From a virus, in IMG/VR virus record IMGVR_UViG_3300028417_000009, positions 1 to 39,818 of that record: a DNA stretch of 39,818 nucleotides; one strand, given 5' to 3'. Shown piece by piece: positions 1-39,818 of the stretch. Position 1 is the stretch's first letter, and each line of letters begins with the position of its first letter. The position numbers and the translations under genes were made by a program. The notes under the pieces were generated by a model. That model was not told the origin of the DNA, did not search any database, and was given only the letters and a program-made list of their open reading frames with translations.

Positions 1-559
1 TAACTTGTAGCCCAGATAGCTTATTCCGTAGTATAAGATCTATATATCCGCAATAGTAATCCTGGGTTTCCTGATCTAGGATGATCTTAAAGGAAATCTC
101 TGCTGCTGGTTTACCATTGTGGTAGGCTATCTCCCAGAAGGAATGATCCCATTGATCAGCAAAGGCTTGCAACCCTGCTACTAGCCCAGTAGCATTCTTA
201 GCTGCTGTTTCGTTAGCATAGTTATAGCTCTTGATCGTCTCCCATATAGCCTGCTCCAGATTCTGGGTTATTATATAGGTTTGGATACCTATGCCAAAAG
301 CAGACCCATAGTCTAGATGGGTATTATTTTTTCTTGTATCAAAAGTTATATCTTGGTTTTGGATATTCTGTAATTTTAGCAGCTGGAATTTTCTCTCACA
401 GCTATTGATCATAAGTAGTGTGGAATAGGATAACCTTAGGGGTTTCCTATCTAGGGTGGGGTATAGCTCTGACCAGTGGACAAGCTGGATGTCATCTGTA
501 TGACGGTCATCTAACCATGCTCCATCTAGAGATAGTAGATCAGTTGTAGGGCGAGTCAT
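1..559 (-). CDS. PD-(D/E)XK exonuclease, Cas4/RecB-like, N-terminal half (runs off the window)
   Basis: This 186-residue N-terminal part has the signs of a RecB/Cas4-type PD-(D/E)XK nuclease. They are an LSYSTLLMINSCERKF segment near residues 43-58, a YGSAFGIGIQTY helix near 84-95, an acidic AEISFKI strand near 153, and GYIDLIL with the metal-binding Asp near 174. The expected E-x-K strand comes next, exactly where the window ends. The rest of the gene lies at the other end of the window (39391-39818), in the same frame if the ends are joined. Such nucleases resect or trim DNA in phage recombination, alongside the Sak4-like ATPase at 37456-38397. The ATG overlaps the upstream stop as ATGA. 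Family placement is by motif only. Confidence 0.8.
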   Translation of the reverse strand, partial: MTRPTTDLLSLDGAWLDDRHTDDIQLVHWSELYPTLDRKPLRLSYSTLLMINSCERKFQLLKLQNIQNQDITFDTRKNNTHLDYGSAFGIGIQTYIITQNLEQAIWETIKSYNYANETAAKNATGLVAGLQAFADQWDHSFWEIAYHNGKPAAEISFKIILDQETQDYYCGYIDLILRNKLSGLQV

Positions 560-855
560 TTAATCATCCTCTCTTTATACCCGCCTGTATATGTATTATA
601 GGCAAGATAGGTACCTAGATCAGGGACAAGAACCATATACTTAGTATCAAAATACTTTAACCTATATGTGGTATTTCCTATAATCACTATGTCTCCTGAT
701 CTAGTTAGAAGCATAGAATATTCTTTTTCTACATCTGCCAACTTGAGCATTAATAATTTTTTATTAAATATAGGATGATTATCTAGGCGTATAGTACCAA
801 ATGGTGTTTTTATGTGAATTTCATAAAACCCATTACTAGTATGGCTGTTGTCCAT
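556..855 (-). CDS. hypothetical protein, 99 aa
   Basis: I do not recognise this protein. It is a 99-residue, mostly beta-predicted polypeptide with an aromatic C-terminal half (several Tyr in the last 30 residues) and a basic tail, and it has no Cys and no membrane segment. It sits between a lysine/alanine-rich protein and the nuclease, overlapping the nuclease start by four bases (ATGA), so the two are probably translationally coupled. It starts two bases after the stop of the previous gene. The early operon context suggests a DNA-metabolism or host-takeover accessory role, but nothing in the sequence itself shows this. Confidence 0.7.
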   Translation of the reverse strand: MDNSHTSNGFYEIHIKTPFGTIRLDNHPIFNKKLLMLKLADVEKEYSMLLTRSGDIVIIGNTTYRLKYFDTKYMVLVPDLGTYLAYNTYTGGYKERMIK

Positions 856-857
856 GG

Positions 858-1325
858 CTAGAAGTCCACTGCGTTAAGATCAACTGAGGTATCCTTAGCT
901 ATCTTAGCCAGGGTGCTTGCAGCTTTCTTCTTAGCTGTCTTTTTCTTCCCCTGTACAATCTGCTGTACCTCTGTATCCGCTAGCATTGTATAGCTACGGA
1001 CTATCAGTTTTACATCCTTTGGCTCTAGCTCTAAGATAGAACCCTCATTATCTGATAAGCATTGCATAACATCTTTCAGGCCAGCTTTTAGTCTTGGAAT
1101 TGGTAAGCCCTCAGCAGCCAGCAATGCTTCAATCTCTGATAACTTATCTGTTATAGAGTCATGGCTTGGCATAGAAGATTCAGCTGAATCTAGAAGCACA
1201 TCATCTATGGTAGGAGCCGTAGGTTTAACTGGAACTTTAGCAGCTATTTGCTTAGCTGTAACCTTCTTGCTAGGGTTGATCTTAACAGCTATCTTTGCTG
1301 GCAGCGCTACGGTTATTGGTTTCAT
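858..1325 (-). CDS. hypothetical Lys/Ala-rich protein, 155 aa, with acidic C-terminal tip
   Basis: Unrecognised. The N-terminal 40 residues are rich in Lys, Ala, Val and Pro and look unstructured. A helical middle (about 55-120) follows, then a strongly basic stretch (GKKKTAKKKAAS near 125-137) and a C-terminal tip ending DLNAVDF. The basic tracts suggest nucleic-acid contact. The tip closely resembles the end of the small terminase (NLDAVNF), which may mean a common binding partner. The start is the ATG at 1325, overlapping the previous stop as ATGA, with GGAGA six bases upstream. Confidence 0.7.
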   Translation of the reverse strand: MKPITVALPAKIAVKINPSKKVTAKQIAAKVPVKPTAPTIDDVLLDSAESSMPSHDSITDKLSEIEALLAAEGLPIPRLKAGLKDVMQCLSDNEGSILELEPKDVKLIVRSYTMLADTEVQQIVQGKKKTAKKKAASTLAKIAKDTSVDLNAVDF

Positions 1326-1618
1326 AGTATCTCCACTTCCATTCTTGGTTTAGCTCTGGATCTTTTCATCCCAATAGACATTATCCACTTGCCTCTATCT
1401 TTACCTTCTTCCTGAATCTCTGTTATCTCATAGTCAAAGGTAAACTTTCCTAACACGCCTGCTAGTTCTGTATCCTTTCTTAGGATTCTGTTCTTATAGG
1501 TGGATAGGTTTCTTTTAAGCTGTGAGCAGGCTTCATAGGTTTGCACCTTCAGGATAAGTTTATCCTCTGCTTGCAGAAAGGCTTCCCATAGATCAGGGAT
1601 TGTTACATTGGTTGCCAT
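1322..1618 (-). CDS. hypothetical protein, 98 aa
   Basis: Unrecognised small early protein. I place the start at the ATG of MATNVTIPDL (1618) because it forms a TAATG junction with the upstream stop and has GGAG about eight bases before it; a longer reading frame upstream would overlap the neighbour without a ribosome site. The protein appears to be a helical N-terminal half (a run of Lys/Arg/Leu near 30-50) followed by beta strands with a WIMSIGMKRSR segment near the end. It ends in a four-base overlap with the next gene, so it belongs to the same coupled operon. Confidence 0.65.
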   Translation of the reverse strand: MATNVTIPDLWEAFLQAEDKLILKVQTYEACSQLKRNLSTYKNRILRKDTELAGVLGKFTFDYEITEIQEEGKDRGKWIMSIGMKRSRAKPRMEVEIL

Positions 1619-2004
1619 TACTGTTCTCCGGTTATTGTGGTGTCTAGGCATTGATATACCCATTGCATAAGAACTCTTCTAGCCTGTCCCTCTTGCTCCC
1701 CTGCTAGCTGACTGCAAAGCAGATGCCAGGTGTAGCTAGCTCCAAAGGTGCCACAAGAGCTGCATCCAAGCTGTAGCTCATAGCTTTCCCCAAATCCTGT
1801 TGGTTGCAAACAATGAAGGCATAGTTCCCTGTAGGGTTTGGATATGGCCATGATTGAGGCAGAGATAGCAGGGACAGATAGCACTGCTCCATTTGGAATA
1901 GCTAGATCCTCTCTTATCCTGCTACAGGTTTCCCATGATACCACCTCCTTCTTAGCTGGGAGGATAATAGCCAGGGTTAAGAATCGCAGCTTAGGGGTTA
2001 GCAT
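1618..2004 (-). CDS. putative zinc-binding protein, 128 aa
   Basis: A 128-residue protein with two CxxC pairs, at about residues 62/65 (LCLHC) and 81/84 (CSSC), a typical four-Cys zinc ribbon spacing. Conserved-looking Trp and Leu residues follow in the C-terminal helix. A zinc ribbon in a phage early operon usually means nucleic-acid or protein binding; the exact job is unknown. The ATG at 2004 is chosen over a GTG three codons upstream because AAGGTGG lies at a good distance from it. The gene overlaps the one upstream by 14 bases and meets the one downstream at TAATG. Confidence 0.65.
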   Translation of the reverse strand: MLTPKLRFLTLAIILPAKKEVVSWETCSRIREDLAIPNGAVLSVPAISASIMAISKPYRELCLHCLQPTGFGESYELQLGCSSCGTFGASYTWHLLCSQLAGEQEGQARRVLMQWVYQCLDTTITGEQ

Positions 2005-2266
2005 ACCTTCCACCTTTGACTAGCCATTTGAAGTTTGTTCCTGGTGTGCGGAAGTTTAGATGAGCACAGCCTGCGGTTCCCTGCAAGATAATTGTAATGC
2101 GGTCTCCTTCATCATCTATAATATCGCATAGGATATTACTTGTGCCTCCAGTGATAACTTTGTATAGCTTGTTGGGGGTTAGCCCTTTAGGAACTATCAT
2201 TCCTGCATACTTAGGAAAGAAAACTTCTCTTCCTTCTAATGTTTTTAAATCTATTAGCTTTGTCAT
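1991..2266 (-). CDS. hypothetical protein, 91 aa
   Basis: Unrecognised. A 91-residue, beta-rich protein. The segment LTPNKLYKVITG followed by a CDIIDDEGDRITIIL pattern resembles the small SH3-like barrels common among phage early proteins (a 'grow/pass through ligand, then D-D-E-G' turn), but this is a fold guess only. GGAG lies eight bases before the ATG. It sits downstream of a small membrane protein and upstream of the zinc-ribbon gene, all on one strand. Confidence 0.65.
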   Translation of the reverse strand: MTKLIDLKTLEGREVFFPKYAGMIVPKGLTPNKLYKVITGGTSNILCDIIDDEGDRITIILQGTAGCAHLNFRTPGTNFKWLVKGGRYANP

Positions 2267-2278
2267 AATGTTAGCTCC

Positions 2279-2467
2279 TCAGCTCCAGATAAGATATAGG
2301 GCCACAGCAGGGATAGATACATAAGTTACCCACGTCCATACAAGGATAGGGGCTTCCCCTACTGTCCCCGCAAGGTCTACATGATCAAATATAGTATTGC
2401 TTAGCCATACAAGAGCATAAAAGCAAGTAATATTTGTTAGTGCTATCTGCGCCCATAGTTCATTCAT
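2279..2467 (-). CDS. small membrane protein, 62 aa, two predicted transmembrane segments
   Basis: A short hydrophobic protein with two likely membrane helices: roughly residues 5-27 and 40-60 (ILVWTWVTYVSIPAVALYLIW), joined by a loop with two Asp. It starts inside the end of the helicase gene (eight-base overlap), so it is co-translated with it. A two-helix early membrane protein could be a superinfection or host-membrane modifier, or a holin, but nothing identifies which. Its place in the replication operon argues slightly against a primary lysis role. Confidence 0.55.
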   Translation of the reverse strand: MNELWAQIALTNITCFYALVWLSNTIFDHVDLAGTVGEAPILVWTWVTYVSIPAVALYLIWS

Positions 2468-4250
2468 TGTTGTTGTCTCGTTCTCCAGTGAGGGCAGTAT
2501 CTACTTTCGCGGGCTTAGATATATCCACTATCTGATCTAGATACCCGCCATTGAAATATTCAATCTTAGCAGCTAAGGTGTTCCCCTTTATCCTTTGGGT
2601 AGCTACTGCTTTATCCAGCACATGCTCTTGTGCCATTATATCAAGCCTATTCCTAGCTCTTGTCATAGCTGTATAGATAAGCTCTCGAAACAGCAATATA
2701 GCATTAGAGTCATGGAGAGCTACTATGACATTGGGCCACTCAGAACCCTGAGCTTTGTGTACAGAGAGAGCATAACCAAGGGTTAGGGATGCGAAGTCCC
2801 CAACAGAAGAACAGATATGATCAGCTCTGTCCTCGCCTTGTAGGAATCTTTTAGGACGGATGTACACTATATGGCTAGCAGAGCGTTTCTTTTCATCTTC
2901 GTTGTCAGAGGAGAGCATAGCATCTATATCCACAGCAGAGTAATCATACTCCATGAAATCCTCACCTGCTGCCTCTGTTTCTATCGCACCTCTATTCCCT
3001 ATTATCCTTCCACTGTAATCCATATTGCGTGATGCTGTTCTAGGTAGCTTACCAGTGTACATAGAGTTAATCTCTATCTTGGTTACTATACCCTCTATCT
3101 TGTCCATAAAAACCCTATCCCCAACAGCAAGATACATAGTTATAAAACCTACTATTATCTCATACACTTCCCTATGTTCTTTTTGTGAGATAATAGTAGC
3201 TACAGCTTTAGCTAGGTTTTTAGCTGATACGGCGTTGTCATTATCTTTAAAGAAGGGAGAGAGGATCATATCTTCGTAGGGGTCAAACTCTCCAGCAGCT
3301 ATCATCTTAGCTACAAGCCGGGAAAAACTAACTTCGAAGTTAGCAGTAGCTACTTTTATTTTCTGTTTCCCATGAAAGACTCTTACTCCTTGCCCCCCGT
3401 GATAATCTTGTTGTATCTTTTTGCCTTCCAAACAGCTTAGGGCTTGGCGAATAATAGGGTTATCTAGTGCTGTTCTATGAACCTTTGTTAACTCCGCTAC
3501 TGGTATCTGCTGCAAAGCATAAGCTAAGATTGATTTTCCTATAACAGGCGGGAGCTGGTTTATATCCCCTAGTAGCAAGATTTGCACCCCATCGGGAAGC
3601 GCATCGAATAGCTGCTGCCAAAGAGATACAGGCCCAACCCCTAACATGGATGCTTCTTCTAACACTAGATGGGTGATAGCTAGTTTGTTATCCTTATCCT
3701 TCTTAGGATAGTCCCTTCTTTTTGTCACACCTTCATCATTTATTGTATATTCCACTACGTACTCTAGTAAAGTATGCACCGTAGTCACATTATAGCCAAA
3801 CTTCTCAGCTATGGTAGGATGGGACATTAGTTTGTTTCTAATATTATCGGCAGCTTTATTAGTATAAGCCACTATTGCTATAGATGGAGCAAGCTCATAT
3901 CTACCTTCGCCTTTTATCCTGTATTCTATCCAATCCCAGGTATGCCTTGATAGCCACAGCAAAGAGATAGCTTGCATCAAAGTAGATTTACCCGTGCCTG
4001 CTTTGCCTATGATAGAGAAGTCCACCCCTTGGATAGCTAATTTTAAGGCTGATATCTGGGAGGTATCCAGCTTGATTGGCTTTCCGCTAGCATCTACCAG
4101 CGACCCAAGCTCTGGATATGGGATCAAAGGAGGAAGGGAGGTCAGGGATACGGATATTGGCTTAGCCAGGGGCTTAGGCCTTGCCGGTATTGTTATTGTA
4201 GCTACAGGAGAGACCTGTAGCCGGATAGCAGGCACAATGAGCTTGCTCAT
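2460..4250 (-). CDS. SF1 DNA helicase, RecD/Dda-like, 596 aa
   Basis: A superfamily 1 helicase. Motifs in order: Walker A GKAGTGKST (about 82-90), motif Ia AYTNKAADNIR (about 129), motif II with the catalytic acidic pair in LVLEEASM (about 198-199), motif III GDINQLPPV (about 228-236), motif V ALSVHKAQGSEWP (about 494-506) and motif VI YTAMTRAR (about 526-533). This is the RecD2/Dda layout, which unwinds 5' to 3'. It would work at the replication fork or in recombination. The ATG at 4250 is chosen because it overlaps the upstream stop as ATGA and has AAGGGGAT before it; an upstream start five codons earlier has no such support. It lies near the start of the operon, close to the presumed origin. 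Confidence 0.92.
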   Translation of the reverse strand: MSKLIVPAIRLQVSPVATITIPARPKPLAKPISVSLTSLPPLIPYPELGSLVDASGKPIKLDTSQISALKLAIQGVDFSIIGKAGTGKSTLMQAISLLWLSRHTWDWIEYRIKGEGRYELAPSIAIVAYTNKAADNIRNKLMSHPTIAEKFGYNVTTVHTLLEYVVEYTINDEGVTKRRDYPKKDKDNKLAITHLVLEEASMLGVGPVSLWQQLFDALPDGVQILLLGDINQLPPVIGKSILAYALQQIPVAELTKVHRTALDNPIIRQALSCLEGKKIQQDYHGGQGVRVFHGKQKIKVATANFEVSFSRLVAKMIAAGEFDPYEDMILSPFFKDNDNAVSAKNLAKAVATIISQKEHREVYEIIVGFITMYLAVGDRVFMDKIEGIVTKIEINSMYTGKLPRTASRNMDYSGRIIGNRGAIETEAAGEDFMEYDYSAVDIDAMLSSDNEDEKKRSASHIVYIRPKRFLQGEDRADHICSSVGDFASLTLGYALSVHKAQGSEWPNVIVALHDSNAILLFRELIYTAMTRARNRLDIMAQEHVLDKAVATQRIKGNTLAAKIEYFNGGYLDQIVDISKPAKVDTALTGERDNNNE

Positions 4251-5098
4251 ATCCCCTTCCCCCAATCACATCCAAGCCCTGCATCTTTAAGCTCTCCAGT
4301 TAAATACCTTCTAATCAGCTTAAGGCTTTTATGCTCTACACTATCCTGAGATAACATATATTCTTCCTTACCTATAGACATCATTGTATCAATTATTTCT
4401 GTTACCCTAGCGCGGATAGCTGGTGTGACAGTTAGCCATTTAGGAGCACCAACATTATCATCCCATATCAAAAACGAGGCTGCTTTTCTAACACTGGTTA
4501 GCGCCAAGGTAGCACCACTGTCCGGGATAGCATTATGTAGTTTAGGAAGTAGCTTAGCTACCCTGTTGCTTACGCTCTTAATATCCATCTTAGCTACAGA
4601 TAACCTTTCTTTCTTCTGCTTTAGGGTGTTGCGTGTCTTGATATAGGTTTCCATATCAGCTTTGGTCACATCTTGGCAAGCTATAGCCTTAAGAGTCTTG
4701 TAGATCCCTTGTGCATTTTGGGTTGCCGCAGTGGTGAGATTAACAGTTAGGGGTTGGGAGTTTAGATGTGCTCTGGTATTGCGGCATTGCCAATATAGCT
4801 CTATCAGACAGTTGGTAGGTATCTTTTGCAGCTCTTCGTTCACTTTGCCTCTGAGGTACTGAGGTTCCTGCTTAGGGTTAGCTATCAGCTCTGATTCTGT
4901 AAGCTGCAACAAGATCCCAGCGGCTATATAGCTTGTTGGGAGAGAATTAGATTTAGTCTCTATCATCTTGTATAGCCGTGCAGCGTTGGCAACTGTGTGG
5001 TGGGTGGCTGGCCACAGATCATTGTGTTTATAATCGTCCTGTATCGTACTGGATAGCCCAGTTATAGGACAAACTAGATAGTGTATAGTAGATGGCAT
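4247..5098 (-). CDS. hypothetical protein, 283 aa, early
   Basis: Unrecognised. The N-terminus has HYLVCPITG, a motif-like segment with a single Cys; the middle is helical and Lys-rich (about 155-190, possible coiled coil); the C-terminus is again helical. I start at the ATG at 5098, which follows the stop of the previous gene and has GAGGA about 10 bases upstream; a longer frame (to 5251) would overlap the neighbour by over 100 bases. It is directly upstream of, and coupled to, the helicase (ATGA), so a replication-initiation or helicase-partner role is a reasonable guess, but there is no motif to prove it. Confidence 0.65.
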   Translation of the reverse strand: MPSTIHYLVCPITGLSSTIQDDYKHNDLWPATHHTVANAARLYKMIETKSNSLPTSYIAAGILLQLTESELIANPKQEPQYLRGKVNEELQKIPTNCLIELYWQCRNTRAHLNSQPLTVNLTTAATQNAQGIYKTLKAIACQDVTKADMETYIKTRNTLKQKKERLSVAKMDIKSVSNRVAKLLPKLHNAIPDSGATLALTSVRKAASFLIWDDNVGAPKWLTVTPAIRARVTEIIDTMMSIGKEEYMLSQDSVEHKSLKLIRRYLTGELKDAGLGCDWGKGI

Positions 5099-5124
5099 AG
5101 TATCAGTATCCTCGGCAACGCCGA

Positions 5125-5334
5125 TTAAACAGCAGCTAGTGTAGTTAGTTCTATCACCTTGTAGGTAGGCCGGTCTGTTATCTCCTTGTATTCCCAGATC
5201 TGGCCAGGAGTTAGCTGTTGGATCAGCTCCCCAATGTTGTGGATGAAACATACTTTATGGGATTGGGTACGGGCTATCCATCCATCTTTAGACTGCGTGT
5301 CGCGTAATATGCGTACTTGATTGGTTGCTGGCAT
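5125..5334 (-). CDS. hypothetical protein, 69 aa, first gene of the leftward operon
   Basis: Unrecognised 69-residue protein with a strong ribosome site (GGAG, eight bases before the ATG). It is the first gene after the leftward promoter at 5403-5431, with a leader of about 60 bases. The sequence is mixed alpha/beta with a VCFIHNIGEL segment and no membrane helix. First genes of phage early operons are often small regulators or host-directed inhibitors, which is inference from position only. Confidence 0.65.
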   Translation of the reverse strand: MPATNQVRILRDTQSKDGWIARTQSHKVCFIHNIGELIQQLTPGQIWEYKEITDRPTYKVIELTTLAAV

Positions 5335-5373
5335 TAGTAGTGCTCCAGAAGATCATAGTTCAGCTAGTAGATA

Positions 5374-5388
5374 GGGAATTGATTTCCC
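5374..5388. promoter_or_regulatory. short palindrome in the leftward leader (candidate operator)
   Basis: GGGAA-TTGAT-TTCCC is a perfect inverted repeat with a five-base spacer. It lies about 8-22 bases downstream of the predicted leftward start site (near 5396), a place where a bound repressor would block transcription or where the RNA hairpin could protect the 5' end. There is no second copy at the rightward promoters, so if it is an operator it is specific to the leftward unit. Confidence 0.3.
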
Positions 5389-5402
5389 TGATTGAGTTGA
5401 TT

Positions 5403-5431
5403 ACAATATCACAGAAGGGGATTTTTGTCAA
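5403..5431 (-). promoter_or_regulatory. leftward sigma70-type promoter for the early operon
   Basis: On the minus strand, TTGACA (5431-5426, perfect -35) is followed after 17 bases by TATTGT (5408-5403, four of six matches to the -10 consensus). The predicted start is near 5396, giving a leader of about 60 bases before the first gene. The -35 box sits at the outer edge of the left arm of the large inverted repeat. Host RNA polymerase use is expected because no phage polymerase gene is visible. Confidence 0.6.
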
Positions 5432-5575
5432 ATCGGAGGCAAGTGCCTGATTTTCAAGGGTTTTTCTGTTACGGATGTCTCTGATCTTGCCGATCAACCA
5501 GATCCTTATTCCGTCTCTCTGATCTTATATTTTGTGTGTGCTGTAAGTGCCTGATTTGCCTCATAATCTTTGGGC

Positions 5576-5611
5576 TTGGATCATGCTGATCTAGCAAATC
5601 TACAGGATCTA
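5576..5611 (-). repeat. left iteron array, four 9-bp units
   Basis: Read on the minus strand, four head-to-tail 9-mers run from 5611 to 5576: TAGATCCTG, TAGATTTGC, TAGATCAGC, ATGATCCAA. The shared core is AGATC. Direct repeats at near-helical phasing are the typical binding sites of replication initiators or cooperative regulators. The array is the mirror image of the one at 5939-5974, and the two centres are equidistant from 5775. Confidence 0.6.
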
Positions 5612-5773
5612 CAAAATCCGAGGTGGGGGTGTGTTGTCCCGCCTAAATCCCATCATTCCCGGTACTATCTATATCCGCCTATCCTCCATTACCAATATAT
5701 CTCTAGTCGGTAGCTCTATCCTCTCATTTTAGCTAGTAGAGTATGCTCCTTGCGTATATTTGTTATGTGTTTG

Positions 5774-5786
5774 TGTCAAAATGACA
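5774..5786. promoter_or_regulatory. central palindrome of the control region
   Basis: TGTCA-AAA-TGACA is a perfect inverted repeat with a three-base AT spacer, centred at 5780. It lies within a few bases of the symmetry centre of the large inverted repeat (about 5775). It could be the dimer-binding site at the middle of the switch, or simply the remnant of the palindrome's apex. Confidence 0.35.
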
Positions 5787-5938
5787 AGTATATATAGGCT
5801 AATAGCTATACATGGATAGTCAGATAGATAGGTACTAACTGGATATAGGTTATAGCTAAGGGGTTAGTAGTGGAGTGTAGATAGTACGGGAAATATCACC
5901 ATATTAGACGGGTCAACACACGGGGGCCTCCATATTTG

Positions 5939-5974
5939 TAGATCCTGTAGATCCTGTAGATCAAGGAGATCCTG
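5939..5974 (+). repeat. right iteron array, four 9-bp units
   Basis: Four head-to-tail 9-mers: TAGATCCTG, TAGATCCTG, TAGATCAAG, GAGATCCTG. The first two are identical. The orientation is opposite to the left array, so both arrays point outward from the centre, as do the promoters. The regularity (4 x 9 bases without a gap) makes chance unlikely. Confidence 0.65.
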
Positions 5975-6266
5975 GTACGAGGAATAGGAGGAAAAACAAG
6001 GGGTTAGCACATGATGGAAATTTGATATCAGAGAGACGGAATAAGGATAAGGTCAATCAGTGACATCAATGTCCGTTTTTCCCTTGAAAATCAGGCACTT
6101 GTGGGCGGTTCCGATTTGACACCAAAGACATATTTAGCGTTCCGGCCCAATCACGAGCAAATCAGCTATATATTAAAGGAGTAGGCCTTTAGCGGTTATC
6201 TCTGCTCTACTAGCTATAGGTAACTAAGATACATAGTGCTATAACTAAACGATCTATCTCTAGTGG

Positions 6267-6295
6267 TTGACAATGCAGCACTAGGGAGCGATACT
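6267..6295 (+). promoter_or_regulatory. rightward sigma70-type promoter
   Basis: TTGACA (6267-6272, perfect -35), a 17-base spacer, and GATACT (6290-6295, four of six -10 matches). The predicted start near 6302 gives a leader of about 130 bases before the ATG at 6433. It lies outside the right arm of the inverted repeat, so it is not simply the mirror copy of the leftward promoter. Confidence 0.5.
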
Positions 6296-6432
6296 ATAGT
6301 TACACCAACAGAGAGGAGCAGAGATTATATAACAGATGCAGAGGAGGAAGTAATAGAATTCAGATGGTGAGAGAGATATTTCGCATCGGTAGAGGGCAAT
6401 TTATCTGCTAACTATGAAAAATGGGAGGTAAC

Positions 6433-6633
6433 ATGAGCGACCACAGAGCAATAGCGCTAACACGCACCAGACTAGCAGCAGTCACAGAGCAGTTAGAAAC
6501 TTGCAAGACCCTAGCCAGCTACTTCCACACACAGAAAGAGTTCAGCTCTTGGGCTAAGATGATGCAAAGGTGCAAAGCATACAAAGCCCAACTAGCTATC
6601 TTGGCAGCATCGGATACTGCAACCACAAGATAG
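6433..6633 (+). CDS. hypothetical protein, 66 aa, first rightward gene
   Basis: Unrecognised short helical protein, rich in Ala, Thr, Gln and Lys, with two Cys. The ATG at 6433 is preceded by GGGAGGT four to five bases upstream, one of the best ribosome sites in the window; the ATG 12 bases earlier lies in front of that site and is unlikely to be used. It is the only gene between the rightward promoter and the separate promoter of the next gene. Its size and position resemble small early regulators, which is inference from position only. Confidence 0.6.
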   Translation: MSDHRAIALTRTRLAAVTEQLETCKTLASYFHTQKEFSSWAKMMQRCKAYKAQLAILAASDTATTR

Positions 6634-6662
6634 CCAGGATTACTAGTAGCTAATCTCACCTA

Positions 6663-6692
6663 TTGAGCCAACAACCACGATTATGATACAAT
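6663..6692 (+). promoter_or_regulatory. extended -10 promoter of the 233-residue gene
   Basis: TTGAGC (6663-6668), an 18-base spacer, and TACAAT (6687-6692, five of six), immediately preceded by TGA so that an extended TGnTACAAT box is present. The predicted start near 6699 gives a leader of about 60 bases, containing the palindrome GGCC-TTTA-GGCC at 6722-6733. Together with the terminator at 7474-7515, it defines a one-gene transcription unit. Confidence 0.5.
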
Positions 6693-6759
6693 GCAGGTTC
6701 TGAAATACAGATTCCACCGATGGCCTTTAGGCCGAACACAACAGAGAGAGAGTGATACC

Positions 6760-7461
6760 ATGAACAACAACGCTGAAACCCTGATTACAGAAACCGAAGT
6801 CGCCTCTATAGGCGACACCCAAACAGACTGTGAAGCCCCACCACTCAGCCCACAAGAAGCTGGGGACGCCAAATTCCATGAGGTGCAAATGCGTATCGCT
6901 GAGCGCAAAGCAGGCAAAAACGTATTCAAGTGCTTCCTTACCTATGGCATCCCTACACTGGATCAGGTATCCCCTAACCTGCCAGCCCCGGATAGTTGGG
7001 AAGGGACAGAAGTAACAGAGGGCGAAGAGACCATTGTAGTTAACTCCCCTGTCTACACCAGCGATACCCTCCAATACGTCCAGGATGCTATTATCCAGCG
7101 GCTACAGGGCCTTGCTCGCTCACGTCTATCAGCTGGGCAGGAGCAGTGTACCACGTGGAATGAGGTAGCAGAATCTGGTGGTGCAGGTACTAAGTATCCT
7201 GTACAGCTTAAAGCGTTTCGTGAGGGCTTTGCCACATGGCTGCAAGATGTATCTCCTTACAATGAAATCCAGTCTGCGGCTATCATGTCCTATACAGACA
7301 CTCGCCGTCTGCTTACTCAGGATGACGAGCGCAAGGCCAAGTTCGCAGGTGTAGTCAGTGAGTATGTAGAATCGCTTGGCGATAAAGCTGTGGAGATTGG
7401 CTCAGTCATCTCTGCTATCAACCGAGCTATCACCACCACTCAGGAAGATCTGGACTGGTAA
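6760..7461 (+). CDS. hypothetical protein, 233 aa, single-gene transcription unit
   Basis: I do not recognise this protein. The ATG at 6760 (MNNNAETLITETEV) is chosen because the extended -10 promoter ends at 6692 and a purine-rich AGAGAGAG tract lies upstream; an ATG at 6691 is inside the promoter. The first 35 residues are acidic and low-complexity, the middle is mixed, and the C-terminal 90 are helical, ending in the acidic tip EDLDW. Codon choice differs from its neighbours (more CGC/CGT Arg, more GC), suggesting high expression or separate origin. It has its own promoter and a perfect 13-bp terminator stem, unusual in this compact genome. A highly made early, host-directed or DNA-coating protein is possible. 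Confidence 0.75.
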   Translation: MNNNAETLITETEVASIGDTQTDCEAPPLSPQEAGDAKFHEVQMRIAERKAGKNVFKCFLTYGIPTLDQVSPNLPAPDSWEGTEVTEGEETIVVNSPVYTSDTLQYVQDAIIQRLQGLARSRLSAGQEQCTTWNEVAESGGAGTKYPVQLKAFREGFATWLQDVSPYNEIQSAAIMSYTDTRRLLTQDDERKAKFAGVVSEYVESLGDKAVEIGSVISAINRAITTTQEDLDW

Positions 7462-7473
7462 GCAACTGCTGAT

Positions 7474-7520
7474 AAGGCTTCCTATCTCTGAGTCAGGGGG
7501 ATAGGAAGCCTTTTTATTTT
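7474..7520 (+). terminator. strong intrinsic terminator after the 233-residue gene
   Basis: A perfect 13-bp stem (7474-7486 paired with 7500-7512, AAGGCTTCCTATC and its complement), a 13-base loop, and a following T-rich tail (TTTTTATTTT). It ends the 6760-7461 unit and separates it from the structural operon, which therefore needs readthrough, antitermination or a promoter I could not identify in 7521-7586. Confidence 0.85.
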
Positions 7521-7586
7521 GCCTCCGCGTCTGTATATCAAAGGGAGTGCAAAATTTTTACTAAACTTTTCCTATAGGCTTACCTA

Positions 7587-7784
7587 ATGTCTAATCTACG
7601 TCCACTAGTTCGTGCGATCTTAGCTACCTTGACTATAGTAGGTTTCTTCTGGGTTATAGGTATTGTATTCCTAGGTATAGGAGATGTGCCACAGCCACTA
7701 GAGGATGCCGCTAAGACCCTACTTGGGATACTATCAGCAGCACTGTTGCAAATTTTAAATTTCTATTTCGGTGATAAGGCGTAA
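7587..7784 (+). CDS. small membrane protein, 65 aa, holin-like
   Basis: A 65-residue protein with two predicted membrane helices (about 8-31 and 41-60), a short loop with acidic residues, and an ending in NFYFGDKA. The pattern of a final LLQILNFYFG helix is common in small phage holin-type proteins (holin_3TM-like). It is the first gene of the structural operon, just before the terminases, where holin genes do occur. The role is inferred from topology and place; a pinholin or an unrelated membrane protein cannot be excluded. Confidence 0.55.
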   Translation: MSNLRPLVRAILATLTIVGFFWVIGIVFLGIGDVPQPLEDAAKTLLGILSAALLQILNFYFGDKA

Positions 7785-7802
7785 CAGCCACAGAGATAAC
7801 AG

Positions 7803-8339
7803 ATGGCAATTGACTCCATAAAACTAATAAACTTAGCTGCTAGAGGGATACCACAAACCCATATAGCTAAGGCTCTTGGTATAACAGATAGTGCTGTGAG
7901 TCAATTGCTAGCCAGAGATGATGTCCAAGGTAAAGTGCGAGAGATGGAAGCTGAGCTAGCTTCCAAGGATCTAGATGAGCTAATCTCCCTAGAAAAAATA
8001 AACGTCTCTCTGCGAGGAAAAATAGGGGATCTAGTTGAGGAAACTGACTCCTTAGGAGAAGCAGTAACCGCGCTAGAAAAGATAACAAAAATGCAGAATC
8101 AAAAGCGTAGCGGTAACGTAGATACAGATGAAGGAATAAGGAAGATAACAATAACAATTCCAATATTCCTGCAACAATCCCTACAGATAAGCACTAGCAG
8201 CAAGAATGAGATAATAGATATAAACAATAGATCCATGGCTACAATGCCAACCTTATCCGTACACAAGTTAATAAAAGACACTAGGAATGCTACAGACCCC
8301 AATACAGATACCATTAACCTTGACGCGGTTAACTTCTAG
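7803..8339 (+). CDS. terS: putative terminase small subunit, 178 aa
   Basis: An N-terminal helix-turn-helix is visible at about residues 8-40 (ARGIPQTHIAKALGITDSAVSQLL), followed by a helical, coiled-coil-like middle (about 45-100) that could form the ring of a small terminase, and a disordered C-terminus ending NLDAVNF. This layout and the position directly before the large terminase make it the DNA-recognition subunit of the packaging motor. The HTH is clear; the terS call depends on context. The C-terminal tip resembles that of the 155-residue early protein at 858-1325. Confidence 0.7.
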   Translation: MAIDSIKLINLAARGIPQTHIAKALGITDSAVSQLLARDDVQGKVREMEAELASKDLDELISLEKINVSLRGKIGDLVEETDSLGEAVTALEKITKMQNQKRSGNVDTDEGIRKITITIPIFLQQSLQISTSSKNEIIDINNRSMATMPTLSVHKLIKDTRNATDPNTDTINLDAVNF

Positions 8340-8439
8340 ATTACCCTCCGCTACTAGGACACCACGTCCTTTGCTTGGCAAGGAACTTGCGCGGATAGAA
8401 AAACTACAAAAACTACTAGGACAACCCAGGCTCTCATGA
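8287..8439 (+). CDS. possible 50-aa coupling ORF between the terminase genes
   Basis: A frame open from an ATG at 8287, inside the end of terS, to a TGA at 8437-8439 that overlaps the large terminase ATG as ATGA. The last 22 residues (from LGKELARIEK onward) are helical and amphipathic and fill the otherwise empty 96 bases between the genes. No good ribosome site precedes the ATG, so a later start is possible. It may be a small protein, a leader that couples translation to terL, or a chance open frame. Confidence 0.25.
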   Translation: MLQTPIQIPLTLTRLTSRLPSATRTPRPLLGKELARIEKLQKLLGQPRLS

Positions 8440-9956
8440 CGGAAGCGCAACAACTAGATTTCTCTCATGAGCAAGTAGCCACACTGATAAGAGATGATCT
8501 TGATTACCTAGCAGCAGTGCTTATACCTGATGCAGCTACTTCTCCTTTCCCAGAGTTCTATAGGATAGTCTGGGCTTACATCCTGCAAAATCTGCACAAA
8601 CTAGGGGTAGAGAGTACCTTTAGGTTTGCTTTGGGGCTACCCAGAGGGTATGCCAAGACGGTATTCCTTAAGTTGCTAGTTTGCTATCTTATCATACATG
8701 ACTATGAGATATCCTTTATAGCTATTATATGTGCAACAGAGAAGCTATCTAAAAACTTCCTAGCAGATATAAACACTATGATGGAGAACCCCATCATCAC
8801 TCAGCTATATGGCAGCTGGGAAGCCTCCCTAGAAAAGGATACAGTAGATGATAAAAGGGCAAGGTTTAATGGTAGGTTAGTAATTCTAGTATCAGCTGCT
8901 GTGGGAACCTCAGTTAGAGGGCTGAACATAGATAACAAACGCCCCCATCTTATAATATGTGATGATGCACAAACCAAGGAATGCGATAACTCAGATACAG
9001 AGAGAGCAGCTCTGAAGCAATGGCTGGTAGGCACCCTGTTTAAATGCTTATCTAAAACAGAAAAGAAAGCGGTGCTGTATATAGGGAATATGTACTCTAC
9101 AGAGTGCATGCTGTACATGCTATCTACAATGCACTCCTGGACATCACTTATAACAGGAGCCATATTAGCAGATGGTAAGGTTCTGTGGCAGGATATACAA
9201 ACCTTAGCAGAGCTGATGGAAGAGTATGAGCATGATAATGAGCTAGGAGAAGGGGCTACATGGTTTGCAGAGATACAGAATGATCCAACCGGGGCCTCCT
9301 GCGGGCTACTAGAGCTAGGGGAGAAATTGCCTAAATGTGCCACAGTCGAAGATCACACTATTTACCCTATAAAGTTCATAACTGTTGATCCAGCAGGAAG
9401 GAAAGCCACCTCTGATGATAACGTAGTAGCTACTCATGCGCTGATAGATGGGGAGAAAGGACTAACCTTATATATAGCTAATGGTAAATGGTCTCCTACA
9501 AGAGTGATAGAAGAGATAGTTGATCAGTGTATCGAGTATCGAGTCCCCATAGTATTCATAGAAGCGGTAGCATACCAAGAAACTTTAGCTTTCTGGCTAG
9601 AGAAAGCACTGGCTAAAAGGAACCTAAATGTAAAGGTTATCCCCTTGCCAACAGGTACAGCTTCTAAATACCGCAGGATAAAAGCATGGGTAAAACAATT
9701 CGTAGGAGGAAAATGGTTTATAGCAGATCCTACCTCCTACAATAAAGCTACCTTTCAGTTATACAAGTACAAAGCTGATAGAACTGATAATGTAGATGAT
9801 ATACTTGATGTGCTAGCCCAAGGCATATTAGCTATAACAAAACACTACCAAGAAATAATAAGGGCTACTCCTTTAGAGGAAGAGCAACAAACCCCAAAAG
9901 CTAGGGTTATGACAAACAATACCTCATTAGCCAGATTAAGGAGTGCATTAAGGTGA
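8436..9956 (+). CDS. terL: terminase large subunit, 506 aa
   Basis: The packaging ATPase-nuclease. The Walker-A-like loop is GLPRGYAKT (about 67-75). Walker B is HLIICDD (about 171-177, with the acidic pair DD), followed by a coupling motif near YIGNMYS. The nuclease domain begins with ITVDPAGRKATSDDNV (Asp near 318 and 327-328), and a further acidic site is in DNVDDILDVLA near the end. The length is usual for the family. It docks on the portal and pumps DNA into the procapsid. The start overlaps a small upstream frame (ATGA), and the end overlaps the portal start (GTGA). Ribosome site is weak, consistent with coupled translation. Confidence 0.9.
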   Translation: MTEAQQLDFSHEQVATLIRDDLDYLAAVLIPDAATSPFPEFYRIVWAYILQNLHKLGVESTFRFALGLPRGYAKTVFLKLLVCYLIIHDYEISFIAIICATEKLSKNFLADINTMMENPIITQLYGSWEASLEKDTVDDKRARFNGRLVILVSAAVGTSVRGLNIDNKRPHLIICDDAQTKECDNSDTERAALKQWLVGTLFKCLSKTEKKAVLYIGNMYSTECMLYMLSTMHSWTSLITGAILADGKVLWQDIQTLAELMEEYEHDNELGEGATWFAEIQNDPTGASCGLLELGEKLPKCATVEDHTIYPIKFITVDPAGRKATSDDNVVATHALIDGEKGLTLYIANGKWSPTRVIEEIVDQCIEYRVPIVFIEAVAYQETLAFWLEKALAKRNLNVKVIPLPTGTASKYRRIKAWVKQFVGGKWFIADPTSYNKATFQLYKYKADRTDNVDDILDVLAQGILAITKHYQEIIRATPLEEEQQTPKARVMTNNTSLARLRSALR

Positions 9957-11821
9957 CAATGAAACTATCTGCGGTTACTAATAAGAAGCTACTGCGTCTA
10001 GTAAAAGAGATACAGAAAAAACAAAAAGGATTCTCTAGTTTCAGAGATAAGTTAGAATCAATAGATGAAGCCTATGCCAAGTCAAGCGTAGCTATAGGAA
10101 ACACCGATGACTGCACAGGGGCTAACTCTACTGTACCCAACAATGAGGCTATAAAAGTTCCTATTGTTAACTCAGAGATAGATTCTGTAACAGCCTTCCT
10201 GGCTGATATCTTTGTTAACCGCACTCCGCTATTTGCTGTTATCTCCGATTCTGCTAGACCAGAACTTGCTCTAAAGATGCAAGCACTGATAGCCAAAGAT
10301 GCCAGACAGCAGAGATGGGGACGCCAGCTCCTAAGTTTCTTAGCTAAGTCTGTGAGGTATAATATAGGAGCTATAGAGGTAGATGAGGCCTCACAGAAAG
10401 ACTTTAACTTAGCTTCCGAAGGGATAGATGGAAAAGCAAAATCAGAGGTAACCTATACACCCGTAACAAGGCTGAACTCCTTAGATATGTACAATACTCT
10501 ATTTGACCATAGAGTGCCTCCAGCAGACATAGCTGTTGATGGTGAGTACGCGGGGTACAATAAGATCATATCTAGGATAGCACTTAAATCTATTGGTAAC
10601 CGCAGAGCAGATGAAAAGATAGCCTATAATCTTAAAGAGGCATATGCTTCCTCTATGGTTAGTGCTTCTCAGTATTTTAATCTACCTCCAGACATAGCTG
10701 TGTCCTCCCACCTATCCGCAGAGGATAAAACTGATTGGTTCAATTGGTTGAACATAACAGATATAGATACCTTAAAAATGGCTAAGTCTAGCTATTTCTA
10801 CACAAGACTATACTTGCGGATAATACCCACAGAGTTTAACATTCCAATAGTAAATCCTACAGTTCCAAGGATTATTCGGTTAGAGATAATCAACAATGAG
10901 CATATCATCTCCTATAAAGAGATGGTAACTCCTCTGGATATGCTGCCTATATTCTTCTCTGATACAAGAGAAGATGGATTTGATTATCAAACTAAATCTG
11001 TAGGGGAGGGAGTTGTTCCATATCAAGATGTAGCAACAGAACTGCTACATACCAGACTGGAAGGATCTAAACGTGCGCTGTCTGATCGGGCTATCTATGA
11101 CACAGATTACCTAGATCCACTAGACGTGAATGCGCCAACAGCAGCTGCTAAGTTGCCACTAAAGAAAGCTCTTCGTAACGCTGGCGATAGACCTAGAATG
11201 TCTGAGATCTACTACCAGATACCCTTTGAGGGACAAGGAGTTGTTAACGCTCTTACAGATCTAGGCACAGTTATGCAACTAAAAGATCAAGTAAATGGGG
11301 TTGGTATGGGAATGAGAGGAGAACACAGGAAGGGAAACCGCACATTAGGAGAGTTTAACGCTGTAGAGGGAGGCTCCTCTACTAAAGGAATGCCAATAGC
11401 TATAAGGATAGAAGAGCAGGTAATGACCCCTGTTAAACTGTTTGTCAAGTATTTTATACTGTCATCGGATAAAGTAGAGAAAGAGATACTGGATGTAGAA
11501 TCCCAAACTCTGTTAAATATAAACATTTTAGATCTACGTAAAGCCCTTCTAGAGTTTAGACTTACAGATGGGCTTAGACCTAAAGCTGCTCTCACAGATC
11601 CAAACATGATGTCTACTGCTCTACAGTTTGTACAAAACTCACCAGAGCTGAACCAAGAGTACAGCGTTGGTGGAATATTTGCAGACATGATGGCGTTAGT
11701 AGATATAGATATTTCTAAACATAAAAGGAACATCCAAAATGCTGGAAGTAACCCCCCAGAGCCTAACCAGCCTGTTCAACCCGAGCCTGCTAACCCCGGA
11801 GATAGAGGAGCAACTGGATAA
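9953..11821 (+). CDS. portal protein, 622 aa
   Basis: The size, the position after terL and before scaffold and capsid genes, and the helical N-terminus with VNSEIDSVTAFLADIFVNRTPLF (typical portal 'stem/wing' style) identify it as the portal that forms the DNA channel at the capsid vertex. The middle has beta-rich wing segments, and the C-terminal 80 residues are Pro/Gln-rich and probably flexible (barrel or disordered). I use the GTG at 9953, which overlaps the terL stop as GTGA and has AGGAG nine bases upstream; an ATG two codons later is the alternative. Annotation is by context and general pattern. Confidence 0.8.
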   Translation: MTMKLSAVTNKKLLRLVKEIQKKQKGFSSFRDKLESIDEAYAKSSVAIGNTDDCTGANSTVPNNEAIKVPIVNSEIDSVTAFLADIFVNRTPLFAVISDSARPELALKMQALIAKDARQQRWGRQLLSFLAKSVRYNIGAIEVDEASQKDFNLASEGIDGKAKSEVTYTPVTRLNSLDMYNTLFDHRVPPADIAVDGEYAGYNKIISRIALKSIGNRRADEKIAYNLKEAYASSMVSASQYFNLPPDIAVSSHLSAEDKTDWFNWLNITDIDTLKMAKSSYFYTRLYLRIIPTEFNIPIVNPTVPRIIRLEIINNEHIISYKEMVTPLDMLPIFFSDTREDGFDYQTKSVGEGVVPYQDVATELLHTRLEGSKRALSDRAIYDTDYLDPLDVNAPTAAAKLPLKKALRNAGDRPRMSEIYYQIPFEGQGVVNALTDLGTVMQLKDQVNGVGMGMRGEHRKGNRTLGEFNAVEGGSSTKGMPIAIRIEEQVMTPVKLFVKYFILSSDKVEKEILDVESQTLLNINILDLRKALLEFRLTDGLRPKAALTDPNMMSTALQFVQNSPELNQEYSVGGIFADMMALVDIDISKHKRNIQNAGSNPPEPNQPVQPEPANPGDRGATG

Positions 11822-12008
11822 GCTGTTATCCGCTCCACATGTACAGCAACGAATCTTGCAGATAACCATTAAGCTATTAATGGAAAATGGTGTAGACATG
11901 GAAGATAACACTAAAAGAAGTGCCCATATAATAAAAGGGCTTAATAGAGGGGTACTGCTATTTGCTAATGAGCTTCTAGATATCCCAACACAATTACCAC
12001 TAACCTAG
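11739..12008 (+). CDS. small protein overlapping the portal end, 89 aa
   Basis: An 89-residue, mainly helical protein whose start lies 83 bases inside the end of the portal gene, with AAAGGA about nine bases before the ATG. It contains a helical hairpin around EIEEQLDKLL and VQQRILQITIKLL. Because the overlapped portal tail is low-complexity Pro/Glu, the shared DNA is used in two frames. Its place between portal and scaffold suggests a head-assembly or portal-accessory role. Not recognised. Confidence 0.65.
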   Translation: MLEVTPQSLTSLFNPSLLTPEIEEQLDKLLSAPHVQQRILQITIKLLMENGVDMEDNTKRSAHIIKGLNRGVLLFANELLDIPTQLPLT

Positions 12009-12020
12009 AGGATTAACATA

Positions 12021-12716
12021 ATGGCTATTCCAGGCCTTAGCCCAGATATGAACCCAGCAAACCCAGCAACACCCGTCGCTCCTGTAATTGAGCCTACTCC
12101 CCCGGAACCAAAAGGGCTTGACAAATTTTCCGATTTGTTCGATAATGACAAAACAAAGGTGCCAAAAGAGGGAGAGCAAGTTACTCCTCCAGAGTCTCCT
12201 ACCCCGTTTGATCCAGTAGCCCTGTTGGATAATGAAGAGGCTACCACTGCTTTACTCTCAAAGTTAGACTTCAGTAAAAGTATATCAGAAGATACCCAGG
12301 CTCTTATAACAGCTAATGATCCTGGGGCGCTTCTTGCCCTCACAAATGACATAGGTAAACAAGCCTATATGCAAGCTATGCGTCATACCGCTGCTATCAA
12401 TAAACGGTACGTAGACGAACAGCTTGCTTCTCATTCAACAGATGTTACCTCAAAGATAAACTCCCAGATTTCAGATAGAGAACTAGCTACATTGTTACCA
12501 GAGATTAAAAATCCTTTGGTAGCCGCAGGTATAGAAACCTTTGTAGAGAGATTTCGTGCACAGAACCCAACAGCTTCTACGTCTGATGTAGTAACCCAGG
12601 TTAAAGAATATCTAGGGGAACTGAATTCCACTGTTAATAAACCTCCCCCCGATACTACAAATCAGCCTACAGAGATAGACTGGTTTAAAGATCTAGGTAT
12701 CGAGGAAACCCAATAA
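12021..12716 (+). CDS. scaffolding protein, 231 aa (probable)
   Basis: An acidic, Pro-rich N-terminus (about 1-70), a helical middle and C-terminus, no Cys, and a position directly before the major capsid gene match phage scaffolds, which guide procapsid assembly and leave before maturation. The C-terminal tail (EIDWFKDLGIEETQ) is a likely capsid-binding segment. AGAGGA lies eight bases before the ATG. I see no protease gene nearby, so the scaffold would exit intact. Confidence 0.75.
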   Translation: MAIPGLSPDMNPANPATPVAPVIEPTPPEPKGLDKFSDLFDNDKTKVPKEGEQVTPPESPTPFDPVALLDNEEATTALLSKLDFSKSISEDTQALITANDPGALLALTNDIGKQAYMQAMRHTAAINKRYVDEQLASHSTDVTSKINSQISDRELATLLPEIKNPLVAAGIETFVERFRAQNPTASTSDVVTQVKEYLGELNSTVNKPPPDTTNQPTEIDWFKDLGIEETQ

Positions 12717-12738
12717 CTTGTAATTAAGGATATTTATT

Positions 12739-13965
12739 ATGGCTACACTAGGCACACTTAATGCCAATGGCTTTTTTCGTACCAGCTTTAATCCGTCAGA
12801 GCTGAACAGGAAGTCTTTCTCTAATACCATCATGCGGCTGTTCCCTAACGGTTCATCTCCTCTATATGCCCTCACAGGGGAGATTAATAAGAGCAAAGCA
12901 GTAGCTGCCTCTCATGGCTACTTCACCAAGCACTTTGCTCTTAGCTCTCTTACTGTAAATGGAACAATCCTAGCAGCTGCTACTGCTTTGGTTGTAGATT
13001 CTACAGCTGGCATTGTAGCAGGAATGGTATTCCAGGTGCCCTCCACTAGGGAGAACGTACGGGTCAATACTGTTACCAATGCCACTACCCTACAGCTAGA
13101 TCGTAGTTTTGGACGTATTGCAGCAGCTACCATCACTGATAATGATGTGCTCAAGCTGGTAGGTAACTCGCATGTAGAAGCCAGTGATAGACCTATTGCC
13201 CGCTCTATGGCTTCTGTGTATGTACCTAACTATACCTCTATCATCCGTAACGCATGGCATATCTCAGGCACTGCTAGGGCCTCTATGGCAGAAGCAGGTT
13301 TCAACAACGTAGCAGAGTCAAGACTAGATTGTACAGAGTTCCACTCTACAGACTTTGAAGGACAGCTACTCTGGGGACAAGCTGTAGCTCCTGCCACTGA
13401 TGCTACTACCGGCAGTCCTATCCACAGTACCCAAGGTCTTGTAGATGCTATCTATGAATTTGCCCCAGGGAATGTACAAACCGCAGGAGGTACTACTACC
13501 TATGCGCAACTGGTATCTCTTGTAGAACCTATGTTTGCACACTCTACCTCTAAGACTGGTGGTGGACTGAAAGAGCGTGCTTTGTTCTGTGATTCTATAG
13601 CCATGAAGGTTATCCATGATATTGGAGTTGCCTCTGGTCAAGTAACCATGACCACCAAAGAGACCTCTTTTGGAATGATCTTTACAGAGTTTAAGATCTA
13701 TAAAGGTGTGCTAAGGCTCATGGAGCATCCTCTGCTATCTGAGACTACTACTGGAACCGGCATTGCTGTAGGTGTGGATCTTACTTCTGTGGGTGTTGCA
13801 TATCTTGAAGGCAGAGATGTTAAGAAAGAAGATTATGATGGCTCAGCTGATGGATCTAACTCTGGCACAGATGCTTCTGGTGGCTCATTGCTATCCGAGT
13901 TTGCTACTGAGTTCACCAGCCCACAAACATGCGGTATCGTTAATGGATTCACCGCAGCAGCCTAA
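12739..13965 (+). CDS. major capsid protein, 408 aa
   Basis: The capsid shell protein by position (after the scaffold), length and composition: Ala/Gly/Thr/Ser-rich, few charged clusters, codons more regular than its neighbours as expected for the most abundant virion protein, and a good AAGGA ribosome site. An inserted beta-rich domain is suggested near residues 70-140 (VNGTILAAATALVVDSTAGI.. type, Ig/decoration-like 'AG.VF.VP' pattern). The fold is probably HK97-type, of the DUF5309/SU10-like group, judged by pattern only. No HK97 delta-domain protease site is visible. Confidence 0.85.
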   Translation: MATLGTLNANGFFRTSFNPSELNRKSFSNTIMRLFPNGSSPLYALTGEINKSKAVAASHGYFTKHFALSSLTVNGTILAAATALVVDSTAGIVAGMVFQVPSTRENVRVNTVTNATTLQLDRSFGRIAAATITDNDVLKLVGNSHVEASDRPIARSMASVYVPNYTSIIRNAWHISGTARASMAEAGFNNVAESRLDCTEFHSTDFEGQLLWGQAVAPATDATTGSPIHSTQGLVDAIYEFAPGNVQTAGGTTTYAQLVSLVEPMFAHSTSKTGGGLKERALFCDSIAMKVIHDIGVASGQVTMTTKETSFGMIFTEFKIYKGVLRLMEHPLLSETTTGTGIAVGVDLTSVGVAYLEGRDVKKEDYDGSADGSNSGTDASGGSLLSEFATEFTSPQTCGIVNGFTAAA

Positions 13966-14015
13966 TTAGCTCGCTTCTCCTGGCCAAGGATGGCACCCTA
14001 CAGAGGATTATTTAA

Positions 14016-14345
14016 ATGTCAACACCTAATAATGCAGCAGCAATACAGACAGGGGCGCAAACTGCGCTTAAAGCAGAAGCCAAAGATGGAGGTAAACTTG
14101 CAGCAGCTAAGCTGGAAACTGAGATGCAGGAAGCACACCAAGCTGCTGATAGCCTAGCAGAAGGACAAACAATGTACACCAAACTCGGCGATACAGTGTT
14201 TAACTGTCTAGCTGATAACGGGAAACCCATTTGCTTTGCTGGTGGTTGCTTTGTAGTAGAAGATAGTGACCCAAATGCAGAAGCCTATAAAGATGCATTG
14301 GATTACCACACTGCATGTGGTACGTTAACCAAGCAAGTAGGCTAA
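14016..14345 (+). CDS. hypothetical virion-associated protein, 109 aa
   Basis: Unrecognised. The N-terminal half is Ala/Lys/Glu-rich and helical, and the C-terminal half has three Cys (CFAGGCFVV and TACGT) with a compact beta-like pattern. Directly after the capsid gene, such small proteins are often head decoration or head-completion proteins, but no homologue comes to mind. AGAGGAT lies ten bases before the ATG. Confidence 0.65.
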   Translation: MSTPNNAAAIQTGAQTALKAEAKDGGKLAAAKLETEMQEAHQAADSLAEGQTMYTKLGDTVFNCLADNGKPICFAGGCFVVEDSDPNAEAYKDALDYHTACGTLTKQVG

Positions 14346-14351
14346 GACTAG

Positions 14352-14954
14352 ATGGCTACCTATGGTGAGATAGTAACAGAAGTTGGATTGGTTGTTCCTG
14401 TAGCTTCTTGGAACACATTAGTTCGCTCTAAAGTTAACCAGATTATTAGATTAATATCTACTTCTGGGTATTTTTGGAGAGATATAGTAGAATCCACCAT
14501 AGGTAGTTCTGAGGGCGTAGATGCTGTAGCTAAAATACAATCTATTCCTATAACTGCTGCCATAAGAAAGATGATATATGTGCAGTATCCTGAGTCAGAT
14601 ACTAGGATACATCTTGTAAATCTTGAAGGACTTAAAAAGAGGGAAGCCTGTGCGGCACTCCAAGATATAGCATATCTATCAGGGAATGCATTGCATATTC
14701 GGCATACAGAGCTAGCTTCCAGTTTCAATCTTGCCTATTATACAAATCCAACTAATTTCAATACCGATGGTACAGAAGATGCGCTTTCCAACTGGATAAC
14801 AGACCTAGTCCCAGGGTTAGTAGTAGATATTACCTCTTCTTATATCCTAAATCTTAAAGGGGATAATGAGGATTCAAAAAAGATAGGAGATCTTGCTGCT
14901 ATGATGCGAGCTACCTATATTAGAGATTTCATAGATAGTGTGGAAGGAGATTAA
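14352..14954 (+). CDS. head-tail adaptor protein, 200 aa (probable)
   Basis: A helical protein of 200 residues, beginning MATYGEIVTEV with a STSGYFWRDIVES segment at about 36-48, of the kind seen in the podovirus adaptor/connector (gp4/gp11-like) proteins that bind below the portal. Position after the capsid genes and before the tail genes supports this. The identification is moderate and rests on pattern and order. Confidence 0.55.
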   Translation: MATYGEIVTEVGLVVPVASWNTLVRSKVNQIIRLISTSGYFWRDIVESTIGSSEGVDAVAKIQSIPITAAIRKMIYVQYPESDTRIHLVNLEGLKKREACAALQDIAYLSGNALHIRHTELASSFNLAYYTNPTNFNTDGTEDALSNWITDLVPGLVVDITSSYILNLKGDNEDSKKIGDLAAMMRATYIRDFIDSVEGD

Positions 14955-14957
14955 TAC

Positions 14958-15272
14958 ATGCCTCAGATATTATTAGCAGCTCAAACAGCAGCAGGAAACT
15001 CAGAAGAATTTACAGTTACGGCTTCTGGTAAATCTTCTGAACGTATGCCCGCGCATTTTACTTGTCCTGGCATAGGCGCAGGAGAAACAGGAACCCTGGA
15101 GAAGAAAAATAATGCCGGCACATGGAATATCTATGCTATGCCTGGCAGTGAACATATTATAAATGATCTCCGCTCTGGAATAGCCGTATATGCTCCGGGT
15201 ATGTATAGAATAGCTAAGTCAATGACTGTAGCCCCGGTTCCTGTAGAAGTCTCCTCTGGGTTGGAACCTTGA
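14958..15272 (+). CDS. hypothetical structural protein, 104 aa, beta-rich
   Basis: Unrecognised. The composition is Gly/Ala/Thr/Pro-rich and the pattern of short strands (FTVTASG, AHFTCPGIG, GTWNIYAM) suggests a small beta-sandwich, possibly a minor tail or capsid-decorating protein. It ends by overlapping the next gene's TTG start with a four-base junction (TTGA). Confidence 0.55.
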   Translation: MPQILLAAQTAAGNSEEFTVTASGKSSERMPAHFTCPGIGAGETGTLEKKNNAGTWNIYAMPGSEHIINDLRSGIAVYAPGMYRIAKSMTVAPVPVEVSSGLEP

Positions 15273-16927
15273 GGCATTCTCTGCTTACAAGTTCTATAGG
15301 TTTGGCTTTATCTTCTGCTATAGGCTCAAGTGTAGCTGCTGGCTTAGATGCGAGTGTCAAGCTATACCAACTTCCGCAGTCGGACTCAACCGGAAAGATA
15401 CTTTTAGGGCAGCAGCTAGATCTGCGAGAGGATGATTTACTGCTGCCTGATCATGAAGGGGTGCCATGGGTTATCCCAGGTGCGCTGAATACGTTGGTAC
15501 CAGGCGGGACTGTGCCGCATAGGTTTGCTAGGATTGAGCAGAATCTATGGCCGAATAGTGATGACTCTGCCAACCCTACTACCCAGACAATTTCTGTCAT
15601 AAGCGGCAATGAATACCAGATAAGGATAGGCCGTGGCTCTGCGGTTGCAGCTACTGCTGTGTGCAGCGGTGCTTTTACCGGCACACTTACTGGAGATGCT
15701 ACAGAGCCTCAGGCATTCATTGCAGCAGCTACGGCAACAACTGCGTCATTAACTGTCACTATATCTGGTGAGGTAGCAGATATAGCGTTGTTTGATGTTA
15801 CTGGCCAGGGCAACCAAAACCCCGGCGAGTACCAGAGAGTAGACGCGGCCAACGGTTTATATGGTTTCGCGTATTACGCCACAGAAAAGGCCAATACTGT
15901 AGATGGTGCTGGAGCAGTAACTGAGGATGTTGGCGCTAAGCTAGACCCTGCACCAGAAATGGTTGCATGGCCTCTGAGCACTAACCTGTTTGATGTCTCT
16001 GAGCCTGTTGATTTAACTGAGCTTGATGTTAAAGGCGGAGTTACTGTAGATGTATTACCTGCGCGCTGGTTAAACCTATTTAATAATGCCGTAGCCTTTG
16101 TTGATAACGCTCAAACAAGATATGCGTATCAGGTATATACTGTAACCGTAGGAGTTGCTTACGCATTTAGTATTTATGTGAAGATGGATGACCTGGGTGT
16201 GCCTACTGTTGGTAACAGTAGCGACCCTACAGCTGATTTTCTTATTATTTTCGAAAGCTCCGGAATAAACCACGTTGATGATATAGAGGCTATAGCAGAT
16301 AACGTATACAGGATAAAATATACTAAAACAGCAACAACAACCAACACAAACTTTGGTGTCGTTAAGTATACTGGCCAGTCTGCCAAGGGGTTTAAAATAG
16401 TTGGATACATGCTGGAGCCTGCTAATTTTGTTGGCCCGTATATAGCAGCCACCGGTGCGCCTGTGTCTAGGGATGCAGTAGCCTCCCAGATACCTATAAC
16501 AGGCAAAGTAAACCAAACAGAGGGCGTGGTGCATGTAAGATTTACACCTACCTTCGCACAAACTACACTATCAGCAACAGCAGAAGGGATAGTAAGCCTA
16601 CGAGACGCAGCAACCAGTCTGCTCTACATGGATTCTGCAGGGTTTAAATCCACAGACGGAACAAACATAGCTACAGCAAATGCCACCTTTATAGCTGATA
16701 CAGAGATAGAGATAGCCGTGCGCTGGAGCACAGCCCTAAACGAGCTACAGATCGGATACAACGACGGCAGCTGGACGTGGGGAACAATAGTCAATTACAA
16801 CGGTGGATTCACAGAAGGTGCCTTTATAAACTGGTTCTATGGCCTAGAGTCTGGAGGAGCCTCCATGAGCAAATCAGATATTTACAATAAAGACATGACC
16901 ATAGCACAGATAGAGGCTTTGCCATGA
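15269..16927 (+). CDS. tail protein with C-terminal LamG/ConA-like domain, candidate receptor-binding protein, 552 aa
   Basis: A long beta-rich protein. The N-terminal segment (about 1-30) is Ser/Ala/Leu-rich and looks like a virion-anchoring or signal-like stretch. Middle parts contain a repeated Thr/Ala-rich beta pattern (about 95-180, 255-400). The last 130 residues show a LamG/concanavalin-like jelly-roll pattern (VHVRFTPTF, LYMDSAGF, AVRWSTALNELQIGYNDGSW). This suggests glycan or surface binding. The TTG start at 15269 overlaps the previous stop; no better start is visible. Codon and base use are more GC-rich than the neighbours, as in a swapped host-range module. The receptor role is inference. 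Confidence 0.6.
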   Translation: MRHSLLTSSIGLALSSAIGSSVAAGLDASVKLYQLPQSDSTGKILLGQQLDLREDDLLLPDHEGVPWVIPGALNTLVPGGTVPHRFARIEQNLWPNSDDSANPTTQTISVISGNEYQIRIGRGSAVAATAVCSGAFTGTLTGDATEPQAFIAAATATTASLTVTISGEVADIALFDVTGQGNQNPGEYQRVDAANGLYGFAYYATEKANTVDGAGAVTEDVGAKLDPAPEMVAWPLSTNLFDVSEPVDLTELDVKGGVTVDVLPARWLNLFNNAVAFVDNAQTRYAYQVYTVTVGVAYAFSIYVKMDDLGVPTVGNSSDPTADFLIIFESSGINHVDDIEAIADNVYRIKYTKTATTTNTNFGVVKYTGQSAKGFKIVGYMLEPANFVGPYIAATGAPVSRDAVASQIPITGKVNQTEGVVHVRFTPTFAQTTLSATAEGIVSLRDAATSLLYMDSAGFKSTDGTNIATANATFIADTEIEIAVRWSTALNELQIGYNDGSWTWGTIVNYNGGFTEGAFINWFYGLESGGASMSKSDIYNKDMTIAQIEALP

Positions 16928-17427
16928 GACAGACAGTAATTTTGCTAGTGCCGGAAGCAGCAAAACAGTCTGCCAACCTAGATAATATTCTGGCAAAAGT
17001 TGGCGCTCGCTGGCAGCATAACATCATGCCAGGAACGAGAGTGGTTGGCGGAAGAAAACTTGTTCAGATACGCATAGATGGTGAGCTTGACGGTCTGGTT
17101 GCACTGCTTGAGAAGAAGTTACCTTTGTGGTCAATCGTGCGTATGCGCAGAATCAAGCCGGATATCGCAGTAGAAGAAGTGCCTGCGGTGGACGAGGAGG
17201 GCAAACCTGTGCTGGACAATAGAGGCAGGCAGCGGTTTGAGCGTGTAAAACGGTTTGCTGTTATCCGAGGTAGGAAAACTGCGGAAGGAGATACCCTCAT
17301 TAAGCAGCACATGATTAAACGCAGAGACGAAGAGGGAAAAGAGGTGCCATTTAGCGGGATTGTACGTCTGCCACACAATGCAAATGATGATGAGTATGAT
17401 TACCCAGAGACAGTGGAGTTTTTGTAG
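16924..17427 (+). CDS. hypothetical protein, 167 aa, paired with the LamG-like protein
   Basis: Unrecognised. The start overlaps the end of the LamG-like gene by four bases (ATGA), so they are translated together. The N-terminal 70 residues are alpha/beta with a VARWQ-type turn, and the middle has a basic cluster (RGRQRFERVKRF, RGRKTA). It has the same higher GC and CGN-Arg codons as its partner, unlike the surrounding genes. A chaperone or attachment factor for the partner tail protein is a reasonable guess from the pairing, but no motif shows it. Confidence 0.6.
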   Translation: MRQTVILLVPEAAKQSANLDNILAKVGARWQHNIMPGTRVVGGRKLVQIRIDGELDGLVALLEKKLPLWSIVRMRRIKPDIAVEEVPAVDEEGKPVLDNRGRQRFERVKRFAVIRGRKTAEGDTLIKQHMIKRRDEEGKEVPFSGIVRLPHNANDDEYDYPETVEFL

Positions 17428-17430
17428 GCT

Positions 17431-17682
17431 ATGACCCCAGAAGAGATCAAACACTATCTAAATGAGGTATTGGATTCCAGAGATTCACTGGATAGACAAA
17501 CACATACTAATGATCATATATTTATAGCTAGCCTAGTAGAAGCCAGTAAACGCAGAAGGGATACCATGGATAAGATTAAAGCGCAGATAGGGGGGTGGGC
17601 AATAATATCTTTTCTATCAGGTATAGGATTTGCTGTATGGGCACTGGTACAAAGTTTAACAGATAAGTCTGGTGCCTCCTAA
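17431..17682 (+). CDS. small single-TM protein, 83 aa, holin/XhlA-like topology
   Basis: The first 50 residues are charged and helical (EEIKHYLNEVLDSRDSLDR and a KRRRDTMDK stretch), followed by one membrane helix at about 53-75 (GGWAIISFLSGIGFAVWALV) and a short polar tail. This charged helix plus one C-terminal membrane span resembles XhlA-type lysis proteins, but it is an analogy and no more. The stop and next ATG share one base (TAATG). Confidence 0.5.
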   Translation: MTPEEIKHYLNEVLDSRDSLDRQTHTNDHIFIASLVEASKRRRDTMDKIKAQIGGWAIISFLSGIGFAVWALVQSLTDKSGAS

Positions 17683-18062
17683 TGCCTCTTCGCAACTACC
17701 CATTAGCTACCCCTGAAGGGGACTGGATACCAATAGATGTATTGGAGCCGATATCAAAATTGGAACCAATAGCTATTACTACTTCTGCTATGGGGGCGTC
17801 GGTTGCTATCCCCTTCTATGAGGAAAGGGTATTAGAGATAAGATCTACAGTAGATTGTGAGATAGGATTTAATGTATCACCCGTTAATGGCACCTCTGAG
17901 AAGGGTACTTATTTTCTATTCGCAGGAGAACCCAAGTTGATATTTCCTATAGGTGGGCAGGTAAGCGCATTAGCTCTAAGTACTTCAGGAACTTTATATG
18001 TGAACATCTTGAATCTCTGGGAAGCTACCAAGAAAGATTACCAAACCGATATTAGTGAGTGA
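17682..18062 (+). CDS. hypothetical structural protein, 126 aa, beta-rich
   Basis: Unrecognised. An acidic beta-rich protein with a repeated strand-turn pattern (VLEIRSTVDCEIGFNV, FLFAGEPKLIFPIGG, ALALSTSGTLYVNILNLW), consistent with a small sandwich such as a tail-completion or decoration domain. It is coupled to the preceding gene by TAATG and stands before the 140-base gap that holds the 37-codon frame. Confidence 0.55.
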   Translation: MPLRNYPLATPEGDWIPIDVLEPISKLEPIAITTSAMGASVAIPFYEERVLEIRSTVDCEIGFNVSPVNGTSEKGTYFLFAGEPKLIFPIGGQVSALALSTSGTLYVNILNLWEATKKDYQTDISE

Positions 18063-18067
18063 AGGCT

Positions 18068-18181
18068 ATGCAGCGGGTTTACACGGGAAGGCAAGTGGTA
18101 GCGTGTAGCAGCGGGAGGGTCTTGCCCGACCGATGGTTCCCGCCACCACGCAGACAGGCTCACGTGTACAACCCCAAATAG
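18068..18181 (+). CDS. possible 37-aa ORF or structured RNA element
   Basis: The only reading frame in the gap 18063-18203: 37 residues, Arg/Pro-rich (RWFPPPRRQ near the end), with GAAGG only two bases before the ATG. The same DNA can fold: GGTTTACACG pairs with CGTGTACAACC (one bulge), GCGTG with CACGC, GCGGGA with TCCCGC, and GGG-TCTTG-CCC forms a small hairpin. It is much more GC-rich than its surroundings. I cannot say whether it codes, folds or does both. Confidence 0.3.
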   Translation: MQRVYTGRQVVACSSGRVLPDRWFPPPRRQAHVYNPK

Positions 18182-18203
18182 CTGTAACGGATAAAATATC
18201 TCT

Positions 18204-19124
18204 ATGTCTAAACTTACATCACAGGCAAATCTAAAAGAAGGATTACGTATCCTAGATGAGGAGCTAGCTCCTTCTTCTGCTGGGGCTGTGTCCAATCAGG
18301 GATTTCATATACCAGATGTAGATCTGATAGACGCTCAGAACGCCTTACCTACTATTAATGGGTATACCTCATTTTTTGGAACAGGAGATACATTAGAGGT
18401 AACACCTCTCAGCTCTACAATAAGAATTCAGGAAGAGATAGTATATAAAACCCTACATGGAAACACTATTCAAATAGCTTTTTGTGAAAAAGGATTATAT
18501 ATAAGAGCATTAGCTGGAGATGGAGTATCAGTGCTGACTAATGTCCCAGTAGCAGGAGATGACCCTGAGTATGATAAAATAGATCTACCGGCTGGGAAAG
18601 GTGCTTGGATAGAAGTTCTATCTACTGTGCCTCTATCAACCTGGAAACAATGGACATTTACTTTAATGTCTAACACCCTATATGTTTATCAAAAAGGAAT
18701 GAACTTTGTAGGTAATATAACTTCGTATAGATCAGAACAAGTTATATTTGAGCATCTTGTGCCAACCTATATTATAGGAACAGGACAAAGACATACGTTT
18801 ACTTATACCTCTGAGGATGATTCTGCTGGAGATGACACATATAAGCGCATCAATATAACTACTGATACAGGATTAGATTTTGGTGTACAGCAAATAGCCG
18901 TAGATTCTGCCTCTGATGTAGCAAGAGCTATGGAGGCCTGGGAGGCTATATTCTCTTCTACTGGCTTTTTCAGCTTTGAGGCCACAGAGACACTGAGAAC
19001 AGAAGTAGATATTGATGCTCTTATTGCTATAGATCTAACACTTAGTGAGCTACAGGCTATAATAGCTGATACCTCTCATGATGGTGCCGCCTCAGAATTA
19101 ACCCTAACAGCGATAGGAGAGTAG
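18204..19124 (+). CDS. hypothetical tail protein, 306 aa, beta-rich
   Basis: Unrecognised. After a helical N-terminal segment (about 5-22) the protein is beta-rich with Thr/Ser/Gly-rich turns, typical of podovirus tail proteins. It is followed after one base by the propeller-containing gene, so the two are probably partners. It may form part of the tail tube (nozzle) or a tail accessory; there is no diagnostic motif. The ribosome site is weak. Confidence 0.6.
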   Translation: MSKLTSQANLKEGLRILDEELAPSSAGAVSNQGFHIPDVDLIDAQNALPTINGYTSFFGTGDTLEVTPLSSTIRIQEEIVYKTLHGNTIQIAFCEKGLYIRALAGDGVSVLTNVPVAGDDPEYDKIDLPAGKGAWIEVLSTVPLSTWKQWTFTLMSNTLYVYQKGMNFVGNITSYRSEQVIFEHLVPTYIIGTGQRHTFTYTSEDDSAGDDTYKRINITTDTGLDFGVQQIAVDSASDVARAMEAWEAIFSSTGFFSFEATETLRTEVDIDALIAIDLTLSELQAIIADTSHDGAASELTLTAIGE

Positions 19125-19125
19125 C

Positions 19126-21336
19126 ATGGCTGTCTATTCTGGTGTATCCTTTAGTCCTACAGAGACAGCCATGCCTAGGGAAATAGCTTTCAATGTAGAT
19201 GGAACAGCATTATATATGTTCTCTACCACAGGGATTATAGATCAGTACGCCCTGGCTACTCCTTGGGATATAGCTACCATAGTGTTTATAAGGAGTACAG
19301 ATTTAACTGGGGTACCTCCCTTTTCTCCTGCCTATCAAGGGACTATCATTGTTGATCCTACTGGAACAATGATATATTTGAATGATGTATCTAGGGTACT
19401 TATATTTACACTATCTACTCCCTGGGATATATCCAGTATTTCCTATACTTCCTCACTAACCTTAGAAGCCTCTGGGGTTAATTATTACAATGATATGGCA
19501 ATATCGGCTACAGGAAATTATATCTATTTTCTTAGCTGGGGCACCCAGATAGTTACGTATTATATCCCCACTCCTTGGGATCTATCTACTGCTTATTTTC
19601 AGACATCTGATACTTTGGTTATACCCGGTGGGTACGGAGGAGCAAGTTCTTTATATCTAAATCCAGCAGGAGATAAGCTATATGTGCTGCTGACAACAGA
19701 AGAGCTAGTTTTACAGTATGCTATGTCCACTACTTGGGATATTACCTCTGCTGTATATGAAAATAAAAGTTTTAGTGTAGTACCAGAAACTACAACCTCT
19801 AAAATACTACGCTTTAGTGCCTTAGGTGCTACCCTTTATATTGGAGACTCTACAACTTTATATCAATATATAGTACCAACAGCTTGGGATATAACCTCTA
19901 CACTAAAAGGGATTAAAATTACCGGGTTTAAAAAGAACCTTCCTACATACCTCTCTTACAAAGGCAACACAGTACAGTTATTACCTTCTGATAGTTCTAA
20001 TGAGCTGGCTATTAAACTAAGAACCTTATATCTTGCAGATCCCATACTAGCTCCTGATGTAGGTGCTCTATCTGTAACCACAGCTGCTAGTGCTATCTTG
20101 CATTATTCTTTCTCGGTAACATTCTCTATAAGCTCTACTATTCCTGTAGCTTCATCTGTTGAAACGCAAGATGGCACCTCAGTGTTTACTGAGGACTCAC
20201 ATGTAGTTCAATCAGCTCCCTTAGAGGCTATGGAAGGTATCTGTGCGGGCAGATCAAGATTAATAGCTTGGGATTCAGAGGGACGGATATACAACTCCGC
20301 TACACCAAATTTAGTAGATTTTATCCCAAGTGCTGCAACAGGAGCTAACCAGGTTTCTGTTCCTGCTATAAAAGGTAAGATTATAGTATGTAAACCCTTT
20401 ACCCAAGGGTTTGTTATTTATGCTACAGGTAATGCAGTAGTAGCCACTTTTAAAAAATCTGCTACTTCTTTGTATGACTATCTTCCTGTAGACAACTCAG
20501 AAGGATTGGTGGACTATAGGCACATAGCTACTCATCAAGAACTACACTATTATTGGTCAAGCAAGGGGCTTATAGTATTAGACCCAGCACAACATGAAGC
20601 TAAAGATTTAGCAAAGGAACTTACCGATTGGTTAAAGAAATATAGATACCCTATTTCTATCTCAATGTTATCTAACAGATTTTTAATAATATATCTTCAA
20701 GATAGAGATAAAGTATTTAGCAATAGAGCAGTAAGGTTGGGAGGTAATGAAGTAACTGCCAAACCTGCGCATGCCTCCTTATCCCCTGTAGAGTTTTCTA
20801 TGCAGGTTCCTGGAGTTAGTTTATATCCTGTATACCAGAGAGCTTTAGTGTTTGATACCCAGTTGGCTAAATGGGGTACTTGTGACCTTACTCACACTAT
20901 GCTAGTATCTCTAACTCCTATTAACCAATCTGGATATAACCTGTCTAAAAACTACCAGTTGCTATCAGCTGTTTTGGATAACGAACAACGAGAATTAGCT
21001 ATAAAACTTGGAGATGGATATACAAGATTATGCACCACCTATCCTACAAACAGCTATGTGCTGTTTGGTCATTACGCAGCACATAGAAATAATCTAACAA
21101 AGTTAGTATCTATAACAACTGAGTATGTGGACTATCCAGATAGCACCTTGCAGATAGAATCTTCCCATGATGGAGCTAAGGTAGATTTTGATAATCTCAG
21201 CAGTTACGCACAAACTAAGTTAGTCACTACCCAAGATGTAGGATTAGCAGCTAAGTGGTTTAATATTCTTATAAAAGGCCACTATAATATAAAACGTATG
21301 TTAGTAAGAGGATATAAATATGGCCGCTCCGAATAA
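19126..21336 (+). CDS. tail nozzle-like protein with N-terminal five-repeat beta-propeller, 736 aa
   Basis: Residues 1 to about 262 hold five tandem repeats of about 50 residues, each ending in a signature: ATPWDIATIVF, STPWDISSISY, PTPWDLSTAYF, STTWDITSAVY, PTAWDITSTLK. Each repeat also has a D/A-x-x-G-T-x-(L/I)-Y strand, so a beta-propeller is likely. The C-terminal 470 residues (from IKITGFKKNLP) resemble P22 gp10-like tail hub/nozzle proteins, with VSVPAIKGKIIVCKPFTQG in the middle. A propeller of this kind often binds sugars or proteins. The fusion makes it a receptor or tail-tip candidate. Gene order supports a tail role; the gp10-like part is tentative. Confidence 0.65.
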   Translation: MAVYSGVSFSPTETAMPREIAFNVDGTALYMFSTTGIIDQYALATPWDIATIVFIRSTDLTGVPPFSPAYQGTIIVDPTGTMIYLNDVSRVLIFTLSTPWDISSISYTSSLTLEASGVNYYNDMAISATGNYIYFLSWGTQIVTYYIPTPWDLSTAYFQTSDTLVIPGGYGGASSLYLNPAGDKLYVLLTTEELVLQYAMSTTWDITSAVYENKSFSVVPETTTSKILRFSALGATLYIGDSTTLYQYIVPTAWDITSTLKGIKITGFKKNLPTYLSYKGNTVQLLPSDSSNELAIKLRTLYLADPILAPDVGALSVTTAASAILHYSFSVTFSISSTIPVASSVETQDGTSVFTEDSHVVQSAPLEAMEGICAGRSRLIAWDSEGRIYNSATPNLVDFIPSAATGANQVSVPAIKGKIIVCKPFTQGFVIYATGNAVVATFKKSATSLYDYLPVDNSEGLVDYRHIATHQELHYYWSSKGLIVLDPAQHEAKDLAKELTDWLKKYRYPISISMLSNRFLIIYLQDRDKVFSNRAVRLGGNEVTAKPAHASLSPVEFSMQVPGVSLYPVYQRALVFDTQLAKWGTCDLTHTMLVSLTPINQSGYNLSKNYQLLSAVLDNEQRELAIKLGDGYTRLCTTYPTNSYVLFGHYAAHRNNLTKLVSITTEYVDYPDSTLQIESSHDGAKVDFDNLSSYAQTKLVTTQDVGLAAKWFNILIKGHYNIKRMLVRGYKYGRSE

Positions 21337-21610
21337 AACAGAAACAGGTGAGATGAAGGATATTCTTCTTAGGGCTACCAGTAATCCACAGGGAATAGAA
21401 AAAGATGAACTATTCAGAATATTAACTACAAGTTCTTTACCCTTCACTCCAAAGCAGAGACAATTTGCTAGGGATAATCTCGGGCCAGATACCATGGGTG
21501 GTAAACTAGGAGATCCCTATAAAAACAAAGAAGTATTACAGCTATTTTCTAAGTTTAATCCAGCAGATAACTATTTTAGTGCTCTCTATGCAGGGCTAAG
21601 GGGTAAATAA
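21320..21610 (+). CDS. hypothetical protein, 96 aa
   Basis: Unrecognised. It starts 17 bases inside the end of the 736-residue tail gene, with AGGATA upstream, and lies three bases before the next gene. The sequence is helical, basic at the N-terminus and Asn/Phe-rich at the C-terminus (LFSKFNPADNYFSALYAGLRGK). A small head-tail or ejection-complex accessory protein is possible. Confidence 0.6.
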   Translation: MAAPNKTETGEMKDILLRATSNPQGIEKDELFRILTTSSLPFTPKQRQFARDNLGPDTMGGKLGDPYKNKEVLQLFSKFNPADNYFSALYAGLRGK

Positions 21611-21612
21611 TC

Positions 21613-22581
21613 ATGGGATCACCATTTGATTTCTCACAACCTATAGGCAAAGTAGGAGGCGGAGGATTTGGTAACTACTCAGGAGGGATACCCACCGGGT
21701 TCACAGAAGCGGCTCCTCCCTCCACAACTACAGTAACTTCTTCTAATACGGCCAAGACAGACAATCGAGTACAAGATACTACAAATCAGCAGAGTACAGA
21801 TTTGCTACGTAGTATAGTAAATGAGGGAGCTACCACAGCACTGACTCCACAGGCATTACAAGCTCTGCAAGGAATAGTAACTGGCCAGGCACAAGATCCG
21901 CTGATAGTACAAAAGGATCTCCTAGCTAAGAAGAACTTAGATGCATTACAAGCACTAATGCAAAGGCTTAATCAGGGTAACGCTGAGCAGCAGGCTTCAG
22001 GTAAAGTAGCAGAGCTGACAAGAACCCTATCTGAGAGGCTACTCCCAGGTATAAGGGGAGAAGCAGAAGGGGCTGGTACAGGTTTCAACATGGCCTCTAA
22101 CCTGTTAGCACAGGATGCAACCATAAGAACGGCGGAAGCGCAAAATAGAGCTATTGAGGAATCCAGGCAGCAGATAGCAGCACAGGAGCTAGAAGGACGT
22201 AATATTCTAGGACAGCTACTATCTGGTACCTCTGCTGCGGATGAACAACTAATGTCTGCTTTGAGAATATCCAAAGGTGCGGTAGAGAACAAAGCCAGTG
22301 CTACTACTGAGTCTGCTGCCACAGCTGTTACAGGCAGAACAGAAGAGGATGTCAGGGGTACAGGCTCAACTACCGCGGATACAACACAGCAGCTAACAGA
22401 TCCACTTGGTTGGATGCGGGCACTAGGAGCTAACCCTCAGCAGGATAGCAGCGGTAGAGCCTTAGCCACTTTTATAGCAGCTGGTGGAGATCCTGCATAT
22501 CTGAGCGGAGGTGTGCCCTTTGATTCAGGCATGGGCGATTACCAACAGAGATTAATGCAGGGTATTAGGGGGTATGTATAA
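21613..22581 (+). CDS. internal virion/ejection protein, 322 aa (probable)
   Basis: The N-terminus is Gly/Ser/Thr/Pro-rich and disordered (about 1-60), then a long Ala/Gln/Leu-rich helical region (about 65-215), then a Thr/Gly-rich C-terminus. This composition, and being first of three genes ending with a very large virion protein, matches the small ejection proteins of podoviruses (T7 gp14- or P22 gp7/gp20-type). The stop and next ATG share a base (TAATG). Confidence 0.65.
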   Translation: MGSPFDFSQPIGKVGGGGFGNYSGGIPTGFTEAAPPSTTTVTSSNTAKTDNRVQDTTNQQSTDLLRSIVNEGATTALTPQALQALQGIVTGQAQDPLIVQKDLLAKKNLDALQALMQRLNQGNAEQQASGKVAELTRTLSERLLPGIRGEAEGAGTGFNMASNLLAQDATIRTAEAQNRAIEESRQQIAAQELEGRNILGQLLSGTSAADEQLMSALRISKGAVENKASATTESAATAVTGRTEEDVRGTGSTTADTTQQLTDPLGWMRALGANPQQDSSGRALATFIAAGGDPAYLSGGVPFDSGMGDYQQRLMQGIRGYV

Positions 22582-23915
22582 TGGCTATAGATGATCTGTA
22601 CGACATGCAGGCTTTTAGCGGATACCTGGATCAACAGAGAGGAGCGGGACTTGTCCCAGAGTTTACTAATATTCCTGGGGCTACCGGCTTTTTTGTCAAT
22701 GATCAGGCCCCACCAGAGGAAGAGGTGGACTTGCCAGATTTAGAGTCCTTCACAGATTCTCATTCAGCAAACAGAGCTAGCTTAGCGTTGAAGCAAGAAA
22801 TAGAAAGGGATAAACTTGCTAGAAAGGAAGAACTGGAGAAAGAAGAAGGGTTATCAGATATAAGATTAAATCTTCAAAGTTGGAAAGCTACTGGGTTGGC
22901 TAATTCTGATTTAGTAAAAACCACAGAAGAAGAACTTAGAAGAAAAGAACAAGAGATTCAAGCCAGGTTAGCACAGGAAGATAAAAACTATCTACCAAAA
23001 GAGCAACTGGCAGAGCAACTATCTGGCAAAGCTAGAGAATTATCAGCGCCTAGAGATCCACTGGCCCCCTCAAAGATAGAACTAATAGCTCTTAAGGCAG
23101 GTATGCAAAAAGAGGAGTTAGAACTGTATGCTGCTTATGCCGGAATTGATAAAGAAAAACTCCCACAATTAGCTATAGCAGAGCTTACTCCGGCTAAGAA
23201 AAAATATCTTAGAGATGCAGCTGAAACCGGAGATCAAATAACTGGTATGCAGGTAGTGGCTAACAATCCAGGAGCACTAGATTTAGCTAAAATAAAAATA
23301 GATAAGGCTTTCCCTAATCAGGGGGAGGCAGCACTTATGAAGAGCGAGCTGGAAGCTCTTAACAAAGAGGTGAAAGATACAATAGCTAATACAAAAGCGG
23401 TGGTTCCTGTAGATGCTAAAGGAAAAAGGCTACCTATGTCTAGTTTAAAAGCTAGAGGTTGGAGAGAAGAAGAAGAGAATCTAATAGCCAAGAAGGCTGC
23501 TGCAACCAAAGTGTTAGCTGACTTTAGTACCAGATTTAGACAGGATTATTTAAACCTAAGTGGTCTATCTGTAGTAGATATTCATAATCTTACTCAGCCA
23601 GAAAAAGAAATACTAGCTGTTATGGCACCAGAGATACAAACATTACTTGGCTTAATTGATAATCCTGATAGCACGTTAGAAGAAAGACTGTACGCTAAAG
23701 GAAAGATACAATATGATATTCTGTATAATCTCCCAGAGGCTACTAAAGCAACGATAACTGCTGGAGGACTAGGCACTGTAGGTGTGCCACAACCAGATTT
23801 ACAGTCTATCTTAAATAAAATTTACATTTCTGGCAGTGATAAGTTTAATAAAAAATATGGCAACACAATAGGTATAACCTATGATCTTGGGAATCTACCT
23901 AAAGGAGCCTTATAA
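22581..23915 (+). CDS. internal virion/ejection protein, 444 aa (probable)
   Basis: A charged, helical protein with a coiled-coil-rich stretch (about 75-150, many Glu/Lys/Leu) and a helical second half. Placed between the 322-residue protein and the giant ejection protein and joined to both by TAATG, it fits the middle ejection-channel component. The N-terminus carries an acidic PPEEEVDLPDLE cluster that could bind the tail or a partner. No enzyme motif is seen. Confidence 0.65.
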   Translation: MAIDDLYDMQAFSGYLDQQRGAGLVPEFTNIPGATGFFVNDQAPPEEEVDLPDLESFTDSHSANRASLALKQEIERDKLARKEELEKEEGLSDIRLNLQSWKATGLANSDLVKTTEEELRRKEQEIQARLAQEDKNYLPKEQLAEQLSGKARELSAPRDPLAPSKIELIALKAGMQKEELELYAAYAGIDKEKLPQLAIAELTPAKKKYLRDAAETGDQITGMQVVANNPGALDLAKIKIDKAFPNQGEAALMKSELEALNKEVKDTIANTKAVVPVDAKGKRLPMSSLKARGWREEEENLIAKKAAATKVLADFSTRFRQDYLNLSGLSVVDIHNLTQPEKEILAVMAPEIQTLLGLIDNPDSTLEERLYAKGKIQYDILYNLPEATKATITAGGLGTVGVPQPDLQSILNKIYISGSDKFNKKYGNTIGITYDLGNLPKGAL

Positions 23916-26900
23916 TGCTGTCAAGAACACAACTAGCTACTCTCTCAGCCCAGACAGAAGTAGAGGCTACAAATAAAGATCCTTTTGAGCTAGATGATAT
24001 ATTTGATTTTGCTCTAGCTACAACTGTAGATATAGGCACAACCCTAGTAAACTCTCTCACAAATGTAATAGCTGCTATTACACCTTTGGATGAAGGAACA
24101 GATTGGGATACAGGTAATATCTTACAGGCTATGAACGAAGATGCTGGTAGATTTTATGACCAAAACAAAGATCTAGTACAGCTAGCTTCGTTTATAGGAG
24201 GGATATTTGTACCAGGAGTAGCTGCTGCTAAATCCTTTGCTTGGGCTAAAAATGGCCGTACTTGGGTAGGAGGACTAGAGAAAACTATCCGTAAATCAGA
24301 AGCATTAGCTGGGTCTGAGTTAAAAGAATTTGGAAAACGTACAGTAGCCTATAATACAGCCCGGGACTCTATGAGGATGGCAACTCTTAAATCAGGCGCA
24401 GCAGAGGGATTAGTATATGAATTAGAGTTTGCTGCTATGATGAACAAGCATGCCTATATGGATCAAGATTATGATATAGCAGATTTTGCTATAGGGGCAG
24501 CTTTGGGTGGATTAGTAGTTCCTCTGAGGTTAATGCAACAATCTAAGAGATTAAGGGCTATAGGTAAAGAAGCCATAGTTCCACAGGTATCTGCAGAGGC
24601 GTTTACTCCTCCTATACATTTACAGGGAAAAGATGCAGGACAGACACTATCCTATAAGGGCACCTTATACAATAACTGGAAGATAGACGATACTGCCAAT
24701 AGCTCAAAAGAAATAAAAGATTTTCATGAGAAAGCAGGATATGAGCATATAAACGGTATCTCCTTTCAAATAAACCAGATGGCCAAAAAAGATCCCAGTT
24801 TACAGGCTAGGATAAATTTTATAGTTCCAAAAGGACAAGCGCCTACTCCTAGATCCTTTGACTTTGATGATGCATACAATGCTACTCCTGATGAATACCT
24901 AGGAAAGATGTCTGTATCAGATCCTGCTGCGTTATCAGGAGTAGAGACTTTTGTCCATTACTCTGCCGAATCTCCAATGTTTAGCACTATGGACAATATA
25001 GTAACAAGAGCTGGCACAGGAGAGTTAGAAGCAATATCAGGACAAGTAGCCAAGAATACTCTTTTTTCAAAGTTCACTTCTACTGCTGTAAGATCTTATG
25101 ATGAATTGCTAGAATCTATCCCAGAAGGAGTAGCTTTAAAAGGCCCAGATCAAACAGAGATAGTTATAGGAATCAAGGAGATAGATAGAGCCACAAGAAA
25201 ATGGATGGCAGAGTATGTATCCTTACCAGGGTTTAGCACTAAGCCAATAAAATTTACAGGGCCAGGGGCTAAAAGTCTATCTACCTCTGATGCAGCTATA
25301 GCTAAGGAAGCTACTTGGAAAGAGATGGCTGCTACTCTTACGCATAAGGAGTTTGTGCCTCATTCAAAACTCATAGATCAACTAGCTCCTCTTCAAGCAA
25401 GCTCAAGAGCTGCAATAGCAGATCCCTACTATGGTATGAGAATCATCTCAGAGGTAGATGCTTTAGCTGGAGCAGGCGTTAATGCGTATCCAAGTATAAA
25501 GATTAACGCCTCAGCTAATATGTCAACCAAATTAGGAATGAATCCTTTTGGTCAATCTGTAGCTATATCAGATAAAGCATATCATGAGGCTATGATAGCT
25601 GTATCTACCTTGCCAAAAGGAATAAAACAGATACAATTAGATACCTCTTCTGATGATGTTATACCTTTTTTACAGGCTATTATTAATAGATACAAAGTTG
25701 AAGAGGCCACATGGCCTACTGTTTTATCCAAAGATAGCAGTGTTACTTTCACTAAGGTAGCAGAAGCAGCTGAATGGTTATGGAAAGAAAAACAGGCTAT
25801 TGTAGCTGCTGGTAAAGCTGCTGGCGCATCTCCTGTACAGATAGCTAGAGTTGCTAATCTCTCTGTAGAGACCACAGAAACGGTGTTATCCGCTAGAGGA
25901 GCAGGGTTACCCATTGATGGTTCCTTACCAATAGCTCGTTATTCCACTACAGATCAAGCTAAGTATTATGACCAACGCCCTATACAGCTAGAGGGTAAAA
26001 TAGGATCATATGGTCAGGTAGAAGAACTGGCTGTGACTTCTATGCTTGATAAAGAAATGCTCACTAATGCCCATATGGCTACTGTAACTAACATTATTGA
26101 CACTTCAGGTGTTCCCCAACTAGCTAAGTATCTAAAAGAAGTAGCTTACACTTCTGTTACAAAAGCTATGAGGGAACAGTTGCCAAGCGCATTAGCATCG
26201 CTGGAGAATAAATGGAACATGGTTACCTCCGCTGACCATGCTTATAGAGAGTTAGGAGAGTTTGGCTCCTGGATAACAGCTTATGGCTCTGATATGTCCA
26301 CCTATGTTAACAAGCATATAGATATGCTAGATGAAGCTATCACCTCCACGCTATCCGCTGTAGCACAAGAACCAGCATCTAGATTGCAATTTTCTCAGTT
26401 GCGACAAGCATTGCACGCTATTCCAATAGAGGAAGCAACCAAGCTAAGGTATGATGCAGAGACAGGAAAGATTATATCCGGAGTAATAGATGGCGCACCA
26501 ACGTATCTTAAATATTATGGAAAGGAACAGGAGATAGTATTAACAACTCAAATGAAAAACTTTATGACCTCCTGGCTTCCGGTTCAACAGGAACTATTAG
26601 GTGTATATAATTCCTCAAGACAGTTAAACGGATTACCTAAATCTAAAGGGGCAGGGATTTGGTTTCCGTACTCAGAGCTTAATAAAGATATGATAGCTTA
26701 TAAAGTATCTAATCCAGGACAGCCATTTAGCGTTGAGCTTATAACAGCTAGGAATGCCAAGGAACTGGCTGAGAATGTAGCAGAAGCAAACCAGCTATAT
26801 GGAGAGACTCATAAAATAGTAACCAAGGCTGATTCTGCATCTTGGAATCAGATCAATAGGTATTCTGACATAGAGCAGTTTAAAGTAGCAGATCTTGCTT

Positions 26901-28852
26901 CTAGGAAAAAGGGGATAACCTCTGGATCTATAACCCCTGGTTATACCGATATAGATAACTTTAAAGGCAGCATACAAAGGGAAATGTGGAACCAATATAG
27001 AAGAATAGATAGGGCAGCTAACTCGCAGCTCCATGACTCTTTAGACTTCTTTGCACAAAGAGAGATAGCAGCTACAGGGGGCGGTAAGGGGTTTCTAGGG
27101 CAGAAGGTACAACGTAAAGTATCCTTGCCAGAGTTAGTATCAAAGACTATGCTTAATGAGTCTATGGTGCATGACGCCCCTATGTTGGACATGGCTAATA
27201 ACTGGACAACTGTAGTTATCAACACAGCGTTTGATAAGACAAATACAGCCTGGAATGCAGTAACTAGAAAGAGCAAAGGTACAGCTAAGGATTTTGAATC
27301 ATTAACAGAAGCTCTTAAAAAAGCTGATGTTCCAATGCCCTATCCTAACCAAGAAGCATATGTCGCGGCTCTTAAGAAAGGTAAGATAGACGATGTAGCT
27401 TTGCATAGGATACAGCAATCACAATCTGTACTTGTTATGCTTAATCTAAGATTGCTAGAAACTGCCCATGCTATGGTAACTACTGCCTCTTTGCCTGTTA
27501 TCCTGCAGGGAGAATTAGCCTCTGTTACAGGTAAAGGAGGTGTTACCCCGCTTAAGCATATGATTGAGGCTACCAAGTTTTGGGCAAGCAATACACCAGA
27601 GGCTATGAAACTAAAAGCATATGCTAAAGATAGAAAGTATGTTGTTCCTATTGTAGCTGAAACAACTAGGGCTATGCAGGATTTCCATACTAATGTGAAC
27701 TTCTTTAGCAAGCATAAGAAGATACTTAATAAACTTACTTTCTTTTCTGATTTCTCAGAGGGATGGGTAAGAGAGCAAGCATTTGCTAATGGGTATCTCA
27801 TTGCTAAAACAAAGAATCCTAAAGCTCCTATGGAACTGCTAGCTGCTGAGGCGTATGCTTTTACCTCCAGAACAATGGGCAATTATGTTCCTCGCCAGCG
27901 TCCTACTATGTTTCAAGGCACCTTCGGAGCTATGATAGGTTTGTATCAGACCTTCATGCTCACCATGGGACAGAATATGTTTAGGTATCTTGAAGCAGGA
28001 GATGCTAAAGCTATGAGGAACCTATGGGGTGCTCAAGGTTCTATGTTCGGGCTTGAATCTCTCCCTATGTTCCAACAGTTTAACCAGTTGCTTGGCGGAT
28101 ATGTATCGGATGACCATGAAGATATTAGATCAACTGTATATGATGTCTTTGGGGATGATTCAGATCAATCAAGATCTATGGCAGAGTATGTACTCTTTGG
28201 TGCTCCAAGTGCTATGTTCGGATCTGCTATCTACACAAGAGGGGCATTAGATCCCAGATCTCCACTTACTGCTACTGGACAATCTGGAATAGCTTTCAAA
28301 CCTGCTATATATGATGCAGCTGTACAATCAGGTAAGCTAGTTGGAAATCTTATTCAGGCTACTGGAGATGAAGATATGGGAAGAGCTATATTGCAGGGAT
28401 TTGCAGCGCAGAGCTTATGGAGGCCAGCAGCTAGATATTCTGAGTTGGCTTTAGGAGCTAGCTTTGATCAGAAAGGAGAACTGATAAGTGGTACAGAGGA
28501 AGTGAGGGAACCTTTTGCTGTTTTCTCTAGGGTCTTTGGTGCCCGTCCCCTGAAAGAACAAGCTCTAAGAAATCTCCGTTTCTCTAACACCTACTACAAT
28601 CAGATAGATAGGGATAGGAGAGCAAGGTATACCAAAGAGCTAAGAAGGATTGTTACATCTGAGCCTGATATGGGCAGAGTAGATGAACTATTTGTAGATT
28701 TTATAGGCTCCCCAGGTGGGACATACAGGGGGTGGAAACAGATATACAATGATGCTTACATGGCAGTAGATACTCCCTATGCTGAAAGGCTTGTCAGTGA
28801 TACAAAGAGACAACCTGTGATACAGCAGATAGTTGATACTTATGCTCAATAG
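23915..28852 (+). CDS. large internal virion/ejection protein, 1645 aa
   Basis: The largest gene in the window and the last of the structural operon. Two glycine-rich hydrophobic helices near the N-terminus (LASFIGGIFVPGVAAAKSF near 90-110, FAIGAALGGLVVPLRL near 190-207) may insert in membranes during ejection. The C-terminal third has GLYQTFMLTMGQNMFRYLE, then a Met/Gly-rich MFGLESLPMFQQFNQLLGG segment. That pair is a pattern I associate with the giant ejected proteins of podoviruses. I see no transglycosylase, lysozyme or peptidase motif, so the cell-wall-degrading function found in T7 gp16 is not evident here. Confidence 0.8.
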   Translation: MLSRTQLATLSAQTEVEATNKDPFELDDIFDFALATTVDIGTTLVNSLTNVIAAITPLDEGTDWDTGNILQAMNEDAGRFYDQNKDLVQLASFIGGIFVPGVAAAKSFAWAKNGRTWVGGLEKTIRKSEALAGSELKEFGKRTVAYNTARDSMRMATLKSGAAEGLVYELEFAAMMNKHAYMDQDYDIADFAIGAALGGLVVPLRLMQQSKRLRAIGKEAIVPQVSAEAFTPPIHLQGKDAGQTLSYKGTLYNNWKIDDTANSSKEIKDFHEKAGYEHINGISFQINQMAKKDPSLQARINFIVPKGQAPTPRSFDFDDAYNATPDEYLGKMSVSDPAALSGVETFVHYSAESPMFSTMDNIVTRAGTGELEAISGQVAKNTLFSKFTSTAVRSYDELLESIPEGVALKGPDQTEIVIGIKEIDRATRKWMAEYVSLPGFSTKPIKFTGPGAKSLSTSDAAIAKEATWKEMAATLTHKEFVPHSKLIDQLAPLQASSRAAIADPYYGMRIISEVDALAGAGVNAYPSIKINASANMSTKLGMNPFGQSVAISDKAYHEAMIAVSTLPKGIKQIQLDTSSDDVIPFLQAIINRYKVEEATWPTVLSKDSSVTFTKVAEAAEWLWKEKQAIVAAGKAAGASPVQIARVANLSVETTETVLSARGAGLPIDGSLPIARYSTTDQAKYYDQRPIQLEGKIGSYGQVEELAVTSMLDKEMLTNAHMATVTNIIDTSGVPQLAKYLKEVAYTSVTKAMREQLPSALASLENKWNMVTSADHAYRELGEFGSWITAYGSDMSTYVNKHIDMLDEAITSTLSAVAQEPASRLQFSQLRQALHAIPIEEATKLRYDAETGKIISGVIDGAPTYLKYYGKEQEIVLTTQMKNFMTSWLPVQQELLGVYNSSRQLNGLPKSKGAGIWFPYSELNKDMIAYKVSNPGQPFSVELITARNAKELAENVAEANQLYGETHKIVTKADSASWNQINRYSDIEQFKVADLASRKKGITSGSITPGYTDIDNFKGSIQREMWNQYRRIDRAANSQLHDSLDFFAQREIAATGGGKGFLGQKVQRKVSLPELVSKTMLNESMVHDAPMLDMANNWTTVVINTAFDKTNTAWNAVTRKSKGTAKDFESLTEALKKADVPMPYPNQEAYVAALKKGKIDDVALHRIQQSQSVLVMLNLRLLETAHAMVTTASLPVILQGELASVTGKGGVTPLKHMIEATKFWASNTPEAMKLKAYAKDRKYVVPIVAETTRAMQDFHTNVNFFSKHKKILNKLTFFSDFSEGWVREQAFANGYLIAKTKNPKAPMELLAAEAYAFTSRTMGNYVPRQRPTMFQGTFGAMIGLYQTFMLTMGQNMFRYLEAGDAKAMRNLWGAQGSMFGLESLPMFQQFNQLLGGYVSDDHEDIRSTVYDVFGDDSDQSRSMAEYVLFGAPSAMFGSAIYTRGALDPRSPLTATGQSGIAFKPAIYDAAVQSGKLVGNLIQATGDEDMGRAILQGFAAQSLWRPAARYSELALGASFDQKGELISGTEEVREPFAVFSRVFGARPLKEQALRNLRFSNTYYNQIDRDRRARYTKELRRIVTSEPDMGRVDELFVDFIGSPGGTYRGWKQIYNDAYMAVDTPYAERLVSDTKRQPVIQQIVDTYAQ

Positions 28853-28977
28853 AGCAGCAAGTTTAATAACTCTACTATGGATAAGGTTAATACGATACCT
28901 ACAATAAGTAGAAATATGAATTCTAACCAGGTATCAAATCCAAATAGTCTTAAGAAGAAATTGCTTATAGTGCACAT
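28846..28977 (-). CDS. tiny membrane protein, 43 aa, distal end of the leftward operon
   Basis: A short frame on the minus strand, overlapping the last seven bases of the giant ejection gene tail-to-tail. It encodes one strong membrane helix (LEFIFLLIVGIVLTLSIVEL) after a basic-hydrophobic N-terminus (MCTISNFFLRLFGFDTW). GAGGA lies nine bases before the ATG at 28977, and AGGAGG lies further upstream in the terminator hairpin. It is the last gene of the leftward operon. Topology fits a small holin, lysis regulator or superinfection-exclusion protein; function is unproven. The strong ribosome site and the uninterrupted helix argue it is real. Confidence 0.5.
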   Translation of the reverse strand: MCTISNFFLRLFGFDTWLEFIFLLIVGIVLTLSIVELLNLLLY

Positions 28978-28996
28978 AATCCTAGTTCCTCGGTGT

Positions 28997-29037
28997 CCTC
29001 CTAGCGTAGTCCCTTTTTGCTAGGAGGTTTTTTATTT
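28997..29037 (+). terminator. intrinsic terminator of the rightward structural operon
   Basis: A 9-bp stem (CCTCCTAGC 28997-29005 with GCTAGGAGG 29019-29027), a 13-base loop, and a T-rich tail TTTTTTATTT (28028-like run at 29028-29037). The T-run follows only in the rightward direction; read leftward the hairpin has no T-run after it, so leftward transcripts can pass to the 43-residue gene. The T-run overlaps the stop codon of the Tad2-like gene. Confidence 0.85.
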
Positions 29038-29506
29038 AGATAGCGTCTACTATCTGCCAATCATTAGCTAGCATATCGGTCTGAGACGCCAGCCAAGGTA
29101 CCACTTTGTTATCTGCGGTTTTCATATCTATATGAGAATGGTAGCAAATCTCAGTTCCTTCTTCATATATACCTAGAAGTGGTGGCCTGTTAACTTTAAA
29201 CACAGATCCAGGAACAAGAAAGATAAACACGCCTTTGCCATTCCATCCAACACGCTGTACTTTCTTTCCCTCTTTCAGCCAACATAGGGCATCCGAGAAA
29301 GTGCCTACTGCCTCTAATTCTCTGTAATTCTTTTCAAAGAACTGCTTATCTACATACCATCTATCTTCATTGTTTTTTGGATTTACGGCTATCATACCTC
29401 CTAGCTCTGGTGTGTCCTCTTTGCTTACAGAGATGCCTTCCATGTCTTCTCCAGGTACATAAGGGCGCATAGGTTGTATTGCTGATTTCTTGTAAAGTTT
29501 AATCAT
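29036..29506 (-). CDS. DUF2829/Tad2-like protein, candidate anti-Thoeris, 156 aa
   Basis: The C-terminal half (about 70-156) matches the DUF2829 pattern of Tad2: FSDALCWLKEGKKVQRVGWNG near the start, MKTADNKVVPWLASQTDMLANDW near the end, with YHSHIDM between. Tad2 proteins are known to bind the cyclic ADP-ribose-type signal of the Thoeris defence system and so block NADase activation; whether this one does is inference. The N-terminal half (about 1-68) is a separate domain with PMRPYVPGED, a GGMIAVNPKN turn and WYVDKQFFEKNY, resembling small phage 'PGDYG-type' modules. It sits at the far end of the early operon, where accessory genes tend to gather. Confidence 0.8.
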   Translation of the reverse strand: MIKLYKKSAIQPMRPYVPGEDMEGISVSKEDTPELGGMIAVNPKNNEDRWYVDKQFFEKNYRELEAVGTFSDALCWLKEGKKVQRVGWNGKGVFIFLVPGSVFKVNRPPLLGIYEEGTEICYHSHIDMKTADNKVVPWLASQTDMLANDWQIVDAI

Positions 29507-29566
29507 AATAATATACCTCTTAATATATAGTTTAGATATTACTGCTTATAGATAGATAGCTCTATG

Positions 29567-29863
29567 CTAGCGCATTAAATACACGCCGTACAAAAAGCTC
29601 TTATCCGCCTCGTTTAGTGCATCATCCAGCTTACATGTATCCTCCACCTCTTCTGCCATAGCCATAGATAGCTTGTTTAGAATATGGCTAAGTTTTATCC
29701 CTCCATGAAAGCTAAGTAACCCTGTTACATTAGTCTCCTGCAACTCCTGATAAATCTCTGCAACAGGTTTAATGTCCTCCAGCACTACAGGATTAGCTGC
29801 ATCATCTATCTCGCTAACAGTTATCAGGTCATAGATTGACCGTTGCTCTCTTTGCTCTGCCAT
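29567..29863 (-). CDS. hypothetical protein, 98 aa
   Basis: Unrecognised. Acidic, helical protein with a central Ile/Leu/Ser helix and a C-terminal LNEADKSFLYGVYLM. GAGGAG lies about nine bases before the ATG. It lies between a 111-residue gene and the Tad2-like gene on the minus strand, with a 60-base AT-rich gap after it. Confidence 0.65.
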   Translation of the reverse strand: MAEQREQRSIYDLITVSEIDDAANPVVLEDIKPVAEIYQELQETNVTGLLSFHGGIKLSHILNKLSMAMAEEVEDTCKLDDALNEADKSFLYGVYLMR

Positions 29864-29865
29864 TA

Positions 29866-30201
29866 CTATTTACTCCTCTGTGCATCAAGTCTGAATTTGA
29901 ATAGGTACATATCACTAAGATAAAACTTTCCTTCCCATCCTCCTCTCTTTTCATCCACCGTAACTATATCTTCAACCTTACGTAGCATAGATGGATTACG
30001 TGAGTCATTGTAGTTCAATATAAATCTCTTTGGTGATCTAGTAGAGATAACAACGAACCATCCCCATTCTTTACCATTTGCCAGTTGGTTATATCCTTCA
30101 TCATGGGCTATATGTTTGACATCTCCTAATAAGTTACTACATATAGCTATCCCAGAAGAAGTAACTTTCCAGGTGCCATCCAGGCTGCAATCTGTGCCCA
30201 T
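29866..30201 (-). CDS. hypothetical protein, 111 aa
   Basis: Unrecognised. Starts MGTDCSLDGTWKVTSSGIAIC, a beta-rich sequence with two Cys and several Trp, and continues with a basic segment (FVVISTRSPKRFIL). The pattern resembles a small beta-barrel. AAGGAGAT lies about seven bases before the ATG, overlapping the neighbouring stop region. It belongs to the distal accessory part of the leftward operon. Confidence 0.65.
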   Translation of the reverse strand: MGTDCSLDGTWKVTSSGIAICSNLLGDVKHIAHDEGYNQLANGKEWGWFVVISTRSPKRFILNYNDSRNPSMLRKVEDIVTVDEKRGGWEGKFYLSDMYLFKFRLDAQRSK

Positions 30202-30204
30202 AGT

Positions 30205-30531
30205 TTATCTCCTTTCAATCTCTTTGATCTTTGATAAAGCCTCTGTCAGTTCATCCTCATAATAGCGCTTTTCACCTACAGTTACAGTAGGTCGTTTTTC
30301 AGGTTGTTTCATCCATTCGATGTCAATTTCTTGTAGCTCTACTCTGTCAAAGCTATCTTTATCCTTCCCCCATTTGATAGACATGTCTCCCTTCGCGTAT
30401 AGATATGGCTTCTCTGTAAATCGCGTTACCTTGTTTCCTGGGTGCCAATCATACCCCAATTTAAACAACCTCTTCTGTATAGCCTTGCTAACTTTTGGGT
30501 TATCGCCAATATTGAATTTCATTTCAGTCAT
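30205..30531 (-). CDS. hypothetical phage protein, 108 aa
   Basis: Starts MTEMKFNIGDNPKVSKAIQKRLFKLGYDW, a helical pattern with a conserved-looking LGY.W motif that occurs in small proteins of many phages; I cannot attach a function. The rest is basic and beta-rich with two Trp. A ribosome site AGGAGATACCTA precedes the ATG, identical over 12 bases to that before the DUF5675 gene. Confidence 0.65.
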   Translation of the reverse strand: MTEMKFNIGDNPKVSKAIQKRLFKLGYDWHPGNKVTRFTEKPYLYAKGDMSIKWGKDKDSFDRVELQEIDIEWMKQPEKRPTVTVGEKRYYEDELTEALSKIKEIERR

Positions 30532-30549
30532 TAGGTATCTCCTCTTTCT

Positions 30550-31818
30550 CTACGTTTTATGTTCATCATCTTCCAGCAATCCAAAGTCTATAAGTCCTTC
30601 TGGCCATCTTGAAGTCACAGCATTATGTGCCATATACATGTTACCTTTAGCTCCTTGATTAACCTTCTGGATCTTATCCGCAACTACAAGTCCATCTAGT
30701 ACATCCCTGAGATCCATAAACTTAGTAAGATCCCTAGAGACATATTTCCAGATCTGCTTCATAGTCAGTGCTCCTATTCCAGGAGCATTCAAAGCAACTA
30801 TGATGCTATTAGCTACCTCTGCATGTTTACCCTTGCCATACTCCCCAAGAGCAAATGGCATAGCTAATTCAGCTGCATACAATATAGTATTAGCCAGTAT
30901 ACAGTCCTCCTTAATAGCCACCAATGATCTTCTTGCTGTGGTCATTATTATAAGCAGCTTTAGCAAATGCGTAAATCTCCTCTGGCTGTAGTATTGAAAT
31001 CTTGAATCTTCCATTCTAGGGCAGCATTTATATATAGTATCTAATATTTCTTTTACCTCAGAGGATAACACCAGTTCGCCTTGTAGATTTTGAGTTTCAG
31101 TTAGTTGTTCTATTAGTTCTAATTCTAGTTCTATATTTGGTGGATCAGGAAAGGTAACTTTTACATCTGTTTGTTCTGCATATATGAATAGTACCCTAGA
31201 AAAGAACCCTCCTCCTAGAGCTATAGCTTTAAATGTATTAGCTATTCCCTCAGGCGTTATACCTGATATAATATTTACGGTGGGTTTGTTTATTGTTATG
31301 CTCTTACCTCTTGTTTTAGGATTAGTAAAGGAAGGCAGGTTATCCCACAGATTAGCTAGGTTGGTTATAAACCCATCATCGCCTATACCTATGAAATCTA
31401 GAAACTCATCATGTGCTACATAGGCTTCGGTTATCTGATCATCTGTGTCAATATCCCAGTCTAGCATAGCATCCCCGTTGTCTGCATTATCTATCTCCTC
31501 TAAAGCAGATTTACTAGCCATCCATTTCCAGAAAGATTCCTTAACTGCCTTGTTAGGAGCTGTATGTTTATACCCTAACTCAGAGATAAGATTCTTTCCT
31601 ACCTTGATAGCTGATCCCTTTCTAGCCCCAGGAGATCCTGTTAGTAGGACATACTGGTTAGGATAGATCTGTCCGTGCCCAAAAGGTATATACACTGATC
31701 TCCCTACAAGAGATCCTAGTAAGGAGATCAGTGTCCACCTATGGAAGGTATTAGGGGCTTCATTTGTACCTATATATCTAAAGTACAATGAAAATATATC
31801 TTCCTGCTGTGTACTCAC
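30550..31818 (-). CDS. DUF3987-like ATPase/helicase, 422 aa
   Basis: Resembles phage replicative AAA-type proteins of the DUF3987 kind. The N-terminal part has a Trp-Thr-Leu-Ile helix, then a variant P-loop with GSPGARKGSA (about 61-70) where the usual Gly-Lys-Thr/Ser is replaced by Arg-Lys-Gly-Ser, and a Walker-B-like AYVAHDEFLDF (about 132-142). The C-terminal part (about 345-420) may be a winged helix. Such proteins act as DNA-unwinding ATPases, often with primase functions, though no primase domain is seen here. The start is GTG directly after the DHH stop (TAAGTG) with AGGA seven bases upstream. Family call moderate. Confidence 0.65.
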   Translation of the reverse strand: MSTQQEDIFSLYFRYIGTNEAPNTFHRWTLISLLGSLVGRSVYIPFGHGQIYPNQYVLLTGSPGARKGSAIKVGKNLISELGYKHTAPNKAVKESFWKWMASKSALEEIDNADNGDAMLDWDIDTDDQITEAYVAHDEFLDFIGIGDDGFITNLANLWDNLPSFTNPKTRGKSITINKPTVNIISGITPEGIANTFKAIALGGGFFSRVLFIYAEQTDVKVTFPDPPNIELELELIEQLTETQNLQGELVLSSEVKEILDTIYKCCPRMEDSRFQYYSQRRFTHLLKLLIIMTTARRSLVAIKEDCILANTILYAAELAMPFALGEYGKGKHAEVANSIIVALNAPGIGALTMKQIWKYVSRDLTKFMDLRDVLDGLVVADKIQKVNQGAKGNMYMAHNAVTSRWPEGLIDFGLLEDDEHKT

Positions 31819-32697
31819 TTAATTTCCTACCTCCAACATAAAGGTAAGCATAGTGTGGGTAGCGCAGTGAAACCCAGCAGCAGAGGGATGCCCTCCTCCA
31901 CCATAGATCTCAGCTATCTTAGCAACATTAATACCTTTATCCTCTTTTCTGCTACGCAGAGAGACTTTCCATCTACCTTTCTGTTTTTCGTATATAGCAA
32001 TATAGGCAGCATCAGGACATTCTTTTAGAGCTGTATTACCTATCTCACTGACTAAGAAACCTGGTGCGTTATAGGCAGGGATAAAAACATCATCCTCTAG
32101 TTCCCAGGTAGTTCCATTATTAGCCAGAATCTTAGCTACCTGCCTATCCTCCTGTCTAAGCAGTATTCTTCCCTGTGCCTCTAATGCTATAGTCCCCATA
32201 GGATCCTGTATACTAGTATTAAGCACCTCAACAGTTAGGAGATTAGAATACAATGCTGCGCATATAGCTTTTGTTTCAGGGAGCTTAAATTCCCATAGAT
32301 CCCTATCCTGGATATGAAGCAAGATTGCAGGTGTGAGGCTAATAGTGTGCAGGTATTGCCAAGCTAATACCGCCCCTGATTTGGTAACATCAAGTACCAT
32401 TGTTAGGTTATCAGGCAATGAGGGTTCTGAAGCCAAGGCCCTAACCATAGAATCATGATGATCTATGGCAGTTACACTTTTAGCAACATGACATAGATGT
32501 TCTAGCTGTTCCACCGGATAGCTAAAATCTACCAGGTATACCTTTTTGTCTTGTATACGCTCTGTTAGCGGTGCCTCATCTCCATAGGTAGCAGGTATTA
32601 GATCTACCTTGCCATCATAGTAATCCCAAAAACACCATGCCGCTCCTATGCCATCTAGGCAATCTGCATGATAGATAACTACTGGTGCATTGCTCAT
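31819..32697 (-). CDS. DHH/DHHA1 family phosphoesterase, 292 aa
   Basis: Shows the DHH pattern: metal ligands in IYHADCLDG (about 8-16), VYLVDFS (Asp about 57), the signature AIDHHDS (about 77-83), and the C-terminal DHHA1 segment GGGGHPSAAGF (about 266-276). This family includes NrnA-type oligoribonucleases and cyclic dinucleotide phosphodiesterases. In a phage it could recycle nucleotides or degrade signalling dinucleotides; the substrate cannot be told from motifs. Starts with an ATGA overlap with the DUF5675 gene and ends just before the GTG of the DUF3987-like gene. Confidence 0.88.
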   Translation of the reverse strand: MSNAPVVIYHADCLDGIGAAWCFWDYYDGKVDLIPATYGDEAPLTERIQDKKVYLVDFSYPVEQLEHLCHVAKSVTAIDHHDSMVRALASEPSLPDNLTMVLDVTKSGAVLAWQYLHTISLTPAILLHIQDRDLWEFKLPETKAICAALYSNLLTVEVLNTSIQDPMGTIALEAQGRILLRQEDRQVAKILANNGTTWELEDDVFIPAYNAPGFLVSEIGNTALKECPDAAYIAIYEKQKGRWKVSLRSRKEDKGINVAKIAEIYGGGGHPSAAGFHCATHTMLTFMLEVGN

Positions 32698-33149
32698 TGA
32701 GGTTCTCCTCTGTCAGGGCTTAAATATGGCACATTCTCTACAACATGAAACCCTATCTTATCAGGCTTTGTAGTTCTAACAAGATCCATCAACCGATCCA
32801 TAGCTGCTATGGATTGCACAACTGCCCACTGTTCCTGTATCATCCCTAGGTACAGCCCCACTCCTATACATCCTTCTACATCTTGGCAGGTGTTAGCTCT
32901 GTGTACTTCTATGGCAAAACGGTTAGGAACATCTTGTAGTTCTAGGTTAGAATACTTTCCTCTGAAGTTACCTTTGGTGGCTTTGTACATTCCTAATGGA
33001 ATACAAGATAGATTCTGTCGGTTCTGTAGCCAGGGTCTCTCTATGGTGCATAGAGCAAACTCTGGGTGCCCAGTAGCTGTAAGAGTGCCAAATACTCCGG
33101 CTTCTTTGGTATGTGCAAATCTGGTTAATACTAAGTGTAGATCTTTCAT
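32694..33149 (-). CDS. DUF5675 family protein, 151 aa, possible lysis role
   Basis: The sequence has the DUF5675 layout: a beta-strand start, CTIERPW, a CIPLGMYKA turn, FAIEVHRANTCQDVEGCIGVG (the H-x-A-N and G-C-I-x-V-G core at about 78-96 with two Cys), and a helical end. DUF5675 proteins occur next to lysis genes in phages and have been suggested to act on peptidoglycan, but the activity is unproven. I place the start at the ATG at 33149 because AGGAGATACCTA lies ahead of it, while the longer upstream frame has no site. It sits between thyX and the DHH gene. No other endolysin is visible in the window. Confidence 0.7.
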   Translation of the reverse strand: MKDLHLVLTRFAHTKEAGVFGTLTATGHPEFALCTIERPWLQNRQNLSCIPLGMYKATKGNFRGKYSNLELQDVPNRFAIEVHRANTCQDVEGCIGVGLYLGMIQEQWAVVQSIAAMDRLMDLVRTTKPDKIGFHVVENVPYLSPDRGEPQ

Positions 33150-33192
33150 TCTTAGGTATCTCCTAGCAGCGAGGCTGCCACATGTTGGGTAT

Positions 33193-33819
33193 CTAGCGGT
33201 GGACACAAGTTATATATAGATACTGATGATCTTCAGGCAAGGCTTCATATACCGCATAAGCCAAACTCCTAATCTCCCACATTGCAGCTGGTGCTGTTCT
33301 AAGAGTAAGAAAGTTTTGTAGACTCCTAGCATTTATAGTCCAGGTTAGCTCTGTTTTGTAGGCGTCTGGTAAGGCGAACTTAGCAATGCCATTTGGTACC
33401 CCTTGGCTTTTTAACTCCCTAACATTTTCAAGAGCCTTGGCTATATAGGTATCTGTCAGGTCATTACCTGTAAGGACACAAAACTTAGCTACCCGGCCCC
33501 AGTAATATGTCTCACCAGAAATCTCAAAGCTGTCTTCCTCCTCCAACTCTTTCAAGGTATATCTTGTACTCTTAGCACTTAGCGAAGCTATCCTATGTCT
33601 AGCAAGCTCCTGCAACAGCGCTCTACTAACTCCTTGGATATAAAAGGTATAGTTTAGATGCTCCAATGTGCTGGAATGTTTAAACTTATTCCCTACTTTG
33701 TCTATCAATTCTCTGTCTTTTGGCCCCCCATTATCTGATTTACCATGTGATTGCCAACAAGTGCGTACAGCATGGGAACATATTGGCAGTGGTGTGTTAT
33801 GCATTAAGGTTACTTTCAT
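33193..33819 (-). CDS. thyX: FAD-dependent thymidylate synthase ThyX, 208 aa
   Basis: Carries the ThyX signature R-H-R-x7-S: RHRIASLSAKS at about 74-84, followed by TRY at 85-87. It converts dUMP to dTMP using FAD, NADPH and methylene-tetrahydrofolate. Length is close to the usual 200-250 residues. The start overlaps the polymerase stop as ATGA, so it is made with the polymerase and supplies thymidylate for replication. No thyA is seen. The C-terminal half has RSLQNFLTLRTAPAAMWEIR, typical of the substrate-binding helix. Confidence 0.95.
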   Translation of the reverse strand: MKVTLMHNTPLPICSHAVRTCWQSHGKSDNGGPKDRELIDKVGNKFKHSSTLEHLNYTFYIQGVSRALLQELARHRIASLSAKSTRYTLKELEEEDSFEISGETYYWGRVAKFCVLTGNDLTDTYIAKALENVRELKSQGVPNGIAKFALPDAYKTELTWTINARSLQNFLTLRTAPAAMWEIRSLAYAVYEALPEDHQYLYITCVHR

Positions 33820-36050
33820 TTAGGTTGTGTCTCCGGTTTCCAATAATAACTAATACTAGTCTCAAGTGGTATTCGCATCTCTCCAAACTTCGTGCTCTGT
33901 GCTATATCCATTACCTCTTCTTGCTTCCTAGCATACTCCTTTGCTTTACCCTCCACAGCCTGCGAAATAATAGAGTCATGTATCTGACCTTTAAGTCGGT
34001 AATCTCCTTTACTCCCAACCTGTACAAAGTAAAATAGTTTCCATAGAGCTTCGTTTATACCAACAACAGAAAAGTGTTGTGATTTATGGGCAACACAGGA
34101 ACGCATAACAGTGTGAGAGGATATATCACCTAGAATTATTCTTGTCCAACCATCTGGTGTTAGTATCCTCCCAGTGGTTGCCACTTCTTTAACTGTAGCG
34201 TTCCATCCCTGTTTTACCTCTGGATATAGCTCATGGTATAGGCTTAAAAGATGGATAGCAAAGTCCTTTAAGGTCACACGTTCCATACCAACCAACCTTC
34301 TGTATTTCTGGAGGTTAGCTATACCAATGGAGTCTATGAAAGTTGCCCAGCCCATGATATAGTTAGTACCATGTATGATCTTTTTAACCGCTTGCCTCAG
34401 CTCATGTTCCTTTCCGAACTCTATACCAAAGAACCTATATCCAGTGTAGCAATAGAAATCCTTAACACCTGCTATCTCTGGTGGGTTCTCTAAGGCTTCC
34501 CTTAGACTCTCTGATCCTGCTAAATACGCAGTGCACCTTGCCTCACTTTGGGATTTATCAGTGTCTATAAGTAGATAGCCGTCATCGGCTAGCATAGCTG
34601 TTTTCAAGTAAGGAGGGATATTCTGTAGTTGGGTTCCCATGTTCTTAGCAGAGGATCTTGTCAGTGCTCTTCCTGTTGTAGATGGTGCATATAAAGAGGA
34701 AGCACTGCAAGCAAACCTGCTGGTTTCCGTTCCATCCAACCGCATAGAGTACAGCAGCCTGTTTCCTTCAGTCAGCCTGGCATCATAATAAGTACCAATG
34801 GCTTTCTTTAACTCTCTGTGTTTTATAATCCTAGAAGTAAAAAGCTCAAATAGTGGATGTTGTCTAGCTACTTTTGTTAGCTCTAGTTCCCCGGTAGCAG
34901 CTGCGGATTTAGCCCTAGCTGGAACCTTAGCTCTTAGGATTTTATATATCAGTGCTTGTACTTGTTGCCATGATCCAGGATTAAAATTATCAAATCCTGT
35001 CAGGGCTTCTAGCTCTTCTTTGATTCTGTCTAGCTCTTCTTGCGCTAGTTTCCTAGCCGCTGTCCTACGAACTGTGTCAGTTTTAAACCCCTCAAAACAA
35101 GTATACACCACTGGTGCTATATTAGGACAGGATTGTGAATAGTTTTTCCATACCCATCTAGGTGCTTTTTGTATTAACTTTATGAATATCCTAGCTGTGT
35201 TTATAGTATCCTTAGCGTTGTATTCTAGAGGATTTAGTTCTGATTCATACTTCCAGTAGTAGTAGTCAGGTAAAATATATGATGCTATCTTTGCTAGGGC
35301 TTTTGGCAGTTCTGCGTACCAGCAATGCCATATATACTCTGTATCAAAGAGATAGTTATTAACCACACAGTGGTAACGTAGAAGATGGAAAGTATCAAAG
35401 CAGCCATTGTGGAATACTTTAGGGATAGTAGTTGCACATAGTTTTCTAACTATCTCCCAAGCTAGATAACAATCTTCTATATCTCTCCAATGATCTGGCA
35501 TTAGGGATATTGTATATGTGGCTCCTACTTCATAGCTATTGGTTATCTCTGTGAAAGCTATAGAGGAGATTTGATTTTGTAATGTAGTTTCTATATCAAC
35601 TGTAAGGACAGCTGCATCCGATAGTACAGATAGCGCATTGGTTAGTTCTGTTTTTGTTTTAGCTATGGTATAGTTATACTTCCAAGCTCCTATCCCTGTT
35701 GCTGATAGCTTACGAAGATCAATTTGAAATAGCAGCTTACCCGTTGTTGTAGTTCTTATATGGGCTAGTGGTTGTCCTATAACTACTGGAGTTGACATAA
35801 AGATGGTTGAGCCTCTCCAGTCCCCAAGATTTATATCACCTCTAGATGGGGTTGGAACAAGATTAGCCACGGTTTTAGGATTAGTACAATAGATAGCATC
35901 CGCAGATATCGAAGAGGCTAGTTCCATTAGCTCTTCAATACTGTAGGTTTTGTATGTTACCTTTGATGCATGACCAAGATGTTTAAACTCTTCCTTGATA
36001 AACCCTTGGTAGTTTTTATCTTGTTGGGCTAGGTTAAGCAGGATTCGCAC
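33816..36050 (-). CDS. family A DNA polymerase, 744 aa
   Basis: N-terminal about 145 residues are unassigned. A 3'-5' exonuclease domain follows: DIE at 152-154, NGCFD at 215-219, and YNAKD at 277-281. Polymerase motif A is DKSQSEAR (498-505, with the metal Asp 498), motif B R-x3-K-x3-H-x3-Y (R552, K556, H560, Y564), and motif C HDS (691-693). The position usually Phe or Tyr (E. coli 762) is His 560, and the Glu of HDE is Ser. No 5'-3' nuclease domain is seen. The start is GTG with AGGAG nine bases upstream, overlapping the previous stop by one base (TAGTG). It is the replicative polymerase. Confidence 0.93.
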   Translation of the reverse strand: MRILLNLAQQDKNYQGFIKEEFKHLGHASKVTYKTYSIEELMELASSISADAIYCTNPKTVANLVPTPSRGDINLGDWRGSTIFMSTPVVIGQPLAHIRTTTTGKLLFQIDLRKLSATGIGAWKYNYTIAKTKTELTNALSVLSDAAVLTVDIETTLQNQISSIAFTEITNSYEVGATYTISLMPDHWRDIEDCYLAWEIVRKLCATTIPKVFHNGCFDTFHLLRYHCVVNNYLFDTEYIWHCWYAELPKALAKIASYILPDYYYWKYESELNPLEYNAKDTINTARIFIKLIQKAPRWVWKNYSQSCPNIAPVVYTCFEGFKTDTVRRTAARKLAQEELDRIKEELEALTGFDNFNPGSWQQVQALIYKILRAKVPARAKSAAATGELELTKVARQHPLFELFTSRIIKHRELKKAIGTYYDARLTEGNRLLYSMRLDGTETSRFACSASSLYAPSTTGRALTRSSAKNMGTQLQNIPPYLKTAMLADDGYLLIDTDKSQSEARCTAYLAGSESLREALENPPEIAGVKDFYCYTGYRFFGIEFGKEHELRQAVKKIIHGTNYIMGWATFIDSIGIANLQKYRRLVGMERVTLKDFAIHLLSLYHELYPEVKQGWNATVKEVATTGRILTPDGWTRIILGDISSHTVMRSCVAHKSQHFSVVGINEALWKLFYFVQVGSKGDYRLKGQIHDSIISQAVEGKAKEYARKQEEVMDIAQSTKFGEMRIPLETSISYYWKPETQPK

Positions 36051-36265
36051 TAACCTATACTCCTACATACACGCTCTTGTTCTTCATAGGAAAACTCACC
36101 ATAGAGGTCATTTATTTTGCAGCCATATATCCCCCTTAGCACTTCTTTTCTACGCTGTCTTTCTTGTGGATTCTGCGGAACATAGAGATAAGGCATAGAG
36201 TTTATACCTATCTTGGTGGCCATAGCTTTAGCTTCTCTTAGGGTGTGAGCGGATATTAGTATCAT
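36050..36265 (-). CDS. hypothetical protein, 71 aa
   Basis: Unrecognised. Starts MILISAHTLREAKAMATKIG, with YLYVPQNPQERQRRKEVLRG in the middle: an alpha/beta pattern and an Arg-rich turn that recurs in small proteins beside phage polymerases. The ATG at 36265 is chosen because AGGTGG lies eight bases upstream; the previous stop ends two bases before it. It ends at the polymerase start. Confidence 0.65.
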   Translation of the reverse strand: MILISAHTLREAKAMATKIGINSMPYLYVPQNPQERQRRKEVLRGIYGCKINDLYGEFSYEEQERVCRSIG

Positions 36266-36266
36266 G

Positions 36267-36596
36267 TTAGTGCCACCTAGTAGAAAAGTTAGATCCTGCA
36301 AGCAGTGCCTCTTTTAGCGCAGCACTAGACATAGCATCTTTAAGAGGGATCTGCTTCTCTTCAAACCCTGCATCTTTAAATATTATCCCCCAAGCTACAT
36401 CTAGTATCTTCTTAGGGAATACTATATTGGTGGTATCGGATATAGGGCAATAGATAAACTCTACAGGTATGCTAGAGCTTTTACAGGCCAGCATAAACTC
36501 ATTAGAGATTAGACCATAGGCTTTATCTGCTTGCCCTATAAGTGCTATCGTAGCATCCCGCTGTAGCCAGACTAGCGGCCCCCATTCCTCGTTCAT
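36267..36596 (-). CDS. hypothetical protein, 109 aa
   Basis: Unrecognised. Alpha/beta protein with VEFIYCPISDTT and ALKEALLAGSNF segments. The ATG at 36596 is used because it overlaps the previous stop as ATGA; the longer frame adds nine residues without support. It is one of three short genes between the SSB-like and polymerase genes, all coupled. Confidence 0.6.
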   Translation of the reverse strand: MNEEWGPLVWLQRDATIALIGQADKAYGLISNEFMLACKSSSIPVEFIYCPISDTTNIVFPKKILDVAWGIIFKDAGFEEKQIPLKDAMSSAALKEALLAGSNFSTRWH

Positions 36597-36799
36597 ATCA
36601 ACCCCTTTGACACAGCTATCCATTCTGGCACTGTTAGCTCTACGTCATCCTCAGCGACTATATCATCTAACTCATCCTGTTGGAGCTGTGATATAGGTAA
36701 CCAAACAGTGGTATCATCTTCTCCATCACCGGACACCAGTATAGCTTTGTCGGATATGTGGTGTATGTGCAGTGCTAGCACTATTGTTTCTGCGGGCAT
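36593..36799 (-). CDS. hypothetical phage protein, 68 aa
   Basis: A compact beta protein: LALHIHHISDKAILVSG, then DTTVWLPISQL and VPEWIAVSKGLI. The pattern (His-His then a Lys-Ala strand and a W-x-P-x-S-Q turn) recurs in small phage proteins beside replication genes, but I know no function. The ATG at 36799 has AGGAG seven bases upstream, and the upstream frame start does not. Confidence 0.65.
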   Translation of the reverse strand: MPAETIVLALHIHHISDKAILVSGDGEDDTTVWLPISQLQQDELDDIVAEDDVELTVPEWIAVSKGLI

Positions 36800-36858
36800 T
36801 AGTGTTTCTCCTAATTGGTGGATGGTGGACATCCTTGTCCGGTGGGTCATTGGTTATA

Positions 36859-37410
36859 TTAGGCTGCTTCAGCCGGCTCATACTCAAACTGCTCAAACCC
36901 GGCAGGCAACTCTACAGGTGTAACAGTGGTGCATGAATTGATACGCACGTTCTCATACACTCTGTCTCTCTTCTCTCCCTTGCCCTTTGAGAAACTGATC
37001 TTAGTGGTTAGCTGGAGATGAAAGTTACTCATCTTCTGTTCCTGCAAGCTCTCCACATAAGGGCGAAAGGGACCACCTTTGTAGCTCTCACCAAAGATCT
37101 GGGACAGGCGTAGCTTGAGCAGCTTTTTGCCCATCTCATTGCCGGTGAAGCTCTCAGTCATCAAAGAGCCATTAGGTGCATCCAGGTCACCTTCTTTGGA
37201 TTTCTCCACAGTGGCTAGCTTCTGATACACCATCCTCACACCCATAGGAGCATTGTCTGCGTTCCATGCTTTGTCCATACCGCAGAACACCAATCCGTAG
37301 ATATGTACTCCATCTGGTGGGTTTATGTAGGATACAAGATCGGATACTTCTGAGCTATCGAAGTCCATATCGAAGTCATCTACACCACTAGTATTTGTTT
37401 CATCTGTCAT
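36859..37410 (-). CDS. hypothetical acidic protein, 183 aa, possible SSB-like
   Basis: The first 25 residues are very acidic (DDFDMDFDSS). A beta-rich domain follows (VHIYGLVFCGMD, VRMVYQKLATVEK), then a basic segment (KISFSKGKGEKRDR) and an acidic, aromatic C-terminal tip (FEQFEYEPAEAA). Early placement between the Sak4-like ATPase and polymerase, and the acidic tail, are compatible with a single-stranded DNA-binding protein, but no OB-fold is proven. The codons are more GC-rich than the neighbours. AAAGAG lies about ten bases before the ATG. Confidence 0.55.
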   Translation of the reverse strand: MTDETNTSGVDDFDMDFDSSEVSDLVSYINPPDGVHIYGLVFCGMDKAWNADNAPMGVRMVYQKLATVEKSKEGDLDAPNGSLMTESFTGNEMGKKLLKLRLSQIFGESYKGGPFRPYVESLQEQKMSNFHLQLTTKISFSKGKGEKRDRVYENVRINSCTTVTPVELPAGFEQFEYEPAEAA

Positions 37411-37455
37411 AGTATTTACTCTTTGTAGTTTAGTTTAAAGTTTGTGCTAGCTTGC

Positions 37456-38397
37456 TTACTTGCATATCTTAATTGTAAGCGGTGCTGGCTGTGTTGTCGC
37501 AGTGTTCCCCTTTTGCTGTGTATCTGCTTCCTCTTCACTGAGAAAGATTTTCTCCAAAGAAGGATCTAAATCCCCTTCAAAAGAAACTGGTCTACGGCTT
37601 GATACTAATACCTTGTTTATCTTTCCTGCTTTGCAGGTAGCTCTAAAAGAAGCTCCATCTACATAGGTATAGATTTTATATCCAAAATACTTAGCTACCT
37701 TATCTGAAAAGGGGCGAGACCCACACATAGGAACTGTACGAACTAGCATCTCCTTTTCATGCTTAGTTCCAGCATTGGTTGTCTTTGTTATATCCAGGGT
37801 GTGAGTACAAGCTATCACTGTAGCTTTAGTAGCTTGGATACCAGATAGGATAGCTCCTAGATCTGGATTAGCCTGCCCAAAGATCCGTCTAGCATCTCTC
37901 TTATCCAGATCTAGAAAGTTATCCGCAAGTGTGATAACAGAGTCTGCTAACTGGGATAAGGAGTCTATAACTATAGCATCGGAGTCGGTAAGGGCGAAGA
38001 TGTTTAGAGCCAATGGCCCTGAATCTAGTACCTTACCTATAGCAGGATCTATCCTTACACCTTTGGTAGCTGTGAATACTTTAAGAGCTGTCTCAGCAAA
38101 CCTTGGTATCTCTTTTGTGTCCTCTATTCGGATAGGAATGATCTTATCTAGTTCTTGCTTTGTGAGTAAGGGGTTCTTATTGCTATCCTTAGCATAGATA
38201 ACTGTTTCAAGCCCGTTCTCTGCATCAAACCAAAATACTCTGGTGATGTGAGGAACCTTAGCTATAGTAGCAGCTATGTGTGTTTTAGCTGATCCTGGTG
38301 CCCCAAAGAGAATAATCTTTCTTGGCAGAGATTCCTCACAGGAATGGACAGCTTTGGATAAGGTGAGTAGGGTTGCTGGTTTATAGCAGCTATTCAT
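37456..38397 (-). CDS. RecA-like ATPase, Sak4/AAA_24-type recombination protein, 313 aa
   Basis: Walker A is GAPGSAKTH (about 32-40), followed by RVFWFDAENG and Walker B AIVIDSLS (about 141-148), then a basic strand and VIACTHTLD. This is the layout of phage Sak4-type single-strand annealing/recombinase ATPases (AAA_24). It would load or anneal single-stranded DNA alongside the nuclease and the possible SSB next to it. The C-terminus is polar and Gln/Thr-rich, probably disordered. It overlaps the next gene upstream by four bases (ATGA). Recognition is by motif and neighbours. Confidence 0.85.
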   Translation of the reverse strand: MNSCYKPATLLTLSKAVHSCEESLPRKIILFGAPGSAKTHIAATIAKVPHITRVFWFDAENGLETVIYAKDSNKNPLLTKQELDKIIPIRIEDTKEIPRFAETALKVFTATKGVRIDPAIGKVLDSGPLALNIFALTDSDAIVIDSLSQLADSVITLADNFLDLDKRDARRIFGQANPDLGAILSGIQATKATVIACTHTLDITKTTNAGTKHEKEMLVRTVPMCGSRPFSDKVAKYFGYKIYTYVDGASFRATCKAGKINKVLVSSRRPVSFEGDLDPSLEKIFLSEEEADTQQKGNTATTQPAPLTIKICK

Positions 38398-38567
38398 GGC
38401 CTATACTCCTCTAGCCCTGCCTGTTTGCGTCTCCTTGCACATTCTTTAGCTCCTTGATGAGGCAGCTTACTTCTACTCCTGCTGGGAAGCGTAGTCATTA
38501 GGTGATCCTGAATAGCTAGTCCTGACAGCAAAGCCCTCATTCCTAGTCCTTGTTTTTGTCTGGTCAT
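38394..38567 (-). CDS. hypothetical basic protein, 57 aa
   Basis: A short basic protein whose second half (KLPHQGAKECARRRKQ) is a pattern seen in small phage proteins of unknown function. The ATG at 38567 overlaps the previous stop as ATGA, and its own end overlaps the ATPase start the same way. The longer frame upstream (to 38585) has no support. DNA or RNA binding is plausible from charge only. Confidence 0.6.
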   Translation of the reverse strand: MTRQKQGLGMRALLSGLAIQDHLMTTLPSRSRSKLPHQGAKECARRRKQAGLEEYRP

Positions 38568-38962
38568 TGATCTTCTCCTTCGCATGCTTGTTCACCTAGT
38601 TTTGCATACCCGGCTATATCTACCCAGGAATCTTTATAGTTAGGATCACCATTAACAATCCTAGCCATCTTATGGGCTATCATCTCTAATGCCTCTTTAT
38701 GTACAGGGGACATAGCAAGATATTTAGAATGAGCAGACATAGCTCTCTTTAGTCTTTGGGATAGAGCAGCATGGTGTGAAAAATGTCCATATCTGGTTCC
38801 CCTTTCTGCTAAGGTAACATCCAAATCAGTGCCCTTAGTGGATTTGAGGTTGGTTAGCTGCTCTATCTGTGTTTCCAGCCTATTATTTTTAGCTACCAGA
38901 TTGCCTATTTCCTCTGATAGCATATTTACTGCCTCTTCTAGCTGTGCTTTTGTTCGTCTCAT
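38564..38962 (-). CDS. DUF6378-like protein with N-terminal coiled coil, 132 aa
   Basis: The C-terminal part has LAERGTRYGHFSHHA, then HKEALEMIAHKMARI, then YKDSWVDIAGYAKL: the DUF6378 layout common in phage early regions. The helical pattern with DSW-x-D-IAGY is reminiscent of the all-alpha NTP-pyrophosphohydrolase (MazG-like) fold, which would fit nucleotide metabolism, but no activity is shown. The first 45 residues form a heptad-rich coiled coil not part of the domain. It overlaps both neighbours by four bases. Confidence 0.8.
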   Translation of the reverse strand: MRRTKAQLEEAVNMLSEEIGNLVAKNNRLETQIEQLTNLKSTKGTDLDVTLAERGTRYGHFSHHAALSQRLKRAMSAHSKYLAMSPVHKEALEMIAHKMARIVNGDPNYKDSWVDIAGYAKLGEQACEGEDQ

Positions 38963-39378
38963 GATTCTCTCTCCTCAAGTATTTCCTCTAGGACTAGCTT
39001 TATCCTGCATAGAAACCTTAGCTCTCTCTCTGCTGCTGTTTTGGTTTCCTCCCCCTGCCTTCGTGCTTCCTGCCAGTCCGCAAAGGGAGTACCATTGCAG
39101 TTTTGTCTCCCTGTCACTTTGTAGATAACACAAGTAGTGCATACGGATGGCTGTACTGGCTCTTTTCTTGCTTCATATCTCCTATCTGCATCCATAACAC
39201 AGAGCTGGCATCTTGGCAGAGAGGATATCACAACCTCTTTCTCCCACAGAGGAACCCATCTTGTATCTATGCACTCCTTTACAGCCCCTAGTTGTCTGCA
39301 CATCTCCTCTTTTGGTTCCGCTTTAAGTGCTTTTCTTATCTGCGTCAGGGTTATCTTTTGTGTTTGTGTCTTACTCAT
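38959..39378 (-). CDS. putative zinc-binding protein, 139 aa
   Basis: Cys pairs at about 57/60 (CQLC) and 80/83 (CTTC), plus Cys 94 in RQNCNGTPF, suggest a zinc site. The order CxLC ... CxxCV-I-Y ... TG ... C-x-G-T-P recurs in phage early proteins with no assigned role. The first 25 residues are basic and helical (TLTQIRKALKAE), and the C-terminus is a helix ending LEEILEERES. It overlaps the DUF6378-like gene (ATGA). Confidence 0.6.
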   Translation of the reverse strand: MSKTQTQKITLTQIRKALKAEPKEEMCRQLGAVKECIDTRWVPLWEKEVVISSLPRCQLCVMDADRRYEARKEPVQPSVCTTCVIYKVTGRQNCNGTPFADWQEARRQGEETKTAAERELRFLCRIKLVLEEILEERES

Positions 39379-39390
39379 AGTCTCTTTCCC

Positions 39391-39818
39391 TCAAGCGGAA
39401 GCTCTCTCTATCAGCTCCTCTAGTGTAAAAACAAAATCCCACTCTTCTTCTGGTTTCAACATAGCTTCTGGTGCTTCTAAGCTCACCAAATCACAAAGCC
39501 CATACAAAGAGCAGGCTCTGTTGTAGGCCATACAAGAGCTACCTCTCATAGGCCAATGATCTATATCTATCATTTGCAATATCCGTTCATGGTCTAATTT
39601 CATATCTAGCAACCATGATAACCTATTTCTTAGTGTTTTGTTAAAAGGGATAAGATGAATCTTTGGCATGATATTATTAGCTTTAAGCTGGTTAACTAGG
39701 TATATTACTTCCCATGCAGCTTGCTGGCTGCCTGCTATAGGATCTAATACTATGGAATATCCTGTTCCTTGCCCGGAGTTTTTGTACAGGGGACTTACAT
39801 CTTCTATCCTCATACCTG
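39391..39818 (-). CDS. PD-(D/E)XK exonuclease, C-terminal half (runs off the window)
   Basis: The frame is open to the end of the window; the first Met (39813) is probably internal. It begins GMRIEDVSPLYKNSGQGTGYSIVLD, the segment that follows the E-x-K strand in phage RecB/Cas4-type nucleases, with the conserved Gln and Tyr. Near the C-terminus, Cys at residues 94, 101 and 107 counted from the first Met (SSCMAYNRACSLYGLCD) match the iron-sulfur-type Cys set of the Cas4/AddB group, together with Cys 54 of the N-terminal half at 1-559. Joined through the window ends, the protein would be 328 residues long, without the E-x-K motif. Confidence 0.75.
   Translation of the reverse strand, partial: GMRIEDVSPLYKNSGQGTGYSIVLDPIAGSQQAAWEVIYLVNQLKANNIMPKIHLIPFNKTLRNRLSWLLDMKLDHERILQMIDIDHWPMRGSSCMAYNRACSLYGLCDLVSLEAPEAMLKPEEEWDFVFTLEELIERASA

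Follow-up and report, generated by a model that had tools for sequence, protein, structure and literature searches.

How an origin of replication loads exactly two opposed replisomes is a long-standing question. Iteron-type origins (P1 plasmid, lambda O-type) place repeated protein-binding sites beside an AT-rich stretch, next to replication genes, and HSV oriL is a longer palindrome lying between divergently transcribed replication genes. To our knowledge, neither HSV nor iteron origins take the form of a 700-bp phage mirror with co-evolving arms, and we found no description of mirrored phage origins in the open-access literature. In HSV origins, initiator boxes of opposite orientation flank an AT-rich spacer, and each arm is bound by dimers of the origin-binding protein (PMC12543377). 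At the origins of bacteria, plasmids and viruses, palindromes have been described as invariably short (10-12 bp); the control regions of insect mitochondria hold unusually long ones (PMC1762429). The extrachromosomal prophage origins of parABS mycobacteriophages rely on RepA or on a single non-coding RNA (PMC7157519).

The candidate origin described here, a mirror-image region in the genome of a phage, shares traits with each of these systems. Like HSV oriS/oriL, it has inverted candidate sites around an AT-rich centre, but HSV origins are near-perfect and about 45-150 bp long, whereas the phage mirror extends over 700 bp, is 65% alike and consists of many blocks. As in iteron origins, repeated putative sites lie beside an AT-rich stretch next to replication genes; an iteron origin, however, has one direct array on one side, whereas the phage region repeats the entire site in mirrored form, and neither a Rep nor an O-type initiator was recognised. 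With bacterial oriC (DnaA-trio, BUS) it has in common a GC-rich block and a TAG-rich tract side by side, adjoining repeats, but it differs in its lack of a DnaA-box excess, its depleted 3-nt period and the presence of 4-, 8- and 10-nt periods. An unusually long palindrome in a candidate replication control region likens it to insect mitochondria, although the latter is organelle DNA. In the parABS mycobacteriophages a non-coding phage segment drives replication without integration (PMC7157519), to which the episomal persistence of the Fredfastierviridae phage Shea (PMC13348215) is comparable; unlike the mirror, these mycobacteriophage origins are described without mirrored arms (PMC7157519).

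The window, i.e., the whole stretch of 39,818 nucleotides that was analysed, belongs to a podovirus, encoding an SU10-type capsid protein, terminase, portal, family A polymerase, DUF3987-type primase, Sak4-like ATPase and Dda-like helicase. Its capsid and gene order match those of Fredfastierviridae (119X, PaP2), Polaromonas phage Tiera and EBPR podovirus 3, with 43% between its MCP and that of 119X and with the packaging, structural and replication blocks in the same order. We consider the phage Fredfastierviridae-like, i.e., related to PaP2 and 119X and to Tiera. A direct peptide search with the window's helicase gave no close relatives, and positions 5000-7000 showed no DNA similarity to annotated phages; relatives came from alignment-based searches. 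The nearest relative found is the IMG/VR contig G001 (43069 bp), whose capsid is 87% and helicase 72% identical to those of the window.

Positions 5426-6121 match their own reverse complement over the full length (blastn of 5400-6150 against the same genome; E 1.5e-24, 65% identity), bearing out the original prediction of a mirror-image region of about 700 bp at 5427-6121. Local alignment of the left half with the reverse complement of the right half scored 117.5, against a mean of 21.5 (sd 3.6, maximum 38) in 1000 dinucleotide shuffles and 36.5 at the next-best unrelated inverted-symmetric place in the 39.8-kb window. A lack of significance against shuffled sequence, which had been named as one possible refutation, is thereby excluded. 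With local composition kept (50-bp block shuffles) the mirror has a z of 15.7, and the best non-target control centre over 35 loci does not exceed 5.5. Where six or more blocks in the same order and at the same distance from the centre had been foreseen, we found 11 ungapped blocks of 9-46 bp, collinear around the axis and mostly 0-3 bp (at most 9 bp) off equal distance; the very centre is only weakly symmetric (10/13 positions). The 696-bp mirror lies in a gap of ~1.1 kb between the starts of a leftward 69-aa gene (5334) and a rightward 70-aa gene (6421), and its longest internal ORF has at most 48 codons; it is gene-free and the divergent units start outside it, as had been claimed. A protelomerase telomere site would have a short perfect palindrome at its centre and a protelomerase gene adjacent; among the genes searched, a part of the window's gene set, there was no protelomerase. 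Chimeric assembly and amplification copies are ruled out by the 20-35% divergence of the arms (65-80% alike), and the former also by independent contigs. The parts of the mirror are as follows.

5426-6121, no strand: imperfect inverted repeat (the mirror region), axis 5773.5; half-to-half alignment, blastn and mirror blocks
5426-5773, plus strand: left arm, helicase side; half-to-half alignment and quartet comparison with G001
5774-6121, minus strand: right arm, terminase side; half-to-half alignment and quartet comparison with G001
5740-5810, no strand: AT-rich centre, candidate unwinding element; averaged layout of mirror regions
5619-5673, plus strand: left GC-rich, C-rich polarised block (GGTGGGGGTGTGTTGTCCCGCC...CCCGGTACTATCTA); mirror blocks and shared layout
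5876-5931, minus strand: right GC-rich, G-rich polarised block, mirror of 5619-5673; mirror blocks and shared layout
5441-5455, plus strand: M1 site 1, AAGTGCCTGATTTTC, outer, left arm; motif shared with G001
5545-5559, plus strand: M1 site 2, inner, left arm, 104 bp from site 1; motif shared with G001
5991-6005, minus strand: M1-like site 3, inner, right arm, 12/15 positions; mirror blocks
6086-6100, minus strand: M1 site 4, outer, right arm, 95 bp from site 3; motif search and mirror blocks
5937-5972, plus strand: tandem 9-bp repeats TGTAGATCC with a GATC cluster, mirrored by 5598-5618; repeat search

The same layout recurs across mirror regions of related phages: an AT-rich centre, flanked outward by a G-rich block at 75-150 bp and, beyond it, by repeats. 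As a mean of 20 mirror regions, GC content is 26% at the centre (about 26-35%) and rises to about 45% at 75-150 bp, where the outward strand holds 30-33% G and 13-18% C. In 19 of the 20 the outward strand is purine-rich at 50-150 bp (mean ~0.62 vs 0.50 in controls, sd 0.04). Outward G-rich strands would be expected for two outward leading strands, or for outward primer RNAs on a C-rich template. M1, a motif of ~15 bp, occurs in G001 as 2+2 copies, two in each arm, and the spacing is nearly the same in the window and G001 (104 and 105 bp in the helicase-side arm, 95 and 95 bp in the other). In both genomes M1 matches are confined to the mirror, apart from one match with 2 mismatches. Repeated short candidate sites restricted to the mirror (M1 and the 9-bp tandem repeats), a trait of iteron-type origins, are thus present, as is the HSV-type trait of inverted sites flanking an AT-rich spacer. 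The TAG-rich tracts beside the GC-rich block had also suggested a DnaA-type origin. This candidate was rejected: DnaA boxes (TTWTNCACA) number 70 one-mismatch matches genome-wide against 71 expected, with a single one in the mirror (5772-5780), and the 3-nt periodicity of a DnaA-trio tract is absent, the inner arms being depleted in the 3-nt period (z about -3) and enriched in 4-, 8- and 10-nt periods.

To see how far the mirror extends among related phages, we collected about 160 loci by capsid and helicase alignment searches. In 48 of 67 helicase-anchored loci the best inverted-symmetric window lay upstream of the helicase, and in the top-scoring ones it fell almost always in a non-coding stretch 1.5-4.2 kb upstream. 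Since a search for peaks of symmetry is biased upward, the axes were set against control centres, which remove this bias only partly; with local composition kept, 20 of 36 tested axes, including those of the window and G001, exceeded every control centre (maximum 5.5). The G001 mirror has an arm-to-arm score of 98.5 and a block z of 10.8. The capsid-anchored set added about 10 more contigs above control, at least one of which was already in the helicase-anchored set (e.g., L023, L065, L029, L081 and L035, with z of 12.5, 10.6, 10.1, 8.3 and 8.1). Besides the window and G001, this makes about 18 helicase-anchored and about 9 capsid-anchored environmental phages with a mirror. Tiera, an isolated phage, has a mirror with z 7.2 (near 43857 of OQ067478) and 119X is borderline (z 5.4), and PaP2 and Neko have none that is significant (z about 2.5), nor do L011, L014 and L018 in their largest gaps. 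The mirrors lie next to the Dda-like helicase operon, and each phage has a sequence of its own there. The structure is therefore widespread without being universal, or else it decays below detection, and its apparent absence from PaP2, Neko and these three loci implies that symmetry is not strictly required for the role of the region. In L116, whose mirror lies around 2700, an identical array of 6-bp simple repeats (CATAATCATAATCATAATCATAA) stands in both arms, mirrored about the axis.

The G001 contig begins and ends inside its own mirror, with an overlap of ~120 bp. In this self-overlap (L006 1-120 vs the last 120 bases of L009) the ends disagree just past a run of ten C, and from this disagreement we take it that the assembly broke inside the mirror. 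Contig ends at this place might also mark a packaging or genome-end site (a pac or terminal-repeat region) that is symmetric by chance; the PaP2 and 119X records likewise start and end near the corresponding gap, terminase genes follow the mirror, and Shea has terminally redundant ends (PMC13348215). We consider this highly improbable, as no terminal repeats were found in the records of cultured relatives, many contigs span the mirror intact, and terminase, which cuts directionally, has no need of mirrored arms.

Comparison of the arms revealed that they change together. Between different phages, the similarity score of corresponding arms sinks to the background level (about 20) at helicase identities below 60%, whereas the similarity of the two arms of one phage persists, with a mean score of 51 that is in part a selection bias, since axes were picked as peaks, to an extent shown by the control centres. 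The quartet of window and G001 arms is independent of this axis-selection bias. Across 328 gap-free columns, 42 informative sites supported the pairing of arms within each genome, 10 the corresponding arms and 12 the cross pairing, in 1000/1000 bootstraps, with an alignment near 50% identity that makes the placement of columns uncertain outside the conserved blocks. The excess of 42 over 10 and 12 indicates that the arms of the mirror co-evolve. The arm-specific M1 spacing kept in both genomes suggests that the ancestor already had two arms, which then co-evolved site by site or through short conversion tracts, and argues against wholesale copying of one arm. In some other pairs (L115-L117 and L159-L153), whose helicases share 70-80% identity, an arm resembles its counterpart in the other genome more than its partner in the same one, and the rate of homogenisation therefore varies among lineages. 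The original prediction of an inverted duplication kept because both copies are used is strongly supported by these patterns, together with the recurrence of the mirror at the same place in many relatives. Its description as ancient and drifted is incomplete, as simple drift predicts that corresponding arms should be the closer pair, the opposite of what was seen.

Arm sequences that differ among most relatives might also have arisen by independent, recent inverted duplications without function. This is extremely unlikely: position, layout and polarity are constant, which in large part refutes it, and the window and G001 share sites with arm-specific spacings. A further explanation is strand pairing: a long rod-like hairpin, formed by one strand either as RNA or as DNA that replication exposes, would make the arms co-vary. 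The 696 nt do fold into a single long unbranched rod (z -16.8 as RNA, -18.3 as DNA), and the 42 two-sided changes between the window and G001 resemble compensatory pairs. Every inverted repeat folds as such a rod, however, and about 1/5 of the aligned window positions are mismatched, in addition to many gaps. Over 20 loci, G-U is not consistently over-represented among the mismatches, whichever strand is considered, and the ratio of transitions to transversions is 469:924, where 1:2 is random, from which RNA pairing is not an evident selective force; no conserved promoter is directed into the region and no Rfam family matches it. We rejected selection for an RNA hairpin for want of a consistent G-U bias, and a DNA hairpin might still form. 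As an account of the mirror, strand pairing appears quite doubtful.

We then asked how the mirror relates to the genes and promoters on its flanks.

2460-4265, minus strand: Dda-like SF1 helicase; family search
4247-5098, minus strand: conserved gene directly upstream of the helicase, C-x2-[ST]-G ... H-P motif; candidate initiator or loader
5125-5334, minus strand: first gene of the leftward block, 69 aa, conserved in G001; TRAM-like match too weak (E 0.06) for a confident family
5403-5431, minus strand: leftward sigma-70-like promoter TTGACA-17-TATTGT, -35 overlapping the palindrome edge; promoter scan
6267-6295, plus strand: rightward sigma-70-like promoter TTGACA-17-GATACT, outside the palindrome; promoter scan
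6691-7461, plus strand: terminase-side neighbour gene, C-terminus EDLDW (acidic-aromatic); similar to Tiera 44514-45185 (E 3e-6)

The strongest sigma-70-like matches flank the mirror and fire outward in both the window and G001, whose counterparts read TTGACA-17-GATAAT (leftward) and TTGACA-17-CATAAT (rightward); no such promoter was found inside the window's mirror. This arrangement would also suit a two-way operator, in which an inverted copy of one regulatory region lets one regulator control both divergent operons alike, the more so as the last bases of the left arm are the -35 of the leftward promoter. The rightward promoter, however, lies 150 bp outside the right arm, and 700 bp far exceeds what an operator needs. 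In addition, a conserved neighbour gene of ~215 aa, found in 24 relatives, points toward the mirror in 16 and away from it in 8, leaving one flank of the 16 without a promoter to control and thus without two divergent promoters around the mirror. The mirror keeps its place beside the helicase operon while this neighbour flips direction. A gene facing the mirror in many relatives weakens a divergent switch, which we regard as unlikely, and favours a symmetric bidirectional origin; of the original prediction of a bidirectional origin, a two-way operator or both, the origin is best supported by layout and comparison. The ~215-aa gene occurs both ways round in L101, L109, L115-L117, L129, L131, L153, L156, L164 and others vs L112, L123, L132, L134, L145, L154, L155 and L161. 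Its product has an acidic, hydrophobic C-terminal tail. The acidic tail had suggested an OB-fold SSB, an identity rejected on the predicted fold of the L115 member, which is mostly helical and without a PDB match.

One gene block runs rightward from 6421 to 28852, and the other leftward from 5334, continuing to 29036 on a circular map. The cumulative GC-skew curve reaches its minimum at 4616, 1.2 kb to the left of the axis, and peaks at 28886, where the gene blocks converge. This agrees with an origin close to the mirror, but the orientation of the genes would by itself produce the same pattern. The other proposed refutation, a skew minimum elsewhere together with a lack of conservation, does not apply: the minimum is close to the mirror but off the axis, and conservation in relatives is strong. 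For the neighbour proteins of the mirror, Pfam and PHROG yielded no function and the PDB no similar fold, and thus no Rep, O-type or other known initiator. For the gene at 4247-5098, whose start is probably 5098 rather than 5251 by comparison with G001, identity as a known initiator was rejected, as there is no family or fold match; the predicted fold of a family member has a mean pLDDT of 82 and no PDB counterpart. A gene with this motif upstream of the Dda-like helicase is present in most relatives. From its position we propose its product as a candidate initiator or loader.

Taken at the level of genome layout, it is moderately probable that the mirror is a symmetric bidirectional replication origin of a Fredfastierviridae-like podovirus. 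Supporting this are the mirrored arms, the AT-rich centre, the G-rich blocks, the four M1 copies, which face each other at near-integral helical spacing, the constant helicase-side position, the co-evolution of the arms, and the replication genes in the operon adjoining the mirror. We infer a sequence of initiator binding, opening at the centre and one outward replisome per half-origin. A phage DNA-binding protein, possibly the product of the conserved gene upstream of the helicase, would occupy sites in both arms, after which the AT-rich centre would open and one replisome (Dda-like helicase, DUF3987-type primase, family A polymerase) would be started outward on each strand. Both arms would have to keep fitting the same protein, and short recombination tracts may also homogenise them, which together would explain why they change together. 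More tentatively, the mirrors may belong to a widespread kind of phage origin whose conserved trait is the symmetry as such, and not the sequence: two full-length half-origins would face each other, one replisome each, with the halves matched by co-evolution with the initiator and/or by arm-to-arm gene conversion. If true, this would be a set of naturally occurring origins that stay symmetric as their sequences are replaced, allowing a direct test, in a small cultured phage, of whether each half starts one fork. The mirror could further serve as a marker for finding origins in uncultured podoviruses, and its study points to a conserved unclassified gene as a candidate initiator. Shea reportedly persists as an episome (PMC13348215), a state that would call for an origin active outside lytic growth.

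The replication operon also holds genes for a DHH-type phosphoesterase (31819-32697, minus strand) and a DUF5675 protein (32694-33206, minus strand), and a ThyX-type (Thy1) thymidylate synthase is encoded at 33193-33819 (minus strand), directly after the family A polymerase gene.
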